Shown in pieces: positions 1-64,000 of a DNA stretch of 64,000 bases. Position numbers and translations under genes: made by a program. Within the stretch, counting starts at the first letter, position 1; every line of letters starts with the position of its first letter. This stretch comes from Hymenobacter busanensis (GTDB lineage Bacteria; Bacteroidota; Bacteroidia; Cytophagales; Hymenobacteraceae), in NCBI RefSeq assembly GCF_008727865.1, contig NZ_VTWU01000006.1:1-64000 (forward strand), in the 5' to 3' direction. The notes under the pieces are model-generated. The model did no database searches. It was not told the origin of the DNA and saw nothing but the letters and a program-made list of their open reading frames with translations.

Positions 1-9
1 TACCGAACC
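1..9 (-). tRNA. tRNA 5' end, cut by window edge (probably tRNA-Asp)
   Basis: On the minus strand the window begins inside a tRNA. Its first nine bases, GGTTCGGTA, equal the first nine bases of the complete tRNA-Asp at 259-332. The flanking 46 bases upstream are also the same as those upstream of that gene. Only the acceptor-stem half is visible, so the anticodon cannot be read. Asp is an inference from the identical 5' end. Confidence 0.6.
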
Positions 10-47
10 AGGCTGCAATGGGCCGGGGCGTTTCCCCGATTGCGCTG

Positions 48-55
48 CAAAGGTA
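48..55 (-). promoter_or_regulatory. Bacteroidota -7 element for the edge tRNA
   Basis: TACCTTTG on the minus strand matches the Bacteroidota -7 consensus TAnnTTTG. A TTG lies 19 bases further upstream, as expected for the -33 element. The tRNA begins 38 bases downstream. Confidence 0.8.
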
Positions 56-225
56 CAGGCCGATTCGACAATTCCAACTGTTCCTTGCCTCTTATCACGT
101 AATTATTACCGCCGGCGGCGTAGGGCGTTGTGGTTGAACTGCCTAATGCGGGGAAATTTTCAACGTCCTTAACAGCCAAGTTAACCCGCGACGTTAAGCC
201 CCCCACTGCCTGACACTAAAAACGA

Positions 226-257
226 AAAAGCCCCTCAGAATGAACTGAGAGGCTTTT
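226..257 (-). terminator. Rho-independent terminator of tRNA-Asp
   Basis: On the minus strand an imperfect stem (AAAGCCTCTCAG pairing with CTGAGGGGCTTT) is followed by a T-rich stretch. It begins two bases after the tRNA 3' end. Confidence 0.85.
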
Positions 258-258
258 G

Positions 259-332
259 CGGTCCGGACGGGACTCGAACCCGCGACCTCCGCCGTGACAG
301 GGCGGCATTCTAACCAACTGAACTACCGAACC
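259..332 (-). tRNA. tRNA-Asp (GTC)
   Basis: The 74-base minus-strand sequence folds as a cloverleaf. The seven-pair acceptor stem is GGTTCGG with CCGGACC, the anticodon loop reads CTGTCAC (anticodon GTC), and the T arm carries GGTTCGAGTCC. The discriminator base is G, as usual for tRNA-Asp. CCA is not encoded. It has its own promoter (371-378) and terminator (226-257), so it is an independent unit repeated in tandem with the gene at the window edge. Confidence 0.97.
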
Positions 333-378
333 AGGCTGCAATGGGCCGGGGCGTTTCCCCGATTGCGCTGCAAAGGTA
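324..378. repeat. Direct repeat copy 2: tRNA-Asp 5' end plus promoter
   Basis: Identical over 55 bases to 1-55. Identity stops just upstream of the -7 element, so the two promoters have different -33 regions. Confidence 0.95.
371..378 (-). promoter_or_regulatory. -7 element of tRNA-Asp
   Basis: TACCTTTG (minus strand), followed by GCAGCGCAAT. The same string with one extra base follows the -7 element of the deaD gene at 43827-43834, which suggests a shared strong initial transcribed region. A TTG lies about 21 bases upstream. Confidence 0.8.
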
Positions 379-523
379 GGCCTGCTATTTCGCCTTCTGC
401 AAGCCCCTGCGCAATATTTTTCATTATTGGCGAGGCGTAGTGGCCTTTCTGGCTGATTTACAACCATAAAATTTTTCCTAGCCACCACCAAAAATTGACG
501 CGGCATGCTTGCGCCCGTTCGTG

Positions 524-531
524 TACCTTTG
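524..531 (+). promoter_or_regulatory. Probable accA -7 element
   Basis: TACCTTTG matches TAnnTTTG and lies 64 bases before the accA start codon. A clear -33 TTG at standard spacing is not seen; the closest ones give 12 or 26 bases. Confidence 0.6.
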
Positions 532-595
532 CCCTCCTTCATTTCCCACCGTTTAAGAACGACTGCGCGGCGGACGCGCTCCGTCCCGTTTGGCT

Positions 596-1543
596 ATGCT
601 GCTCGACTTCGAACAACCCATTGCCGCCCTCGAAGGCAAACTCCGCGAGATGCAGAAACTGGCGCAGGACAGCCAGGTTGATGTATCGGAAGCTGTTGAG
701 GCGCTGGAAACCAAGATCAAGGCCCTTAAAAAGGAAACCTACGCCAACCTTACCCGCTGGCAGCGCGTGCAACTCTCGCGCCACCCCGACCGCCCCTACA
801 CCCTCGACTACATCGAGGGCATGACCCAGAAGTTCGTGGAGCTGCACGGCGACCGGACCGTGGCCGACGACAAGGCCATGGTGGGCGGGTTTGCGGAGCT
901 GGACGGGCGCACGGTCATGTTTATCGGGCAGCAGAAAGGGCGCAACACCAAGCAGCGGCAGCTGCGCAACTTCGGCATGCCCAACCCCGAGGGCTACCGC
1001 AAAGCCTTGCGCCTGATGAAGCTGGCCGAGAAGTTCGGCAAGCCCATTGTGACGCTGATTGACACGCCGGGCGCGTTTCCCGGTCTGGAGGCCGAGGAGC
1101 GCGGGCAGGGCGAGGCCATTGCCCGCAACCTGCGCGAGATGTTCATGCTGAAGGTGCCGGTTATCTGCATCATCATTGGCGAGGGCGCTTCGGGTGGCGC
1201 CTTGGGCATTGCCATTGGCGACCGGGTGCTGATGCTGGAAAACACCTGGTATTCGGTGATTTCACCGGAATCCTGCTCCAGCATCCTGTGGCGTTCCTGG
1301 AACTACAAAGAGCAAGCCGCCGAAGCCCTTAAGCTCACGGCCACCGACATGCTCAAGGCTGGTCTGGTCGACGGCATCGTGAAGGAACCGCTCGGCGGCG
1401 CCCACACCGATCCGCAAAAAATGATTCTGGCGCTGAAAAAGACGCTGACCAAAACGCTCGACGAACTGGAAGCCCTGCCCGCCGACGAGCGGATTTCGCA
1501 GCGCATTGACAAGTTCGGCAAGATGGGCGTGGTGGTGGAATAG
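596..1543 (+). CDS. accA: Acetyl-CoA carboxylase carboxyltransferase subunit alpha
   Basis: Transfers the carboxyl group from carboxybiotin to acetyl-CoA, giving malonyl-CoA for fatty-acid synthesis; works in the cytoplasm as a complex with AccD. The 315-residue product has the usual length. It shows an N-terminal helical region (about 1-50), the block [17 protein letters not shown], the substrate-binding stretch DTPGAFPG, and the [10 protein letters not shown] oxyanion motif of the crotonase-fold core. The ATG at 596 is preferred over an in-frame TTG two codons earlier because family members begin MLLDFE. The gene stands alone and ends at a bidirectional hairpin. accD is not in the window, which is common in this phylum. 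Confidence 0.97.
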
Positions 1544-1566
1544 GCTGCCTGATCTTTCTACTGATA

Positions 1567-1601
1567 AAAAAGGGGCTGCAACATACGTTGCAGCCCCTTT
1601 T
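1567..1601. terminator. Bidirectional terminator between accA and ADP-ribosylglycohydrolase
   Basis: A perfect stem of about 15 pairs (AAAAGGGGCTGCAAC with its complement) has an ATAC loop. A-rich and T-rich flanks make it usable by both convergent genes. Confidence 0.9.
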
Positions 1602-1603
1602 CA

Positions 1604-2569
1604 CTAAGCAGCACAGGCCGCAGCCATTCGCCGCGCCAAGCCTTCGATGTCGGCGCGGCGGGCCAGGGCACCGAGCCACTCGGGTGGCATGGCTGCTTCG
1701 CCGTAGTAGAGCCCAGCCAAGCCTCCCGTAACGGCGCCGGTGGTGTCGGTATCGTCGCCGAGGTTGACGGCGGCCAGCACGGTCTCGGCGTAGGTGTCGT
1801 GCCGCAACAGGCACCACAGCGCGGCTTCCAGCGTGTGCAGAACGTACCCGCCACTGCGGATGTTTTGCCGGGGCAAATCAGCCACGTCTCCTTTCAGCAA
1901 GTAGTCGAATTGCGCAACTTCCTTTGTCGGAAGAGCTAATGCGGCAAGTTGTGCGGGCGCAGCGGCACAAAGTTGGGTGTAGGCTTGCGCCGGAGTGCGG
2001 CCATCAAGCAGATGACGGGCCATTTCGAGGTAGAGGAAACAGGCTATGGCCGAGCGCACATGCCAGTGAGTAACGGCCGAAGCGTCGAAAATGAGTTGAA
2101 AGCGACGGTCCAGCGGAAGGCCGGTTTGGTAAAAAGCCAGTGGCAGGATGCGCATCAACGAGCCGTTGCCGTTGCTGTACTCGTCGGTACCACCGGCTAG
2201 CGGCGTGCCTGCCGGATTGGCCTTGAAGCGGTGAAGAGCCTCACGGGTCGTAATGCCAATGTCAAACACGGCGCCGTGAGGCGTCCAGAACTGGTCGTAG
2301 TACCAGCGGCAGGAATTGTGCGCCAGTTTGCGCACCGAGTAGCCCTGAACAATGGTTTCGGCCAGGCAAAAGGTCAGCGAGGCGTCGTCGGACCACGTAC
2401 CGGGCGGTTGGTTGTGGGTGCCGTAACCCCGCATGGTGACGACGGGGTCGAGCTGGCGCCGGGCGCGGCTTTCGAACTCCACGGGCACGCCCAGGGCGTC
2501 GCCCACGGCCAACCCAAGCAGCCCAGCGCGGATTTGGGCTTCGGGGGTAGATGGCGGGGTATGGGTCAT
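1604..2569 (-). CDS. ADP-ribosylglycohydrolase family protein
   Basis: Predicted to remove ADP-ribose from modified protein, RNA/DNA ends or small molecules in the cytoplasm. The product is 321 residues. The family's metal-binding motifs are visible: GDALGVPVEF near residue 25, TWSDDASLTF near residue 60, and the C-terminal NLGDDTDTTGAVTGGLAGL. These hold the Asp pairs that bind two Mg2+ ions. The start is the ATG beginning MTHTPPS; twelve extra upstream in-frame residues are unlike the family. The substrate is unknown. The neighbouring accA is convergent and unrelated; clpP lies upstream on the same strand, ending at 2633-3331, with a gap of 63 bases and no obvious terminator. Confidence 0.9.
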   Translation of the reverse strand: MTHTPPSTPEAQIRAGLLGLAVGDALGVPVEFESRARRQLDPVVTMRGYGTHNQPPGTWSDDASLTFCLAETIVQGYSVRKLAHNSCRWYYDQFWTPHGAVFDIGITTREALHRFKANPAGTPLAGGTDEYSNGNGSLMRILPLAFYQTGLPLDRRFQLIFDASAVTHWHVRSAIACFLYLEMARHLLDGRTPAQAYTQLCAAAPAQLAALALPTKEVAQFDYLLKGDVADLPRQNIRSGGYVLHTLEAALWCLLRHDTYAETVLAAVNLGDDTDTTGAVTGGLAGLYYGEAAMPPEWLGALARRADIEGLARRMAAACAA

Positions 2570-2632
2570 GGGGTTAAGCAAGAATAGGTGGCGGCAAGCT
2601 AGCACCTCTCGCGGACTCCCATGACTGATTTG

Positions 2633-3331
2633 CTACTTGGCTTTCGGGTCCAGCACTTCGTCGATGAGCCCGTAGGCTTTGGCTTCGTCGGCGCGTAGCC
2701 AATAGTCGCGGTCGGAGTGCTGGTGAATTTCCTCGTAGGTTTTGCCGGTGTGCCGGGACAGGATTTCGTACAGTTCCTGGCGCAGCTTCAGGATTTCGCG
2801 GGCGGTAATTTCAATGTCGGCCGAGGCGCCCTGTACGCCGCCCGACGGCTGGTGCATCATGACGCGGGCGTGGGGCAGGGCCGAGCGCTTGTTTTCGGCG
2901 CCGCCGGCCAGCAGCACGGCGCCCATAGAGGCGGCCAGGCCGGTGCAGATGGTGGCCACGTCGGGCCCCACGTACTGCATCGTGTCGTAGATGCCCAGGC
3001 CGGCGTAGACCGAGCCGCCCGGCGAGTTGATGTACAAGAGGATGTCCTTCTTGGCGTCGGCCGACTCCAGAAAGAGCAGCTGGGCGTTGATGATATTCGC
3101 AATGTTGTCGTCGACGGCAGCACCCAGGAACACGATGCGGTCCATGATCAGGCGCGAGAAAACGTCGATTTCGGCGAAGCGCGTGGGGCGCTCCTCGATG
3201 ACCGAGCGCGTCATGCCCGTGACATAGTGGCTGGCCTGGCCGTCGATGTGGTGCAGGTACTGGTCGACACCCAGACCGCTAAGACCTTGGCCCTTCACGG
3301 CAAATTTGCGGAATTCCTGTTTGTTCAGCAT
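2633..3331 (-). CDS. clpP: ATP-dependent Clp protease proteolytic subunit
   Basis: Serine peptidase that forms the tetradecameric barrel of the Clp protease and degrades unfolded substrates delivered by ClpX or ClpA/C. The product is 232 residues. The catalytic triad is Ser135 (in GLAASMGAV), His160 (in MMHQPSGG) and Asp209 (in SDRDYWL). The INSPGGS block typical of ClpP precedes it. The start MLNKQEF was chosen because the 13 upstream in-frame residues are not conserved. About 30 residues precede the point where most ClpP proteins begin, an N-terminal extension seen in several Bacteroidota. clpX is not in the window. Confidence 0.95.
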
Positions 3332-3435
3332 GGCAAAAAGCAAGAAATAAGAGGTCAGAAAAACGGGCAAAGGCGTAGCATTCCGGGTGCTACAGGCGAC
3401 CCGGCAAGGCAGAAGAAACAGCTGGAATGATGCGC

Positions 3436-3729
3436 TTAGCTGCGGGAGCGGAAGCGCGGCCAGCGCAGCAGCACGGTGCGCAATCCGGCCGTGGCGGCCG
3501 TGAACCAGCCCGTGCGCCGCGGGCCGTAGAGGCGGGTATGGATGCGGCTTAGCTCGCGGCGCAGCTGCAGGCGTCCGGCCTCGTGCAGGGCTTGGTACAG
3601 GCGCAATTGCTCGTGCGCGTCGTCGGCCAACGTGGGGTCGAGCCGGAGTTGGCGCTGCCAGTCGGTGGCGGCGCTGGTGCTGAGCAGGTATTGCTCGATG
3701 CGGTGCAGGCGTTCGAGTTCGGGGCGCAT
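3436..3729 (-). CDS. Small protein coupled to an ECF sigma factor (possible anti-sigma or accessory)
   Basis: A 97-residue, Arg- and Leu-rich product of unknown function. It begins four bases after the stop codon of the sigma-factor gene, so the two are translationally coupled. Residues 1-65 look helical and charged, as in cytoplasmic anti-sigma domains. A modestly hydrophobic stretch lies near residues 78-90. No zinc-binding HxxxCxxC is present, so it is not a classical ZAS anti-sigma factor. The role as sigma partner is inferred only from position. Confidence 0.6.
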
Positions 3730-3733
3730 CAGT

Positions 3734-4351
3734 TCAGCGGTTTTCGTTAGGGAACCACGCCGCCCGCACCGCCCGGCGAAGGCGCTCCAGGCACTTGAAT
3801 TTCTGCACCGTGGCCGAGCGTATACCGGCGTAGGCGTGCTCCGCGGCAATCTGCTCCAAGGGTTGCTGGAAGTAATAGAAGGCGAGCAGGACGCTACGGC
3901 ATTTCGCGCCCAACCGCTCCACAAACTCCAGTACCGGCGGGCTTTCCCTGGGCTCCGGCGCGTCGGCTTCGGCTACCACGCGCGCGGCGTCCTCGGCAGT
4001 GAGTTCGGTTTGGGGCTGCCTGCGGCGGCGCTCTACCTCGCGCTGCCACAGGTTGCGGCACACGCCCACCAAGTAGGTGCTGGGCGCAGCGGTCAGGTGG
4101 AGGGTGCCGCGCACGGTCTTCTCGTAGAATACCACCAGCGCATCGTGAAAAACGTCCTGGGCATCCTGCTCGGAGCCACCGTGGCGCTGCACATGACGGC
4201 GCACCATGGGAAAGGTACGCTGGTAAAGTTGGGTCAGGGTTTGCTCTCGGTTGGTCAGCAAGGCCTGGCGCAGGTTGGCGGCCGACGGCGCTATGGGCTG
4301 GACCGGTAGAGGTAGTTCGAGGAGTTTCAGGGGAGCCGACATGGTACTCAT
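3734..4351 (-). CDS. ECF-type RNA polymerase sigma factor
   Basis: Directs RNA polymerase to a specific promoter set. The 205-residue product has a region-2 domain (about 28-105) with the characteristic stretch DAQDVFHDALVVFYEK and a downstream VGVCRNLWQ. It also has a region-4 domain (about 145-200) with LLAFYYFQQPLEQIAAEHAY, a helix-turn-helix for -35 recognition. An acidic linker separates them. A second Met four codons in is an alternative start. The gene is followed without a gap by a small partner gene. Its regulon cannot be read from the window. Confidence 0.88.
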   Translation of the reverse strand: MSTMSAPLKLLELPLPVQPIAPSAANLRQALLTNREQTLTQLYQRTFPMVRRHVQRHGGSEQDAQDVFHDALVVFYEKTVRGTLHLTAAPSTYLVGVCRNLWQREVERRRRQPQTELTAEDAARVVAEADAPEPRESPPVLEFVERLGAKCRSVLLAFYYFQQPLEQIAAEHAYAGIRSATVQKFKCLERLRRAVRAAWFPNENR

Positions 4352-4617
4352 TAATCCGCTTTGGCCGCAACTATCACCCGGGCAGCCGAGAAATTACCGT
4401 CCATCAGGAGTAAACACCCGACGCGGCATTTGCACTTCAGCTGCGTAGTGCATTCACACGTTTTACTTGTATACCAGAGCCCCTATTCTTTATAAAATAT
4501 CATTGCGTTTTCTGGGAAGTTTGGCATAATGCTAAGAATTTACACCAACACTGTGAAAAAAGGCAATTTATGGCCCGGCGCTTGAGTTAATAGGACCAGA
4601 CCAAACTTGCTATTGCC
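4352..4617. other. AT-rich intergenic region
   Basis: It separates the divergent sigma-factor gene and a small secreted-protein gene, so both promoters should lie here. A stretch near 4480-4560 is notably AT-rich. I see no clear TAnnTTTG element, tRNA or repeat in it. Confidence 0.5.
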
Positions 4618-4839
4618 ATGTTCCGCACCCTTTTGCTCGTTTGCGCCCTCTTGATTTTGGGCGGCTCCACTCCTACGCTGGCGGCCCGCCCCAGTGCCTA
4701 CGCCAAGGCCAAAATGAAAGGCCGCATGTTCACGCACCGTCCCGTTTACAAGAGCTACAAAAGCGTCAGCCGCCACCGCCGCAGCCGGGTGGGCAAACTC
4801 ATTCACCCGCGCATCGCGCCGCGCACGGCCCGTTTCTAG
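4618..4839 (+). CDS. Small secreted, strongly basic protein
   Basis: The 73-residue product has an N-terminal signal peptide: a hydrophobic core LLLVCALLILGG and a likely cut after TLAA near residue 22. The mature part of about 50 residues is very rich in Lys, Arg and His, has almost no acidic residues, and contains VYKSYKSVSRHRRSR. It has its own terminator and an AT-rich upstream region. No known domain is recognised. It could bind nucleic acid, lipopolysaccharide or the cell wall, or be an antimicrobial-like peptide; these are guesses. Confidence 0.7.
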   Translation: MFRTLLLVCALLILGGSTPTLAARPSAYAKAKMKGRMFTHRPVYKSYKSVSRHRRSRVGKLIHPRIAPRTARF

Positions 4840-4866
4840 CGGCACGCTGCCACCGACTTTCCCCGG

Positions 4867-4900
4867 CCCGACTGCTCGCCTGCAGTCGGGTTGTTTTTTT
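4867..4900 (+). terminator. Rho-independent terminator of the small secreted protein gene
   Basis: Stem CCCGACTG/CAGTCGGG with an eight-base loop, followed by TTGTTTTTTT. It overlaps the last two bases of the convergent nucleotidyltransferase gene. Confidence 0.92.
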
Positions 4901-5978
4901 ATGCTGTTAGCCCTGTATAGAAAGCCCGCCGGGTTTCTACCAGCAGCGCCTCCACGGCGCCGCGGTCGGGCTCGTCGGGCAAATGGGATGCGCCAAATGC
5001 AGCATCGACCCGCGCTACCAGTTCCTCGGCCTGCGCCACGAGGGCTTCGTACTCGAACTCGCCGCGGCGGATTTGCAGCAGGAAGTCGGGGTTGGGACGG
5101 CGCACGCGCAGCTCGCCGTGAGTAGCAACTTCCTCCGCCATCTGCAGCAGCCGGAACACGTGCAGCATGTTTTTGGCGTCGTAGTTCTTGCCGTGCTGCA
5201 CAGTGTTCTGGTACCGCTCGGCGTTGCGCTTGGCTACCCAATCCCAGTATTCGCGGAACACGCGGCAGGAGGTGCTATACCCGTTGCGGTTGAACGACAG
5301 ATACGCCACCGGCTCCTCTCCTTTCGGCACGGCCGACAGCTGCACGTCCTGGGACGTTTCCGGGTCGCGCACAAGGCCACGGTAACCGAGTTGCCCATCG
5401 GCCGAACGATCTACGAACAAGGCGTACAGGTCCGTGAGGTGCGGCACGTTGGCTAGGCCGCAGTGGGCGGCGGTCAGGCCTTGGCGGGCCAGCCACTGGG
5501 TGGCCGGCACCGAGCCGGCGCCCTGCGTGATGTAGCAGAAATCGAGCACCGACTTACGGGCCGGCGGCTCCGGGTTGTTGATTTTCTTGTTGAGCCCCTT
5601 GGCCTTTTTGATTTGGGCCACGGCATAGTCGGCAAAGGTTTGGCGGCAGAGCTTGGAGAGGAACAGCTCGGGCCGAAACGCGGCGAACAGCGGGTGCTGT
5701 TGCACCACGCAGTCGGCGGGCGAGGCCAGCAGCTCCAGCACGTTGGGGTTGTTTTTCAGGGCCAGCTCCACGAAACGGCGCAGCTCGTAGAACACTTCGT
5801 CGTTGGAGGCGTTGGCTACCTGCGGCACGTAATCGAGGCCCAAGAACTGCGGTTCGGGCAGTACAAATACTCCTTTCAGGTCGGTATCAGAGTGCGCGAG
5901 GTTGGTGCCGTAGGCGCGGCTGCCGCTCACGGCTTCGAACAAAATCAACGGCTGGCGGCGCAGGTCATCAATGGTCAT
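4899..5978 (-). CDS. Predicted nucleotidyltransferase, DNA polymerase beta superfamily (RlaP/COG3541-like), copy 1
   Basis: The 359-residue product carries the polymerase-beta nucleotidyltransferase signature near its N-terminus: GSRAYGTNLAHSDTDLKG, with Gly19-Ser20 and the metal-binding pair Asp31/Asp33. The rest resembles the COG3541 family, which comparative-genomic work calls RNA-ligase-associated polymerase-beta (RlaP) because it occurs with RNA ligases. The likely reaction is nucleotidyl transfer to an RNA end or a protein; the substrate is unknown. Start MTIDDLRR was preferred to an upstream in-frame Met. It lies 35 bases after a second, divergent nucleotidyltransferase and downstream of pnkp on the same strand, which supports a role in RNA repair. 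Confidence 0.82.
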   Translation of the reverse strand: MTIDDLRRQPLILFEAVSGSRAYGTNLAHSDTDLKGVFVLPEPQFLGLDYVPQVANASNDEVFYELRRFVELALKNNPNVLELLASPADCVVQQHPLFAAFRPELFLSKLCRQTFADYAVAQIKKAKGLNKKINNPEPPARKSVLDFCYITQGAGSVPATQWLARQGLTAAHCGLANVPHLTDLYALFVDRSADGQLGYRGLVRDPETSQDVQLSAVPKGEEPVAYLSFNRNGYSTSCRVFREYWDWVAKRNAERYQNTVQHGKNYDAKNMLHVFRLLQMAEEVATHGELRVRRPNPDFLLQIRRGEFEYEALVAQAEELVARVDAAFGASHLPDEPDRGAVEALLVETRRAFYTGLTA

Positions 5979-6013
5979 GGGCGTAACGGCTCGTGGAGTG
6001 CAATGGCCGCGGC

Positions 6014-6775
6014 TCAAGCTACGCCTAACAGTCGGCGAAACAGCGCCGACAGGGCGGGCGTGGGGTCGTGACGACGCGGCGTGGGTAACGTCGTGCGGGC
6101 GTGCTGATTGGCCGCGTACTCGGCCTCGATAAACGCCACCAGGAGTTCGGGGCGAGGCACGGTCGTCTTCTCATTGGCCGAGGCTTTGCACTGCAGCAGC
6201 GCGTCGACGTGCGGCTGCAACGCCGCGGGCAGCAGCACCCGCAACGGCGCAAACGCCATCGGGGGCAGCGTTTGCCGTTCCCGAATCCAGCGGGCGGCAA
6301 GGGCCGAACGCAGGGCGTAGAACAGGCGCTTCAGCCGGACTTCTTCGGGCAGTAAATCTTCCTCAACCCCGCGCCGCACCAAGCCTTGATAGTGGTGAAG
6401 AACCGCCAACGGATTGAAGCACTCCGGCAACTGTGGCTGCACAACTGCGCGAAAGTCCGCCGCCTCGTGGTACACGATGGGCGACTGCAGCCACTCCAGC
6501 AGAGCGGCATTAGAGCCGCGCAGCAGCCGCAGCGTTTTGCGCAGTTCCCAGCCGCTCAAGTCCAGTTCGTCGTCGATAGGAAATACCAGCGTGTCGCGGC
6601 TTTCATCGAGGGCAAGGTACCACTGTGGCGGGTGGCAATACACAAAACGCACGTCGTAGTCGCTGTCGGGCGAAGGAAAGCCCCAGGCCCGGCTGCCCGC
6701 CTCGCAGGCGTACAAAATGCGAATACCGTGGCTGGCTTCGAGGCGAGTGAGGGCGGCGTGAATACGGGCGTGCAT
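6014..6775 (-). CDS. Predicted nucleotidyltransferase, DNA polymerase beta superfamily, copy 2
   Basis: A 253-residue product with the signature GSRAWGFPSPDSDYDVRF (Gly27-Ser28, metal ligands Asp39 and Asp41). The following YCHPPQWYLAL and the ELRKTLRLL region are typical of the shorter COG3541-like proteins. It is clearly homologous to the neighbouring copy only in the catalytic core, so the pair are distinct subfamilies rather than a recent duplication. Start MHARIHAAL is chosen because the upstream 15 residues are non-conserved. It is followed after 35 bases by copy 1, probably in one transcript. Likely function is nucleotidyl transfer linked to RNA repair; the acceptor is unknown. Confidence 0.82.
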   Translation of the reverse strand: MHARIHAALTRLEASHGIRILYACEAGSRAWGFPSPDSDYDVRFVYCHPPQWYLALDESRDTLVFPIDDELDLSGWELRKTLRLLRGSNAALLEWLQSPIVYHEAADFRAVVQPQLPECFNPLAVLHHYQGLVRRGVEEDLLPEEVRLKRLFYALRSALAARWIRERQTLPPMAFAPLRVLLPAALQPHVDALLQCKASANEKTTVPRPELLVAFIEAEYAANQHARTTLPTPRRHDPTPALSALFRRLLGVA

Positions 6776-6961
6776 AAGGCAAACGAAACGCGCGGCAGCC
6801 CAATTGAACCGCCACGGCAATGAAAGTAGAGCAGCTTGCTACAGCAGGGGTTGAACCGTCCGTTTTTCTTTTCCGCACCCCTCTCGTGAATAGAGCGCAC
6901 GCGCAGCCAGAAACAGGCGGCTTCAGCAGACGAGGGCAGTACATAGCAGGTTGTCTTAGCT

Positions 6962-9562
6962 TTACAGCCGCGGGTCCACGGCTTCGCTTTCTAGGGCAAG
7001 CACGCCAAACACGCATTGGTGAACCTCGCGCAGCGGCGCCCCGGCTACAAACCGTTCCAAGCCCTCCACCCCGAGGGTAAACTCCCGCAAGGCCAGGTTG
7101 CGCTTGGCTTTTACGCCTCGCTCGCGCAGGCGCTCCAGGTTGCCGGGCAGCAGATAATCGGGGCCGTAGATAATGCGCAGGTACTCGCGGCCCCGGCACT
7201 TTAAGGCGGGCTGCACCAGCTGCTTTTGCCCCGTGGGAATAAAGTCGTAGGGCTTGATGACCATGCCTTCGCCGCCGGCCGCGGTCAGGTCGAGCCACCA
7301 TTGGGTTGCGGCTTCCACGTCGGCAATATCGCGCAGGTGCACCACGCGGTAGGGCGTGGCCCGCAGCAGCCCGTCGTCGGCGCGGCTGAGGGTGCGCAGG
7401 GTTTCCATGTGCCAGGCGTGGTCTTTGTCGAAATACGTACGGCCTTCGGTGGCGAGGAGGTGAAAGGGAGCTAGGCGCAAATCGGCAAGGCTTTCCACCG
7501 GCCAGCAGTAGCGGCGGTAGGCCTCGGCGTAATGCTGAGCGGCCGTTTGGCGGGCCGTGGTGCGGGCCAGCAGCGCCTCAATGCCGTCGAGGCCGCGGGT
7601 GGCGGCCTGGGCCAGCACGGCGGTGGCCTCGGGCAATGCGGCCGTAGCGGCCGCCGCTACGGCCGCGTATTGGTTCTTGATCAACTCCTGCGCCTTGGCC
7701 GACCACGGCAGCAGTTCGGCGTCGAGGCACAGCCAATCGGTGCCGAACTGCTCCCAGAAGCCGGCCGTGGTCAGGGCCTGTTGCAGACGTTTCAGAAAAG
7801 CCGCTTCCAGCGCGGCATCATTGAAAAAGTTGCGGCCGGTGCGGGTGTAGCATTTGCCCGGCCCCTCGCCTACCACCCCAAAGCGGCGGCGGGCGGCGTC
7901 TTCGTTGCGAGCCAAAACCACCACCACGCGGCTGCCCATGTGCTTTTCTTCGCACACCACCCGCTCCTGGCCCTGACGCCGGAAGTAGTCGAAAGCTTCG
8001 GCGGGGTGCTCCAGCATGTCGGGCAGGGCGCTGGTTTCCGAGGGGCTCATGGTGGGCGGCAGGTATAGCAACCACTTGGGGTTTAGCGCAAACCGGCTCA
8101 TGACTTCCAGCGCGGCCACGGCGTTTTCTTCCCGAATGGTAACGGACGGCAGCAGCCGGGTTTTCACGATTTGCTTGCCGGTCACGTCGCGGATGTCGAG
8201 CAGGTCGTCGTGCGCCTGTTGGGCGGTGAGCGTGGCGGCTTCTTCGGCAACCACGGCCGGGCGGAGCGGGCGCGCCGGCTCGCAATACACCGCGGCGGCG
8301 GGCACCGACACCAACTCCCGCTCGGGATAGCGCAGGGCCGTGAGGCGGCCGCCAAACACGCAGCCGGTGTCGATGTCGATGGTGTTGTTAAGCCATTCGG
8401 GCGTGGGCACGGGTGTGTGGCCGTACACCACCATGGCCCGACCGCGGTATTCCAAGGCCCAGTTGTAGCGCACCGGCAGTCCGAACTCGTCAATCTCGCC
8501 GGTGGTTTCGCCGAATAAGGCAAAGGCTCGCACGGCACCCGAACCACGGCCTTGCATGTCTTCGCGTAACCCGGCGTGGGCCACCACCAGCCGGCCGCCG
8601 TCGAGCACGTAGTGGCTCACGAGGGCGTCGAGGAACTGCCGCACCTGGTTCTTGAACGTGTCCGACTCCAGGGCCAGCTGTGCTAGGGTTTCGGCAAACC
8701 CGTGCTGCTCGCTCACCTGCTTGCCGTTGAGGTGGCGCAGGAGCTTGATGTCGTGGTTGCCGGGTACGCACAGGGCCAGGCCATCCTGCACCATGCGCAT
8801 TACCAGCCGCAATACCTGTGGCGAGGCCGGGCCGCGGTCGACCAGGTCGCCGAGAAACAGCGCCCGGCGCCCGGCGGGGGCCGTCACGCGCACGCCCAGG
8901 TCGCGCACGTCCTGCATAGGTTCGGGCTGCACGGTGTAGCCGAGGTCGGTGAGCAGCTGCACCAGCTCCTGATAGCAGCCGTGCACGTCGCCGATGATGT
9001 CGAAGGGCCCGGCATCGGCTTTGCGGTTGTTGTAGAGCGGGTCGCGCACTACGGCCTGCACCGCGTCGATTTCCTCGGGGCCGTGCAGGTGAAAGATGTG
9101 GCGGAAGCCCTCGGCCTTGAGGGTTTTGAGGCTACGCCGCAGCTGCTGGCGCTGCTGGGGCACCACGTGCCGACCCAGGTGCTGGCGTTCGGCACGGTCG
9201 CGGTTGCGGTCCTCAGCCACGCGGTCGGGCACGTCGAGGATGATGGCCGTCGGCAGCACGTGGTAGTCGCGGGCCAGCTGCACGAGGGTATTGCGGGCCT
9301 CGGGCTGCACGTTAGTAGCATCGACCACCGTGAGCAGCCCGCGCTTGAGGCGCAGCCCCACCAGATAGTGGAGCAGCGCAAAGGCATCGGGCGTCGAGGA
9401 TTGGTCGTTTTCATCGTCGGAAACCAGCGCGCGGCATTGGTCTGACGACACGATTTCGGTGGGCCGAAACAGGCGGCGCGCAAACGTGGACTTGCCCGCA
9501 CCGGACGTGCCAATGAGCAGCACGAGGGAGAGTTCGGGGAGTTTCAGGGAAGTCAAAGGCAT
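6962..9562 (-). CDS. pnkp: Polynucleotide kinase-phosphatase-ligase of bacterial RNA repair
   Basis: The 866-residue protein matches the three-domain Pnkp architecture. The N-terminal kinase (about 1-175) has P-loop GTSGAGKST at 18-26. The central metallophosphatase (about 185-430) has GDVHG at 191-195, GDLVDRG at 238-244, GNHD at 268-271 and VAHAG at 327-331. The C-terminal ligase/adenylyltransferase (about 480-866) has Lys540 in EEKHMGSR and motif EGMVIK at 765-770. In characterised homologues Pnkp phosphorylates the 5'-OH end, removes 2',3'-cyclic phosphate and, with Hen1, seals the RNA. The partner gene hen1 is upstream on the same strand, separated by two other genes. A short palindrome lies just before the start. 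Confidence 0.96.
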   Translation of the reverse strand: MPLTSLKLPELSLVLLIGTSGAGKSTFARRLFRPTEIVSSDQCRALVSDDENDQSSTPDAFALLHYLVGLRLKRGLLTVVDATNVQPEARNTLVQLARDYHVLPTAIILDVPDRVAEDRNRDRAERQHLGRHVVPQQRQQLRRSLKTLKAEGFRHIFHLHGPEEIDAVQAVVRDPLYNNRKADAGPFDIIGDVHGCYQELVQLLTDLGYTVQPEPMQDVRDLGVRVTAPAGRRALFLGDLVDRGPASPQVLRLVMRMVQDGLALCVPGNHDIKLLRHLNGKQVSEQHGFAETLAQLALESDTFKNQVRQFLDALVSHYVLDGGRLVVAHAGLREDMQGRGSGAVRAFALFGETTGEIDEFGLPVRYNWALEYRGRAMVVYGHTPVPTPEWLNNTIDIDTGCVFGGRLTALRYPERELVSVPAAAVYCEPARPLRPAVVAEEAATLTAQQAHDDLLDIRDVTGKQIVKTRLLPSVTIREENAVAALEVMSRFALNPKWLLYLPPTMSPSETSALPDMLEHPAEAFDYFRRQGQERVVCEEKHMGSRVVVVLARNEDAARRRFGVVGEGPGKCYTRTGRNFFNDAALEAAFLKRLQQALTTAGFWEQFGTDWLCLDAELLPWSAKAQELIKNQYAAVAAAATAALPEATAVLAQAATRGLDGIEALLARTTARQTAAQHYAEAYRRYCWPVESLADLRLAPFHLLATEGRTYFDKDHAWHMETLRTLSRADDGLLRATPYRVVHLRDIADVEAATQWWLDLTAAGGEGMVIKPYDFIPTGQKQLVQPALKCRGREYLRIIYGPDYLLPGNLERLRERGVKAKRNLALREFTLGVEGLERFVAGAPLREVHQCVFGVLALESEAVDPRL

Positions 9563-9579
9563 ACAGAAAATAAGCGCGT

Positions 9580-9593
9580 ATACTGAGCAGTAT
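9580..9593. promoter_or_regulatory. Palindrome upstream of pnkp, candidate operator
   Basis: ATACTG-AG-CAGTAT, a perfect six-base inverted repeat with a two-base spacer, 18 bases before the pnkp start codon. Its position suits a repressor or activator site, but six-base arms can arise by chance. Confidence 0.35.
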
Positions 9594-9711
9594 CCTATTA
9601 ATAACGCCCGGTAAAAATGCGCAAACTCCGCTTACTACGGTTTCGCCAGGGCTTCTCACATCATGCTACTACCTACGTGGAAGACGCTCAGGCCACCCAA
9701 ACTGCTCTGCC

Positions 9712-10149
9712 CTACTTCCTGACGAAGGCGACTTGCCCATTCCGGTGCTTTTCGGTCAGTCGGGGCGTAAGCTTGCCCCAATACGTCAGCACCTGGCCTT
9801 TCGTATCCCTGCGCAGGCGCAGCAGCACGTCGCCGGGTTTTAGCTGCTGGTAGCCATTGCCGTCGAGGCCCTGCACGAACATAACCTGGGTTTCCTGGGC
9901 GCTGTCCGTTGCGCGCACCTTCAGCTTCATAAAAGTCTGTTGGCCTTCCACGGCCAGTTCCCCACCCAGGCCGTTGGCCTGCGGCTTGAGCGTGAGGGTC
10001 CACAGCATGGCCATGCTGTAACCAGCCAGGGCCTTCACCGGGGCTTCTTCGTAGGAATAGGCTCCCGCCCAGCTGGGCGGGCTGCTGGCGGCCGGAGCGG
10101 CCACAGCGAGGTTGAACCACAGAAGCGGATGCAGGAGCAGCGTCGTCAT
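9712..10149 (-). CDS. Small secreted protein of unknown function
   Basis: A 145-residue product with an N-terminal signal-peptide-like segment ending near AVAAPAAS. The mature part includes WAGAYSYEE, several beta-strand-like stretches, MKLKVRATD and a C-terminal GDVLLRLRRDTKGQVLTYWGKL. It resembles a small beta-rich family seen in related genomes, possibly DUF5991, but I am not certain. It lies between the OmpA-domain gene and pnkp on the same strand, about 150 bases before pnkp. A link to RNA repair is not evident, since it would be exported. Confidence 0.7.
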   Translation of the reverse strand: MTTLLLHPLLWFNLAVAAPAASSPPSWAGAYSYEEAPVKALAGYSMAMLWTLTLKPQANGLGGELAVEGQQTFMKLKVRATDSAQETQVMFVQGLDGNGYQQLKPGDVLLRLRRDTKGQVLTYWGKLTPRLTEKHRNGQVAFVRK

Positions 10150-10241
10150 AAGCCAGGTAAATGGTGGAAGGCAATAGCTCCAACGAAATTCCGGGGAATA
10201 TGGTCGAGCACTGCCTCGGCAGCCAAATCCACTCAGCCCCC

Positions 10242-12209
10242 CTACTGCACGCCCGTCACCCGGAACTCCACGCGTCGGTTGAGTTGCCGGGTGCTTTCCT
10301 GCTCGTTGCTGGCCCGGGGCTCGGTGCCGCCCAAGCCGAGGCCACTGATGCGCCCTTCGGCAATCCCGCGGCTCACCAAATAGTCTTTCACCGCCGCCAC
10401 ACGCTCTTCGCTGAGCACCACGTTCTTCTGCGGGTCGCCCACGTTGTCGGTGTGGCCGCGCAGTTCAATGGTCATGCCGGGGTTGCGGGTCAGCAGGTTC
10501 ACCAGCTGGTTGAGGGCCGGAAAAGACGAGGGCAACAACACGGCTTGCCCCTGCTCAAACTGCACCTTGTCGAGCTGTTGCGTAGTGCCCACCGCCAACG
10601 GACGGAGCACTATATCCTGCACGTAGGGTCCCGGCAGAGTCAGGTAGGCGGTGTCGGCGGCCAAGTAGCCGGGCAGTTCCAGGTGCGCAGCATACACCTT
10701 CCCCACCTCGGCCGGAAAGGCAAAGGCCGCCTCGCTGGTCAGCGGAACCGTCGTTTCGCTTTTGCCCAAGCTGAGGCGGAACCGAGCCTGCGGCAGCGGT
10801 TGCAGCGTGGCCGCATCGAGCACGCGCCCGCGCCACGTGGCAGCGGTGGGCAGGGCTGCGGCGGCCGGTGGCGGCGGCAGAAATAAATTGCAGCCGGCCA
10901 AGTCGGTGTAGGTGCCGCGCCGCACCCGGGTGGCACGCCGGCGGGCCACGTCTACCTCGTAGAGGGCTTTGGGGCCGGCCAGGTAAAGCCGGCGGCGGCC
11001 GGCGCGGTCGGTTTGCAGCAGCAGGTCGCTGTAGCCGCCGCGGTTAGGCAGGCCTTCGAGCGGCAGCAGGTCGGGAGCGGGTTTCTGGGTGGCTAGGCTC
11101 ACTTTCAATAAGGCGCCGTCGGTGCTGTACACTTGGTAGAGCGAGTCGGCGTCGGTGAGGCAGAAATTGGCGTGGGTACCGGCCTTTGCAAACCCGATGG
11201 CGGGGTAATACGGGGCCTGGCGCACGGGGTCGGCCGACCACACCACCCGCACCGCGTTGGTAGCGGGGCTGACTTTCACCAACAGGTTGGCGTCGCTGGT
11301 AATGAAATACAGGTCACCGCGCTGGTCGGTAGCGGCTGAAATCCAGACGTTTTCGGGACCTTGCGCCGGCAGCTGCCAAGCGGTAAAGTCGCCTTGCCGC
11401 GTGGCCGGATTGTAGCGGTACACCAATTCGGGTGCATCGGTGGGCGCCTTGGTAACCGAATACAGGCAGTTGTCGAAGCCCTTGGCCAGGGCGTACGACT
11501 GAAAGGGCAGCACCCGGGCGTGCACTTTGGGCGGGGCCGCCGGGTCGGCCACCAAGAATTCGTGAATGGTGCGGCAGTCGTCTTCCCACTGGCCGTCGTG
11601 AAAGCGCAGGGCCACAATGCCGTACATTTTGTCGTCGCAGCCTTGCTCGGTGGTGCGGCGGCTGGGCAAGCCGGGGCCGGTCAGGGCCAGGGAGGCCAGC
11701 AGTTGCTGCCCGGCGGCCAGGTTGCGGCCTTCCTGCCGGGCCGGGGCACGGTATTCCAACTGAAACTCGTAGCCGCCGCGCCACAACCGGCGCCCCAGTA
11801 CGTGGGTACGCTCTACGGCACCGTCGGGGGCGAAGGTATAGTCGTAGCGCACTTCCTGGTAGCTACCCGCATCGTGTTGCTCGATGCGGGCCACCCGCGA
11901 GCGGGGCAGCCGCCGCACGGCGCGCCAAACAGAATCGGCCTGCCCCGAAGCCAGCTGGTCGAGGTCTTTCCGGTTGTCGGGCAGGGGCCGAATGCTGAGC
12001 GTGGCTGCTGCCTGGGCCGTTTGCGGGCTGTTGCCGGTGTAAAAGACTACGTCACCCGGCTGCCTGCCTTCGGCCACTTGCCAATTGGGCGGGTACACAA
12101 GTCGGTAGCCCTTGCGCGCGTCGGCATATGGCTGCCCGGCGGTTGGCTGCGCCTGCAGCTTCACCGCCCAGCACACCGCCAGCCACCCCATCAGCAACAC
12201 CTTCATCAT
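10242..12209 (-). CDS. OmpA-domain outer-membrane/periplasmic protein with beta-propeller-like region
   Basis: A 655-residue product with a signal peptide (MMKVLLMGWLAVCWAVKLQA). Next comes a region with a PsbP-like start (YADARKGYRLVYPPNWQ) and a long middle region of repeated WISAATDQRGDLYFIT-type blades. A short carboxypeptidase-regulatory-like domain (WRGRVLDAATLQPLPQARF) precedes a C-terminal OmpA domain. The latter holds the peptidoglycan-binding core IELRGHTDNVG and LSEERVAAVKDYLVSRGI. It probably anchors to peptidoglycan. The gene has its own promoter and lies between hen1 and pnkp; no functional link to RNA repair is apparent. Start is the first of two adjacent ATG codons, just after GGGAGGTGG, a good ribosome binding site. 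Confidence 0.88.
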   Translation of the reverse strand: MMKVLLMGWLAVCWAVKLQAQPTAGQPYADARKGYRLVYPPNWQVAEGRQPGDVVFYTGNSPQTAQAAATLSIRPLPDNRKDLDQLASGQADSVWRAVRRLPRSRVARIEQHDAGSYQEVRYDYTFAPDGAVERTHVLGRRLWRGGYEFQLEYRAPARQEGRNLAAGQQLLASLALTGPGLPSRRTTEQGCDDKMYGIVALRFHDGQWEDDCRTIHEFLVADPAAPPKVHARVLPFQSYALAKGFDNCLYSVTKAPTDAPELVYRYNPATRQGDFTAWQLPAQGPENVWISAATDQRGDLYFITSDANLLVKVSPATNAVRVVWSADPVRQAPYYPAIGFAKAGTHANFCLTDADSLYQVYSTDGALLKVSLATQKPAPDLLPLEGLPNRGGYSDLLLQTDRAGRRRLYLAGPKALYEVDVARRRATRVRRGTYTDLAGCNLFLPPPPAAAALPTAATWRGRVLDAATLQPLPQARFRLSLGKSETTVPLTSEAAFAFPAEVGKVYAAHLELPGYLAADTAYLTLPGPYVQDIVLRPLAVGTTQQLDKVQFEQGQAVLLPSSFPALNQLVNLLTRNPGMTIELRGHTDNVGDPQKNVVLSEERVAAVKDYLVSRGIAEGRISGLGLGGTEPRASNEQESTRQLNRRVEFRVTGVQ

Positions 12210-12229
12210 AGGCCACCTCCCATAGCCGA

Positions 12230-12237
12230 CAAAAGTA
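12230..12237 (-). promoter_or_regulatory. -7 element of the OmpA-domain gene
   Basis: TACTTTTG on the minus strand matches TAnnTTTG, 20 bases before the first start codon and 70 bases after the hen1 stop. It suggests the OmpA-domain gene is expressed independently of hen1. Confidence 0.7.
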
Positions 12238-12307
12238 CGGAAGCCGGCCGCCATTTGCCTTCGGAGGCGGTATTTGCAGCGCTGCCCCACACGGTAGCCG
12301 GCTCCCG

Positions 12308-13729
12308 TCAAGCTTGCTCAAATACCGCCAGCTGCGAAGGTGCCCCGACTTCCGCCGCTTCCGGCCCCAGCGGCAGAACATGCACCACGTAACCATGCCG
12401 GGCGGCCACGCCGGCGGCCCACTCGGCAAACTGCGCCCGCGTCCACTCGAAGCGGTGGTCGGCGTGCCGAAACTCGCCGGCAGATAAGGTTTCGTAGCGC
12501 TGGTTGTAGTCGGCGTTGGGCGTGGTAACCAGCACGGCACCGGGCCGGGCACGGGCAAACACCACCTGCTCGAACGCGGCCAGCCGGTTTTCGTCCAAGT
12601 GCTCAATGACTTCCACCACGGCGGCCGCGTCGTATCCGGCCAGGCGCGGGTCGTGGTAGAGCAGGGAGCCTTGCGCCAGAGTCAGCCGCTCGCGCTGCCG
12701 CGGGGGCATTTCGGCCACGTGCAGCCGCTCGTGCGCCCGCTGCAGCTCCCGGTACGACACGTCGATGGCCAGAATGTGCTCCACATGCGGCATCTTGAGC
12801 AGGCGCCGCGCCAACTTGCCTTCGCCGCAGCCCAAATCCAGCACGCGCTTGGCCCCGAGGCGCCGGATTTCCTCGGCCACCCGGTCGAGGCGCAGGTCGT
12901 GCAGGTTTTGCTTCTCAGCCGGCGCGGCCGCCTCGGCGGAAACTTCTACCGTAGCCAAAGCCGCTTCCGGCTCGTCGTCGGCTGGGGTTTCGTCGGCGTC
13001 CAGGAGGCGCTCCAGCGTCGGATTTACGTACTGCGCCAGGTTGCGGAGGTAGCGGCGGGTGATGAATTCCCGGTCGGGGTGCTGGGGCAGCCAGTCGGCA
13101 CCGCGGTGCAGCAGCTTCTCGGCTTCCGAGGCATTTACCCAGTAGTGCTTGTCGTTGTCGAGCACCGGAATAAGCACGTAGAGGTGGCTCAGCAACTCGC
13201 GCAGACGCCGAGCCGGGTGGCGCAAGCGCAGGGTGAAGTAGCGGCTGTTGCCCCAGGCGGGCACGGTCGGGTCGAGCGGGTGGGCCTCGGTTTCTACCTC
13301 ATAGCCTAGCGGCGCAAACAGCCGCTGCAGCTGCTCGGCGGTGGCGGCGGGCACCACGGCCACGGTGGCTTCCAAGGGCAGCAGCGTGTCGGGCAGTTCG
13401 GGACGGTCCTTGCAGGTACCGTTCATGGCTGTGTTGAAGGCCTTCGCCAGGGCTACGCTCAGAAACGACGACGCCACGTAGGGCCGGTCGTTCACGTACT
13501 GCTCCAGCGCAAAACCCTCCCCGGCCGGGCCGCGGTGGTTGCGCACCAGCGCCACCGGGTCGATGTCGAGCAACAGGGCGACGGTGCACCGCTCGGCCGA
13601 GGCTTCGGGGTAGAAAATGTGGGCCTGACCGGCGGCTACCTCCAGGGTTTGGAGGCGCGCCGGATTCTTGTGCAACAAGTAGCCCAGGTCGGTGGCGGGC
13701 TGGTGGGTAGTGGTAATCGTCAGGAGCAT
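12308..13729 (-). CDS. hen1: RNA 3'-terminal ribose 2'-O-methyltransferase
   Basis: A 473-residue bacterial Hen1. The N-terminal domain (about 1-240, beginning MLLTITTTHQPATDLGYLLH) is the part that activates Pnkp ligase in characterised homologues. After an acidic linker (about 243-272) comes the SAM-dependent methyltransferase. It has DLGCGEG at 298-304, the metal-binding EVIEH (Glu373, Glu376, His377) and a later His in ADHRFEWT. It adds a 2'-O-methyl group to the 3' end at the break so that repaired RNA resists renewed cleavage. Start MLLTIT is the conserved family start; 25 upstream in-frame residues were dropped. No clear TAnnTTTG precedes it, though TATCTTGG lies 43 bases upstream. Confidence 0.96.
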   Translation of the reverse strand: MLLTITTTHQPATDLGYLLHKNPARLQTLEVAAGQAHIFYPEASAERCTVALLLDIDPVALVRNHRGPAGEGFALEQYVNDRPYVASSFLSVALAKAFNTAMNGTCKDRPELPDTLLPLEATVAVVPAATAEQLQRLFAPLGYEVETEAHPLDPTVPAWGNSRYFTLRLRHPARRLRELLSHLYVLIPVLDNDKHYWVNASEAEKLLHRGADWLPQHPDREFITRRYLRNLAQYVNPTLERLLDADETPADDEPEAALATVEVSAEAAAPAEKQNLHDLRLDRVAEEIRRLGAKRVLDLGCGEGKLARRLLKMPHVEHILAIDVSYRELQRAHERLHVAEMPPRQRERLTLAQGSLLYHDPRLAGYDAAAVVEVIEHLDENRLAAFEQVVFARARPGAVLVTTPNADYNQRYETLSAGEFRHADHRFEWTRAQFAEWAAGVAARHGYVVHVLPLGPEAAEVGAPSQLAVFEQA

Positions 13730-13896
13730 CGGGGAGAAACGCGGAATAGCACACAACCCAGCAGGGCTAGGCGCAGTGGACCAAGATACGAGGCTGCTGG
13801 GCAAGCATTATGTCGCCCTGAAACCGGCCCAGCCTATGCCGAGCGAGCAAACCGGCCTTTTCGCCTGGGAGTTGCGGCGGTGTGGCGCCTCGGCTG

Positions 13897-13904
13897 TATT
13901 TTTG
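13897..13904 (+). promoter_or_regulatory. -7 element of the secreted-protein gene
   Basis: TATTTTTG matches TAnnTTTG, with TTG 22 bases upstream and the start codon 52 bases downstream. Confidence 0.65.
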
Positions 13905-13956
13905 TCTTTCGGAGACCCAGCGCCACTCCCGGTGCCGTCCCGTGTTGGTTTGTTAT

Positions 13957-14517
13957 ATGAAGAAGTTCTTTACCCTTTTCGCCCTGGTGGTGCTCAGCAC
14001 CCAGGTTCTCGTTGCCCAGAACTTTCCCGGCGCCGAACGCAAGCGTCATTTTCGCCCGCAGAAAGACGAAGAGTCGCCGTACGTGCTGAACGTGACTAAA
14101 AACACCGACGACGATTCGAAGGCCAATGGTACCATGACGCGCTTGGCCTACCAGCCCCACGAGTTGCTGCTGACCATTGTGAACGAACAGCGCAAGATGA
14201 ACAGCTGGGCCGACAGCACCTACCAGCGCAAGCTGGCCGCCGTGCCCGAAGGCGGCGCCTTGCAGGTAACCATGTACCGCGTGGGCGCCAAAAACGCCGA
14301 CCCCAGCCTGCTCACCGTGTCGGCCCGTACCAAGGACGGCAAGGAAATCTTCAGCCAGCAACTCACGCCCGGCACCGGCCGCTTCTGGAACCGCGACCAG
14401 TACATGAGCCAGCGCACCATTCCCTTCGTGAAGGTCGATCCGTCGGAGCCCATCGAAGTAACCGTGACCGACGCGACGCTCAAGCAGAAGTTCGAGTACA
14501 TCATTACCACCAAATAG
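13957..14517 (+). CDS. Secreted protein of unknown function
   Basis: The product of 186 residues begins MKKFFTLFALVVLSTQVLVAQ, a clear signal peptide with a cut near residue 20. The mature protein is charged, ends in a beta-rich region (IEVTVTDATLKQKFEYIITTK) and has no cysteines. No domain is recognised. It is likely periplasmic or secreted. The ATG at 13957 is chosen because it begins the signal peptide and follows the promoter. Confidence 0.75.
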   Translation: MKKFFTLFALVVLSTQVLVAQNFPGAERKRHFRPQKDEESPYVLNVTKNTDDDSKANGTMTRLAYQPHELLLTIVNEQRKMNSWADSTYQRKLAAVPEGGALQVTMYRVGAKNADPSLLTVSARTKDGKEIFSQQLTPGTGRFWNRDQYMSQRTIPFVKVDPSEPIEVTVTDATLKQKFEYIITTK

Positions 14518-14561
14518 CGCGGCCGCAGGTGGGGCAGGCTATCGGACGCCCGCCTGCTCCG

Positions 14562-15080
14562 CTAGGCCAGCTGCAGCCGGCGCCATTGCACGGCCAGCAG
14601 TGTCTTGGCGTCGCGCAGCTCGGTTTGCAGCAATTCGTCCCAGCCAAGCCGCACGATGGTAATATTTTCGTTTTCCCCTTCGGCCCCGCCGCCGGCGCCG
14701 GTCTGGCGGCTTACTTCGGCGTAGTACACGTCTATCTGCTCGGCGCTGCCGCCCGGCGACGGGTACATTTTCACAATGTGCTCCAACCGGTCGACGTCGT
14801 AGCCCAGCTCCTCCTGAATCTCGCGCCGCAGCGCCGCTTCGGGCATTTCGCCTTTTTTGTCGAGCATGCCGGCGGGTATTTCCAGCACCTCGTCCTCGGC
14901 CCCCGTGCGGTACTGCCGCACGAAAACGTACTCCATTTTGTTGGTGTCGAATACCAGGGCGGCCACGGCCTGCCCGGGCTCAAACCGCTCCCGCACGAGC
15001 GTTTCGCCGTCGTGTTCGAGCGTCAGTTTACGCAGTTTATAGAAGCCGTCGTAAACCGTTTCTACCTTTGTAATCTTCAT
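14562..15080 (-). CDS. NUDIX hydrolase, ADP-sugar pyrophosphatase-like
   Basis: Hydrolyses a nucleoside diphosphate linked to another group, probably ADP-ribose or a nucleotide sugar. The 172-residue product has the NUDIX box in GMLDKKGEMPEAALRREIQE continuing to ELG (Glu residues coordinate Mg2+). It also has an N-terminal FEPGQAVAALVFD segment and SPGGSAEQIDVYYAE, typical of the ADP-ribose/GDP-mannose pyrophosphatase group. Start MKITKVETVYDGF follows the family. It is divergent from the downstream helicase gene. Confidence 0.9.
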   Translation of the reverse strand: MKITKVETVYDGFYKLRKLTLEHDGETLVRERFEPGQAVAALVFDTNKMEYVFVRQYRTGAEDEVLEIPAGMLDKKGEMPEAALRREIQEELGYDVDRLEHIVKMYPSPGGSAEQIDVYYAEVSRQTGAGGGAEGENENITIVRLGWDELLQTELRDAKTLLAVQWRRLQLA

Positions 15081-15183
15081 AGGGCACAATGGGTGAAAGC
15101 CTGACCGGGCTCTGTACGCCAAAGATGCGGGCCAATGTTTGGCCCGCGTCTCATTTTGCCGCATTTCTTTTTTCCTTTCGATT

Positions 15184-16587
<1,404 letters not shown>

Positions 16588-16588
16588 A

Positions 16589-16612
16589 CCGTTTACACAT
16601 ATGTGCAAACGG
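16589..16612. promoter_or_regulatory. 24-base palindrome after the helicase gene
   Basis: CCGTTTACACATATGTGCAAACGG is an almost perfect inverted repeat with one mismatched pair. It contains TTTACACATATGTGCAAA, related (15 of 18 bases) to TTTACACACATGCACAAA at 17808-17825. It could be a protein-binding site or the upper part of a terminator structure. Confidence 0.4.
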
Positions 16613-16635
16613 CTTAGAGTTGCCTGATACTCAAA

Positions 16636-16677
16636 ACAAAAAGAAGAGGCGCCCATTCGGGCGCCTCTTCTTTTTGT
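16636..16677. terminator. Strong terminator after the helicase gene
   Basis: A perfect stem ACAAAAAGAAGAGGCGCCC with its complement closes a short loop (ATTC region). T-rich on one side and A-rich on the other, it can work in both directions. Confidence 0.92.
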
Positions 16678-16819
16678 TTGTGCTTCGGCGTTTTGAAACA
16701 GGGCGGTAGCTCCTCACTTTGGTAATAGTCCCATACAAACAAATTTGAGCCTTGCGGTTTTATATTAATACGAAGGGCCCGCATTGGGCTTGTTGATTGT
16801 CTGTTCTTTCAATTTTCCA

Positions 16820-17305
16820 ATGGCTTCACACTCGCTTTCCGTTATTGAGGCTCTGCGCACCACGGCCCAACGCCTCGCCAGCCAGGCACCCTACCAGTGG
16901 GGCCACATGGGCAGTTGCAACTGCGGCCACCTGGCTCAAACCATTACCCACCTTAGCAAAGCCGACATTCATACCCGCGCCATGCAGCGCTACGGCGACT
17001 GGGAGCAACAGTTGCGCGACTATTGCCCCACAAGTGGCCTGCTCATCGACGACACAATTGATGCCATGCTTGCGGTGGGCTTCACCCGCTCGGACTTGGC
17101 CCATTTGGAACGCCTTGCCGATCCAACTATCCTGGCCGCTATTCCCTTCGAGCGCCGGAATGCGCTCCGCCACAACCGCCGCGACGACGTAGTGCTCTAC
17201 TTAAACACGTGGGCCAACTTGCTAGAGCAACAACTGCTGGCTGCTTTGCCACTCCCAGCATTCGTCACTGGTCTTTCCGTAACTCCTGAGTTAGCTACTC
17301 AGTAA
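16820..17305 (+). CDS. Conserved hypothetical protein (CNCGH motif)
   Basis: The 161-residue product is probably cytoplasmic. Residues near 30-36 read MGSCNCGHL, a CxCxH arrangement that could bind metal or a cofactor. A third cysteine occurs in RDYCPTSG. It is otherwise helical, with a central IDDTIDAMLAVGFTRSDLAHLERL block of the kind conserved in Bacteroidota hypothetical proteins. No function is known to me. The start MASHSLSV is preferred over a Met 12 codons upstream. A strong terminator follows. Confidence 0.75.
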   Translation: MASHSLSVIEALRTTAQRLASQAPYQWGHMGSCNCGHLAQTITHLSKADIHTRAMQRYGDWEQQLRDYCPTSGLLIDDTIDAMLAVGFTRSDLAHLERLADPTILAAIPFERRNALRHNRRDDVVLYLNTWANLLEQQLLAALPLPAFVTGLSVTPELATQ

Positions 17306-17326
17306 GGCCAGCGGCACGAGACTATA

Positions 17327-17371
17327 CGCCGAAAGCCCCGCCTAACGACATGTTAGGCGGGGCTTTCGGCG
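17327..17371. terminator. Bidirectional terminator
   Basis: A perfect 20-base stem (CGCCGAAAGCCCCGCCTAAC with its complement) and loop GACAT lies between a forward hypothetical gene and a reverse lipoprotein gene. Confidence 0.88.
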
Positions 17372-17404
17372 TCTATCATCTGAGAGTTTCAGATGCGCTT
17401 ACCC

Positions 17405-17578
17405 TTATTTGATAGCGTTGGGATTGGTGCTCTGCGCTTCGCGGTAGCCCTCTGGGCGGTGGTTGCGCTTGTAGGCAGCGTCAGCGTTGGGGTCGTTCTC
17501 GGCATTGGGAGCAGGCGAGCATGACGTGGCCAGCGCAGAAACCCAAGCAAACATAGCGAGCAGGCAAATCTTCTTCAT
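17405..17578 (-). CDS. Small lipoprotein (57 residues)
   Basis: The reading frame starts at ATG 17578 and gives MKKICLLAMFAWVSALATSC, then SPAPNAENDP and a charged tail ending TNPNAIK. The N-terminus is a signal peptide; the Cys at residue 20 after ALATS fits a lipoprotein signal, though the -3 position is Ala. It has an excellent near-leaderless promoter and a terminator, which makes it a real gene despite its size. Function unknown. Confidence 0.8.
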   Translation of the reverse strand: MKKICLLAMFAWVSALATSCSPAPNAENDPNADAAYKRNHRPEGYREAQSTNPNAIK

Positions 17579-17582
17579 GGCT

Positions 17583-17590
17583 CAAAGGTA
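17583..17590 (-). promoter_or_regulatory. Near-leaderless promoter of the small lipoprotein gene
   Basis: TACCTTTG on the minus strand, with TTG 20 bases further upstream. The -7 element ends only four bases before the ATG, so transcription should start at or very near the start codon. Confidence 0.8.
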
Positions 17591-18253
17591 AGCAGGGTAG
17601 CGGTATTCACCAATTCGCGAAGCAGCCGTAAAGAACGAGAAGAACAACTTGCTGATAAGTTCAAACCTATTTTCGATTCTACCACATGCTTCTTTTTGTA
17701 AACCTAAAGCACAAAACTTTACTCAACACATTCATTCAAATCCGCTGAGACGAATGCTAAAGAGCGTGAAGGAAAATCGGCTAACTGAGCAAAGCAAACA
17801 GTTTACATTTACACACATGCACAAAATCTTGCTAAAGTCTGTAGCAGTATTACGCAGCTCCCAACTATGAATTTATTGATAGAAGCCTCAGATATTGTTT
17901 TTAGTATTCCTTCTTCGGACACACTCTTAACACTCTCTTCGGCTTAAGTTCTTTCCTGGTGCATTATTTATAATTATTTGCTTTTACACACGGCCTCGCA
18001 TATGCAAAAATTTACTATAATAAAGGATTCAAGTATCATCAGTATTCATATTGATTTATAGTTACTTAACCAGCAAAAAACCATTCCTTCACACAAACAT
18101 AATACAGAAGAACCGATTTTAACAATTAGCAGCTAACAAGCCCCTATTCTTCAGGGCAAGTAGAGTGTCTACTACCTCCCTAGATGATTAGATGCACGAC
18201 TGAATGCATATCAAACAAGGATTGCACTTAAGACCTCCGGTCCTTCATCAATG
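17591..18253. other. AT-rich intergenic region, 663 bases
   Basis: Lower GC than the flanks. It holds no convincing gene; the only sizable reading frame (73 codons at 17649) has no homology-like features. It contains TTTACACACATGCACAAA at 17808-17825, similar to the palindrome at 16592. A GTTTACAAA-type site occurs near 17694 on the minus strand. It may be the remnant of a lost gene or the site of a regulatory RNA; no structure stands out. Confidence 0.5.
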
Positions 18254-18862
18254 CTATAGAGGCTCCTCAGACGGAGAATAATCACTGAACGTGCCGTCGC
18301 TATAGAAAATGACGACTCGCCTGACTCTTTTGGGTACCTGGGCTACAGCAGGCGCTTTTGATTCAACGCTTGGTGAGCTTTGGGCATGTGGTGCTGGCGG
18401 TGGTGGCGTTGTAAAGCTCGTTTCTAGGCCCTGGTTTGACTCGGGAGGAAAGGAGGCTTGTGTGGCCTGCACATTCTGCTCTGACGTCAACACAGGCACA
18501 CTTGCTGTAGCTCGTTTGGCACCATCCCTTCTTTGAGGCTTGCTGCCTTCTTGCACCTTACTATTGCGCGCATCCAGGGCCTGCTCAGGTCTGTGCACCT
18601 CAGATGGGTTTGTGGGGGATGCCGCATCTATACTGGCATCGACTGGCAGCACCTGAACGGCCATTTGCCCCTGCCCAGTAAGCAGCCACGCCATCGACAG
18701 GTCTGGAAAAGCCGCTATGATCTTTTGGACTACTTCTAAGCTGGGCTTGTTTCGGCCACTCAGGATGTGACTTACAATGGGGCGTGCTACGCCAATCGTG
18801 TCTGCGAACTGTGTAGGAGAAAGTTGGCGTGCCTGCAAAAGCTGCCGAATCCGGTCTACCAT
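18254..18862 (-). CDS. XRE-family helix-turn-helix regulator with Ser/Pro-rich linker
   Basis: The 202-residue product has an N-terminal HTH of the Cro/C1 type (about 1-65) with LSPTQFADTIGVARPIVSHI and LSGRNKPSLEVVQKI. A long disordered linker rich in Pro, Ser, Gln and Ala covers about 75-175. A short conserved-looking C-terminus reads VRRVVIFYSDGTFSDYSP. It probably binds DNA as a dimer. TTTACAAA sequences cluster upstream and may be its operators, which would mean autoregulation. The C-terminal peptide occurs in related Bacteroidota regulators, as I recall; its role is unknown. Confidence 0.85.
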   Translation of the reverse strand: MVDRIRQLLQARQLSPTQFADTIGVARPIVSHILSGRNKPSLEVVQKIIAAFPDLSMAWLLTGQGQMAVQVLPVDASIDAASPTNPSEVHRPEQALDARNSKVQEGSKPQRRDGAKRATASVPVLTSEQNVQATQASFPPESNQGLETSFTTPPPPAPHAQSSPSVESKAPAVAQVPKRVRRVVIFYSDGTFSDYSPSEEPL

Positions 18863-18879
18863 AGTTTTGAAAGTGGTTG

Positions 18880-18979
18880 TTTACAAAACTACATAACAAT
18901 GATACGTGCCCGGTTGCTGAAACTATATTTTATATTTAATTTACAAATGGTACATGATGATTGTTCTTTTATTTACAAA
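18880..18979. promoter_or_regulatory. Cluster of three TTTACAAA sites upstream of the XRE gene
   Basis: Identical TTTACAAA octamers at 18880-18887, 18940-18947 and 18972-18979, spaced 60 and 32 bases start to start, about six and three helical turns. The first lies 18 bases before the regulator's start codon. Same-face spacing suggests operators, but the region is AT-rich. Confidence 0.4.
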
Positions 18980-19095
18980 GTGCATATAGAATACATTTGT
19001 TAAACAGCGCTTGACACCAACGCTTGCACGCAGGAAACGTAACATGCTTAAAGGCATAGTTATTGTTCCTCCCTGCCGACTTATGGTGTAAGGGT

Positions 19096-19170
19096 GGGCA
19101 AGCCAATAAATGAGCAAGGCCCCTTTCCTCTTGTTGAGGAAAGGGGCCTTGCTCATTTATTGGCTTGCCC
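19096..19170. repeat. Very long perfect inverted repeat (35-base arms)
   Basis: GGGCAAGCCAATAAATGAGC and the next 15 bases (19096-19130) are repeated as an exact complement at 19136-19170 around the loop TTGTT. It lies just downstream of the L,D-transpeptidase stop codon and may terminate it. It is about twice as long as the other hairpins here and has no T-tract immediately after it. Confidence 0.93.
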
Positions 19171-19226
19171 GAAAGAGTAGTCGGAACTAGAAACGGTATT
19201 TATCCCTGGTAATGGTCAGTACCAAA

Positions 19227-21011
19227 TCAGGTGCTGAAATACTCTTTAGCCAATGCCTTGTCGTGACCGTAAATGTCGTCGCGGAAATGAACGTTGCCCG
19301 CGTCGTCAACCCAAGCGGTGAAATACACCAGATAGACCGGTAGCTTTTCCGGCAGGCTCACGTATTGCTCTTGCCGACCGGCCACCGTTTCTTGAATCTT
19401 GGTGGCGTCCCACCCGGGCTTGTTGCGCAGTAAGTACTCGGCAAGCTCCATTGGTTTTTCTACCCGCACACACCCGTGACTAAAGCCCCGCTTGGCTTGG
19501 CTGAAAAGTTCGTGGTGCGGAGTGTCGTGCAGGTACACGTCGTTGGAATTCGGGAAAATGAACTTGACGTTGCCCAAGTCGTTTTCCGGACCGGGCCGCC
19601 GACGAAGAGTATACTTCCACGTCTTGTCGGTAAGATTCGCCCAATCGATACTAGTGGGGTCGACGGGCGTGGCTTTGGCCCCGGAGCCCTTAACCACTTC
19701 CATGTCGAGCCGGTCAAGCGTGCCCACAGGGTCGCGCGTGAGACCCGGGCGCATTTCCTTGTCGATGATACTGAACGGAACGTTCCAGTACGGGGCCAGT
19801 ACCACGTATTCCATCCGGTCGCTAAAGACCGGCGTTGCGTTGAGCGTCTTGCCCACAATGACGCGCATGGTCATAACCTCCCGGTTGTTTTCGACCACGT
19901 GCAGCTTGTAGTCGGGGATGTTGACCAACAGGTAGCTCGGTTCAAACTTCTTCGGAATCCAGCGCCACCGCTCCATGTTGAGGATGAGCTGATCGATGCG
20001 TTGCTGCAGGGGTACGTTGAGCAGCCGCAGCGTTTCGGGGCCAATGCTGCCATCGGCCTTTAGCCCGTTCTGCTCCTGAAAAGCCTTCACCGCAGCCACC
20101 AAATCGGCGTCGTACTTGTGCGATTCGCGAGGGGCTGCAGCTGTAGCGGGCTGCCCCGGTTTGGTCGGAGCGGGCGCTGCTGGGGCCGTCAGCACGGCGG
20201 AGTTGGGCGTGCCATCGGCGTTGAAGCCGAGCAGCCGCCGGCGTAGGGCCGGAACGATTACGGACGAGTCGCCGGGACGCAAGCCTTTGCCTTTGATAGC
20301 CGGCACCTGTACCCAGCCGCCGTTCCGCTGCATGCTTCGGAAGCGGGCCAAGGCGTCGCGCAGGTGGTCGTATTCAGGGTGCAGAGGCTCGAACTCGTAG
20401 TACGGGTAGGTACTTTCCCGTTCCTGGAGAATGGTCATGAGCGCCTTGTGCAACTTGATTTTGTTGCGTTTGACGTTCCAATCGATGTTCTTGACCTCCC
20501 TTGGGTTGACTGTACCGCGGTAAAAATCGTCGGCCCAGTTGAAGTACGTGGCCGAAAGGGCTACGTCAATTTCCTTTTCCAGCGCATTGCGCTGAGTGGT
20601 GTCGGCTGCATCCTTGAGCTTGGCCAGGAGCGGTCCAAAATCAATGACCTTATAATCTTTGGGGTCGAGGCCTTCCTTGCCGGCTTGGTTAATCACGCCC
20701 AACATCCGTTCGGCATGCGGTAACAGCTCGTGGTTGCGGAACCAGCCCAAGCGGCCTTCCCGCTCCTTGTAGAATTTTTTACCCCAGTCGATTTCGTCCT
20801 TGAAAGCGGGGTTGGCAGCCATGTACTTCTGCACGTACACGGTATCGATAAGCGGCTGGGCTCCGCCGAGCTTTTTGCCGGGCAGAATGCCTGCAGCGGC
20901 GTTCTGTACTTTGTCTTGCTGCTCCTGGCTGCACGCACTCGTGACCAGCAGCAGGCAACACACCAGCCACAGCAGCGAAGAGAGAAAAACGGATTGAACC
21001 GAGGACTTCAT
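19227..21011 (-). CDS. L,D-transpeptidase, YcbB/LdtD-like, exported
   Basis: Forms 3-3 cross-links in peptidoglycan, or attaches proteins to it. The 594-residue product starts with a signal or lipoprotein-like sequence (hydrophobic VFLSSLLWLVCCLLLVTSAC). A YcbB-type scaffold domain (about 60-250) follows, and a peptidoglycan-binding domain (DADLVAAVKAFQEQNGLKAD, about 310-345). The C-terminal YkuD domain has the SHGCVRV motif with catalytic Cys514 and a preceding His. The Cys at the end of the hydrophobic segment suggests a lipid anchor. Start MKSSVQSVFL is chosen over an upstream Met because it gives the signal sequence. It is divergent from the aminopeptidase gene. Confidence 0.9.
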   Translation of the reverse strand: MKSSVQSVFLSSLLWLVCCLLLVTSACSQEQQDKVQNAAAGILPGKKLGGAQPLIDTVYVQKYMAANPAFKDEIDWGKKFYKEREGRLGWFRNHELLPHAERMLGVINQAGKEGLDPKDYKVIDFGPLLAKLKDAADTTQRNALEKEIDVALSATYFNWADDFYRGTVNPREVKNIDWNVKRNKIKLHKALMTILQERESTYPYYEFEPLHPEYDHLRDALARFRSMQRNGGWVQVPAIKGKGLRPGDSSVIVPALRRRLLGFNADGTPNSAVLTAPAAPAPTKPGQPATAAAPRESHKYDADLVAAVKAFQEQNGLKADGSIGPETLRLLNVPLQQRIDQLILNMERWRWIPKKFEPSYLLVNIPDYKLHVVENNREVMTMRVIVGKTLNATPVFSDRMEYVVLAPYWNVPFSIIDKEMRPGLTRDPVGTLDRLDMEVVKGSGAKATPVDPTSIDWANLTDKTWKYTLRRRPGPENDLGNVKFIFPNSNDVYLHDTPHHELFSQAKRGFSHGCVRVEKPMELAEYLLRNKPGWDATKIQETVAGRQEQYVSLPEKLPVYLVYFTAWVDDAGNVHFRDDIYGHDKALAKEYFST

Positions 21012-21396
21012 TAGGAGAAAGAGGTGGAAACAACAGGTTTGCCTGCCAGCAGATGGCATCCCAAAAACTTGAGTCGCCGGCAAGGTTGCCTACTTGTACT
21101 ACAACGCCCTTCGGCAGGTTGCCTGGGGCCGCATTGCGCCACACCGCAAGATACTCGGAATTGGTGGGGCATGAAAACATTCCTAAATAGATATACACGC
21201 CCTTAAGATCATCCATTAAAGCCGGCGGAGATACTTTCAACCCCTAGCGAAATTGTCCGTTTGCCGGTTTAAGACCTCGCGCTTGGGGCTACTTTCTGCC
21301 ACACTCGTAGAAGCCAGCTCCCAACCTCGGCGGCTATATTTGCCCGCGCCGGTGGACCACGCCTCCGTTTCATTCACTTTCCCACTCCTTATATAT
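21012..21396. other. Divergent intergenic region, 385 bases
   Basis: It separates the L,D-transpeptidase and aminopeptidase genes and should hold both promoters. A -7 element for the rightward gene is at 21335-21342. No clear element is seen for the leftward gene, and no RNA gene or repeat. Confidence 0.5.
21335..21342 (+). promoter_or_regulatory. -7 element of the M1 aminopeptidase gene
   Basis: TATATTTG matches TAnnTTTG, 55 bases before the start codon. No -33 TTG at standard spacing is seen. Confidence 0.55.
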
Positions 21397-23190
21397 ATGT
21401 CTGCTCCGCTCCTGGCTACCGATCCGCACAGCTGTGCTCGTCCTGCCGAGGCCGTCGTTCGCCACCTTAGCCTCAACCTGACGGTGGATTTTGCTGGCCG
21501 CACGCTGCACGGCGAAGCGGCTTGGCAGGTAGAGGTGCAGCCCGGCACCACGGAACTGTGGCTCGACACCCGCGACTTGCACATCGAAGCCGTGCTGCTG
21601 AACGGCGCCTCCCCCACGGATTTTACCCTGGGGGAATCGGATGCGGTGCTGGGCCAGTCGCTGCGCATTGCACTGCAGCCCGACACCCACACCGTGACGC
21701 TTCGCTACCGCACGTCGCCGGAAGCGGCCGCGCTGCAGTGGCTGACGCCCGAGCAGACGGCGGGCAAAACCCATCCGTTTCTGTTCACCCAGTCGCAAGC
21801 CATTTTGGCCCGCACCTGGATACCGTGCCAAGATTCGCCGGGCGTCCGCTTTACCTACGAAGCCCGCGTGCAAGTACCCGGCGAGCTGCTCGCCCTGATG
21901 AGCGCCGAAAACCCGCAGGCGCTAAATACCACCGGCAGCTACTCGTTCCGCATGCCGCAGCCCGTTCCCTCCTACCTCATGGCGCTGGCCGTGGGGAACC
22001 TGGAGTTTGCTGCGCTTAGCGGCCGCACCGGCATCTATGCCGAGCCGACGACGCTGCCAGCAGCCACGCACGAGTTTGCCGATTTGGAAAACATGGTGGC
22101 CGCAGCTGAAAAGCTGTATGGTCCCTACCGCTGGGAACGGTACGATTTGCTGGTGCTGCCGCCTTCCTTCCCGTTTGGTGGAATGGAAAACCCGCGGCTC
22201 ACGTTTGTGACGCCCACCATCTTGGCCGGTGACCGGAGCCTGACCAGCCTGGTAGCTCACGAACTAGCCCACTCGTGGTCGGGCAACCTGGTGACCAATG
22301 CGACCTGGAACGACTTCTGGCTGAACGAGGGCTTTACGGTGTACTTCGAGCGGCGCATTATGGAAAGCTTGTACGGCCGACCCTATGCCGATATGTTGCA
22401 GGTACTCGGCCAAACCGGCCTGCACCATACCGTCGAAGAACTCGGCCGCACCAGCCCCGATACCCACCTGCACCTGAACCTTGCCGGCCGCGACCCCGAC
22501 GAAGGCCTCAACGAAATTGCCTACGAGAAAGGCAACTACCTCCTGCTGACTTTGGAAAGCGTGGTCGGCCGCGAAAGGCTCGATGCATTCATCACCCGCT
22601 ACTTCAGCACCCACGCCTTCCAGTCGATGGATACCGCAACGTTTATCCAGTACCTGCGGCGCGAACTGCTCGACCAGGTTCCGGGCGCCGAAGAGCAAAT
22701 TCAACTCGACCGGTGGATCAACGCGCCGGGCGTACCCGAGGTGGGGCCGGCGGTTTCCTCTGAGCGTTTTGGCCAGGTAGAAGCCGCACTGCAGGCGTGG
22801 CGGCACGGTGCCGCGCCCGCGTCGCTCGAAACGGCGGCGTGGAGCAGCCACGAGTGGGTGCACTTTCTGCACGGCCTGCCCGAGCAAATTCAGCCCGAGC
22901 AGCTAGAGGCCCTCGATCAGGCGTTCGACTTTACCCATTCCGGCAACTCCGAAATACTGGCGGCGTGGTTTCCGCTCACTATCCGGGCGGGCTATGCACC
23001 CGCCGACGAAGCCCTGCAACAATTCTTGACCCGCGTGGGCCGGCGGAAGTTTCTGACCCCTCTCTACAAAGCGTTGCTGGCCACGCCCAACGGCGCCGAG
23101 CGCGCCCGCCGCATCTATGCCCAGGCCCGCCCCAACTATCATTCGGTGGCCACCAGTACTTTCGACACCCTAGTGGGCCGTCCTGCGTAA
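21397..23190 (+). CDS. M1-family zinc aminopeptidase, leukotriene-A4-hydrolase-like
   Basis: Removes N-terminal residues from peptides. The 597-residue product has GGMEN at 261-265 (exopeptidase motif), the zinc site HELAH at 288-292 with the third ligand Glu311 (NEGFT), and a C-terminal helical domain (about 450-597) of the leukotriene-A4-hydrolase kind. There is no signal peptide, so it is likely cytoplasmic. The ATG at 21397 (MSAPLLATD) is chosen because 48 upstream in-frame residues overlap the promoter. It is a single-gene unit. Confidence 0.92.
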   Translation: MSAPLLATDPHSCARPAEAVVRHLSLNLTVDFAGRTLHGEAAWQVEVQPGTTELWLDTRDLHIEAVLLNGASPTDFTLGESDAVLGQSLRIALQPDTHTVTLRYRTSPEAAALQWLTPEQTAGKTHPFLFTQSQAILARTWIPCQDSPGVRFTYEARVQVPGELLALMSAENPQALNTTGSYSFRMPQPVPSYLMALAVGNLEFAALSGRTGIYAEPTTLPAATHEFADLENMVAAAEKLYGPYRWERYDLLVLPPSFPFGGMENPRLTFVTPTILAGDRSLTSLVAHELAHSWSGNLVTNATWNDFWLNEGFTVYFERRIMESLYGRPYADMLQVLGQTGLHHTVEELGRTSPDTHLHLNLAGRDPDEGLNEIAYEKGNYLLLTLESVVGRERLDAFITRYFSTHAFQSMDTATFIQYLRRELLDQVPGAEEQIQLDRWINAPGVPEVGPAVSSERFGQVEAALQAWRHGAAPASLETAAWSSHEWVHFLHGLPEQIQPEQLEALDQAFDFTHSGNSEILAAWFPLTIRAGYAPADEALQQFLTRVGRRKFLTPLYKALLATPNGAERARRIYAQARPNYHSVATSTFDTLVGRPA

Positions 23191-23287
23191 GCCCCAATAC
23201 CAAGCCCACGCGGCAAAGCTGGCCCGGGTATTGCTTGCCATTGCCCTTCTGTTTTCCTGATTTACCACCCCTGATTTCACTTCATCG

Positions 23288-24211
23288 TTGAGCGCACAGA
23301 AACCCCTGGGGAAGCTGATTGCCGTTGGCGGCAACGAAGACAAGGGCACCCATCCCAACCCGCGCAAGCGGAAGAAATACTACCTCAACTTTTTTGAGTT
23401 GGGAATTCTCAAACGTATCGTGCTGGAAAGCGGCCACACCAACCCGCGCATCGAGGTCATTACCACGGCCTCCATGATTCCGCACGAAGTCGGGCCCATC
23501 TACGTCAGCTCATTTGGCATGCTCAATTGCCTGAACGTGGGCGTGATGGATATTCGCGTGCCCGAAGACACCGATCAGCCCGAGTACCTGGAGCGCCTGG
23601 CCCAGACCGACATCGTCATGTTTTCGGGCGGCGACCAGTCCCGCCTCAAGCAGATGTTCGGCGACACCAAGTTCCTGCGCCTGCTTACCGAGCGCTACGT
23701 GAACGAGCCCAACTTCGTCATTGCCGGCACCAGCGCCGGGGCCATGGCCATGTCGCACATCATGATTCGCGGGGGCTCGGTACCCGATGCCCTCATGAAA
23801 GGGGCCGTGCGCATGGGCACCGGCCTGAGCCTGAACCGGCACACGGTCATCGACTCACACTTTGTGAAGCGCGGCCGCTTTGGTCGCCTCATCGAGGCGG
23901 TGAGTCTGCACCCCAAGCTCATCGGCATTGGCTTGGGCGAAGACACCGGCGTGCTCATCACCGACGGCAACCTGGTGGAAACCATTGGCTCGAACTTGGT
24001 CATCATCATCGACGGGCACAACATCCAGCACAACAACGCCGCGGCCGCGGCCAAGGGCACGGCCCTCTCCATCGAGAACATGACGCTGCACGTGCTGGCC
24101 AAAGGCAACGTGTACGACATTCAGGAACGCCGATTTTTCGTCGACAAGCGTACCCACGACGAGGCCTTGGCCGCCCGCCCCGACTCGCTCGAAACCCAAC
24201 CGGCAACGTAG
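23288..24211 (+). CDS. cphB: Cyanophycinase
   Basis: A serine peptidase of family S51 that cuts cyanophycin (arginine-aspartate polymer) to beta-Asp-Arg dipeptides. The 307-residue product contains GGDQ at 114-117 and the nucleophile Ser149 in GTSAGAMA. DSHF at 189-192 is the other active-site segment typical of the family. It has no signal peptide. The start is a TTG (MSAQKPLGK), since no ATG or GTG occurs near the conserved N-terminus. It faces the isoaspartyl peptidase gene, which would split the dipeptides; no cyanophycin synthetase is in the window. Confidence 0.93.
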   Translation: MSAQKPLGKLIAVGGNEDKGTHPNPRKRKKYYLNFFELGILKRIVLESGHTNPRIEVITTASMIPHEVGPIYVSSFGMLNCLNVGVMDIRVPEDTDQPEYLERLAQTDIVMFSGGDQSRLKQMFGDTKFLRLLTERYVNEPNFVIAGTSAGAMAMSHIMIRGGSVPDALMKGAVRMGTGLSLNRHTVIDSHFVKRGRFGRLIEAVSLHPKLIGIGLGEDTGVLITDGNLVETIGSNLVIIIDGHNIQHNNAAAAAKGTALSIENMTLHVLAKGNVYDIQERRFFVDKRTHDEALAARPDSLETQPAT

Positions 24212-24241
24212 CACCTACTCCTTATTATATAGGGTGCAGAA

Positions 24242-24275
24242 AAACGGCCGGGCTTCCCATGAAGTCCGGCCGTTT
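24242..24275. terminator. Terminator between cyanophycinase and isoaspartyl peptidase
   Basis: Stem AAACGGCCGGxCTT with its complement, loop CCCATG, one mismatch. A and T runs flank it, so it can serve both convergent genes. Confidence 0.88.
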
Positions 24276-24296
24276 GCGTTGGGATGCGGGCACTTA

Positions 24297-25277
24297 CTAT
24301 TCCTCCTTGTAAATACCCACAAACAGCGGCGAACTACTGCTGATGCTGGCGCGGTACATTCCCTCCGAGTTGAACGGCAGCGCAATGTTGCCGGCGGCAT
24401 CCACGGCTACCAGTCCGCCTTCGCCGCCCACGGGCGCAAGCTTCTCGTGCACTACTACCCGACAGGCTTCCTGCAGACTCAGCCCGCGGTACTCCATCAG
24501 GCAGGCAATGTCGTGGGCCACCACGGCCCGCATGAAATATTCGCCGTGGCCGGTGCAGCTGATGGCGCAGGTACGGTCGTCGGCCCACGTTCCGGCACCG
24601 ATGATGGGCGAGTCGCCGATACGGGAGTAACGCTTGTTGGTCATGCCACCGGTGGAGGTGGCGGCGGCCAGGTGCCCGTGTACGTCGCGGGCCACCGCGC
24701 CCACCGTTCCCATTTTCTTCTTGGGGTCTTCGTCGAACGGCACGGGCTCTTCCAGCGGCGGCACGGGTGCGTCCTGGCTATGGTCGAGGCGCACTTGCCC
24801 ACTTTGCAAGGCTTCCTGCAACTGCGCGTAGCGGTGTTCGGTGAAAAAATACTCGGCCGGCTGGGTGGGCAGGCCATGCTCCCGCGCAAACTCTTCGACG
24901 CCCGGCCAGGCAAGCAGCACATGTTCGGAGCGCTCCATAACGAGGCGTGCCGCCTGGATGGGGTTTTGTAGGCTGCGTACTCCCGTAATGGCGCCGGCGC
25001 GGCCCGTCCGCCCGTCCATCAGGGAGGCGTCCATCTCGTGGTGGCCTTCGTGGGTAAACACAGCTCCGCGGCCCGCGTTGAACAAGGGGCAATTTTCGAG
25101 TACCACCACTGTGGCTTCTACCGCATCGAGGGCCGAGGCGCCTTGGCGCAGCAGCGCCGCGCCGGCTTGCAGGGCGTCGTGCAGGGCTTGGCGGTAGTCG
25201 CGCTCGGCGGAAGCCGAGAGCAAGTGGCGGGCGATGGTGCCGGCACCACCGTGCAGGGCAAGAGCAAAATCGGGCAT
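24297..25277 (-). CDS. iaaA: Isoaspartyl peptidase / type III L-asparaginase
   Basis: An Ntn-hydrolase that cleaves beta-aspartyl dipeptides such as beta-Asp-Arg and can hydrolyse asparagine. The 326-residue precursor is expected to cut itself before Thr191 in KKMGTVGAVA, giving the nucleophile. NAGRGAVFT and MTNKRYSRIGDSPIIGAGTW are further family blocks. It lies convergent to the cyanophycinase gene, which produces its likely substrate. No signal peptide. Confidence 0.93.
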   Translation of the reverse strand: MPDFALALHGGAGTIARHLLSASAERDYRQALHDALQAGAALLRQGASALDAVEATVVVLENCPLFNAGRGAVFTHEGHHEMDASLMDGRTGRAGAITGVRSLQNPIQAARLVMERSEHVLLAWPGVEEFAREHGLPTQPAEYFFTEHRYAQLQEALQSGQVRLDHSQDAPVPPLEEPVPFDEDPKKKMGTVGAVARDVHGHLAAATSTGGMTNKRYSRIGDSPIIGAGTWADDRTCAISCTGHGEYFMRAVVAHDIACLMEYRGLSLQEACRVVVHEKLAPVGGEGGLVAVDAAGNIALPFNSEGMYRASISSSSPLFVGIYKEE

Positions 25278-25423
25278 GAAACAAGTACGGGATTGGCAGG
25301 CAAAAGTACAGCAGCGGCACCGGATGAAACCGATTTGGCACGGTGTGAAAAAGCAAGTAGCTGCTGCCGAAGCATAAGCCTGAAATGAGCCGCTGCGGGC
25401 CTACGACGGGGAATTATTTTTCG

Positions 25424-25431
25424 TAGATTTG
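25424..25431 (+). promoter_or_regulatory. -7 element of the DUF3127 gene
   Basis: TAGATTTG matches TAnnTTTG and lies 34 bases before the ATG. No good -33 TTG is seen. Confidence 0.6.
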
Positions 25432-25464
25432 GCTTACTCATTCTTCAACAACACCCCTCTCATT

Positions 25465-25881
25465 ATGGCTTACGAAGCTACCGGCCGCCTGCACGACATC
25501 ATGGACGAACAGCAGGTGAGCGAGAAATTCCGCAAACGCGAATTCGTGCTAGAGGTCATTGATGGCCAATATCCTGAGCATATCAAGTTTCAGCTCGTGC
25601 AAGACAAGACCGCGCTGATTGATCAATACAAGGTTGGTGACGAAGTGAAAGTGCAGTTCAACCTGCGCGGCCGTGGCTTCAACAAAAACGGCCAGATGCT
25701 GTACTTCACCAACCTCGAAGCCTGGCGCATCGAGGCAGCTGCGGGCGGTGCCTCAGCCGGCGGCAACCAAGGCGGCTACGCGGCCCCGGCGGCCAACCAA
25801 AACGCCAACCTGCGCCGCGACGCTCAACCTTCGCGCCCAGCCCCCATTGCTTCGGACGACGACAACGACCTGCCGTTCTAA
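25465..25881 (+). CDS. DUF3127 protein with SSB-like acidic tip
   Basis: The 138-residue product belongs to the Bacteroidota family DUF3127, likely an OB-fold domain (about 1-88; KREFVLEVIDGQYPEHIKFQ, GDEVKVQFNLRGRG). A Gly/Ala/Gln/Asn-rich linker follows and a C-terminus ending SDDDNDLPF. That ending mirrors the acidic tip of single-stranded DNA-binding protein (DDDIPF), which docks DNA-repair partners. Role in DNA metabolism is an inference from this tail and fold. Start MAYEATGRL follows the family. Confidence 0.88.
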   Translation: MAYEATGRLHDIMDEQQVSEKFRKREFVLEVIDGQYPEHIKFQLVQDKTALIDQYKVGDEVKVQFNLRGRGFNKNGQMLYFTNLEAWRIEAAAGGASAGGNQGGYAAPAANQNANLRRDAQPSRPAPIASDDDNDLPF

Positions 25882-25910
25882 TTCCCGGCAATCAACCGTT
25901 CTGCCCTATT

Positions 25911-25945
25911 AAAATGCCGCCCCTGCTGCCGGGGGCGGCATTTTT
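25911..25945 (+). terminator. Terminator of the DUF3127 gene
   Basis: Stem AAAATGCCGCCCC with its complement, a six-base loop, then TTTTT. It ends 44 bases before the next gene's start. Confidence 0.92.
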
Positions 25946-25988
25946 ACGTATGTACCCTTGCTCCCACCTGCCTGGCACCTCAGCGGCC

Positions 25989-26864
25989 ATGATGCCTTCC
26001 GACGCTACCACCCCGTTGCGGGGCAAAACCGTATTGCTCACCGGCGCCTCCCGCGGCATTGGGCTGGCGGCGGCGCACCAGTTGGCGCAGCAAGGCGCCC
26101 ATCTGATAATGGTGTGTCGTGACCCTACCCGCGGCGAACGGGCACGCCAAGCCGTGCAGCTCGCCACGCCCGGCGCAGCTATCGACCTGCTGCTTTGCGA
26201 CTTGTCGCGCTTGGCCGATGTGCAGCGCTTGTGCGACGACATTCTGGCCCGCTACACGCGCCTCGACGTGCTCATCAACAACGCCGGCGTGTTGCCCAAC
26301 AAACTAGAAGTAACCGAAGAGGGCCATGAGCTATGCTGGGTTACCAACCACCTGTCGGTTTTCGTGCTGACTAACCGGCTTTTGCCGTTGCTGGCGGCGG
26401 TCCTGCCAGGCCGCATCATCACGGTGGCGTCGGAGGCGCACTGGCTTGGCGAAATTGAAGCATCGGTTGCGCGGCGCAATGATCCGGCGCACAACAGCGC
26501 CTTCACGGCTTACTCCGACTCCAAACTCGCCAATGTCCTGTTTACACAAGCCTTGGCCGAACGCCTGGAACTGACCGGCATTAGTGCTGTGTGCCTGCAT
26601 CCGGGCATCGTGCGCAGCCACTTGTTCGCAGAAAGCTCGTGGCTCATGCGCCTCTCGATGCGCCTTGCCCGGCCGTTTACCCGCTCTACAGCGCAGGCTG
26701 CAGCGGCCATCATCCACTTGGCAACCAACCCGGATGTACCAAAATTCAACGGCCGTTATTTCAAGAATGGTCGGCCAGCCCGAAGCTCCGGGCGGACGAA
26801 AAATCCCGGCGAAGCGCATCGACTGTGGCGAGTTTCTGGAATGGAAACTGGCTTGGATGTATAA
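25989..26864 (+). CDS. Short-chain dehydrogenase/reductase, retinol-dehydrogenase-like
   Basis: NAD(P)-dependent oxidoreductase with unknown substrate. The 291-residue product has the cofactor motif TGASRGIG, the NNAG motif (LINNAGVLP), the catalytic Ser (TVASEAH) and Tyr/Lys (YSDSKLAN). Start is one of two adjacent ATG codons (MMPSDATT); an earlier Met lies inside the preceding terminator. The C-terminus is basic and Ser/Gly rich. Confidence 0.88.
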   Translation: MMPSDATTPLRGKTVLLTGASRGIGLAAAHQLAQQGAHLIMVCRDPTRGERARQAVQLATPGAAIDLLLCDLSRLADVQRLCDDILARYTRLDVLINNAGVLPNKLEVTEEGHELCWVTNHLSVFVLTNRLLPLLAAVLPGRIITVASEAHWLGEIEASVARRNDPAHNSAFTAYSDSKLANVLFTQALAERLELTGISAVCLHPGIVRSHLFAESSWLMRLSMRLARPFTRSTAQAAAAIIHLATNPDVPKFNGRYFKNGRPARSSGRTKNPGEAHRLWRVSGMETGLDV

Positions 26865-27130
26865 GTAGATAGTCCAGCCCTGCAAATGTGTACACCACGA
26901 ACACGTGGTATTTATCAGCCAATATTAGCTGCATGCCTACTTAAAAACGCTGCTATTGGCGCAAAAAGCAACAAAAGCAGGCTCTAATATTTGTCCACTT
27001 ATTGATTTCGAAAGTGCCGTAGTATTTGATTTACGAGGCTTAATAAAAAAACTTTGTTTTCAGCGTTACTTTATTTTTTATTTCTCGTTCCTTTGTTCAG
27101 GTTTTAGAACGCTTTCAACAATTCGAAACA

Positions 27131-27397
27131 ATGGCCGAACTTAACATTCAGCACCTGCAGAAAGTACTCGCTGACGCTGGTCGCAACGAAAATCTGATCC
27201 GCGAAATTCGTCGCGCCCACGGCAAAATGCAGGCCGCGCTGGACGAATTAGCCAATTTGCTGGATCCTGCTTACGAGCCCTCCGAGCGCAAGAAGCCGGG
27301 TCGGAAAGCAACCAATGGCGAAGCGGTTGCCGAAGGTGAAGGTGGCCGTCGTCGCGGTCCGGGTCGTCCGCCTAAAAATGCGGCAGCTAACGCGTAA
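27131..27397 (+). CDS. Small basic DNA-binding-like protein with AT-hook-like tail
   Basis: An 88-residue product. Residues 1-45 form a helix rich in charges (LQKVLADAGRNENLIREIRRAHG). Residues 50-88 are rich in Lys, Arg, Gly and Pro and contain KKPGRKATN and GRRRGPGRPPK, which resemble AT-hook motifs (core GRP). Architecture recalls a small oligomerising nucleoid protein, but no family is recognised. A strong terminator follows; the AT-rich upstream 266 bases may hold its promoter, though no clear TAnnTTTG is seen. Confidence 0.8.
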   Translation: MAELNIQHLQKVLADAGRNENLIREIRRAHGKMQAALDELANLLDPAYEPSERKKPGRKATNGEAVAEGEGGRRRGPGRPPKNAAANA

Positions 27398-27424
27398 GCA
27401 CCTTTTGTAGCTTGCAATCAATAG

Positions 27425-27460
27425 AAAAAGGCCCGCCCACCAATGGCGGGCCTTTTCTTT
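27425..27460 (+). terminator. Terminator of the AT-hook-like gene
   Basis: Stem AAAAAGGCCCGCC with its complement and loop CACCAAT, then TTTTCTTTT. Confidence 0.92.
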
Positions 27461-27740
27461 TGGGCGTCTAGTAATGAACCGCGCCTCGTGCTGATTTAGC
27501 CCATATGCCGTTGTTACCATAAATAAACTCTAGCCACACTTCAATCGGACCCGGTTTTCAATAGAGGCTTCTCAGCTTTTGTTACTCAGGGATATACACG
27601 GCCAATTGATTCGCTAATACGGGAAATACGCTCGGCCTTATAAGGCGCACCGCATTATTTTTCCAAGCACAGCCAATTCGCAGTACACTTTTTCGGCAGG
27701 AATGCGTATCTGATTTGCTTGATTCCGCCGGTGTACACGT

Positions 27741-28382
27741 ATGCCTATTTCCTTACCCGAACTGCGCGCCCTTATTGCTCAAGGCGAGAGCGAACAACTG
27801 GAATTTAAAACACGCACTACGCACCCTACGCGCATTTCCCGCACATTAGTGTCGCTGGCGAATACGCGCGGCGGCCACGTGTTAATTGGGGTAGACGACC
27901 GGGGCCGAATTGTGGGTGTGCGCGACGCTGAAGAAGAACGGTTCTTATTGCGTCAGGCTACCGCTCACTACATCGAGCCGCCGCTGCCGATGCACGTTCA
28001 GGAAGTGGAGGACGACGAGCGCACCGTGCTGGTGGTGGAAGTGGCCGAAAGCTCGCACAAACCGCACAAAGCATTGGTGGGCGAAGACGACTGGCGAGGG
28101 TACATCCGCGTGGGGGCGGCGAGCGTGCAAACCAGCCGCCTCACCGAGAAAGTGTTGCAGCAGGAGCCGCCTGAGCCCCGGTTCGAGCGCATTCCGCTTA
28201 ACCGGCACGAGCAAGCGGCCCTCGACTACGTGCGCGACCATCCGCGCCTGACGCTGCCGCAGTACGAAAAGCTCATCAACGTATCGAGGCGCCGGGCCCA
28301 CCGGTTGCTCATCAAGCTGGTGCTGCACGGCTACCTGCGCTACCACGACAAAGAAAAAGAGCCATACTACACCCGCGGCTGA
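27741..28382 (+). CDS. AlbA_2/Schlafen-domain protein, probable DNA- or RNA-binding regulator
   Basis: A 213-residue product with the N-terminal AlbA_2 (Schlafen) domain: ESEQLEFKTR, ISRTLVSLANTRGGHVLIGVDDRG. The C-terminal part (about 155-213) is a winged helix (LPQYEKLINVSRRRAHRLLIKLVLHGYLRY). Such proteins are often regulators, and the domain is linked to nucleic-acid binding. The 280 bases upstream hold no recognisable gene. Confidence 0.83.
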   Translation: MPISLPELRALIAQGESEQLEFKTRTTHPTRISRTLVSLANTRGGHVLIGVDDRGRIVGVRDAEEERFLLRQATAHYIEPPLPMHVQEVEDDERTVLVVEVAESSHKPHKALVGEDDWRGYIRVGAASVQTSRLTEKVLQQEPPEPRFERIPLNRHEQAALDYVRDHPRLTLPQYEKLINVSRRRAHRLLIKLVLHGYLRYHDKEKEPYYTRG

Positions 28383-28533
28383 GTTCAGCGCGCATTACTC
28401 CGCAAGCAGCCCCACCCGATAAGGTAAATCCTTCCTCGTATGCTTCCGCGGTGCGCAACGCCAGCTTCCATTCGCTCAAAATGCAGACGTGGTGCGCTTC
28501 GCGGCCATCCTCGGCTACCGGGCAGTTTGCGCA

Positions 28534-29190
28534 TCAGCGGCCTTCCCAAGCGGCTACCTGCCCAGCGTGAACGAGTTGCAGCCGCAACCAGTGCCGCTCG
28601 GCGGGGCGCTGGGTTGGGAGCCAGCCGCGGCCTTCGGCGGGCACAATAAGCAGGCCGTGGTCGTCGCCGAGCACGGCGAAATCGGGCCGCTTGGGGCCGC
28701 GCCAAAAATCAGGAATGCCGAGTGCCGCCTGAAGCTCGGTACAGGCCGCAGGCACCTGCGCAACGGGCAAACCCAATTCGCTGATGCTTAGCAGCGAATG
28801 GCCGGAGAAAGGCGCGGTGGCATCGGAGGGCACGTCGTAGCGGGCAATGCACTCGACAATGTTGCCGTTGGGGTCGTGAAAATAGAAGGCGCGGGCGTTC
28901 CAGTTGGGGAAGTCGGCTACGCGTTCGGTGCCCTGATACGGCAGGACTGAGGTGCGCGCTTCCACCCACGCGAAGGCCTCGACAAATTGGTTGCGCGGAA
29001 TCAGAAACGCGAAGTGGTAGAACGGCTTTGATGGGGTGCGGGTGGCGCGAAACGTGAGCTGCGACGTGCCCACACCAAACGTCACGCGGGCCTCGGTATC
29101 GTGCGTTGCCGGCAGGCCCAGCGTGCGGTGGTAGAAGGCGCGGGTAGCCGGTAGGTCGTCGGTCAGTAATTCGACTTGGAGCAGGTGCAT
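28534..29190 (-). CDS. VOC (glyoxalase/dioxygenase) family protein
   Basis: The 218-residue product has two betaalphabetabeta-type halves. The first is LLQVELLTDDLPATRAFYHR and the later block is FYFHDPNGNIVECIARYDV, with DPNGNIVE a typical metal-site strand. A second vicinal-oxygen-chelate half follows (SISELGLPVAQVP). Enzyme activity cannot be predicted. Start MHLLQVEL is favoured over 38 extra residues that overlap the divergent gene's upstream region. Confidence 0.82.
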   Translation of the reverse strand: MHLLQVELLTDDLPATRAFYHRTLGLPATHDTEARVTFGVGTSQLTFRATRTPSKPFYHFAFLIPRNQFVEAFAWVEARTSVLPYQGTERVADFPNWNARAFYFHDPNGNIVECIARYDVPSDATAPFSGHSLLSISELGLPVAQVPAACTELQAALGIPDFWRGPKRPDFAVLGDDHGLLIVPAEGRGWLPTQRPAERHWLRLQLVHAGQVAAWEGR

Positions 29191-29323
29191 GGCGCGGGCG
29201 AAAAGGCCAGTTCGAAACGGCTCCAAAGTATACAAACCGGCGGAAACCGGCCCCAGCCCGGCTAACACCGCGCCGGCCGGTACGTACAACCGCCTACCGT
29301 TCATTTCTCAAGCCCCGCTTTCT

Positions 29324-29821
29324 ATGTCCTCTCTTGCCGACAAAGGTCTCAAGATTTCGAAAAACGCCCTCTTCAACGTGTTCCTGAACCGCGCCAGCAA
29401 GCTGCTCGGCAAGCCGTTTAAGGTGGTGATAATGCTTAACGAGGTGGCCGACAAGCTGGCCAGTGAGAAAAGCGGCAAGAACAAGTTTGCCCAGCTCATC
29501 GACATCATGCTGACCGTAGTGCGCTTGGTGCGCGGCTACATCAGCGGCAGTTACCGACAGGTCGAAACCGGCACCATCGTGTCGGGCATTGCGGTGCTGC
29601 TCTACACCCTCTCGCCCATCGACCTCGTGCCCGATTTTATTCCGGTGGTGGGCTTTCTGGACGATTTGAGTTTGATGAGCTGGTTTATCGGCAAGTTTCA
29701 GGATGAAATTACCCGTTTCCGCGACTGGGAAACGAGCAGCGCCACGGCTGCGCTACCCAGCGCCGAACCCGCCGCTGCGCCCCTCTCGACCGCCGCAGTA
29801 GCCGAGCTTGGGCACTCGTAA
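29324..29821 (+). CDS. YkvA-like membrane protein (DUF1232)
   Basis: A 165-residue product with the DUF1232 core IAVLLYTLSPIDLVPDFIPVVGFLDDLSLM. The LSPIDLVPDFIP block is the family hallmark. The N-terminal half is helical and basic. A hydrophobic helix around residues 85-105 may insert in the membrane. Role unknown. The start MSSLADKGL was chosen because the 45 upstream in-frame residues lack homology and overlap a divergent gene's start. Confidence 0.85.
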   Translation: MSSLADKGLKISKNALFNVFLNRASKLLGKPFKVVIMLNEVADKLASEKSGKNKFAQLIDIMLTVVRLVRGYISGSYRQVETGTIVSGIAVLLYTLSPIDLVPDFIPVVGFLDDLSLMSWFIGKFQDEITRFRDWETSSATAALPSAEPAAAPLSTAAVAELGHS

Positions 29822-29853
29822 TCAGGCAGAGTACCTGGCTTGCCCATGCGTAT

Positions 29854-30645
29854 CTACTCCGCGGCCGCTCCCAACTGCGCGGCGCGCCGCCACAAACCCA
29901 GGACAACCAGCTCCAGCCACAGCGCCGTGCAGCTGCTGACGATGCCCCGCGCCAGCAGGCCACGCGCCGAGAGGTAATCCACGATGGGCTGCGTACGCCA
30001 GTAGCCATAGCCAAACCCCGCGGCAGCTGCCGCTGAAACGAGTAGCAACGGCCACACGAGGCTACTTACCTCCGTAATACGGCTAGCTTGCGGTGCCGCA
30101 ACCGGGGCTGTGCGCAGCCACTTCCGAAACCACCACAGCAACAGCAGGCCGCCCGCCAACGAGCTGAGGTGTTGGGCCAATTTGCTGATGGGCATCGAGC
30201 CAAACCCGAGAAACGGCACCGCCCCTTGCAGCAAGGGAAGGTGCCGCACGGCCCAGCCGTCGGCGTGGGTGAAACCGTCCCACACGATATGCGTCAACGC
30301 TCCGACCAGGATAGCTCCACCGATGCCCAAAAACCGGCTTGCCGGACCGAAGGCGAAGGGCTGCCGGGCCGGAGGCCACAAGCGCACCCGCAGGGGAGCA
30401 GGCAGCACGGCAGCGGCGGCTTCTTTTACCACCCGATGCCAGAGCCACAGCACCGCCAGGCTGGTGGGCAGGCAAAACGTGAACAGCCCTGCCAAGGTGT
30501 GGCCGATGTCGCCATCGGGCACCAGCCGCAGGAAGTAGATAAAGTCGGGGCTCATGCTGCCGACGACCAGCGCCGACAGCGGCAGGCGCGGTAGCAGTTG
30601 GCGCAGCGGCAGGACGGCCGCCGGATGGCAAAATGTAAACGGCAC
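29854..30645 (-). CDS. DUF4184 family membrane protein
   Basis: The 263-residue product has about six hydrophobic helices. The start is a GTG giving (M)PFTFCHPAAVLPL, matching the family's usual MPFTFSHPA start, so upstream residues were discarded. SMSPDFIYF and THIVWDGFTH are conserved in the family, with His and Asp residues that could bind metal. Function unknown. It is divergent from the S46 peptidase gene, 134 bases away. Confidence 0.85.
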   Translation of the reverse strand: MPFTFCHPAAVLPLRQLLPRLPLSALVVGSMSPDFIYFLRLVPDGDIGHTLAGLFTFCLPTSLAVLWLWHRVVKEAAAAVLPAPLRVRLWPPARQPFAFGPASRFLGIGGAILVGALTHIVWDGFTHADGWAVRHLPLLQGAVPFLGFGSMPISKLAQHLSSLAGGLLLLWWFRKWLRTAPVAAPQASRITEVSSLVWPLLLVSAAAAAGFGYGYWRTQPIVDYLSARGLLARGIVSSCTALWLELVVLGLWRRAAQLGAAAE

Positions 30646-30742
30646 GCACAACGGGTTTGGTGGAAATCGGCCGGCAACCACCGTCAAGGTACAAGCGCCC
30701 GGGCACTTGCCACTTTTCGAGCGTGTTACCCGCGCACGGCGC

Positions 30743-30750
30743 TACTTTTG
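30743..30750 (+). promoter_or_regulatory. -7 element of the S46 peptidase gene
   Basis: TACTTTTG matches TAnnTTTG and lies 29 bases before the GTG start. Confidence 0.6.
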
Positions 30751-30779
30751 TTGCCTCATTCACCCATTTGCTTTTGCCC

Positions 30780-33062
30780 GTGACGTTTCACTTCTCCCCG
30801 ATTTCCCGAGCGGTGCGCACCTGCGCCCTGCTGCTGGCGCTGCTGCTGCCCGCCGCCGCCCGCGCCGACGAAGGCATGTGGCTGCCGCTGCTGCTCAAGC
30901 AACTCAACGAAGCCGACATGCGGCAAAAAGGCCTAAAGCTCACGGCCGAAGACATTTACAGCGTCAACCGCGGCTCGTTGAAAGACGCCGTGGTGCAGTT
31001 CGGTGGCGGCTGCACTGGCGAAATTATTTCGGGCGAAGGGCTGCTGCTCACCAACCACCACTGCGGCTACAGCCAGATTCAGCAGCACTCGTCGGTTGAA
31101 AACGACTACCTCACGAAGGGCTACTGGGCCATGACGCGCGACCAGGAACTGCCCAATCCGGGCCTGACGGCCACGTTCATCGTGCGCATGGAAGACGTAA
31201 CCGGCGCGGTGCTGCAAGGCATTCCGGGTGGTATTGCGGAGGCCGAGCGCGAACGAACCGTGCAGCAGCGCATCACCCAGGTGGCCCAGAAAGCCGTGGA
31301 AGGCACTCATTACAAAGCTTTTGTGCGCCCCATGTTCGGCGGCAACGAGTACTACCTGTTCGTCACGGAAGTGTTTGAGGACGTGCGCCTCGTGGGGGCG
31401 CCACCGAGCAGCATCGGCAAATTTGGCGGCGACACCGACAACTGGGCCTGGCCCCGCCACACCGGCGACTTTTCCATGTTCCGCATCTACGCCGGCCCCG
31501 ACAACAAGCCCGCGCCCTACTCCAAGGCCAACAAGCCCTACCAGCCCAAGCACTACCTGCCTATTTCCATGGCGGGCGTGCAGCCCGGCGATTTTACGCT
31601 GGTGTTTGGCTTCCCCGGACGCACCACCGAATACCTCACCTCCTGGGGCGTCGATGAAGTGTACGCCGCTTCCGATCCGGCCAAGGTGAAAGTGCGCGAC
31701 GCCAAGCTGCGCGTGCTCGACGCCGACATGAAAGCCTCCGACAAGGTGAGGATTCAGTACGCGGCCAAGTACGCCAGCCTTGCCAACTACTGGAAAAAGT
31801 GGATCGGCGAAATGCGGGGTTTGCGCCGCCTCGATGCCACCGCCCGCAAGCAGCAGCAGGAACAGCAGTTCCGCGCCTGGGTTGCCCAGGGCGACGCCAC
31901 CCGCAAAGCCGCTTACGGCCAGATTCTCGACCAGCTGGAGCAGCAGTACCGCCTTGTGCGCCCCTACGTGGTGGCCCGCGACTACACCACCGAAGCCGCG
32001 CTGGGCGTGGAGCTGGTGGCCTACGCCAACAGCCTGCAAAATCTGCTCGACCTCATTCAAAACAAGGCTCCGCAGGCCGAGCTGGCCACGGCCGTGGGCA
32101 AAGCCCGCACCGGCACCACTAACTTCTTCCGCAACTACTCGGCTCCTACCGACCAGAAAGTAGCCGCCGCCCTGCTACCGCTCTACGCCGACGGCACGCC
32201 CGCCGAGCTGCTGCCCGACTACGTGAAAACCCTGCGAGCCAAGAATACCAGCCCGGCCGCCTGGGCCAGTTTCGCCGCGGACCTCTACGGCCGCAGCAAA
32301 CTCACCTCGGAAGCCGATGCCCAGAAGGTGCTCGACGAGCTGCTGAAAGGTAACGCGCAACCCCTGCTGGCCGACCCGGCATACCAGTTGGCCAGCGCCG
32401 TGGTTAGCACCTACCGCCAGAAAGTGTTGCCGACCTACACCACCGCGCAGGATCAGATAACCCTGCTCCAGCGCACCTACATGGCCGGCCTGCGCCAGTG
32501 GCAGCCCGAGCGCAAATTCTATCCCGATGCCAATTCCACCCTGCGCGTGGCCTACGGGCAAGTAGCTGGCTACCAGCCCGCCGACGGCACGGAGTACGAA
32601 TATTACACCACCCTCGACGGCATCATGGAAAAGGCCGACCCCACCAACCCCGAGTTTGAGGTGCCCGCCCGCCTGGCCGAGCTGTACCAAAACAAAGACT
32701 TTGGCCCCTATGCGGTCAACGGCACCGTACCCGTGGCCTTCACGGCCACCAACCACACCACCGGCGGCAACAGCGGCTCACCCGTCATCAACGGCCGCGG
32801 CGAGCTGATCGGCATCAACTTCGACCGCAACTGGGAGGGCACCATGTCCGACATCATGTACGACCCCGACCGCGTGCGCAACATTACCCTCGACGTGCAC
32901 TACATGCTGTTCGTGGTCGATAAGTTTGCCGGCGCCGGGCACTTGGTAAAGGAAATGAAGCTGGTGAACATGCCATTGAATGGCAGAGCCAACAGTCCTT
33001 TGGAGCCCAATACGAAAAAGCAAAAGGTGAAAGTGAAGCGCGAAAAAGCTGCGGCCCTCTAG
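30780..33062 (+). CDS. dpp11: S46-family dipeptidyl peptidase, DPP11-like (Asp/Glu specific)
   Basis: Periplasmic serine exopeptidase that removes dipeptides. The 760-residue product starts at GTG (MTFHFSPISRAVRT), with a signal peptide ending PAAARADEG near residue 30. TNHHCGY holds the catalytic His; GNSGSP holds catalytic Ser665. Arg683 in GINFDRNWEG sits 18 residues after Ser665. In characterised DPP11 the same spacing separates the Ser from the Arg that selects acidic P1 residues, while DPP7 has Gly there. Hence a preference for Asp/Glu is inferred. A terminator follows directly. Confidence 0.9.
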   Translation: MTFHFSPISRAVRTCALLLALLLPAAARADEGMWLPLLLKQLNEADMRQKGLKLTAEDIYSVNRGSLKDAVVQFGGGCTGEIISGEGLLLTNHHCGYSQIQQHSSVENDYLTKGYWAMTRDQELPNPGLTATFIVRMEDVTGAVLQGIPGGIAEAERERTVQQRITQVAQKAVEGTHYKAFVRPMFGGNEYYLFVTEVFEDVRLVGAPPSSIGKFGGDTDNWAWPRHTGDFSMFRIYAGPDNKPAPYSKANKPYQPKHYLPISMAGVQPGDFTLVFGFPGRTTEYLTSWGVDEVYAASDPAKVKVRDAKLRVLDADMKASDKVRIQYAAKYASLANYWKKWIGEMRGLRRLDATARKQQQEQQFRAWVAQGDATRKAAYGQILDQLEQQYRLVRPYVVARDYTTEAALGVELVAYANSLQNLLDLIQNKAPQAELATAVGKARTGTTNFFRNYSAPTDQKVAAALLPLYADGTPAELLPDYVKTLRAKNTSPAAWASFAADLYGRSKLTSEADAQKVLDELLKGNAQPLLADPAYQLASAVVSTYRQKVLPTYTTAQDQITLLQRTYMAGLRQWQPERKFYPDANSTLRVAYGQVAGYQPADGTEYEYYTTLDGIMEKADPTNPEFEVPARLAELYQNKDFGPYAVNGTVPVAFTATNHTTGGNSGSPVINGRGELIGINFDRNWEGTMSDIMYDPDRVRNITLDVHYMLFVVDKFAGAGHLVKEMKLVNMPLNGRANSPLEPNTKKQKVKVKREKAAAL

Positions 33063-33082
33063 CCTTGCCCCACCACGCTTTG

Positions 33083-33115
33083 AAAAAGCCCGGTGCTAGC
33101 AGCGCCGGGCTTTTT
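33083..33115 (+). terminator. Terminator of the S46 peptidase gene
   Basis: Stem AAAAAGCCCGGxGCT with its complement, loop AGC, then TTTTT. Confidence 0.93.
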
Positions 33116-33224
33116 GCTGTCCGTTGGGTTTGGGCGGGTGCGCCCGTGCTGCCTTTGGAGGCAGAGCGCCTGCCGCCCTACCTTGCTCCTTTCGCCCGCG
33201 GCTCTCCGGCCTTTCCCGTTTACC

Positions 33225-34532
33225 ATGCTTCTCAAACGCTCCTCCGGCTGGCTGCTTTGGCTGCAGTTGTTGCTGCTGATTTTCGGCACTACGCGCTGGA
33301 CCGCCGCACAAACCGCTACGCCTGTTTCCACGCCCAAGCTCCTGCGTCCGGCCGCAGTGTTCGACGGCGAAACCCTGCACCCCGGCTGGATAGTGCTGGT
33401 CGAAAACGACCGGATTAAGGCTGTGGGACCGGCGGCCCAGGTGCAAGCTCCGGCCGGAGCGCAACTCATGGACCTACCCGGCCAAACGTTGTTGCCCGGT
33501 CTCATCGAAGGCCACTCGCACCTGCTGCTGCACCCCTACAACGAAACCACCTGGAACGACCAGGTGCTGCAGGAGTCGCAGGCACTGCGGGTGGCTCGGG
33601 CCACCGTGCACGCGGCCCGCACCCTGCAAGCCGGCTTCACCACCGCCCGCGACCTGGGCACCGAAGGGGCCGGCTACGCCGATGTGGGCCTCAAACAAGC
33701 CATCGATCAGGGTATTATTCCAGGCCCGCGCTTGGTGGTGGCCACGCGCGCCTTGGTGGCCACGGGCAGCTACGGCCCCAAGCTTTCAGCCGATGTCGAT
33801 GTGCCGCAGGGCGCCCAGGAAGCCGACGGCCTGGATGGCATTGTGCGGGCCGTGCGGGAGCAGATTGGCAAAGGCGCCGATGTGGTGAAAGTGTACGCCG
33901 ATTACCGATGGGGCGTGGGCGGCAGTGTTGCGCCCACGTTTTCGCAGGACGAGCTGCATCTGATTGTGCAAACCGCAACGGCAGCGGGCCGGCCGGTCGT
34001 GGCGCACGCGTCCACGCCCGAGGGCATGCGTCGAGCAGCGCTGGCCGGGGTGCAAACCATTGAGCACGGCGACGGCGGCACGCGCGAGGTTTTCAAGCTG
34101 ATGAAGCAGCGCGGCGTGGCTTTCTGTCCTACCGTAGCCGCTCCCGATGCCGTGCTGCAATACCGCGGCTGGCGCAAAGGCCAAGACCCGGAACCCGAGC
34201 GCATTCACCAGAAAAAAGCCAGTTTGCAGGCCGCCCGCAAAGCCGGCGTGGGCATTGTCATCGGCGGCGACGTGGGCATTTTCCCGCACGGCGACAACGT
34301 GCGGGAGTTGGAGCTGCTGGTGCGCGAATACAGCTTCAGCCCGCTGGAAGTGCTGCGCGGCGCTACCAGCGGCAACGCCCGTATTCTTGGCCTCCCCGAC
34401 CGCGGCCAGCTCAAGCCTGGCCTGCTCGCCGATCTGGTGGCTGTGCAAGGCGACCCCACGCAGGATGTGGCGGCGCTACGGCAAGTGCGGCTGGTGATGA
34501 AGGGCGGAATTGTGTATAAGCTCAGCCCATGA
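33225..34532 (+). CDS. Secreted metal-dependent amidohydrolase
   Basis: The 435-residue product has a signal peptide (LLWLQLLLLIFGTTRWTAAQ). The amidohydrolase motif GHSH in LLPGLIEGHSHLLLH lies near residue 96. Further metal ligands are probable in KVYADYRW (lysine) and in the VVAHASTPEG and TIEHGDGG stretches. This is the imidazolonepropionase-like/prolidase-like group of cyclic amidohydrolases. Substrate unknown. Start MLLKRSSG begins the signal peptide. The next gene overlaps its stop by four bases. Confidence 0.87.
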   Translation: MLLKRSSGWLLWLQLLLLIFGTTRWTAAQTATPVSTPKLLRPAAVFDGETLHPGWIVLVENDRIKAVGPAAQVQAPAGAQLMDLPGQTLLPGLIEGHSHLLLHPYNETTWNDQVLQESQALRVARATVHAARTLQAGFTTARDLGTEGAGYADVGLKQAIDQGIIPGPRLVVATRALVATGSYGPKLSADVDVPQGAQEADGLDGIVRAVREQIGKGADVVKVYADYRWGVGGSVAPTFSQDELHLIVQTATAAGRPVVAHASTPEGMRRAALAGVQTIEHGDGGTREVFKLMKQRGVAFCPTVAAPDAVLQYRGWRKGQDPEPERIHQKKASLQAARKAGVGIVIGGDVGIFPHGDNVRELELLVREYSFSPLEVLRGATSGNARILGLPDRGQLKPGLLADLVAVQGDPTQDVAALRQVRLVMKGGIVYKLSP

Positions 34533-35104
34533 ACGAAGAAGAAGTATGCCGCCTGATCGAGGCTGCACTACCTTATTTTGCCGAGGCTGAAGCAACCGGC
34601 GAAACCATTGTGCGGCGCCTGGTTGCCACCGGCGTTCCGCCAGACGTAGCTACCCAGATAGTCGTGTTTGTGCCAGCGGCTTTTGCCCGGGTTTTGCTTC
34701 ACCCATATTCGCCGCAATGGCAGGACACATTCCGGCTCATGTCACTCACCGACAATTCGTACAAGCATTTGCATCTGTCCCAGGAGCCGGTATTCTATTC
34801 GGCTATGGAAATGGCCATTGACCTCGCAGCCCAAAATGCCTGGACTCCGCTCCACGACCTTGTTGGGCAATGGAGTGCCGACGTAAAATGTGCTTCCCGG
34901 TTTCTGGAGCAAGGACAGGACATCAACGGTATATGGCTAACCGAGCTCATGGTTCTGGCTGATATTGGGCCAAGAGGTCCATCCCTTCTCCACGGCCCCA
35001 CGGGGAAACTTCCCCGGTCGAGAAAGCCCTTGCCATCCATGGCGCCGCTCGACCCGAAGCCCGAGCCGGATGCCTGGGCCAAACCTTGGTGGAAATTCTG
35101 GTAG
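34529..35104 (+). CDS. Hypothetical protein coupled to the amidohydrolase
   Basis: The 191-residue product starts at an ATG overlapping the amidohydrolase stop codon (ATGA), which implies translational coupling. N-terminal MNEEEVCRLIEAALPYF is helical; the C-terminal part is rich in Pro, Lys and Trp, ending WAKPWWKFW. The codon use is ordinary. I do not recognise the family. No signal peptide. Confidence 0.65.
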   Translation: MNEEEVCRLIEAALPYFAEAEATGETIVRRLVATGVPPDVATQIVVFVPAAFARVLLHPYSPQWQDTFRLMSLTDNSYKHLHLSQEPVFYSAMEMAIDLAAQNAWTPLHDLVGQWSADVKCASRFLEQGQDINGIWLTELMVLADIGPRGPSLLHGPTGKLPRSRKPLPSMAPLDPKPEPDAWAKPWWKFW

Positions 35105-35107
35105 CGG

Positions 35108-35875
35108 CTACCCCGGCCGCTCCACGCCCAATTCCCGCAGGTGCGCGGAATACTTGTCGTAAATCACCTGCAGATCGGCGCCGTGCTTGGCGGCGTCGAC
35201 GCCGATGCTCACGTTGGCGTTGTGGAAACGGTGCAGGTGGCTCAGGTGCGGGCACACCACGGGCAGGTGCCCGGCCAGCAAAAAGCGCACGTACAAATCC
35301 AGGTCCTCGGCCATGGGCAGTTGCTCGTCGTAGCCGCTCACTTCGTCGAAGAGCGCCCGGCTGTAGCACACGTTGCCTTGGATAAAGTGCTCGGCGCGGA
35401 AAATGGCGCGCAGCATGTCGGCGGGTGTGTCGAAGCGCCAGGCGTAGTAGTCTTCGCCGGGAAGGTAGCGCCGCTCCTGGTCCACGCGCAGGAAATCGGC
35501 CACCAGCCAGGGGCGGCCGGGATTGGCCTCTATTTGCGCCCCGTAGTGGTACAGAGCGCGTTGCAGCAACAAGTCATCGTCGTCGAGGGGCACGAGCCAG
35601 GCATCGGGAGCAGTTTCCCGAATGAGGCGGTTGCGGGCCGGGCCGGGCAGCAGGGGCTCGGGGCCCGAGTGGGCCCAGGTACGCAGCAGCGGGCCGTCAG
35701 CCTGCGCCAGGTCACTAAGCAGACGGGCGGTATCGTCGGTGCAGGCGTTGTCAAGCACCAAGTGTTCGTAGTGGGCGGCGGGCAGCGGGGCCAGTACAGA
35801 GGCGCGCACGCTCTGCACAGCTTCGGGCAGGTAGGCGGCGCGGTTGCGGGTGGGGGTGATGACGGCGAATTGCAT
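35108..35875 (-). CDS. Glycosyltransferase family 2
   Basis: Transfers a sugar from a nucleotide sugar. The 255-residue product begins FAVITPTRNRAAYLPEAV. It contains the metal-binding LVPLDDDDLL and the acceptor-side MAEDLDLYVR block. It has no membrane segment, so it is cytoplasmic or peripheral. It ends three bases after the convergent hypothetical gene's stop. Sugar and acceptor are unknown. Confidence 0.9.
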   Translation of the reverse strand: MQFAVITPTRNRAAYLPEAVQSVRASVLAPLPAAHYEHLVLDNACTDDTARLLSDLAQADGPLLRTWAHSGPEPLLPGPARNRLIRETAPDAWLVPLDDDDLLLQRALYHYGAQIEANPGRPWLVADFLRVDQERRYLPGEDYYAWRFDTPADMLRAIFRAEHFIQGNVCYSRALFDEVSGYDEQLPMAEDLDLYVRFLLAGHLPVVCPHLSHLHRFHNANVSIGVDAAKHGADLQVIYDKYSAHLRELGVERPG

Positions 35876-35993
35876 AGGTCAGCCCATTGTTCGGGCAACT
35901 GGCAAAAAAGTTGCTATCGGCCCGCCGAAGGACCTTAACTTTCCATCGGCGGGTGGCGTTAACCGCCCGGAACGTTGCCCTTCCTCTCTCGCT

Positions 35994-36293
35994 ATGGCCC
36001 TGTTTGTCGTGACGCTGCGCTTGCCCGAAACCTTCGACGAAGAATTTGTGGCTGTCATTCCGCGCCACCGCGCCTTTGTCAGCAGCCTCATCGAAGAAAA
36101 CGTGGTGCTGTCGTACGCCATCAGCGCCGACCGCTCGCGCGGGTGGGTGACCATGCAGGGCCCCGATGCCGAAACGGTGCGCAACGTGGTCGAGCAGTTT
36201 CCGCTGTACCGGTTCATGCAGCAAGTGGAAATTGATGAGCTGTTTGTGTTCGACAGCGTCGCCACCCGCCTGCCCAAAATCAGCCTCAACTAG
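35994..36293 (+). CDS. Small ferredoxin-fold protein (muconolactone isomerase-like)
   Basis: A 99-residue product beginning MALFVVTLRLPETFDEEFVA. The pattern of two short halves (RGWVTMQGPDAETVRNVVE) suggests a dimeric alpha/beta ferredoxin-like fold related to muconolactone isomerase or YCII proteins. Function is unknown. The start MALFVV is chosen because the preceding 50 residues overlap the divergent glycosyltransferase gene. Confidence 0.72.
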   Translation: MALFVVTLRLPETFDEEFVAVIPRHRAFVSSLIEENVVLSYAISADRSRGWVTMQGPDAETVRNVVEQFPLYRFMQQVEIDELFVFDSVATRLPKISLN

Positions 36294-36368
36294 CGTGCCT
36301 TACCTCGCATTCCCAAAATCTGCGCAACTTACTGGTTCCGAAACCCCAGGTTTCGCCGCTTGTTCCCT

Positions 36369-37214
36369 ATGACCTACCCGTTCCGGCTCCTCGCAGCCGC
36401 CAGCCTGCTGCTGACAGCCGCGGCCGCCGCTCCGCCCGATAAAATCACCACCGAGCAGCTCATTGCGCGCCTTAGCTCGGCCATCGACAAACTGCAAACC
36501 CTGCGCTGCACCGTGAAGGCCAATGAACGGCTGGCCACAAACAGCTACCAGCAGGTGCGCACCCAAATGAAGCTCACCTTTGCCCCGCAGCGCGTGTACC
36601 TGCGCAACCACAAAGGCATTGAGGTGCTGTGGGTGCAAGGCCAGAACGACGGCGACGCCTGGGTGTACCCCAACAGCTTCCCCTACGTAACGCTGAACCT
36701 CGACCCCAACGGCTCGGTGATGCGCAAAAACCAGCACCACAGCATCCTGGATGCCGGTTATGGCGTCATTGCCGACCTGATTCGGGCGGCGCCGCAGCGC
36801 TCCGATGCCTACCGCCGCTCGTTCCGCTATGCCGGCGACACCACCGTGCAGGGCCGCCCCTGCTACCTGCTCCGATCCGACTTTCCGCAGTTCAAATACG
36901 TGAGCTACAAGCCGGAAAAGCCCGAAACGCCCGCCCAGGTGGCCGACCGTTTTGGCTGTGGCGAGTTCCGCGTGCTGGAGCGCAACAAGCTCAGCATTGG
37001 CGAATCGATTCCCGCGGGCCGTACCCTGCAGGTGCCCAACGGCTACGGCCGACGCACCATCGTGTGCGTCGACCAGAAGCTGATGCTGCCTCTGGCCGTG
37101 AGCGTGTGGGACGACAAAGGCCTGTTTGAATCCTTCGAATTTCAGAACGTGGTGGCCAATCAACCCATTCCCGCCGCCGAATTCAGCAAGGAGTACAAGG
37201 AGTATAAGTTTTAG
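36369..37214 (+). CDS. DUF1571 family secreted protein
   Basis: The 281-residue product has a signal peptide (LLAAASLLLTAAAAA) and then a single DUF1571 domain. Conserved-looking parts are LRCTVKANERL, HKGIEVLWVQGQNDGDAWV and GYGVIADLIR. Two Cys residues in the C-terminal half could form a disulfide. It may be an outer-membrane-associated lipid-handling protein by analogy to LolA-like folds, but that is speculative. The ATG at 36369 follows a TTG three codons earlier. Confidence 0.82.
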   Translation: MTYPFRLLAAASLLLTAAAAAPPDKITTEQLIARLSSAIDKLQTLRCTVKANERLATNSYQQVRTQMKLTFAPQRVYLRNHKGIEVLWVQGQNDGDAWVYPNSFPYVTLNLDPNGSVMRKNQHHSILDAGYGVIADLIRAAPQRSDAYRRSFRYAGDTTVQGRPCYLLRSDFPQFKYVSYKPEKPETPAQVADRFGCGEFRVLERNKLSIGESIPAGRTLQVPNGYGRRTIVCVDQKLMLPLAVSVWDDKGLFESFEFQNVVANQPIPAAEFSKEYKEYKF

Positions 37215-37236
37215 TCTGCGGCGCGGCGTGCTTACT

Positions 37237-37297
37237 GCGGGAAAGGTGCTGATGTGCTAACGAAAACGCTTCATTAGCACATCAGCACCTTTCCCGC
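37237..37297. repeat. 24-base perfect inverted repeat (GTGCTGATGTGCTAA family)
   Basis: GCGGGAAAGGTGCTGATGTG and its next four bases (37237-37260) recur as the exact complement at 37274-37297 around a 13-base loop. A partial extra copy (GGCACATTAG) follows. It lies between convergent genes and may act as terminator, but the unit resembles a dispersed short repeat. Confidence 0.88.
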
Positions 37298-37311
37298 ATT
37301 GGCACATTAGC

Positions 37312-38187
37312 CTAGCGGCGCATTGTTTTTTCAATTTGGTCCCACATCGGCTGGCTCAGCAGCTCCAGCTTGTTGAACTCGCCGGCCCCGTTGAGCCACT
37401 CGCCACCGTCGATGGTAATGACCTCGCCGTTGACGTACGCCGCAAAATCCGACACCAGGTAAGCCGCCAGATTGGCCAGTTCTTGGTGCGAGCCCACGCG
37501 CTTGAGCGGCACCGAGGCAGCCGGATCGAGCTTCGAGGCCAACGGCTCGGGGAACAAGCGGCTCCAGGCGCCTTCCGTCGGGAACGGGCCGGGCGCAATG
37601 GCCACCGAGCGGATGCCGTACTTGGCCCATTCCACGGCCAAAGAGCGGGTCATGGCCAGCACTCCGGCTTTGGCGGCGGCCGACGGCACCACGAAAGCCG
37701 AGCCCACCGAGGCGTAAGTCGTTACGATGTTGAGGATGGTGCCGGGCTTCTGCTCCTTGATCCAGTGCTTGCCCACGGCCAGCGTGCAGTTGTAGGAGCC
37801 GCGCAGCACAATGTCCACAATCACGTCGAAAGCCTTGTGCGAAAGGCGCTCCGTCGGGCTGATGAAATTGCCAGCCGCGTTGTTGACGAGCACATCCACG
37901 CCGCCAAAAGTTTCGATGGTGCGCTGGAGCAGGGCTTCCACTTCGTCGTACTTGCGCACGTCGCACTGCACGGGCAGCACCTGGCCGCCGGTTTGGTCGC
38001 GCAGTTCCTGGGCGGTTTTTTCCAGCACGTCGAGCTTGCGCGAGCTGATGACCACGTTGGCCCCGAGTTGCAGGAAGTACGTGGTCATGGCCCGGCCCAG
38101 GCCGGTGCCACCGCCAGTCACGATGATGGTTTTGCCTTGCAGGGCGCCGTCGCGCAGCATGGGTTGGGCGTAGGGAAAGTCGGCCAT
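37312..38187 (-). CDS. Short-chain dehydrogenase, 2,4-dienoyl-CoA-reductase-like
   Basis: NAD(P)-dependent reductase, probably acting on 2,4-dienoyl-CoA during beta-oxidation of unsaturated fatty acids. The 291-residue product shows TGGGTGLGRAM, LVNNAAGNF, TILNIVTTYA and a late GEVITIDGGEWL. The usual catalytic Tyr-x-x-x-Lys is not seen; a Lys in SAAAKAGV follows, as in the dienoyl-CoA reductase subgroup that lacks the Tyr. Start MADFPYAQP is preferred over 26 extra N-terminal residues. Confidence 0.87.
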   Translation of the reverse strand: MADFPYAQPMLRDGALQGKTIIVTGGGTGLGRAMTTYFLQLGANVVISSRKLDVLEKTAQELRDQTGGQVLPVQCDVRKYDEVEALLQRTIETFGGVDVLVNNAAGNFISPTERLSHKAFDVIVDIVLRGSYNCTLAVGKHWIKEQKPGTILNIVTTYASVGSAFVVPSAAAKAGVLAMTRSLAVEWAKYGIRSVAIAPGPFPTEGAWSRLFPEPLASKLDPAASVPLKRVGSHQELANLAAYLVSDFAAYVNGEVITIDGGEWLNGAGEFNKLELLSQPMWDQIEKTMRR

Positions 38188-38339
38188 AAGCGAGGGGTCG
38201 AAGGGAAAAGGCGGTGAATGAAGTGTCGGCACGCAAGAACGGCAATTGCGCGGTTTTGTCGGCATGCCGAGTTGTTTTGCCGGGTCGTTTAAGGCTGAAG
38301 TAACGGGTTTTGGCTTTGCCAGGCGTTATTTGCAGCAGC

Positions 38340-39197
38340 ATGAATAACACATTTTCAGCGCAAAGCGCGGTTGCCGTTATCGGGTGCGGCTGGTTGGGTC
38401 TGCCGCTGGCCCGCACCTTGGTGCAGCACGGCCACGCCGTGGCCGGCACCACCACCACGCCCGACAAACTGCGCGTGCTGCAAGCGGCCGGTATTCGGCC
38501 CCACGTGCTTTGCCTCTCGCCCGAAACGTCACCCGCCGATGTTCAGCCGGCTTTGGCCGCCTGCTCGGTGCTCGTTCTCAACGTGCCCCCAGGCCAGCGC
38601 CGCGACCAGCCAGCCGACCCCAGCGCCTATCCCAATCTGCTGCGGCCGGTGTTTGAGGCATTGCGGCATTCCGCAGTGCGCCACGTGGTGTTTGTCAGCT
38701 CCACCGGCGTGTACCCCGACGAGCCGCAGTCGATGAGCGAAGACGACGCCCTGGCCTCGCCCGATGCCTCCCACGGCTTGCTGCGCGCCGAATGGCTGTT
38801 TCAGCAACCCAACCAGGCTTGGCAAACCACGGTGCTGCGCTTCGGCGGCCTGATTGGTCCCGGTCGTGCCCCCGGCCGTTTTTTGGCCGGCCGCACCAAC
38901 GTCCCCCAGCCCACGGCGCCCGTCAACCTGCTGCACCTGGCCGATGCCATCGGCGTCGTGCGGGCGGTAATCGACCAACAAGCGTGGGGCCATACCCTCA
39001 ATGTGTGCGCCGAGGTGCACCCTACCCGGCAGACGTTCTACACCGATGCGGCGCACCACCTCAACCTGCCCGCGCCCCAGTTTCGCTACGACGGGCTGGC
39101 CGGCGGCAAGTCCATCGACACCGTACGGCTGCACGACGTGTTGCGCTACCAGTTCGTGCATCCCGACCCCACGGCGGCGCTGGGCTACTGCCTCTGA
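38340..39197 (+). CDS. NAD(P)-binding epimerase-like protein (YeeZ type)
   Basis: The 285-residue product has an N-terminal Rossmann motif VIGCGWLGLPLA, followed by SSTGVYPD, the SDR active-site stretch. The LRFGGLIGPGR segment is another dehydrogenase/epimerase feature. The GWLG form is typical of the YeeZ-like extended SDR group. Substrate unknown. The gene is read in the same direction as the flavoprotein, 32 bases downstream. Confidence 0.83.
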   Translation: MNNTFSAQSAVAVIGCGWLGLPLARTLVQHGHAVAGTTTTPDKLRVLQAAGIRPHVLCLSPETSPADVQPALAACSVLVLNVPPGQRRDQPADPSAYPNLLRPVFEALRHSAVRHVVFVSSTGVYPDEPQSMSEDDALASPDASHGLLRAEWLFQQPNQAWQTTVLRFGGLIGPGRAPGRFLAGRTNVPQPTAPVNLLHLADAIGVVRAVIDQQAWGHTLNVCAEVHPTRQTFYTDAAHHLNLPAPQFRYDGLAGGKSIDTVRLHDVLRYQFVHPDPTAALGYCL

Positions 39198-39216
39198 ACT
39201 TCGGCGGGCCAACCCG

Positions 39217-39224
39217 TAGTTTTG
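39217..39224 (+). promoter_or_regulatory. Near-leaderless promoter of the first HI0933-type flavoprotein gene
   Basis: TAGTTTTG matches TAnnTTTG and ends five bases before the GTG start, so the mRNA should have almost no leader. Confidence 0.7.
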
Positions 39225-39229
39225 CAGCC

Positions 39230-40474
39230 GTGAAGGAGCATTCTACCAATACCGTGGCCGTGCTGGGCGGCGGCGCAGCCGGCTTTTTCGGCGCCATTGC
39301 CTGCGCCGAGGCCAACCCCGGCCTGACGGTGTACCTGATTGAGAAAACCACCAAGCTGCTGAGCAAGGTGCGCGTGTCGGGCGGGGGGCGCTGCAACGTC
39401 ACGCACCATTGCTTCTCGCCTGCCCAGCTGGTGCAGCACTACCCGCGCGGCGGCAAGCAGTTGAAAGAACCGTTCAACGAGTTCGGCGCCCAGGATACGG
39501 TGCGCTGGTTTGAGAGCCGCGGCGTCAAGCTCAAGACCGAAGCCGACGGCCGCATGTTTCCCGTCACCGACTCCTCCGAAACCATTGCCCAGTGCCTGCT
39601 CGATGCCGCTCAGCGCGCCGGTGTGCGCATTTTGCTCAGTACCACAGCCGAAAGCATTCAGCCCTTGCCTGAAGGTGGTTTCGCCCTCACGCTCACCGGC
39701 GCGCACGCCCGGCAGCTGCAGGTGCACAAGTTGCTGGCCGCCACCGGCGGCAACCCCAAATCGGAGGGCTACAACTGGCTGCGTGCCTTGGGCCACGGCA
39801 TCCAAGAGCCCGTGCCGTCGCTGTTTACGTTCAACGTGCCGCAGTCACCGCTCAAGGAGCTGATGGGCGTGAGCGTGCCGCACGCCCGCGTGGTGCTGGC
39901 CGGCGAAAAGCTCGACTACGAAGGCCCGCTGCTGGTCACGCACTGGGGCGTGAGTGGCCCGGCTGTGCTCAAACTCTCGGCCTGGGGCGCCCGCCGCCTG
40001 CACCAGCTGCAATACACCGGCACGGCTCTCATCAGCTGGGTGCCCACGCACACCGAAGAAACGCTGCGCCAGTGGCTGAACGTGTTTCGGGCCGAGCACG
40101 GCAAGAAAGTCGTGGTGTCGAATCCGCTGTTCGGGCTGCCGCAGCGCCTGTGGCGCACCCTCACCGAGCAGGCCGGCATCGGCGCCGAAACGCGCTGGAA
40201 CGAGCTGCTCGCCAAGCTGCAGAACCGACTGATAGAAACGCTGTTGCGCCAGCCGCTGGCCGTGCGCGGCAAAACCACTTTCAAAGAAGAATTTGTGACC
40301 TGCGGCGGCATTCCGCTGAGTGAAGTCAACCTGAAAACAATGGAAAGCCGCCGTGTACCCGGCCTTTACTTCGCCGGCGAAGTACTCGACATTGACGGCA
40401 TTACGGGTGGCTTCAACTTCCAAGCCGCCTGGACGACAGGCTATCTGGCCGGACGGGCAATGGCAGGAAGGTAA
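39230..40474 (+). CDS. HI0933-family NAD(P)/FAD-dependent oxidoreductase, copy 1
   Basis: The 414-residue product has the dinucleotide-binding GGGAAG motif in VAVLGGGAAGFFGA. KVRVSGGGRCNVTH is the family hallmark (BaiN/HI0933). The C-terminal DGITGGFNFQAAW completes the FAD site. Substrate unknown; such proteins are often annotated as dehydrogenases of unknown role. A GTG start (VKEHSTNT) is chosen, since no ATG is available and it lies right after the promoter. A second, distinct member is at 62161-63390. Confidence 0.88.
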   Translation: MKEHSTNTVAVLGGGAAGFFGAIACAEANPGLTVYLIEKTTKLLSKVRVSGGGRCNVTHHCFSPAQLVQHYPRGGKQLKEPFNEFGAQDTVRWFESRGVKLKTEADGRMFPVTDSSETIAQCLLDAAQRAGVRILLSTTAESIQPLPEGGFALTLTGAHARQLQVHKLLAATGGNPKSEGYNWLRALGHGIQEPVPSLFTFNVPQSPLKELMGVSVPHARVVLAGEKLDYEGPLLVTHWGVSGPAVLKLSAWGARRLHQLQYTGTALISWVPTHTEETLRQWLNVFRAEHGKKVVVSNPLFGLPQRLWRTLTEQAGIGAETRWNELLAKLQNRLIETLLRQPLAVRGKTTFKEEFVTCGGIPLSEVNLKTMESRRVPGLYFAGEVLDIDGITGGFNFQAAWTTGYLAGRAMAGR

Positions 40475-40479
40475 CTCCG

Positions 40480-41001
40480 CTATCGAATTCGAATATTAGC
40501 TTGTTGCCCTAGTTGCAGCACCCGGTCAACGAGCGGTTGGCCACAGAAGATAATGTCATCGGCGTGTGTCACGAACAGTGCCCAACGGTATTTGCGGTCC
40601 ACTATGCCCCACTCTTCCACGGGCGTAGGTTTTTGCCATACGTGTTTCAGCAGTTGCCACGCCACTGCGCCCTTGGTGCGGTACCACCACTTCTTAGGTT
40701 CCGTAATGCTTTCCTGCGCAAAGAAGAACACCGGTTCGTGTGCCGGCCAGACCTTCCGCAGCTTGACTAACGCCGTTTCATCTGCATCCACGTAACTCAG
40801 AACAGCAACTGCCAAATTCGACCGCAGTTGGGTCCACAGCAATGACTTGCGTTTGGAAGCCTGTACAGGCTGCCGAAATGCATCTTCTACTTTTCCTTCA
40901 ATAACCAGCCATTCATGAGCCCCTAGCGGGCAAAAATGCTCCGGCTGCACATCCGGCATTTGCCGCAGCTTTTCGATTTCATTCCGAACGGGGGGCCACA
41001 T
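40480..41001 (-). CDS. Hypothetical protein
   Basis: The 173-residue product starts at MWPPVRNEIEKLRQ and contains HEWLVIEGKVEDAFRQPV and VLSYVDADETALVKL. A Trp-rich stretch (WWYRTKGAVAWQLLKHVW) and a final VTHADDIIFCGQPLVDRVL suggest a compact alpha/beta protein. An earlier start at 41112 would leave just six bases to the divergent gene, so I prefer 41001, leaving room for promoters. Not recognised; function unknown. Confidence 0.6.
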   Translation of the reverse strand: MWPPVRNEIEKLRQMPDVQPEHFCPLGAHEWLVIEGKVEDAFRQPVQASKRKSLLWTQLRSNLAVAVLSYVDADETALVKLRKVWPAHEPVFFFAQESITEPKKWWYRTKGAVAWQLLKHVWQKPTPVEEWGIVDRKYRWALFVTHADDIIFCGQPLVDRVLQLGQQANIRIR

Positions 41002-41118
41002 ACCGGCACAAGTACGCACAAAATCAAACGCTACGGCAAGTTCGCAACCTTCCGCGCTACGGTTCAGTATGAGAGCAATACCAATTGCTCTTCTGTCAAC
41101 CCAAAACATCATAGCCCG

Positions 41119-41586
41119 ATGGCAACCGACAACAAAGTCCTCAAGACCGTTCTGAATGAACTCGTAGAAACCCTGAAAGACGGCGAACGTGGCTATTCCG
41201 AAGCCCTCACCGACGTGAAGGACCAGGATTTGAAAGAGGTATTCAAGAAATACGCCCTGCAGCGCGACGGCTACCTCACGGAGCTGGAAAGCGCCATGCA
41301 TAACCTCAACATGCACCCCGAAGAAGCCAAGGAAAGCAAGGTGGACTCGGTAGTAGGCACCGCCCACCGCGCCTGGATCAACATCAAGTCGGTGGTGACG
41401 GGCAACGACCGGCACGCAATTCTGGCCGAGTGCGAGCGAGGCGAAGACTACGCCAAGAAAGCGTACGAAACCGCTTCGAAAGCCGAAGGCATTCCGTCTG
41501 AAATCAAGGCCATCATCGACAAGCAGGCGCAGGGCATCAAAGAAGCCCACGACACCATTCGCGGCCTGCGCGACTCGTCGAAGTAG
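41119..41586 (+). CDS. PA2169-like four-helix-bundle protein
   Basis: A 155-residue, highly charged helical protein of the PA2169/DUF2383 ferritin-like-bundle type: LNELVETLKDGERGYSEALT, SKVDSVVGTAHRAWINIKSV, and AILAECERGEDYAKKAYETA with Glu/His residues. It may bind a diiron centre or act in stress response; exact function unknown. The start MATDNKVLKT is preferred over 61 upstream residues overlapping a divergent gene. A terminator follows. Confidence 0.85.
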   Translation: MATDNKVLKTVLNELVETLKDGERGYSEALTDVKDQDLKEVFKKYALQRDGYLTELESAMHNLNMHPEEAKESKVDSVVGTAHRAWINIKSVVTGNDRHAILAECERGEDYAKKAYETASKAEGIPSEIKAIIDKQAQGIKEAHDTIRGLRDSSK

Positions 41587-41650
41587 CCGCCCGATTTTGC
41601 CAGGTTCTCAGGCGACTCGAATCCGCCAGTATACCAGAACCCGGTAAGAC

Positions 41651-41683
41651 AAAAGGCCCGCCTCATCCAGAGGCGGGCCTTTT
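41651..41683. terminator. Terminator between the PA2169-like gene and deaD
   Basis: Stem AAAAGGCCCGCCT with its complement around CATCC. It may serve both convergent genes. Confidence 0.92.
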
Positions 41684-41740
41684 GTGTGTTTATGCAAGCT
41701 GTAGGCCAGCCAGGCTGACCGGCCTACAGTTCAGGCAGGA

Positions 41741-43660
41741 CTATTCGTCGAAACCGCCTTCGTTCCGGTCGCGGCGGGGCTTGTAGCCGCCTTCGCGGTT
41801 GCCGCCGCCGTAGCCGCCCGAGCGTTGGCCACCGCCGTAGCTGTTGCCGCCGCGGTAGCCGCCTTCGCGGTTGCCGCCGTAACCGCCGGAGCGTTGGCCA
41901 CCACCGTAGCCACCCGAGCGCTGACCGCCGCCGTACCCGCCTTCGCGGTTGCCGCCACCGTAGCCACCTTCACGGCGCTGGTACCCGCCTTCGCGGTTGC
42001 CACCGTAGCCGCCCGGGCCACCGGCTGGCCGGCGCGGACGCTCGCCGCCTTCGGCGCTTTCCATACCGGCTTCGCGCTGCGTTGCCAGGCTAAAGGCCAC
42101 CGGACGACCGTAGAGCGTGGTGCGGCCGAGCTGCTCCACAATCTCGTTTACGTTCTCGTTGGGCACTTCCACAAAGCTGAACTTGTCGTACAGCTCGATG
42201 TCGCCGACACGGCCGGGGGCCATGCTCGTGGCGCCCACAATCAACTCGACCAGGTCGCGCGGGTGCAGACGGTCCTTCTTGCCCATGGTCACAAACAGGC
42301 GGGTGTAGCCGTCGCGCGGGGTGCCTTTCTGGCGGTCCGCTTCGATGCCCTTCTCGGCCTGCTTGTTTTCCTTCATCACCATTTTCAGCAGGGCAGCAGC
42401 AATGTCGAGCGACGTTACTTCTTCCTCCTGGTCGAGCAGGCGCTGCACGCGGCCCACGTATTTCTCCAAGTTGCCTTTCTCGATGATTTCCTTGATCTGA
42501 CCGAGCAGCAGCGTGGTTTTCACCTCCGACACGTCCTCGAACGACGGAATGCGTTCCTGCTTGATCTGCGCTTTGGTGAAGCGCATGATGTCACGCAGCT
42601 TGTAGATGTCGCGGCCGCTCACGAAGGTGAAGGCCTTGCCCGACTTACCGGCGCGGCCCGTACGGCCAATGCGGTGAACGTAGTATTCCTCGTCGGTCGG
42701 CAGGTCGTAATTGACTACGGCCTCCACGTTGTCCACGTCGATGCCGCGGGCGGCTACGTCGGTGGCCACCAGGATTTCCAGCGTGCCTTTGCGGAATTTA
42801 TCCAGCGTGTTCTGGCGGGCCTGCTGGCTCATGTCGCCGTGCAGGCCGTCGGCAAAGTAGCCGCGGGCTTGCAGGTCCGACACGATGTCGTCGACCATGC
42901 GCTTGGTGTTGGCAAACACGATAACCGACTTAAGGCTGAACATGTCGATTACGCGCGACAGCACGTCTTTCTTCTGCGGGCCGCGCACCTCGTAGTAAGC
43001 CTGCTCGATGTTCGAGACGGTCATCTCCTGGTGGTTGACCTTCACGATCTGCGGCTCGCGCTGGTACTTGCGCGTCAAGTCCATGATGGGCTTGCTCATC
43101 GTGGCCGAGAAGAACACCGTCTGGCGCTGCTCGGGCATCTGGGCCAACACCGTCTCGATGTCGTCGCGGAAGCCCATGTCGAGCATTTCGTCGGCTTCGT
43201 CGAGGATGATCATCTTGCAACTATCCAGTTTCAAGGTGCCGCGCTGCATGTGGTCCATTACGCGACCGGGCGTGCCGATTACGATTTGTACACCGCGCTC
43301 CAGGGCCTTGAACTGACGGTCGTAGCTCGAACCGCCGTAGATGGGCACCACCGCGAGGCCGCGCTTGTATTTGCCGAGTTTCTGAATTTCACCCGATACC
43401 TGCACTGCCAGCTCACGCGTGGGGCAGAGTACCAACACCTGTACCTCACGCGAGTCGGTGTCAATGCTTTCGATGGCGGGGATGCTGAACGCAGCGGTTT
43501 TACCGGTGCCCGTTTGGGCCTGCCCGATAACGTCCTTGCCTTCGAGCAGGACGGGAATGGCGGCCGTCTGGATGGGCGAGGCTTCCTCGTAGCCCATCTC
43601 CGTAATAGCCCGCTGAAGCTCTTCCGAGAGCTTCAGATCTTCAAATTTTACTTTCTCCAT
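41741..43660 (-). CDS. deaD: DEAD-box RNA helicase, DeaD/CsdA type, with RGG/GGYGG tail
   Basis: ATP-dependent RNA helicase, usually cold-shock or ribosome-assembly linked. The 639-residue product has the Q motif (SPIQTAAI), AQTGTGKT, the DEAD motif MIILDEADEMLDMGF and [11 protein letters not shown] DbpA/CsdA-like RNA-binding domain (about 455-530, GDIELYDKFSFVEVPNENV) follows. The tail (about 555-639) is a run of GGYGG and REGGY units with many Arg, an RNA-binding, phase-separating style of tail. A long structured leader lies upstream, and a cold-shock protein gene precedes it on the same strand. Start MEKVKFEDLK. Confidence 0.95.
   Translation of the reverse strand: MEKVKFEDLKLSEELQRAITEMGYEEASPIQTAAIPVLLEGKDVIGQAQTGTGKTAAFSIPAIESIDTDSREVQVLVLCPTRELAVQVSGEIQKLGKYKRGLAVVPIYGGSSYDRQFKALERGVQIVIGTPGRVMDHMQRGTLKLDSCKMIILDEADEMLDMGFRDDIETVLAQMPEQRQTVFFSATMSKPIMDLTRKYQREPQIVKVNHQEMTVSNIEQAYYEVRGPQKKDVLSRVIDMFSLKSVIVFANTKRMVDDIVSDLQARGYFADGLHGDMSQQARQNTLDKFRKGTLEILVATDVAARGIDVDNVEAVVNYDLPTDEEYYVHRIGRTGRAGKSGKAFTFVSGRDIYKLRDIMRFTKAQIKQERIPSFEDVSEVKTTLLLGQIKEIIEKGNLEKYVGRVQRLLDQEEEVTSLDIAAALLKMVMKENKQAEKGIEADRQKGTPRDGYTRLFVTMGKKDRLHPRDLVELIVGATSMAPGRVGDIELYDKFSFVEVPNENVNEIVEQLGRTTLYGRPVAFSLATQREAGMESAEGGERPRRPAGGPGGYGGNREGGYQRREGGYGGGNREGGYGGGQRSGGYGGGQRSGGYGGNREGGYRGGNSYGGGQRSGGYGGGNREGGYKPRRDRNEGGFDE
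41760..42025 (-). repeat. Gly/Tyr/Arg tandem repeat in the deaD tail
   Basis: About a dozen units of the form GGYGGGNREGGY or GGQRSGGYGG, visible as roughly 24-30-base DNA repeats. This is a coding repeat, not a CRISPR array. Confidence 0.9.
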
Positions 43661-43667
43661 GTCTTGT

Positions 43668-43718
43668 GTAGGGAGTGATTGGAACAGCAATCGGTAACCA
43701 GCTCGTTCCTTTCCCTAC
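43668..43718 (-). promoter_or_regulatory. Hairpin in the deaD leader next to the start codon
   Basis: GTAGGGA (43668-43674) pairs with TCCCTAC (43712-43718); inside it GGAAC (43681-43685) pairs with GTTCC (43705-43709). It sits about eight bases before the ATG, in the mRNA leader, and could block or thermally gate translation. Confidence 0.5.
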
Positions 43719-43826
43719 GCAACACGACAGGACAACGGACGACGACGACAAACGACAAATTAAAACGACAGGCGCTACAACAGCAGGGCGCCCCGGCCGG
43801 GACGGGCCGATTCTCAATTGCGGCTG

Positions 43827-43834
43827 CAAAGGTA
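43827..43834 (-). promoter_or_regulatory. -7 element of deaD
   Basis: TACCTTTG on the minus strand, followed by GCAGCCGCAAT, nearly the same as after the tRNA-Asp promoter. It implies a leader of about 160 bases. Confidence 0.7.
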
Positions 43835-43966
43835 GGCAAAATAAACCGCAACGCCGTTGTGGCTTGCACAATAGCGCCCCGAAGTGTGCTCAACTAGGTA
43901 CTGCACCGACGGGAATTTGCACTTCTAGCCCTCCCCTTTCGGGCGCTCCAAAATGCATAAAAACAA

Positions 43967-43992
43967 GAAAGCCCGCCAATTGGCGGGCTTTC
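43967..43992 (-). terminator. Terminator of the cold-shock protein gene
   Basis: GAAAGCCCGCCAATTGGCGGGCTTTC is a perfect palindrome, followed on the minus strand by TTGTTTTTATGC. It lies just after the csp stop codon. Confidence 0.9.
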
Positions 43993-44014
43993 TATTAAGA
44001 AAATACTTCGCGAA

Positions 44015-44206
44015 CTAGGCGCGGCGTACTTTTACGGCGTTCAAGCCCTTGCGTCCTTCCGACACTTCGAACTGAACCTTGTCGTTGTCACGGATTTCGT
44101 CGATGAGGCCGGTTACGTGAACGAAGATGTCTTCGCCAGTCTCGTCGTTTTTGATGAAACCAAAGCCTTTGGTTTCGTTGAAGAATTTTACAGTTCCTGT
44201 CTGCAT
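44015..44206 (-). CDS. cspA: Cold-shock domain protein
   Basis: The 63-residue product is a standard single cold-shock domain that binds single-stranded RNA/DNA: MQTGTVKFFNETKGFGFI with RNP1 (KGFGFI) and RNP2 (DIFVHV). It acts as an RNA chaperone. Length is typical. The gene has a long leader of about 100 bases and its own terminator, and sits upstream of deaD on the same strand. Confidence 0.96.
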   Translation of the reverse strand: MQTGTVKFFNETKGFGFIKNDETGEDIFVHVTGLIDEIRDNDKVQFEVSEGRKGLNAVKVRRA

Positions 44207-44314
44207 GATGATGGTATTGAAAAAACTATTTAAGCAAACTGCGACAGGACCCTACGTTAAATTCTGCACGAGAATAAGCGGTAGTGGCACGGTTGCTACT
44301 TTCCTTAAACGCTA

Positions 44315-44322
44315 TAAAGGTA
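44315..44322 (-). promoter_or_regulatory. Possible -7 element of csp
   Basis: TACCTTTA on the minus strand is one base from the consensus; it implies a leader of about 100 bases, as usual for csp genes. Confidence 0.4.
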
Positions 44323-44441
44323 GAACTAATTTTGAGAAATCCGCCGGTCGAATACATTATCATTCGAATACTTTAGCCGCTGGATTCGCTCTTCCCGCTT
44401 CCCAGGGCCACTAATCCTTCTTTCCTTCCCTTTCCCGCTTC

Positions 44442-45146
44442 ATGACTTTCGAGCAAACCTTCGCCCAGCTGCAAACCGCAGGTACCGAGCAAACCCGCAA
44501 GACATACCAGCGCCACGGCGCCGGCGCCGATGTGTTTGGCGTGAGCTTCGCGCAGCTTGGGCAGTTGAAAAAGCAGTTTGTTGGCCGTGGCAAAGACAAG
44601 GCCCACGCCCATGCAGTGGCCCAGCAACTGTGGAACACCCAGAATTTCGACGCGCAGCTCTTGGCCACGATGATTGCCGACGCAGCCCAACTCACCCCTA
44701 CCGAGGCGGAAAACTGGGCAGCCGGTATTCGCTGCCACATGCTGGCCGATGCCTTTGCCGCGCTGGTGGCAACAGCCCCGTTTGCCGACGAGTTGATGCA
44801 AAACTGGATTTCGACCGGCGACGAGCTGCGCCAGCGCATTGGCTACGCCCTGCTCAACCGCCTGGCGCTGCAGGACACGGCCCAGCCCGATACGTATTTT
44901 GAGCCCTATGTGCGGCAACTTGAAATGACGCTGCAACAAGCGCCCAACCGGGCCAAAGAAGCCATGAACAACTGCCTGATCGGCATTGGGAGCCGCAACG
45001 AGGCCCTGCGGCGGCGCGTGGAATCGGCGGCCGACCGCATCGGGCCGGTTACCATCGACCACGGCGACACGGCTTGCCAGACATTTGAGATTCGCCCGTA
45101 TCTGGCCAAGGTGTGGGCACGCAAGGCCAAAACAGCCGCCGTTTAA
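44442..45146 (+). CDS. DNA alkylation repair protein, AlkD-like
   Basis: HEAT-repeat DNA glycosylase family that removes alkylated purines. The 234-residue product is almost wholly helical and shows the AlkD-type TRKTYQRHGAGADVFGVSFAQL start and ENWAAGIRCHMLADAF. An AlkD-like acidic Asp/Arg catalytic pair cannot be fixed from sequence by eye. The C-terminus is Lys/Arg/Ala rich. It is followed after 20 bases by a thioesterase gene. Confidence 0.85.
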   Translation: MTFEQTFAQLQTAGTEQTRKTYQRHGAGADVFGVSFAQLGQLKKQFVGRGKDKAHAHAVAQQLWNTQNFDAQLLATMIADAAQLTPTEAENWAAGIRCHMLADAFAALVATAPFADELMQNWISTGDELRQRIGYALLNRLALQDTAQPDTYFEPYVRQLEMTLQQAPNRAKEAMNNCLIGIGSRNEALRRRVESAADRIGPVTIDHGDTACQTFEIRPYLAKVWARKAKTAAV

Positions 45147-45165
45147 CTTCCGCCAGAAGAGCACC

Positions 45166-45612
45166 ATGCCAACGCCACTACCCACCGACGCGAACAGTCC
45201 ACTGTTTCGGTTTGAGCGCACGTTTCGGGTGGAGGCCGCTGACATCGACGAGCTCAACCATGCCAATAACGTGGTGTACGTGCGCTGGGTGCAGGAAACA
45301 GCTGCCGCGCATTGGCTGACCGCCATTCCGGAGGCCGAGCACGACCAATACATCTGGATTGTGCGGGAACACCACGTGCGCTATCTGCGGCCTGCTTTTG
45401 AGGGCGACGAATTGCGGGCTTACACCTGGGTGGGCGACTACCGCGGCGCCCAGTCGCAGCGCTTCACGCGCATCGAACGAGTAGCCGATGGGGTGGTGCT
45501 GTGCGAGGCAGAGTCGCAGTGGGTGCTGCTGGACCCGCACACGCAGCGGCCCAAACGCGTGGAAGAAGCCGTGATGCAGCGGCTGCGCGCGCCGCTGCCG
45601 AAGCATTCCTGA
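45166..45612 (+). CDS. Acyl-CoA thioesterase, 4HBT hot-dog family
   Basis: Cleaves acyl-CoA. The 148-residue product contains the 4HBT signature ADIDELNHANNVVYVRWVQE with the catalytic Asp, then a beta-rich hot-dog fold. Start MPTPLPTD overlaps nothing and lies right after AlkD. A terminator follows, so the AlkD-thioesterase pair may be one transcript. Confidence 0.85.
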   Translation: MPTPLPTDANSPLFRFERTFRVEAADIDELNHANNVVYVRWVQETAAAHWLTAIPEAEHDQYIWIVREHHVRYLRPAFEGDELRAYTWVGDYRGAQSQRFTRIERVADGVVLCEAESQWVLLDPHTQRPKRVEEAVMQRLRAPLPKHS

Positions 45613-45636
45613 CAGATGATGGAATAGCCAAGCAAA

Positions 45637-45671
45637 ACGGCCCGCAGCATACGCTACGGGCCGCTTTTTTT
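45637..45671. terminator. Terminator of the AlkD-thioesterase pair
   Basis: Stem AACGGCCCGxAGC with its complement, loop ATAC, then TTTTTTT. Confidence 0.92.
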
Positions 45672-45697
45672 GTCGACATTGAAGCCAAAGCCTGGTT

Positions 45698-46618
45698 CTA
45701 CCGGCCACCGCGTGCGTTGCGGGCGTGGCCTTCGGGGTCGCCGAAGTAGCCACCGTGGCCGCCCCGGTTGCCACGGTCGTCATCATCGCGGCGGCGGTCG
45801 GTGGAATACTGGTTGCGGCCGCGCCGGTCATCGTCGTCCTCGTTGCGGCGGTTTTGGTTGCCGTTGCGGCCTTCGTACAAGTCGCTTCGGTAGCCGCGGC
45901 CCATGCCGGCGCCGGGATGCTCCCGCTCGTAAGCCGGGCCGTAGTCGGATGAGCCTCTGCGGCCACTGCGCCGGTCGTCTTCCTCGAAACGGCGGCTGCC
46001 TTGGTTGCCGTAGCCGCTGGTGTATTGGCTACGGCCGCGCTGATTGTCGTTCCGGTCGTCGTTGTCGGAACGGCGGCCCTGGTTCCCACCTTCGTAGAGG
46101 TCGGAGCGGTAGCCGCGGCCCATGCCGGCACCCGGATGTTCGCGTTCATAAGCCGGGCCGTAATCCGACGAAGAATTGTAGCCACCATAGTTGCCGCCGC
46201 GCCGGTCGTCGTCGCGGTCCGCGTATCGGTCGGAGTTGCCGTAACCGCTGCGGTACTGGTTCCGGCGTTCTTCTTGGTCGTCAAAACGGGTGTCGTATTC
46301 GCTGCTGTAGGAGCCGTAGGCGCGGCCGTAGCCGTAGTCGTCGTCGCCGTAGCTGCTGCCGTAGCCGCCGGAATAGCCGCCACGCGTGCCATAGCCAGCG
46401 TCTGCGCCCGACATGCCGTAACCGCCGCCGGAACCGTAGCCGCCGCTGCGACGGTCGTCGTCTTGGTCGTTGCGGTAGCGGCTGCTGTATTGGTTGCGGC
46501 CGCGGCGGGCGTCCTCGTCATTGGCGTACTGGTTGCGGCTGCGGTTGTCGTCGGAGGACTGGAAACGGCCGCGGTCGTCGCGGTCTTCGTTGCGGTAGTT
46601 ATTGCGGGTGTCGGCCAT
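45698..46618 (-). CDS. Low-complexity Asp/Arg/Gly/Tyr-rich protein with duplicated module
   Basis: A 306-residue, probably disordered protein, start MADTRNNYRNEDRD. Two near-identical copies of SSDYGPAYEREHPGAGMGRG, extended by YRSDLYEG, occur around residues 149-178 and 219-248. Long runs of Asp, Arg, Tyr and Gly surround them. The C-terminus, GYFGDPEGHARNARGGR, resembles a short motif (FGDPEGHAEAA) seen in many stress-linked small proteins. The gene is divergent from addA (114 bases apart). Such composition suits a condensate-forming or desiccation protectant role, but no function is known. Confidence 0.82.
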   Translation of the reverse strand: MADTRNNYRNEDRDDRGRFQSSDDNRSRNQYANDEDARRGRNQYSSRYRNDQDDDRRSGGYGSGGGYGMSGADAGYGTRGGYSGGYGSSYGDDDYGYGRAYGSYSSEYDTRFDDQEERRNQYRSGYGNSDRYADRDDDRRGGNYGGYNSSSDYGPAYEREHPGAGMGRGYRSDLYEGGNQGRRSDNDDRNDNQRGRSQYTSGYGNQGSRRFEEDDRRSGRRGSSDYGPAYEREHPGAGMGRGYRSDLYEGRNGNQNRRNEDDDDRRGRNQYSTDRRRDDDDRGNRGGHGGYFGDPEGHARNARGGR

Positions 46619-46732
46619 GGTTGTGGGAAATGAGGGTGAGAAAAAGAAACGAGGGTTCTTTTTACTGCCCCGATTTTGCCCGGGTTTCACGAGCATCCTC
46701 ACTACCTTTATTTCCCGCTTTCTGCTCCCTAC

Positions 46733-49700
46733 ATGCCCGATACCTTCCGCATTTATTCCGCTTCCGCCGGCTCCGGCAAAACCTATCAACTGACCAAAGA
46801 ATACCTGCGGCTGGCCCTGGGCGCCGACGACCCCGGTTACTACAAAACCGTGCTGGCCATTACCTTCACCAACGCCGCTGCGGCCGAAATGAAGGAGCGC
46901 ATTGTGGGTGCGCTGCGCGGGTTTGCCCACCCCGGCACCGACCCTAAAGCCGATGCCCTGCTGGCCGAGCTGGCCGAGGAAATGGCCGCCGACGGCCTGC
47001 TGCCGCGCGTGCTCGACACGCCCGAGCAGCGCCAGGGGCTGCTGCGCACCCGCGCCAGCCGCACGTTTCGGCTGGTGCTCTACCACTACGCCGATTTCGC
47101 CGTCAGCACCATCGACTCGTTTGTGCAGCGCGTGGTGCAGGCTTTCACGCGGGAGCTGGGCCTACCGGCCGCCTTTGAGGTGGAGCTCGACGACGAATCG
47201 GTGCTGCACGCGGCCGTGGCGCTGCTGCTCGACAAGGTGAACCGCGGCGAGGAGCACCAGCTGCTCACCCGCACCCTGCAGGACTACGCCCTGAGCAAGG
47301 CCGAGGAAGGCCGCAGCTGGAACACGCTGCCCGACGAGCTGATGCGCTTCGGCAAGTTTCTGCTGAACGAATCGGTGCACGAGGCCGTGGCGCAGCTGCA
47401 GCAGATGGAGCTGAAGGAGTTTCGCACGCTGCACCGCACCCTCAAGCAGAAGCGCGAAGAGCTGGACGCGCTGGTGAAAGGCATTGCCGACCGCGCCCTC
47501 GAAGCCCTCGAAACCCACGGCGTGACGCCCGATTTGCTGGCCGGCGGCGAGCGGGGCGTGTACACGCACTTCAAGAACTGGCACCGCTGGCTGGAAGCCG
47601 GCGACACCCCCACCGCCACGGCCGCCAAAGTAGCCGAAAGCGGCGTATGGGCCAGCACCACGGGCAAAAAAGAGCCGCACAAAAGCCGGGTAGAGGCCGT
47701 AGCGCCTATTCTGCAGGAGGCCTTTGAGGAGCTGACGCTGGTGCGGCTGCGCTTTCTGAGCCAGTATTTGCTGATGGAAGGGCTGCTGCCGCACTTATTT
47801 CACGTGTCGCTGCTGAGCGAGCTGAGCAAGGCTGTGCAGCAGGTGAGCCAGGAGCGCAACGTGGTGCTCATTGGCGAGTTCAACCGCCGGCTGGCCCAGA
47901 TTGTGCTGCGCGAGCCGGTGCCGTTTCTCTACGAGCGGCTGGGCGAGCGGTACCAGCATTTGCTCATCGACGAGTTTCAGGACACTTCGGAGCTGCAGTG
48001 GAACAACCTGCTGCCGCTCGTGGAAAACGCCGTGGCCGGCGGCAACCTCTCCCTGGCCGTGGGCGACGCCAAACAGGCCATTTACCGCTGGCGCGGCGGC
48101 GACATGGAACAGATTCTGCGCCTTTACCGAGGCGAGCCACAGCCGCTGATTGACCGGGCGCAGGACGAAGAAACCCGCGACATTCTGGCGGCGCGCTATA
48201 TGGGTTTGGCCGGGGCGCTGGAGCCGGCGTCGCTGCAAACCAACTTCCGCTCGGGGCCGCAAATCATTCAGTTCAACAACGACTTCTTCGCCCACGTCAG
48301 CCAGGGCCACCCGCAGCTACCGCTGGTGCAGGCTATTTACGACGCGGAGTTCGGCCAAAGCTCGCCCGACGGAGCTGCCGATGCGCCGCCGAGCCACGTG
48401 GAGCTGCTCTTCACCCAGCCCGACGCGCCCGCCCGCCTCTACCACCCGGCCGAAGGCCGCTACGCCGACGAGCCGCTGCCCGGCCACCTCGCCACCGACG
48501 CGCTGCCTTACGAGGAAAGCACGCTCTACCTCACGCTGGCCTTCATCGAGCAGGCCCTGGCCGACGGCTTTCGGCCCCAGGACGTGGCCGTGCTCTGCCG
48601 CCGCCGCGACCAGTCGCGGCGCGTGGCCAAGTTTCTGAAGGAGCGCGGCTACGACATCATTTCGGCCGACTCGCTCTCGTTGGAGTTTGCTGAAGTGGTG
48701 AACCTGCTGGTAGCCATTCTGCGCGTGCTGCACCAGCCCACCGATTCGCTGGCCCGCGTGGAGGCGCTGCTGCTCGTGGACAAAGTGGTGCGCGGCGTGC
48801 CGCCCACGCCCACCCGCGCCCGCCGCATTGCCGCCATTGCCAAGGAAGAGCGCGCCCTCCCCTTCTTCGACGAGTTGCGCCGCCTGGGCTACGACGTGCA
48901 GGAACGCCAGACCGGCAACCTCGACCTTTACGAGTTGAGCGAGAAGCTGATGGGTTTGTTTGGCCTGCTGCACCGCCGCGAGGAAAGCGAGTACCTGTTC
49001 CGCTTCCTCGATCTGACGCTGGAATACTCCCTGCGCTTCGGCAACAACCTGGGCAACTTCCTCACCTACTGGGACCAGCGCAAGAGCAACCTGAGCATCA
49101 ACGCCCCCGCCGGCCGCGACGCCATTACCATCACCACCGTGCACAAGGCCAAGGGGTTGGCCTACGGCGTGGTCATCGTGCCCTTTGCTGACTGGAGCCT
49201 GGAGCCGCGCCGCGGCGAATACCTCTGGGGCCGCCTGCCCGACGAGGAAGACCGCCCCGTGGCCGACATGCCGCCCGTGGCGGTGGTGTCGCAGCGCGAG
49301 GCCCTTTACCACACCGCCCTGACCGAGCAGTACCGCGCCGAGCGCGAAAAAACCTTCGTAGAAGCTCTGAACCTGCTATACGTAGCCTTCACGCGCCCGC
49401 GCCACCGCCTCTACATCCTCTCGCGCCGCCCCGAGGGCGCGGCCAGCAAGAAAGACGACTCGGCGCCCGCTGCCAACGTGGCTCAGCTGCTGCACCGCTA
49501 CCTCTCCGACCTCGGCCAGTGGAGCGACGAGCAGCTGACCTACGTGCTCAGCCCAGGCGCCCCGCCGCAACAAGCTAATAGCCAACAGCCCATAGCGAAT
49601 AGCTTTCCACTAAACAACCTGGCCACGGCCGACTGGGAGCAGCGCCTGCGGCTGCGGCGCCACGCCACCACCGTGTTCGACTTCTCGGAGCAGGAGCAGC

Positions 49701-50149
49701 AGCGCGACTGGAACCGCAAGCTGCACTTTGCCCTGCGCCGGGTGCTGGTGGCCCACGATGCGGTGCGCGTGGCCGGCCAGCTCACGGCCGAGGGCTTGGT
49801 GAGCCGGCGCGAGCAGCCGGAACTGCTGGAGCGCCTGCGCCGCGTGGTGCAGCACCCGCACATGGCCCACTTCTTCAGCCCGCAGGTGGCCGCCGAAACC
49901 GAGCGCGAAATCCTCGTGGGCGGGCACCCGCGCGAGGACTACAAGCCCGACCGCATCGTGTTCGAGCCCAACGCCGGCCCGGCGCCCGGTCGCGTTACAT
50001 TGATTGATTTCCGGGTGCCGCCGCCCGAGCCCCGGCACCGGGAGATGCTGCAGCGCTACGGGCAGCTGTTCCGCCGCCTGGGCTACACCGATGTGCAAGG
50101 GGTTATTTACTACTTCGAAACGGAGGAAGTGGTGGCGTTTGCGTGCTGA
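46733..50149 (+). CDS. addA: AddA/RecB-like UvrD-family helicase-nuclease
   Basis: ATP-dependent DNA helicase of double-strand-break repair. The 1138-residue product has Walker A (SAGSGKT at 11-17), the Walker B-like DEFQDTSELQW and GDAKQAIYRWRGGD. It also has a Val-rich TVHKAKGLAYGVV motif and the final helicase motifs. The C-terminal region resembles the RecB-type nuclease, but where active nucleases have a D-Y/F-K sequence it reads LIDFRVPPPE, so the catalytic Lys is Arg. Start MPDTFRIYSAS. Its usual partner addB is separate (53639-56710). Confidence 0.9.
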   Translation: MPDTFRIYSASAGSGKTYQLTKEYLRLALGADDPGYYKTVLAITFTNAAAAEMKERIVGALRGFAHPGTDPKADALLAELAEEMAADGLLPRVLDTPEQRQGLLRTRASRTFRLVLYHYADFAVSTIDSFVQRVVQAFTRELGLPAAFEVELDDESVLHAAVALLLDKVNRGEEHQLLTRTLQDYALSKAEEGRSWNTLPDELMRFGKFLLNESVHEAVAQLQQMELKEFRTLHRTLKQKREELDALVKGIADRALEALETHGVTPDLLAGGERGVYTHFKNWHRWLEAGDTPTATAAKVAESGVWASTTGKKEPHKSRVEAVAPILQEAFEELTLVRLRFLSQYLLMEGLLPHLFHVSLLSELSKAVQQVSQERNVVLIGEFNRRLAQIVLREPVPFLYERLGERYQHLLIDEFQDTSELQWNNLLPLVENAVAGGNLSLAVGDAKQAIYRWRGGDMEQILRLYRGEPQPLIDRAQDEETRDILAARYMGLAGALEPASLQTNFRSGPQIIQFNNDFFAHVSQGHPQLPLVQAIYDAEFGQSSPDGAADAPPSHVELLFTQPDAPARLYHPAEGRYADEPLPGHLATDALPYEESTLYLTLAFIEQALADGFRPQDVAVLCRRRDQSRRVAKFLKERGYDIISADSLSLEFAEVVNLLVAILRVLHQPTDSLARVEALLLVDKVVRGVPPTPTRARRIAAIAKEERALPFFDELRRLGYDVQERQTGNLDLYELSEKLMGLFGLLHRREESEYLFRFLDLTLEYSLRFGNNLGNFLTYWDQRKSNLSINAPAGRDAITITTVHKAKGLAYGVVIVPFADWSLEPRRGEYLWGRLPDEEDRPVADMPPVAVVSQREALYHTALTEQYRAEREKTFVEALNLLYVAFTRPRHRLYILSRRPEGAASKKDDSAPAANVAQLLHRYLSDLGQWSDEQLTYVLSPGAPPQQANSQQPIANSFPLNNLATADWEQRLRLRRHATTVFDFSEQEQQRDWNRKLHFALRRVLVAHDAVRVAGQLTAEGLVSRREQPELLERLRRVVQHPHMAHFFSPQVAAETEREILVGGHPREDYKPDRIVFEPNAGPAPGRVTLIDFRVPPPEPRHREMLQRYGQLFRRLGYTDVQGVIYYFETEEVVAFAC
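49568..49606 (+). repeat. AGCTAATAG-type short repeat tract inside addA
   Basis: The tract CAAGCTAATAGCCAACAGCC and the rest up to AATAGCTT consists of degenerate AATAGC/AACAGC units. It encodes QQANSQQPIANS in a linker. Such units are usually intergenic in this phylum. Confidence 0.6.
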
Positions 50150-50195
50150 TGCGCTTGCCTTTCCGAAAGTTGTTGCGGCTGCTTTCGGGTATCGG

Positions 50196-51398
50196 CTACG
50201 GCAGCTCGGGCCTTTCCTTCGGCTCCGACAAATAATACCGCAGGGCGCCGCTTACGGTGTCGGCTAGCAAGGTCAGCTTAGCACCAAGCTCGGTTTTCAT
50301 CTGGAAACGCACTTCACCGGGGCGTTGCGGCGAGTTGAAACGGCGCAGGCTGCGCAACGGCACAATTTGCGGCTTGCTTGGCGCAGCCCGCGAAATCAGG
50401 CCCAGCTTCTTGCCTTCGTCATCGAAGAAGTAGTGCGTACGAGTTGCCGGGAGGTAATAATGGTGCAGGTCGTAACCCAAACCGTAGTTGTCAATGGCGT
50501 TCAAAGAGAACTGCGCCAGCACCTTCCCTTCCCGGTCCTGCACCACGTTGTTGGGCTGGCGCATCGGCAGATCATGACCCAGTGAATCGGTATCGGGCGC
50601 ATAAGCCACCAGCATGGCATGGTTGCTTAGCCAGGTGGTGGCGCCCACCGACGTGTTGGGACGCTTGAAGTTGATAATCCGGCCATCGGCGCGCAGCAAT
50701 TCGTAGCTTGTCAGCAAGGCTTGGCCGTCGGCGGACAGCAAGGGCTGCCCTCCATTAGAGGCGCCCAGAAACCACTGATTTACGCCCGCGTGCCGCAGGC
50801 GGCCGGTTTTAGCATCGAGCAACACCAGCAAGTCGCCGCCCACGTCGCTGCCGTCGGGCCCGAAGCCAACCAAGAACGCGAGGCTGCCGAAAGCGGGTAG
50901 ATAGCCCAGGTATTGCGGGCGGAAGGGGTCGGTGTCGATAACAAAATCCTCGCCCATAGCTGCCGCAAGTTCTTTGGTTTTGCGCAGCGTTTGGCTGAAC
51001 ACCGGCTTACCGGCCGCATCGCGCAGCCGAAAACGATAAATTACATCGAAGCCGCGGGCCGTATCGATGCTGGTTACCCGGATGTCCGCGCCCGTAGAAT
51101 CGATACTGTTCGTCCGTTGCCGGTAAATCTTCTGCAAGGGCCGGTTGCGGTCGGGGCTGGCGCTGGTGTAGAGTTGATACGCGACACCGGCTATATCCAC
51201 TGGCTGAAACTGCGGCGTTTCTACGGTATCGTGGCTGATTAGCGGCAGGTAGAGCGGGCCATTTATCGGGGCTGTACTCGACGCAACCGGCAATGGCTTA
51301 GCTGATGGCGGGACACTGGGTAACTCTTTCGTATCGGCAGAACGAGTTTCGCACCCTATTAGCACCAAAGCTAAAATTCCAAAACGAGCAATACGCAT
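50196..51398 (-). CDS. Lipoprotein of unknown function
   Basis: A 400-residue product. MRIARFGILALVLIGC gives a lipobox (LVLIGC) with a probable lipidated Cys at 16. The rest looks like a beta-rich repeat protein with a run of aspartate/glycine turns (FGPDGSDVGGDLLVLLDAKTG). It may be a beta-propeller. Start MRIARFG is preferred over an upstream Met. It is convergent to addA; no obvious terminator separates them. Function unknown. Confidence 0.75.
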   Translation of the reverse strand: MRIARFGILALVLIGCETRSADTKELPSVPPSAKPLPVASSTAPINGPLYLPLISHDTVETPQFQPVDIAGVAYQLYTSASPDRNRPLQKIYRQRTNSIDSTGADIRVTSIDTARGFDVIYRFRLRDAAGKPVFSQTLRKTKELAAAMGEDFVIDTDPFRPQYLGYLPAFGSLAFLVGFGPDGSDVGGDLLVLLDAKTGRLRHAGVNQWFLGASNGGQPLLSADGQALLTSYELLRADGRIINFKRPNTSVGATTWLSNHAMLVAYAPDTDSLGHDLPMRQPNNVVQDREGKVLAQFSLNAIDNYGLGYDLHHYYLPATRTHYFFDDEGKKLGLISRAAPSKPQIVPLRSLRRFNSPQRPGEVRFQMKTELGAKLTLLADTVSGALRYYLSEPKERPELP

Positions 51399-51462
51399 AG
51401 CGGCTTCGGCCTGCGCATGGGAGCCAGTACCGAAGCCGCAAGATTCAAAAAACCGGCAGATG

Positions 51463-51990
51463 TTACACCTGGGCCACGCTATTCGGCCCGGTGCCAACCT
51501 GCAGGTTGCGCACGGCCCGCGCCACTTCCGGCATGGCCAGCACCAACGACGCCAGCGACACCACCGAAGCCGTCTGGCAATAGAAGCAGAGGGCTTTGTT
51601 TTCCTGCCATTCCTCGCGGGCCAAGGTGAGGTTGGTCAGCACGTCGCCCGCAATTTTGGCGCCCATCAGCAGAGGTAGCCACGGCTGGTTGAGGGCCCGG
51701 CCCTTGCCGCCGGCCGAGGCCAGCGCCGTTGTCAGGCCGTAGGTGATGACCATGCCGGCCGCATCGGGCAGGTCGAGGCGCTTGTAGGCGTAGTCGGAGG
51801 CGTCCACTTTGTCGGAGTCGAACACGTCCAGGGGCGGGTCGGGCAGGTGCTTGATGATGCCGGTTTGGTAGAGCGTCACAATCTGGCCCAGGGCCACGCC
51901 CAGCAGCGAGAGGCCGATGATCCAGCGGCGGCGTTTCAGGTCGGGGGTTTGCGCGTTGCGCAGCTCGTGGCTGAGGGTATGCGGGTTCAT
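51463..51990 (-). CDS. Vitamin K epoxide reductase-like membrane protein
   Basis: A 175-residue membrane protein with several hydrophobic helices. CFYCQTASVVSLASLVLAM holds a CxxC motif preceding a membrane helix, as in VKOR-type disulfide formation enzymes. The residues PWLPLLMGAKIAGD and YLRDPDAAGMVITYGL lie in further helices. It may re-oxidise a periplasmic thiol protein, or may be a VKOR-like protein of unknown role; no thioredoxin domain is fused. Start MNPHTLSHE is the first codon. Confidence 0.75.
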   Translation of the reverse strand: MNPHTLSHELRNAQTPDLKRRRWIIGLSLLGVALGQIVTLYQTGIIKHLPDPPLDVFDSDKVDASDYAYKRLDLPDAAGMVITYGLTTALASAGGKGRALNQPWLPLLMGAKIAGDVLTNLTLAREEWQENKALCFYCQTASVVSLASLVLAMPEVARAVRNLQVGTGPNSVAQV

Positions 51991-52177
51991 AGCAAACGGG
52001 TTGGAGGGGCTGAAAACCAGAAATCGGGACGCATAGCGGCGAAGGAGTTACGCAGCTTCGGCGCTTAGGTTGAAGCCACCGCAACGCCGCCGCCAGCCGA
52101 ATACTTTAGTCCCAGTCTGCTATGCTTTCAGTTGCTGTTTGAGCCCAGAACCGTTGCCCGGCTGCGCGGCGGCGGCG

Positions 52178-52185
52178 TAGCTTTG
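52178..52185 (+). promoter_or_regulatory. Near-leaderless promoter of the GNAT gene
   Basis: TAGCTTTG matches TAnnTTTG; TTG lies 21 bases upstream. The -7 element ends six bases before the ATG. Confidence 0.75.
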
Positions 52186-52191
52186 CCGGCC

Positions 52192-52701
52192 ATGCCCCAC
52201 AAGCTGCCCGAAACCGCCCGCCTCGCCCTGCGCCCCATCACCGCGGCCGACTACGACCTGTATTACCTGCTCAACACCGACGCCGAGGTAATGCGCCACA
52301 TCGGCCCGCCGCGCAGCCCCGAACTGGTGCGCGAATTTCTGGCCAACATGGCAGCCGATTACGCCCGCTGGCCGGGCCTGGGCCGCTGGTTTACCGTCGA
52401 AAAAGCAACCGGCGCCGTGGTGGGCATTCACCTGCTCAAGCCCCTGGAAGCCAGCGGCCACATTGAGCTGGGCTACCGGCTGCTGCCCGCCTACTGGGGC
52501 CGCGGCTACGCCACCGAAATGGGGCGGGCTTTGGTGGAGTACGGCTTTCAGGAGTTGGGCCTGCAGCAGATTGTGGGCATCACCGCGCCCGACAACCTCG
52601 CCTCGCAGCACGTGCTGGAAAAATGCGGCCTGCGCTACCAGCACATGGCCCACTTCTACGGCGCCGACGTGCGCTTCTACACCGCCGACAACCCCGCTTA
52701 A
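52192..52701 (+). CDS. GNAT-family N-acetyltransferase
   Basis: Transfers an acetyl group from acetyl-CoA. The 169-residue product resembles the RimJ/RimL group: LALRPITAADYDLYYLL, and the acetyl-CoA site LLPAYWGRGYATEMGRAL. HIELGYRLLP precedes it. Substrate unknown, probably a protein or small amine. Start MPHKLPETARL is supported by the promoter; the longer in-frame start would include the promoter. Confidence 0.88.
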   Translation: MPHKLPETARLALRPITAADYDLYYLLNTDAEVMRHIGPPRSPELVREFLANMAADYARWPGLGRWFTVEKATGAVVGIHLLKPLEASGHIELGYRLLPAYWGRGYATEMGRALVEYGFQELGLQQIVGITAPDNLASQHVLEKCGLRYQHMAHFYGADVRFYTADNPA

Positions 52702-52714
52702 CCTGCCCCCGCGC

Positions 52715-53020
52715 ATGCCTCATCAATTGCTGCTCGTCGTCGAAACCACGCTGCACCTGCCGGGCCTGGGCTTGCTGGTGATGTCGAGCCCGCACGAAGC
52801 TGGACTGCGCCGCTTTCCGCTGCACGCCAATCTGGAGGTGGAAGTGCGCCTGGCCGAGGGTCCGCTCACGGTGCCGGCGTCGGTGGAAGAGCTGCAGCGC
52901 GGCCTCGATGGCGAACGGCCCGAGTATGTGCTCCTGCTCGAATCGGACGCTGTGCCGGAACTGCCGACCGGCACGGAAATCTGGCTTTCGGAGGAGTGGG
53001 CGGGAATTTATGGGGTATGA
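52715..53020 (+). CDS. Small hypothetical protein
   Basis: A 101-residue product beginning MPHQLLLVVETTLHL. The sequence is rich in alternating hydrophobic and charged residues, with VEVRLAEGPLTVPASVEELQ. It starts 13 bases after the GNAT stop and is likely co-transcribed. A compact beta-rich fold seems likely. No family recognised. Confidence 0.65.
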   Translation: MPHQLLLVVETTLHLPGLGLLVMSSPHEAGLRRFPLHANLEVEVRLAEGPLTVPASVEELQRGLDGERPEYVLLLESDAVPELPTGTEIWLSEEWAGIYGV

Positions 53021-53060
53021 ATTCGTGATATAGTGCTCTGTAATCCGTAAGAGGGCCTTA

Positions 53061-53543
53061 CTATTTATCAGGAGTGCTTCTCGAAGTTTGGGCCTTTTCC
53101 TGCCTCAACCTCACTATTTCTAATTTGAGCTCTTCTATTGCCTTTGAGTTAGCTGATGTAGTCCAAATATTCATTGCGAATGAGGTCAAACTGATCAGTG
53201 TTGCGACAAGAATACTCCAGACTTGCAACCACTTGAGCATATTAGTTTTTGCTAACTCCCAACCATCATCAAGAATCTGCTCTATCATAACAGGCACTTC
53301 TGCAGCAGGAGAAGTAGTTACGACATCTTCTCGGCCATTAGCCTTGCTAACATTGATATATTTCTTGTCAACCAGCGCATAAACACCTCTTTCCACTTCT
53401 CTTGGCGTAAGTCTAAGCTCCTTTGATAAGCGGGTAAAAGTTGGCCAATCTAATTGTCCATTATTGCCTCGTTTGGTTTCTCTCCATACATAATTCAGTA
53501 TATGGTGCTGGTTCTTATGATGGCGTGGTATATACAGTCGCAT
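53061..53543 (-). CDS. Winged-helix-like protein with one membrane segment
   Basis: A 160-residue product whose composition (lower GC, more Ile, Lys, Ser) differs from its neighbours. The N-terminus (about 1-80) has a possible winged helix (RLSKELRLTPREVERGVYALVDKKYI). A single hydrophobic segment, LQVWSILVATLISLTSFAMNI, follows near residues 105-125. A short coiled coil (KAIEELKLEIVRLRQEKAQ) is at the end. Function unknown. The composition hints at acquisition by transfer. It lies between the addA and addB regions. Confidence 0.7.
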   Translation of the reverse strand: MRLYIPRHHKNQHHILNYVWRETKRGNNGQLDWPTFTRLSKELRLTPREVERGVYALVDKKYINVSKANGREDVVTTSPAAEVPVMIEQILDDGWELAKTNMLKWLQVWSILVATLISLTSFAMNIWTTSANSKAIEELKLEIVRLRQEKAQTSRSTPDK

Positions 53544-53638
53544 CTAGAAAGTCTTTGGCTTTTCTGATTGATTACAGCCAATAATAAGGGTTGAGTTTTA
53601 ATAAGGCTTCTGACGCACTCGATCTATCTTTACCCAAC

Positions 53639-56600
53639 ATGACGCCCCACGCTTCCCCCGCCGCTACCGCCGTTTCTTCCGACGTCGAAACCACCGCTCT
53701 GCAACCCTTTCTGCGTCAGGCCGCGCAGGATTTGCTGCGCCGCTTTTCCGGCTCCGAGCTGTCGGATCTGGTGGTGGTGGTGCCCACGCGGCGCGCCGTG
53801 GTGTACCTGAAAAACGAGCTGGCCTTGGCCGCGCCGCTAGGCGAGGCCGTGTGGAGCCCGCGCGTGGCGGCCATGGAAGACTATATGGTGGAGCTGGCCG
53901 GCGTGCAGGTGGAAGAGCCCATTGCCCTGCAGCTGCTACTCTTCGACATCCTGCGTGAGCTGGACCCCAAGCTCGATTTCGACCTCTTCACCGGCTGGTC
54001 GGCGCTGCTGCTCAACGACTTTTCGGCCCTCGACCAAAACTTGGCCGACCCCGCCTCCCTTTTCGAGTACCTCTCCGAAGCCAAGGCCCTGGAACGCTGG
54101 GACCTGACAGATCAGCCGCCTACTCCCAGCGTATCGGCGTGGTTCCGGTTCTGGGACGACCTCGGCAACGTATACACCCGCCTGCGCCGCCGCCTCAAGG
54201 CCGACGCCCTCGCCTACCCCGGCTTGGCCTACCGCCTCGCCGTCGATGCCATGCAAAAGCGCCTGCGCGACGCCCCCGAGCAGGTACCGCAGCACGTGTT
54301 CCTTGGGCTTGGCATCCTATCTAAAGCCGAGCGGCGCCTGCTGAAACTGCTGCAAAAGGAGCGAAAGGCCGAAATTCGCTTCGACACCGACCGGTTTTAC
54401 CTCGACGGCGACTCACCCAACCGCGCTGGCCTGCCCTTCCGCCGCCTTGCCGAGTCGCTCGATTTGCCGCCCACGGCCTTTGGCTTTGCTGACACCGGTG
54501 CCGAAGATTTGCTGCGCACCCTCCCGCGCACAGTGCGGCAGGTAGGCGTGGCCAACAACTCGATGCAGGGCAAAGTGGCCGGGCAGCTCGTGGTAGAGAG
54601 CCTGCAACGCAACCCCGGCGCGTCGGTGGCCGTGGTACTGCCCGACGAAACCCTGCTGCTGCCGGTGCTCCACGGCTTGCCGCCCGAGCAGGTGCCGCAG
54701 TTCAACGTGACGATGGGCCTCAGCTTCCGCAGCACACCCCTGTTCAACCTCATCGACTTGCTGTTTGAGGTGCACCTGACGGGCGTGCGCGAAGGCGAAA
54801 CCGGCTCCGATTTCGGCGTGCGCCGCTACCACCACCTCACCGTCACGAAGCTGCTGGCGCACCCCTTCCTGCGCCGCTACGAAAGCTGGCTCGACCAGCA
54901 GCCCGAGCAGGCGCAGTTTCACGGCGTGCTCGACGACATCTGCCGCCAGATTGTGCAGCGCAACGCCGTGCTGCTCTCCGAAACCGAGCTGCGCGAGCTG
55001 GGTCGGCACCATCCGCTGGTGGAAGCCCTGTTCCGACCCTGGCGCAACTGCGACGACGTGGTGCGGGCCTGCTACGAAGTGATTGAGCTGCTGCGCAACG
55101 TGTACCGGCAGGAGCATACGGCCATCGAAGCCGAGTACCTGTACCTGTTCTACACCCTGGTGCGCCAGCTCGATTCGGCCTTCGACTGCCGGGAGCACCG
55201 CCCCTCGGTGCGTTCGTTCCGCCGGTTCCTCTACGACCAGATGGGCCGCACGCGCCTGCCGTTTTCGGGCGAACCGATTGCGCAGGTGCAAATCATGGGC
55301 TTGCTCGAAACCCGCGCGCTGGACTTCGACCACATCATCATCCTGAGCTGCAACGAGAACATCCTGCCCGCGCCCAAGCGCAACAGCTCGTTGTTTCCCT
55401 ACGACGTGCTCACGCGCTACGGCCTGCCCACCTACGCCGACCACGAAGCCGCTACCTCGCACCAGTTCTGGCGCTTGTTGCAGCGCGCCCGCCGCGTCGA
55501 TCTGATTCACATTCTGCCCGGCGCCGAAGGCGTGCGTACTGGCGAGCGGAGCCGCTTTCTGCTGCAAATCGAGAATGATTTGGCGGTGCAGAACCCCCAC
55601 TTGGAAGTGCTCGATCTGGTGGCCACTACGCAGTTGCCGGTTGCCAGTTCCCAGTTGCCCGTTGCTGATGGCCAGCATAATCTGGCAACGGGCACCTCGC
55701 CACTGGCAACGCAGAAGTATGAAGGCGACCTGGTGCTGGAAAAGGACGCCGAAATGCGCGGCGCCATCCGGGGCGTGCTGGAGCGCGGCTTGTCGGCCTC
55801 GGGCCTGAACCAGTTTCTGACCTGCTCGCTGCAGTTTTACTTCTCGCGCATTGCCAAGTTCAAGGAGCAGGACGGCGTAGAGGAAGACCTCGGCGCCGAC
55901 GTGTTCGGCACGGCCGTGCACTACGTGCTGGAACACCTCATGCAGCCCTTCGTGGCCGAAAAACGCTCCATCACGGCCGACGACGTGCTCGGTTTCAAGG
56001 CCTTGGTGCCCGAGCTGCTGGAGCGCGGCCTCGCCCTCGATGACGGCGAAGAAACCGACACCCCGCGTCAGCAGCTGCCCGACGAAGGCCTGAACCACGT
56101 GCTGCGGGGCGTGGGCCGCCACTTGGTGCAGCGCTACCTGGATTCCCTCATCCAGCAGATTGAAACCGACGGCCCCCTGAAGGTGGTTGGCTTGGAAGAA
56201 GGCCTGGTGGGCGACGTGACGGTGGAAACGGCCGACGGCGAACGGGTGGCGGTGCACCTCATCGGGTTTGCCGACCGCGTAGACGAGCTGCCCGACGGCC
56301 GCCGCCGCATCATCGACTACAAAACCGGCTCGGTGCACGGCGCCTCGCTCAACCTGATGGGCGGCAGCCGCAGCAAACGCACGCCCGAAGAAGCCTTCGA
56401 GCGCCTCGTGTCGGAAGCCGGCGGCGGGGCCGATAAAGTGCGGCAGCTTTGGCTCTACCGGCTGATGCTGGCCCAGCGCGGCTTCGCGGCCGCCGATGCG
56501 GCCATTGTGCCCCTGCGCAGCCCCGACCCTTCGCCGCTCGAAGCCGACCTTTCGTTCCTGACCGCCGGCGAGTTGTCGTTTGAGCAAGCCAGCCGCGAGG

Positions 56601-56710
56601 TCCTCACCCGCTTCGTCGACCGCATGCTCGACCCCAAGGAGCCCATCCGCAAAACCGACGACCTGAACGTGTGCCAGTGGTGCCCCTACAAAGGCATTTG
56701 CGCGCGGTAA
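53639..56710 (+). CDS. addB: AddB-like inactivated helicase with PD-(D/E)XK nuclease domain
   Basis: The second subunit of an AddAB-type double-strand-break resection complex. The 1023-residue product has a helicase-like N-terminal half lacking a proper Walker A (VVVPTRRAVVYL). The C-terminal nuclease has the active-site sequence GFADRVDELPDGRRRIIDYKTG. Four cysteines (CSLQFYF in the middle, CQWCPYKGIC at the end) match the iron-sulfur arrangement of AddB. This subunit therefore seems to carry the active nuclease. Start MTPHASPAA follows an upstream TATCTTTA, one base from the -7 consensus. Confidence 0.9.
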   Translation: MTPHASPAATAVSSDVETTALQPFLRQAAQDLLRRFSGSELSDLVVVVPTRRAVVYLKNELALAAPLGEAVWSPRVAAMEDYMVELAGVQVEEPIALQLLLFDILRELDPKLDFDLFTGWSALLLNDFSALDQNLADPASLFEYLSEAKALERWDLTDQPPTPSVSAWFRFWDDLGNVYTRLRRRLKADALAYPGLAYRLAVDAMQKRLRDAPEQVPQHVFLGLGILSKAERRLLKLLQKERKAEIRFDTDRFYLDGDSPNRAGLPFRRLAESLDLPPTAFGFADTGAEDLLRTLPRTVRQVGVANNSMQGKVAGQLVVESLQRNPGASVAVVLPDETLLLPVLHGLPPEQVPQFNVTMGLSFRSTPLFNLIDLLFEVHLTGVREGETGSDFGVRRYHHLTVTKLLAHPFLRRYESWLDQQPEQAQFHGVLDDICRQIVQRNAVLLSETELRELGRHHPLVEALFRPWRNCDDVVRACYEVIELLRNVYRQEHTAIEAEYLYLFYTLVRQLDSAFDCREHRPSVRSFRRFLYDQMGRTRLPFSGEPIAQVQIMGLLETRALDFDHIIILSCNENILPAPKRNSSLFPYDVLTRYGLPTYADHEAATSHQFWRLLQRARRVDLIHILPGAEGVRTGERSRFLLQIENDLAVQNPHLEVLDLVATTQLPVASSQLPVADGQHNLATGTSPLATQKYEGDLVLEKDAEMRGAIRGVLERGLSASGLNQFLTCSLQFYFSRIAKFKEQDGVEEDLGADVFGTAVHYVLEHLMQPFVAEKRSITADDVLGFKALVPELLERGLALDDGEETDTPRQQLPDEGLNHVLRGVGRHLVQRYLDSLIQQIETDGPLKVVGLEEGLVGDVTVETADGERVAVHLIGFADRVDELPDGRRRIIDYKTGSVHGASLNLMGGSRSKRTPEEAFERLVSEAGGGADKVRQLWLYRLMLAQRGFAAADAAIVPLRSPDPSPLEADLSFLTAGELSFEQASREVLTRFVDRMLDPKEPIRKTDDLNVCQWCPYKGICAR
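55631..55711 (+). repeat. TTGCCAGT-type short repeat tract inside addB
   Basis: Direct units (CAGTTGCCGGTTGCCAGTT) are followed by inverted units (CTGGCAACGGGC and ACTGGCAACGC), so the tract can fold. It encodes QLPVASSQLPVADGQHNLAT and more, in the linker before the nuclease domain. Similar repeats are usually intergenic. Confidence 0.75.
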
Positions 56711-56778
56711 GCCAGCCGACGCATTGATTCAGGCGAATCCCTTTCTACCTTCCGCATTCCACATTTCCCCTTCCCCTC

Positions 56779-57216
56779 ATGGACGAATTCATGCAAGCCG
56801 CCATCGACGAAGCCCGCTTGGGCCGGTCGCAGGGCGGTATACCTATCGGCTCGGTGCTTGTGCGCAACGGCCAACTCGTGGCCAAAGGTCACAACAAGCG
56901 CGTGCAGGAGCTCAACCCCATCCTGCACGGCGAAATGGACTGCCTCAACAACGCCGGCCGCCAAGCCGAAGGCTACCGCAACACCGTCATCTACAGCACC
57001 CTGATGCCGTGCTTTATGTGCGCCGGCACCATCGTGCAGTTCAAGATTCCGAAGGTGGTGGTGGGCGAGTCGCGCACCTTCGACGGAGCCCGGGAGTTCA
57101 TGGAAAGCCACGGCGTGGAGGTCATCGACCTCGATTTGCCGGAGTGCGTGCAGATGATGGAAGAATTCATTGCTGCCGAGCCCGCGCTCTGGAACGAGGA
57201 CATCATGGAAGAATAG
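56779..57216 (+). CDS. Cytidine/nucleoside deaminase family protein
   Basis: The 145-residue product has a zinc-dependent deaminase site: ILHGEMDCLNN with the catalytic HxE and later MPCFMC as the PCxxC. GGIPIGSVLVRNG is the family's N-terminal block. It probably deaminates a free base or nucleoside (cytosine/guanine-type), not tRNA. Length is normal. A stem-loop of two long arms follows. Confidence 0.9.
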   Translation: MDEFMQAAIDEARLGRSQGGIPIGSVLVRNGQLVAKGHNKRVQELNPILHGEMDCLNNAGRQAEGYRNTVIYSTLMPCFMCAGTIVQFKIPKVVVGESRTFDGAREFMESHGVEVIDLDLPECVQMMEEFIAAEPALWNEDIMEE

Positions 57217-57243
57217 CCTGCGGCCAGCAAGGTTTTTCCCGCG

Positions 57244-57287
57244 CCGCGGGCGGTGGTTCACCCCAATATGTGAGCCGCCGCCCGCGG
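57244..57287. terminator. Long imperfect hairpin after the deaminase gene
   Basis: Arms of 18 bases (CCGCGGGCGGTGGTTCAC and its complement with two G-T pairs) around an eight-base loop. No T-run follows, so termination efficiency is uncertain; the next promoter starts ten bases later. Confidence 0.55.
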
Positions 57288-57296
57288 TCTGCATTG

Positions 57297-57304
57297 TACC
57301 TTTG
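57297..57304 (+). promoter_or_regulatory. Near-leaderless promoter of the zinc-ribbon gene
   Basis: TACCTTTG matches TAnnTTTG and ends five bases before the ATG. Confidence 0.7.
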
Positions 57305-57309
57305 CGGGC

Positions 57310-57615
57310 ATGAACGCTGTCCCGCTTTCGGCCTCCAAACGCTGCCCGCACTGCGGCCAGTGGTCGGACCACCAGCACCGGCCCGACGACCGATGCACGC
57401 ACTGCCACGAGCTGCTCGACCCGAAAGGCCCGCAGAAAGCCGCCGAAATGGAGCAGGCCTGGAAGTGGGAAATGCCGCCGGTGATGCTCATCGATATCAA
57501 GCCCACCGACGGTGCCGTGCTGCGGTTTTTCAAGTACATCATCCGGGGCGGGCAGCTGGCGTTTGCCTCCCTCGTGGCGTTCATCATATGGGTCGTGACG
57601 GTGCTGGCCGGCTAG
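57310..57615 (+). CDS. Zinc-ribbon protein with one C-terminal membrane helix
   Basis: A 101-residue product. CPHCGQWSDHQH and CTHCHELL form a zinc-ribbon knuckle pair near residues 12-36. A hydrophobic helix (QLAFASLVAFIIWVVTVLAG) closes the C-terminus, so it is likely a tail-anchored membrane protein. Function unknown. It overlaps the next gene by 28 bases. Confidence 0.78.
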   Translation: MNAVPLSASKRCPHCGQWSDHQHRPDDRCTHCHELLDPKGPQKAAEMEQAWKWEMPPVMLIDIKPTDGAVLRFFKYIIRGGQLAFASLVAFIIWVVTVLAG

Positions 57616-57989
57616 GCCGCTTTGCCGAGCTGCGCCAGCCGCTGTTCATCATCGGCGCGCTGCTCTACCTGTTTGCGTGCGTGAACCGCTACTGGGCGCC
57701 GTGGCCGCCGCTGCCGCGCTTTATCAACTCGCACTTGGCCGACGTGCTCGACCTGCCCCTGGAGCTTACGCTGGTGCTGTGGGTGATGCGCCGCTTCTAT
57801 TTCCGGCAGCCCGCCTTCGTGCTGCCCCTGAGCTGGATAGTAGCTACGTGGCTGGTCACGGCCGTGTGGTTTGAGCTCCTGATGCCCCGCTTTAACCCGC
57901 GCATGGTGGCCGACCCGCTCGACGTAGTGGCCTATACCGTAGGCGGCTTGATCTTTTGGCGCTGGATGAACGCACCCGCCGCAGCCTGA
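57588..57989 (+). CDS. Small multi-pass membrane protein
   Basis: A 133-residue product with about three or four membrane segments (LFIIGALLYLFACVNRYW, LTLVLWVMRRFY, LPLSWIVATWLVTAVWF). It contains LMPRFNPRMVADPLDVVAYTVGG, a conserved-looking polar block. Related proteins are sometimes labelled magnesium citrate transporters, a name I do not consider supported. The ATG at 57588 overlaps the upstream gene by 28 bases, suggesting coupling. Confidence 0.72.
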   Translation: MGRDGAGRLGRFAELRQPLFIIGALLYLFACVNRYWAPWPPLPRFINSHLADVLDLPLELTLVLWVMRRFYFRQPAFVLPLSWIVATWLVTAVWFELLMPRFNPRMVADPLDVVAYTVGGLIFWRWMNAPAAA

Positions 57990-58027
57990 ACCCCACCCGA
58001 CCGGTTTGTCGTACACGGCTCGTTGTC

Positions 58028-58059
58028 AGCCCCGCCAGCCCTTGGTTTGCGGGGCTTTT
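58028..58059 (+). terminator. Terminator before mscS
   Basis: Stem AGCCCCGC/GCGGGGCT with a 13-base loop, followed by TTTTG. It ends 22 bases before the mscS start. Confidence 0.8.
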
Positions 58060-58080
58060 GCTTGACTTATCCCTCCACGC

Positions 58081-58917
58081 ATGTTATTCAACGATTTGCG
58101 CGATGTGCTCAATACCTACTGGGCGCATTTTCTGTTTCTGCTGCCCAAACTAGGCGTGGCCCTGGTGCTGCTGTTCATTGCTATTTTCATTTCCAACCGC
58201 GTCAGCCGCTTGCTGGGCGGGCGCCTGCAGGCCCGCTCCCACGACCCGCTGCTGGCCGTGTTTTTGACGCGTTTCAGCAAGTGGGCCTTGCTGCTGCTGG
58301 GCCTCTTGCTGGTGATGCAGGTGCTGGGCATGACGGGCGTGGTGAGCGGCGTGCTGGCCGGCGCCGGCCTCACCGCTTTTGTGGTGGGCTTCGCCCTGAA
58401 AGACATTGCCGAAAATTTTCTGGCCGGCGTGGTGCTGGCTTTCAACCGCCCTTTCCGCATTCACGACACGGTGCAGATCAAGGACAAAGACCTGATGGGC
58501 CGCGTGGAAGCGCTGAACCTGCGGACCACGCTCATCAAAACCTTCGACGGCAAAGACATTTACCTGCCCAACGCCATGGTGCTGCGTGAGCCGCTCATCA
58601 ACTTCACCCGCGACGGGCACATCCGGCAGGATTTCCAGGTGGGCATCGATATTGGCGAGGAGCGGGACCTGACGCGGGTGCAGCAGCTCATCCTGGATTT
58701 TGTGCGCTCTTTCCGCGACGTGGAAACCGAAGAACCGCACACGGCCTACCTCGTGGTGGAGAAAACCGATGGCTCCACCGCCACGCTGCACGTGTATTTC
58801 TGGACCTTTTCCGAAGACTACCGCCGCCGTACCCAAGAGCTGAAAAGTGAGCTGATGCAGGGCATTCGAAAGTTGCTGCTGGACCAGGGCTACTCCAAGC
58901 CGGCTACGCTGAGCTAG
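58081..58917 (+). CDS. mscS: Small-conductance mechanosensitive channel (MscS)
   Basis: Opens under membrane tension to release solutes on hypo-osmotic shock. The 278-residue product has an N-terminal helix and two further membrane segments (LGVALVLLFIAIFISN, LLLLGLLLVMQVLGM). The pore helix is GAGLTAFVVGFALKDIAENFLAGVVL and the first cytoplasmic beta-domain begins FRIHDTVQIKD. This is the typical MscS core length. It is followed at 59037 by a CLC channel on the same strand. Confidence 0.95.
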   Translation: MLFNDLRDVLNTYWAHFLFLLPKLGVALVLLFIAIFISNRVSRLLGGRLQARSHDPLLAVFLTRFSKWALLLLGLLLVMQVLGMTGVVSGVLAGAGLTAFVVGFALKDIAENFLAGVVLAFNRPFRIHDTVQIKDKDLMGRVEALNLRTTLIKTFDGKDIYLPNAMVLREPLINFTRDGHIRQDFQVGIDIGEERDLTRVQQLILDFVRSFRDVETEEPHTAYLVVEKTDGSTATLHVYFWTFSEDYRRRTQELKSELMQGIRKLLLDQGYSKPATLS

Positions 58918-59036
58918 CACCGCTTGCCGGGCAAGGCGTACCCGCCGAAAAACAACCCTTTTTCGCTAACATGCGAGTGGGTAGATTGGCCGGATAGTTG
59001 CGGCGCCCCGCCCGGCCCATCCCTGCTGCCCTGCCG

Positions 59037-60815
59037 ATGTCCAAAAGTACCGTCCACCGGATTCTGCGTCCGCTGCTGCTGTGGCGCTTGCGCCACGTCA
59101 GCGACCGGGTGTACCTGATTCTGGTGGCAACGCTGGTGGGGGCTTTGGCGGGCTTGGCGGCGGTGCTGCTCAAAAACGCGGTGCACTGGGGTCAGCAGGC
59201 CCTCTATGGCTGGGTGCCCGAGCAAAACCGGGTGTTTGCGCTGTTCCTCTACCCCATCATCGGTATCGGCCTTACGGTGCTGTATGCGCGGTATTTTCTC
59301 GGCGGCAACCTTGCCCGCGGCATCGGGCCCATCATCTATTCGGTGGCGCGGCAGGGCTCGGTGGTGCCGCGCTCCAAGATGTACTCCCAGATGATCAGCT
59401 CCTTGCTGACCGTCACGTTTGGCGGCTCGGCGGGTTTGGAGGCCCCGATTTCGGTTACGGGCTCGGCCATTGGCTCCAACGTGTCGCGCATTCTGCGCGT
59501 GAGCCGGCGCGAGCGGCGCCTGCTGCTGGGCTGCGGCGCGGCGGCGGGCGTAGCGGCCATCTTCAATTCGCCCATTGCGGGCGTGTTGTTTGCCGTGGAA
59601 GTCGTGCTGAGCGAGCTGTCGGCACCGTTTTTTATCCCGCTGCTCATTTCCTCGGCCACGGCCACGGTGGTGTCGAAGCTCCTGTTTTCGGGGCAGCCGT
59701 TCGTGCTCATCACCACCAGTTGGGCCGTCGATACCATTCCGTTTTACCTGCTGCTGGGCCTGAGCGCGGCGCTGCTGTCGGTGTACATGATTCGGGTGTA
59801 TTTCGCGGCCGACCGGTGGTTTGAGCGGTGGCCGGGTACGTTCCGCAAGGTGGCGCTGGGCGGCATTGCGCTGGGGGTGCTGGTGTTCATCTTTCCGCCG
59901 CTCTACGGCGAAGGCTACGACATCGTGCAAGCCCTGCTCAGCGGCGAGGCGCACCGCCTCACCGACGCGAGTATTTTCTCGGTGTACCGCGACGAAAACG
60001 TGTGGCTGCTGCTGCTGGTGGCCGGGGCCGTGATGCTGCTGAAGGTGTTTGCCACGTGCATCACCATTGGGGCGGGCGGCAACGGGGGCATGTTCGGCTC
60101 GTCGTTGTTTTCGGGCGCGCTGCTGGGCTTCTTCGTGGCCCGGCTCATCAACCTGAGCGGCTTGTTTGTGGTGCCCGAGGTGCACTTTGTGGTGCTGGGC
60201 ATGGCCGGCACGCTGGCCGGCGTGGTGCACGCCCCGCTCACGGCCATCTTCCTCATTGCCGAAATTACCGGCGGCTACGCCCTGTTTGTGCCCTTGATGT
60301 TCGTCACCAGCATTTCGTATCTGATGACGAAGTACTTCGAGCCCTACTCGGTGTATACCCGCAAGCTGGTGCAGCGCGGCGTGTACGTGCACGCCGACCG
60401 CGACCGGGGCCTGCTGGCGCAGCTGGTGCTGCCGCGCCTGGTGCAAACCGACTTCGAGCCGGTGCACCCCGATGCCACCTTGGGCGAACTGGTCGATATT
60501 TTCCGCCACGCCACCCGCAACCTCTTTCCCGTCGTCGACGAAGACGGTGCCCTCGTCGGCATCGTGTCGCTCGACGACATGCGCGACGCCCTCTTCGACG
60601 AGGAACGCTATGCCACCACCCGCGTGCGCGACCTGATGGTGGACGCCCCCGCCTCCGTCAACATCGACGACACGCTGCTCGACACGCTGCGCTGCATGGA
60701 ACAGCTCGACGTGTGGGCCCTGCCGGTGCTCAACAACGGCCGCTACGTGGGCTTCCTGCTGAAATCGGTGATTTTGGCCAACTACCGCCACCAGCTTATC
60801 CGGGAAAGCGAATAA
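59037..60815 (+). CDS. CLC-type chloride channel/transporter with CBS domains
   Basis: Moves chloride, or exchanges it with protons. The 592-residue product has about ten membrane helices (RVYLILVATLVGALAGLAAV at the start). The GSAGLEAP stretch near residue 130 matches the CLC pore motif (GREGP) with the gating Glu; GAGGNGGMFG is a later pore block. The C-terminal part (about 460-592) holds two CBS domains (DIFRHATRNLFPVVDEDGAL and ALPVLNNGRYVG). Start MSKSTVHRIL is preferred over 13 upstream residues. Confidence 0.93.
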   Translation: MSKSTVHRILRPLLLWRLRHVSDRVYLILVATLVGALAGLAAVLLKNAVHWGQQALYGWVPEQNRVFALFLYPIIGIGLTVLYARYFLGGNLARGIGPIIYSVARQGSVVPRSKMYSQMISSLLTVTFGGSAGLEAPISVTGSAIGSNVSRILRVSRRERRLLLGCGAAAGVAAIFNSPIAGVLFAVEVVLSELSAPFFIPLLISSATATVVSKLLFSGQPFVLITTSWAVDTIPFYLLLGLSAALLSVYMIRVYFAADRWFERWPGTFRKVALGGIALGVLVFIFPPLYGEGYDIVQALLSGEAHRLTDASIFSVYRDENVWLLLLVAGAVMLLKVFATCITIGAGGNGGMFGSSLFSGALLGFFVARLINLSGLFVVPEVHFVVLGMAGTLAGVVHAPLTAIFLIAEITGGYALFVPLMFVTSISYLMTKYFEPYSVYTRKLVQRGVYVHADRDRGLLAQLVLPRLVQTDFEPVHPDATLGELVDIFRHATRNLFPVVDEDGALVGIVSLDDMRDALFDEERYATTRVRDLMVDAPASVNIDDTLLDTLRCMEQLDVWALPVLNNGRYVGFLLKSVILANYRHQLIRESE

Positions 60816-60845
60816 TAGAAGGAACGGCCCATCGGCGCAGCCCCT

Positions 60846-62036
60846 TCAATACTCGCCAATGTCGGCTGGCTGCTTGCTGGGCAGCTGCAGGCCGATGAGC
60901 ATGAGCACGCCGGTCAGCAGAATCACCACGAATAGAATGTTTTCACTGACTTCGCCGATGAGGTGTTTGTTGGGGATGCTGTAGAACAGCAGAATGGTAA
61001 TCAGCCCCTTGGGCGCGATGAATACCTCGGGCACCAGGCTGGTGCGGGACACGTAGCGCAGGTACACGTAACGTATGAGGGTGAGTACGGCTACGATGAG
61101 CGCGCCCTGCAGCAAGAGGGTACCGCTGAGCACGTTGGTGAGCGTGATGGAAAACCCGAAAAGCAGGAAGAAAAACGTGCGGATGAGGAAGGCCGACTCG
61201 GCGGTGATGCTCTTAAGCTGGTGCAGCTCGTCCTGCAGACGCTCCAGGTTCACCCAGCGGCGCAGCGGCCCGCGCAGAAACAAATCGGCATTGCGCACGG
61301 CTAAGCCAAACACCAGCACCACCAGCAACGAGGAGAGGTGCAGCTTTTTGGCCAGGCTGTAGATGAGCACCAGAAAGGCCAGCACCAGGAAAAACTTCAC
61401 GTGCAGCCGAATGCGGCCGAGCAAGAATGCCAGCACCACCGTGCTCAGCACCGACACCACGATGATGGCCAGCAAGTCGCGGGAGAAGGTGAGCACCGAC
61501 ATGCCTTGGGCGAAGTTGTCCTGGGCTACGAAGTTGAAGAGCATGATGCCTAGGATGTCGGAGAAGGTGCTTTCGTAAACGATAAACTCCTGCTTCTCAC
61601 CGCCCAGGTTGGCCACGCTGGGTATGGCCACGGCCGAACTGATAACGGCCAGCGGCACCGCATTCAGCAGGCAGCTCTGAAACGACACGCCCAGATACAG
61701 CTGCAAGAGCCACGCAATGGCCAGCGCCTGCACCAGCAGCATCACGCTGGCCGCCACAAAGGAGCGCCGGATCAGCGGCCCTTTTTCCGGGCTGATTTTC
61801 AAGTTGAGCGACTCCTCCAGCACAATCATGATCAGGCCCACGATGCCCAGCAGCTGCAGCATCACGCGCGGCAGCTCCACGGGCGTTTCGGTGTAGTCGA
61901 CGGCCTGTTTGATGGCAATGCCGGTGAGCAGCAGCATCAGCACCGAGGGAATTTTGGTAGCCCGGGCAATGATATCGAACAGGTATGAGAGGATGATGGC
62001 AACGCTCAGGTAGATGAGGATGGAGTAGGGTCCCAT
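60846..62036 (-). CDS. Cation/proton antiporter (CPA1, NhaP-like)
   Basis: Exchanges Na+ or K+ for H+ across the inner membrane. The 396-residue product has about 11 membrane helices and the block LPRVMLQLLGIVGLIMIVLEESLNLK; later AISSAVAIPS and the SDILGIMLFNF stretch (Asp in the transport core) match the family. It lacks a large C-terminal cytoplasmic domain. It is convergent to the CLC gene. The stop codon lies 30 bases from the CLC stop. Confidence 0.9.
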   Translation of the reverse strand: MGPYSILIYLSVAIILSYLFDIIARATKIPSVLMLLLTGIAIKQAVDYTETPVELPRVMLQLLGIVGLIMIVLEESLNLKISPEKGPLIRRSFVAASVMLLVQALAIAWLLQLYLGVSFQSCLLNAVPLAVISSAVAIPSVANLGGEKQEFIVYESTFSDILGIMLFNFVAQDNFAQGMSVLTFSRDLLAIIVVSVLSTVVLAFLLGRIRLHVKFFLVLAFLVLIYSLAKKLHLSSLLVVLVFGLAVRNADLFLRGPLRRWVNLERLQDELHQLKSITAESAFLIRTFFFLLFGFSITLTNVLSGTLLLQGALIVAVLTLIRYVYLRYVSRTSLVPEVFIAPKGLITILLFYSIPNKHLIGEVSENILFVVILLTGVLMLIGLQLPSKQPADIGEY

Positions 62037-62092
62037 GGGGCCAACTTACGCAGCTCGGCCGCAAAGTGCCGAGACAAGCCGCCGCCGCGCCC

Positions 62093-62100
62093 TATTTTTG
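62093..62100 (+). promoter_or_regulatory. -7 element of the second HI0933-type gene
   Basis: TATTTTTG matches TAnnTTTG, 61 bases before the chosen TTG start. No -33 TTG at standard spacing is seen. Confidence 0.55.
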
Positions 62101-62160
62101 CGCCCCGGCTTGCCCCTGTTTTGCTTCCAATTCTGCGGCTGTTCCGCCGCCCCGTTTCGT

Positions 62161-63390
62161 TTGACGCAGCACCCCACAGTAGCCATTATTGGCGGCGGAC
62201 CCAGCGGCTTGCTGGCCGCCCAGCACCTGGCCGAAGCCGGCGTGCCGGGCGTGGCGGTGTACGAGGCGCAAGCCACGCCGGGCCGCAAGTTTCTGGTGGC
62301 CGGGCACGGTGGCTTCAACCTCACCAACGGCGAACCGGCCGCGCACTTCGGCCCTCGTTACGGCGCCCGGCAACCCGAATTCGAGCGTTTCCTCGCCTAT
62401 TTCAGCCCCGGCAGCCTGCGCCACTGGGCCGCCGACCTGGGCATTGCCACCTACGTGGGCAGTAGTGGGCGCGTGTTTCCCACCCCCGAGCACAAACCGG
62501 CGCACCTGCTGCGCGCTTGGCTGCAGCGGCTCGAAGCGTTGGGCGCGCAGCTGCACACCCGCCACCGTTGGCTCGGCTTCGAGGGCACCCACGGCCTGCG
62601 CCTGCGCGACGAGCGCACGGGAACGGAGCTTCGCATCGAGCCGCGCACTACGCTGCTGGCCCTGGGCGGCGCCAGCTGGGCCAAAACCGGCTCCGACGGC
62701 CAGTGGGTACCGTTGCTGGCCGACATCGGCGTCAGCAGCGTGCCGTTTGAGCCAGCCAATTGCGGAGCCGAAGTAGCGTGGTCACCTTTCTTTCGCGAAA
62801 AAGTAGGCCGTGCGCCGCTCAAAAACCTCGCCCTGCGCTGCGGCCCGGCGGAAGCCCGCGGCGAAGTCCTGCTCACCGAGTACGGCCTCGAAGGCACGCC
62901 CGTGTATGCCCTCACGCCAGCCCTGCGCGCTGCGTTGCGCCACGCTACGCCCGCGCCGCTCTACCTCAACCTCAAGCCTGACCTCTCGCCTACCGAACTG
63001 CAAGCGCGCTTGCGGCAGGCCCGCGCCGGCCGCTCCCTGCCCGACATGCTGCGCCAGACCTTGAAGCTAGGCCCGCCAGTACCCACGCTGCTGCGTGAGC
63101 TGGCCACGCCCGCACAGTTGCAGGACCCCGCGCAGCTCGCGCAGCTACTTCAAAACCTGCCGGTACCAATTGCCGGCCTGCGCCCGCTCGACGAAGCCAT
63201 CAGCACCGCCGGCGGCGTGCCGTTTGCCGAAGTCGACGAGCTGCTGATGCTGCGCCGCCGCCCAGGCACATTTGTGGCGGGCGAAATGCTCGATTGGGAA
63301 GCGCCCACCGGCGGGTATTTGCTGCAGGGCTGTTTCAGTACCGGGGCCTGGGCCGCGCAGGGCATGCGGCAGTGGCTCGACAAATCCTAG
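62161..63390 (+). CDS. HI0933-family flavoprotein, copy 2 (TIGR03862-like)
   Basis: The 409-residue product has the FAD-binding VAIIGGGPSGLLAA, then KFLVAGHGGFNLTN where copy 1 has GGGRCN, and the C-terminal WEAPTGGYLLQGCFS. These differences from copy 1 match the TIGR03862 subgroup. Function is unknown. A TTG start (LTQHPTVAI) is chosen because the region upstream to 62035 contains the promoter and overlaps a divergent gene. Both HI0933-type proteins are in this window, but they are not recent duplicates. Confidence 0.85.
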   Translation: MTQHPTVAIIGGGPSGLLAAQHLAEAGVPGVAVYEAQATPGRKFLVAGHGGFNLTNGEPAAHFGPRYGARQPEFERFLAYFSPGSLRHWAADLGIATYVGSSGRVFPTPEHKPAHLLRAWLQRLEALGAQLHTRHRWLGFEGTHGLRLRDERTGTELRIEPRTTLLALGGASWAKTGSDGQWVPLLADIGVSSVPFEPANCGAEVAWSPFFREKVGRAPLKNLALRCGPAEARGEVLLTEYGLEGTPVYALTPALRAALRHATPAPLYLNLKPDLSPTELQARLRQARAGRSLPDMLRQTLKLGPPVPTLLRELATPAQLQDPAQLAQLLQNLPVPIAGLRPLDEAISTAGGVPFAEVDELLMLRRRPGTFVAGEMLDWEAPTGGYLLQGCFSTGAWAAQGMRQWLDKS

Positions 63391-63402
63391 GCCGAGAGCG
63401 GG

Positions 63403-63657
63403 CTACAAGTGCCGCTCTACTTCGGCGGCCTCGGCTTCGGCCAATATGCGCTTGGCTTCTTCCACCAGCTTGTGGCCGGGGCTGAACTGCTCGCGGCAGA
63501 TGAGGCCCAGCAGCACGAAGAACGAGACGATGGGCAGCCCGCAGCCCAGCCCAAACCACAGCCAGAACGAGCGGCCGTAGCTGTACGCGCAATACCCCGT
63601 GACGAGCGGCAGCCACATCAGGGCGCATACAAAGCCAAAAAACAAATCGACCATCAT
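63403..63657 (-). CDS. Small membrane protein
   Basis: An 84-residue product with two hydrophobic segments (FFGFVCALMWLPLVTGYCAY and SFWLWFGLGCGLPIVSFFVL) and a charged C-terminal helix (KLVEEAKRILAEAEAAEVE). It begins with two Met codons. Function unknown. The stop codon is 12 bases from the flavoprotein stop. Confidence 0.75.
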   Translation of the reverse strand: MMVDLFFGFVCALMWLPLVTGYCAYSYGRSFWLWFGLGCGLPIVSFFVLLGLICREQFSPGHKLVEEAKRILAEAEAAEVERHL

Positions 63658-63893
63658 GGCATCACGGGGCTATGCGGGGGCTCACCTAAGATACAGTAAT
63701 CGGCAACCAAGCGCAAGCAAACCGGGCGCTGACTGTCTGGTACATCGGGCAAAAAAACAACCTGCGCGGGGCCCAAAAGTTGCCGGCCGCAGCCGCAGTT
63801 TCGGGGGCCGTGTACCTTGCAGCCGTGGTTTCGCGTACGAAGCCAACCATGCGGGCCTTTGCCGCCTTCCGGCCCGTTCGTTTTCGCCTGCCC

Positions 63894-64000
63894 ATGTGGG
63901 ATTACCAAAGCCTCTTTCGCGTCTCGGCCCAGCTGCTGGCCGAGGGTGTATTCAACCTGCTCGACCGCAACCTGCGCCCCGAAGTATTCTTGCTGGGCAT
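63894..64000 (+). CDS. 5' part of a gene cut by the window end
   Basis: The frame starts MWDYQSLFRVSAQLLAEGVF and runs to the end of the window (36 codons visible). An in-frame ATG at 63849 would extend it by 15 residues. It is not recognised. A -7-like TACCTTGC lies further upstream but is not a good match. Confidence 0.6.
   Translation, partial: MWDYQSLFRVSAQLLAEGVFNLLDRNLRPEVFLLG

Follow-up and report, generated by a model that had tools for sequence, protein, structure and literature searches.

Hen1 and Pnkp make up an RNA-repair system with published chemistry; according to the accessible part of the source, which also covers the Pnkp1-Rnl-Hen1 system of Capnocytophaga, the complex comprises Pnkp and Hen1 only, and its RNA substrate in the cell had not yet been identified (PMC4411300). 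Enzymes of the RlaP family (PF10127) are predicted to restore lost nucleotides before ligation, and RtcB joins 3'-phosphate or cyclic-phosphate ends, as stated in the available part of PMC7824862. Hen1-Pnkp has been characterised thoroughly in vitro, while RlaP activity is, in the literature covered, predicted rather than assayed, and our search of the RlaP-family literature found no assay of nucleotide addition to RNA ends. The primary paper on the RlaP prediction is said to be that of Burroughs and Aravind in 2016.

We analysed a window of 64,000 nucleotides from Hymenobacter busanensis (GCF_008727865.1, contig NZ_VTWU01000006.1, positions 1 to 64,000), in which all six genes of an RNA-repair island lie on the minus strand:

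hen1: ORF 12308..13804, likely true start 13729, minus strand; Hen1 (TIGR04074, PF12623)
OmpA-domain gene: 10242..12311, likely start 12209 (by our judgement), minus strand; OmpA-domain protein (PF00691), probably exported
DUF5991 gene: 9712..10149, minus strand; small DUF5991 protein (PF19453, 76.4 bits), probably exported
pnkp: 6962..9562, minus strand; single protein combining 5' kinase, metallophosphatase and RNA ligase (TIGR04075)
NT-A: ORF 6014..6820, likely start 6775, minus strand; full-length RlaP-family nucleotidyltransferase (PF10127)
NT-B: ORF 4899..6017, likely start 5978 (MTIDDL), minus strand; diverged RlaP-type nucleotidyltransferase (PF10127, phrog_388)

Hen1 scored 675.6 bits against TIGR04074 (cut-off 340), covering 1-461 of 462, and 360.7 bits against PF12623 (Hen1_L); methyltransferase domains of Pfam were also matched, and the protein aligns with the solved chains 4dqz and 3jwi. 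Pnkp scored 1386.2 bits against TIGR04075 (cut-off 750), covering 2-851 of 851, contains the Pfam domains AAA_33 kinase (PF13671), Metallophos (PF00149) and PNKP_ligase (PF16542), and retains KHMGSR when aligned to the solved Pnkp ligase 4drf. Both proteins thus resemble the described Hen1-Pnkp in being full length, above the equivalog cut-offs and on the same strand, whereas the island adds two nucleotidyltransferases beside pnkp to the complex known from the accessible part of PMC4411300 and keeps hen1 and pnkp apart by two seemingly unrelated genes. The first-pass annotation had proposed a Hen1-Pnkp RNA-repair island with two unlike pol-beta nucleotidyltransferases on one strand, 35 bases apart; the scores far above both cut-offs bear out the former, and coordinates and profile matches agree with the latter (35 bases from the NT-A stop to the likely NT-B start at 5978). 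The profile scores, together with the conserved nucleotidyltransferase pair, rule out a chance origin. Membership of the PADLOC mads systems was rejected because Hen1 and Pnkp match them only partially (42.6 and 15.3 bits, respectively).

The RlaP-like nature suggested earlier for both nucleotidyltransferases also held, each exceeding the curated PF10127 cut-off of 23 bits: NT-A with 264.4 bits over 1-248 of 249, and NT-B with 87.8 bits in its N-terminal core only (positions 20-139). They are the only two PF10127 matches reported in the whole 4.89 Mb genome. NT-B additionally matches phrog_388 over 38-332 of 351, and its C-terminal half is its own and mostly helical. As judged from the alignments, the pol-beta carboxylate triad is complete in both enzymes, the third acid being assigned from the profile alignment: D54, D56 and D87 of NT-A are kept in 60/60 rows, and D44 and D46 of NT-B in 89/90 and D73 in 88/90. 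In the C-terminal part of NT-B, D280, K282, N283, H286 and R289 are kept in 90/90 rows.

Predicted structures reached a pLDDT of 96.1 for NT-A and 93.9 for NT-B. The best solved-fold matches of NT-A were Hailong HalB (E 1e-5, TM about 0.4, 14% identity), one structure being titled as a complex with oligodeoxyadenylate, and aminoglycoside nucleotidyltransferases were also among the top folds; for NT-B, none of the fold matches reached E 0.001, the weak ones including MNT antitoxin. Sequence searches of the PDB with single NT-A or NT-B sequences found no match, and profile searches returned five weak ones, including a putative nucleotidyltransferase at E 0.55. These folds would fit a role away from the damaged RNA, in which one or both enzymes control repair or a linked toxin, either by attaching nucleotides to a protein in the way that MNT antitoxins modify HEPN toxins or by producing a signalling nucleotide like HalB. 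WYL-type regulators in 10 of the best 80 of 583 loci point the same way, as do HEPN-like (L030) and DUF5677 (L125) genes adjoining NT-A, both matching under the Pfam cut-off. However, in the neighbour-gene clusters we saw no protein that accompanies the enzymes constantly and might serve as their target, the HalB TM-scores are low, no model of PADLOC (2023), a version that may not contain the Hailong model, matches either enzyme, and the recurrent neighbourhood theme is RNA ligation, so we consider this analogy-based role quite improbable. Membership of Hailong itself was rejected on the same fold-only resemblance and the lack of a PADLOC match.

We then compared the two enzymes across genomes, telling NT-A from NT-B by model coverage and score, which involves judgement. 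In the order sample, 60 of 148 genomes matched PF10127 and 59 were used (G017, matching over 48 positions only, was dropped); weak second matches in G024, G040, G051 and G056 and two short B-side pieces in G072 were left out of the counts, and the fragmentary G082 and G101 were counted. NT-A occurred in 37 genomes, NT-B in 52 and both in 30 (Fisher p 3e-11); the phylum sample of 296 genomes, searched at 1e-10 for the nucleotidyltransferases and 1e-100 for Pnkp, gave 21, 19 and 17 (p 6e-22). The two genes were on the same strand and within 6 kb of each other in 19/30 and 15/17 of the genomes with both, respectively. Furthermore, the divergence distances of NT-A and NT-B correlated (r 0.88) over 60 non-redundant loci, reduced by NT-B distance from 88 (only five viral loci admitted) that held both genes, adjacent or otherwise; neither the Fisher nor the Mantel test corrects for common ancestry. 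The two enzymes apparently co-evolve. NT-A-side and NT-B-side proteins accompany hen1 in Bacteroidota, Deinococcus and Asticcacaulis with differing gene orders, the Deinococcus and Asticcacaulis plasmids having one of each type.

By sequence comparison, which included a tree of 45 hand-picked rows with some long branches flagged by the program, NT-A and NT-B each represent an old subfamily, and the two are repeatedly found together. The pairing is not obligatory: 22 of the 52 NT-B genomes of the order have no NT-A, 23 of the best 80 of 583 confirmed loci (32 of these 80 from Hymenobacter) show no visible NT-A, some of their contigs being short, and NT-A was present in 16/80 viral NT-B loci. 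These named loci and the unnamed ones are not independent, since several share contigs. Fusion of NT-A with NT-B, a sign of direct contact, was rejected for the ORFs of loci L001-L289, where double matches represented one NT-B with an insert. The recurrence of the pair is what this analysis adds; the core of the island is not new, because Hen1-Pnkp is known and nucleotide restoration by RlaP had already been predicted in print. A recurring unit of two old RlaP subfamilies is not described in the accessible part of PMC7824862.

Pnkp, counted only when over its cut-off, was found in 32 of the 148 order genomes. At least one PF10127 gene was present in 30 of them and none in 2; NT-B was present in 28, even when unlinked, and Hen1 in 31 (of 38 Hen1 genomes listed in the order, 36 were used, fragments in G014 and G065 being dropped). 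The expected co-occurrence of the nucleotidyltransferases with pnkp in relatives stood within the order; in the phylum sample, 2/5 Pnkp genomes had neither at the limit used. Likewise, a conserved hen1-pnkp-nucleotidyltransferase neighbourhood was recovered only in part: a nucleotidyltransferase lay within 20 kb of pnkp in 12 of the 30 carriers, whereas it was far off on the same contig in 3 and on other contigs in 15, some of the latter perhaps reflecting assembly breaks. The notion of the pair as a fixed part of Hen1-Pnkp had to be given up, as only 3 of the 17 phylum genomes with both enzymes have Pnkp.

Outside Bacteroidota, the pair was found in 3 of 13 Hen1-Pnkp loci and was absent from the fetched stretch in 10; these loci (L290-L302) were chosen non-randomly from 16 plasmid-collection records whose Pnkp coverage was 80% or more, and one (L300) is a chromosome-sized record. 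This scarcity, the 12/30 linkage and the seemingly repair-unrelated OmpA-domain and DUF5991 genes sharing the island would suit nucleotidyltransferases that are passengers of a defence-rich region and neighbour hen1-pnkp by accident. Such an accident is very improbable in view of the recurrence of both sides with hen1 in three lineages in differing orders and of NT-B in 28/32 Pnkp genomes.

The association with RNA repair in general was substantiated by these 30/32 genomes and by the neighbours in fetched relatives, which include RtcB, Ro60/TROVE, Thg1, WYL, Rnl-type ligases and RF-1-domain proteins. HAD_PNKP and PNKP_ligase proteins lie near the pair in L271 and L277, with a Hen1-like ORF (Hen1_N in L271, the Hen1 model in L277) within about 10 kb, resembling Pnkp1-Rnl-Hen1 of Capnocytophaga as given in the accessible part of PMC4411300; in contrast, the Pnkp of the window is a fusion that carries a metallophosphatase instead of the HAD type. 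In L274 and L282, HAD_PNKP accompanies a T4-type RNA ligase near the nucleotidyltransferases. RtcB was found in 79/148 order genomes, in 28/32 Pnkp genomes and in 50/59 nucleotidyltransferase genomes vs 29/89 others; since RtcB is common and goes with Pnkp, the associations may just reflect larger genomes with more genes of every kind. RtcB loci with TROVE, WYL and RF-1-domain proteins hold the same pair, but they differ from the island in ligase and end requirements, and the RtcB genes of H. busanensis lie over 200 kb from the island or on another contig. The pair is thus not bound to Pnkp-Hen1.

We consider it rather probable that the locus is a Hen1-Pnkp island joined by a two-enzyme NT-A/NT-B module, which would serve RNA repair generally by adding missing nucleotides at a 3'-OH before sealing. 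The four gene identities and the recurrent pairing behind this reading come from sequence comparison. A ribotoxin or anticodon nuclease would cut an RNA, which we infer to be tRNA, probably, and further nucleotides might go missing. Pnkp would strip the 3' phosphate and phosphorylate the 5' end, and, after NT-A and NT-B, Hen1 would methylate the terminal 2'-OH and Pnkp would seal, steps that follow from the published biochemistry of the family. In between, we infer that NT-A and NT-B would jointly put the missing nucleotides on the 3'-OH, the two differing in preferred substrate or nucleotide. Thg1 adds nucleotides at 5' ends, and its gene adjoins NT-B or lies near hen1 in L018, L021, L091 and L303 (L303-L306 were drawn from nucleotidyltransferase search matches), which fits end rebuilding.

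The frequent company of RtcB counts against extension of a 3'-OH, because an end so extended would not suit a ligase that joins 3'-phosphate or cyclic-phosphate ends; the substrate of the pair thereby becomes a testable question. In 17 RtcB loci, the NT-A and NT-B distances correlated with each other at r 0.90 and each with RtcB at r 0.50 and 0.52. In addition, a 17 kb locus of Proteus mirabilis holds the pair behind a gene that we take to be guaA, and nothing in it matched our models of Pnkp, Hen1 and RtcB. In some bacteria, CCA addition is shared by two separate enzymes. By analogy, the pair might repair RNA independently of any ligase, for example at the tRNA 3' acceptor (CCA) end, adding different nucleotides in turn; its occurrence beside ligases whose end chemistries are opposite (Pnkp-Hen1, RtcB, Pnkp1-Rnl-Hen1-like, T4-type), its closer tracking of itself than of RtcB and the Proteus locus speak for this, but Pfam and published work put RlaP with ligases, and we think it unlikely. 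It is tentatively conceivable, though doubtful, that the two enzymes act as a single RNA-end polymerase of two specificities, probably as a heteromer, which rebuilds part of a damaged RNA irrespective of the sealing route and has been plugged into at least four ligase systems; if so, the pair would serve as a template-free module for rebuilding RNA in general, not as a Hen1-Pnkp accessory. Paired recurrence beside ligases of opposite end chemistry raises the questions of what is added, to which RNA end and why by two enzymes, and the answer would show whether bacteria rebuild, not merely rejoin, toxin-cut RNA. Under the favoured reading of a module for RNA repair, the pair is a testable candidate for a missing step.

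The OmpA-domain gene and the small exported protein do split the island, as first annotated, both sitting in the 2745 bases between hen1 and pnkp. Loci from Hymenobacter and the same family have 101-8160 bases here, against -143 to 229 elsewhere among the loci measured, L022 (5269) being the one exception; gaps were reckoned from the most upstream start codon and can thus be too small. Strong homologues of the OmpA gene were found in four fetched Hymenobacter-type loci (L014, L065, L067, L076), of which L014 has it between hen1 and pnkp and L065 ahead of hen1, and the DUF5991 protein had, at a limit of E 1e-8, a single homologue among the ORFs of loci L001-L289, in L014. Since wide gaps are mostly confined to Hymenobacter-type loci, both genes probably lie outside the repair system as lineage-specific intruders in Hymenobacter and kin, and they were rejected as members on this gap and homologue comparison.

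In the window's first 20 kb, Rfam matched only a tRNA; in seven relatives it matched a tRNA and a DUF805b element. The promoter scan was near background (2 vs 1.1 in shuffled sequence), and the terminator scan gave 17 vs 9.9. One gene flanking the island is presumably that of a ClpP-like protein. The other, a NUDIX-like gene, is no more than about 12 kb from hen1 in G087, G101, G115 and G128, four of the six same-family island carriers tested, but not in G030 or G060, which suggests that the island has held its chromosomal place for long.

The island of Hymenobacter busanensis consists of genes on one strand, listed here in transcription order.

12308-13804, minus strand, hen1
10242-12311, minus strand, OmpA-domain gene
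9712-10149, minus strand, small DUF5991 gene
6962-9562, minus strand, pnkp
6014-6820, minus strand, nucleotidyltransferase NT-A, with a Pfam RlaP match
4899-6017, minus strand, nucleotidyltransferase NT-B, with a partial Pfam RlaP match

Hen1 and Pnkp exceeded their NCBI equivalog cut-offs by wide margins (675.6 bits against 340 and 1386.2 bits against 750, respectively), and solved relatives aligned domain by domain with both proteins. The longest open reading frames of the two nucleotidyltransferases begin upstream of the codons where most homologues start; because most homologues use these later codons, the gap between NT-A and NT-B is really about 35 bases, and the spacing of 35 bases proposed in the first-pass annotation holds after start correction. 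Our search of the window's genome reported no further gene of the RlaP family (PF10127).

The Pfam RlaP model matched NT-A at full length (264.4 bits) and NT-B in the N-terminal core of the model only (87.8 bits); the C-terminal half of NT-B lies beyond this match and is its own. NT-B also matched phrog_388 over residues 38-332 of 351. Comparison of the two profiles aligned the nucleotidyltransferase core over about 110 columns (98.3% probability) and nothing further. D54, D56 and D87 are conserved throughout the NT-A alignment (60 of 60 rows); in that of NT-B, D44 and D46 are kept by 89 of 90 rows and D73 by 88, the third acid of each enzyme (D87, D73) being our assignment from the profile comparison. 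A tree of 45 hand-picked sequences, with long branches flagged, separated A-side from B-side sequences (100/99). AlphaFold models of both proteins were confident (pLDDT 96.1 for NT-A and 93.9 for NT-B). Among solved folds, NT-A matched best those of HalB (Hailong) and of aminoglycoside nucleotidyltransferases (E from 1e-5, TM ∼0.4), and no solved fold matched NT-B at E 0.001 or better. Judged by sequence, NT-A and NT-B are two different enzymes, both apparently intact. In addition, K144, K145, R268, D280, K282, N283, H286 and R289 of NT-B were conserved in 90 of 90 rows, and this basic, motif-rich part is a candidate RNA-holding region. Inteins are usually located at essential sites. In one viral NT-B (L191:754-2844), the conserved YDxKNMMH motif is interrupted by an intein-like insert with a match to LAGLIDADG, which hints at the importance of this motif since inteins favor such sites.

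NT-A and NT-B recur as a pair. Among the 148 genomes of the order sample, NT-A was present in 37, NT-B in 52 and both in 30, and in 19 of these 30 the two genes lay on the same strand less than 6 kb apart. The phylum sample of 296 genomes contained NT-A in 21, NT-B in 19 and both in 17, with the two close together in 15. Among the best 80 named loci, taken from 583 confirmed NT-B loci, NT-A was found at most 2 kb upstream of NT-B on the same strand in 53 and downstream on the same strand in none. Distances within the two families were correlated over 60 non-redundant loci with both (r 0.88), to which shared ancestry contributes. Plasmids of Deinococcus gobiensis, D. ficus, D. taeanensis and Asticcacaulis likewise carry one B-side and one A-side enzyme near hen1, in this reversed order. 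However, the pairing is not strict: NT-A was missing from 22 of the 52 NT-B genomes of the order sample and from 23 of the best 80 of 583 NT-B loci, and only 16 of 80 viral NT-B loci had an NT-A, two of them partial. NT-A and NT-B are separated by a SIR2-domain protein and a helicase in two flavobacterial loci (L110:9162-9998 and L106:7446-10001).

The pair is not tied to Pnkp-Hen1. In the order sample, 30 of 32 Pnkp genomes had at least one of the nucleotidyltransferases (NT-B in 28); among these 30, it lay within 20 kb of pnkp in 12, distant on the same contig in 3 and on other contigs in 15, some possibly through assembly breaks. In the phylum sample, Pnkp accompanied both enzymes in 3 of 17 genomes, and neither enzyme was present in 2 of the 5 genomes with Pnkp. 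From the plasmid search, we opened 13 Hen1-Pnkp loci that lie outside Bacteroidota (L290-L302); the fetched stretch contained the pair in 3 (L291, L292, L296) and lacked it in 10.

Other RNA-repair genes were found in nucleotidyltransferase neighborhoods elsewhere. RtcB occurred in 11 of the best 80 of 583 NT-B loci and in the nucleotidyltransferase loci of 7 of 14 fetched genomes with both enzymes; over 17 RtcB loci, the distances of the nucleotidyltransferases were loosely correlated with those of RtcB (r 0.50 and 0.52), compared with 0.90 between NT-A and NT-B. Two loci (L271, L277) had a Pnkp1-Rnl-Hen1-like gene set, and two others a T4-type RNA ligase with a HAD-type PNKP (L274, and L282, where NT-A is split into two pieces). 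Ro60/TROVE, WYL, Thg1 and RF-1-domain proteins, the last perhaps prfH, were present in some loci.

Pnkp and Hen1 carry out end healing, 2'-O-methylation and sealing, and their in-cell RNA substrate is described as unknown (PMC4411300). RlaP enzymes are reported across several repair systems (PMC6514570) and predicted to replace nucleotides lost at the break ahead of ligation (PMC7824862). Following this prediction, the pair would restore nucleotides lost at an RNA break before ligation, and our analysis suggests that NT-A and NT-B share labor between them. In the main rival reading, the pair may instead act elsewhere on the RNA, for example at the acceptor end, or before the ends are set, because RtcB joins 3'-phosphate ends (PMC7824862) and the pair occurs with both RtcB and Pnkp. 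The Hen1-Pnkp system and the RlaP link are already known. No statement of the recurrent two-subfamily nucleotidyltransferase module, or of its independence from any single ligase, was found in the literature searched, a scope that stops short of Burroughs and Aravind (2016), the likeliest source.

Outside Hymenobacter and its family, hen1 and pnkp almost abut: the measured loci have gaps of −143 to 229 bases, apart from L022 with 5269. Inside this group, the gap ranges from 101 to 8160 bases (2745 in the window). Four fetched loci (L014, L065, L067, L076) have strong homologues of the OmpA-domain gene, and one of these, L014, is the single locus with a DUF5991 homologue; both genes are read as lineage cargo of Hymenobacter and its family.

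The window's genome has three RtcB matches, a tandem two on the window's contig about 205 kb away (G000:C8:219077-221978) and the remaining one at G000:C10:145138. Between Ro60/TROVE and RtcB or hen1, tRNA genes were observed at L125:1494-1903 (five in a row), L130:7455-7527 and L105:16848-16923, loci that all carry the pair. In Proteus mirabilis (L268:7247-9062), the pair immediately follows a guaA-like gene, and 17 kb of sequence there gave no match to Pnkp, Hen1 or RtcB; several viral-collection contigs (e.g., L152) end in similar pairs. A family of about 230 residues, with no Pfam match in the two members tested, lies near the pair in three Rnl-type loci (L271:10828-11526, L277:5472-6158 and L274 from 2832). 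On the plasmid NZ_CP010055.1 of Hymenobacter sp. DG25B (L267, L269), typed as mobilizable, hen1, pnkp, NT-A and NT-B span the start of the record; hen1 and part of pnkp are in pieces, and Pnkp shares 91% identity with that of the window over residues 320-866. Finally, a Deinococcus taeanensis plasmid stretch (L303) encodes an AAA ATPase, Thg1, a DUF705 protein, Hen1 and two nucleotidyltransferases with no full pnkp, possibly a split version of the system.
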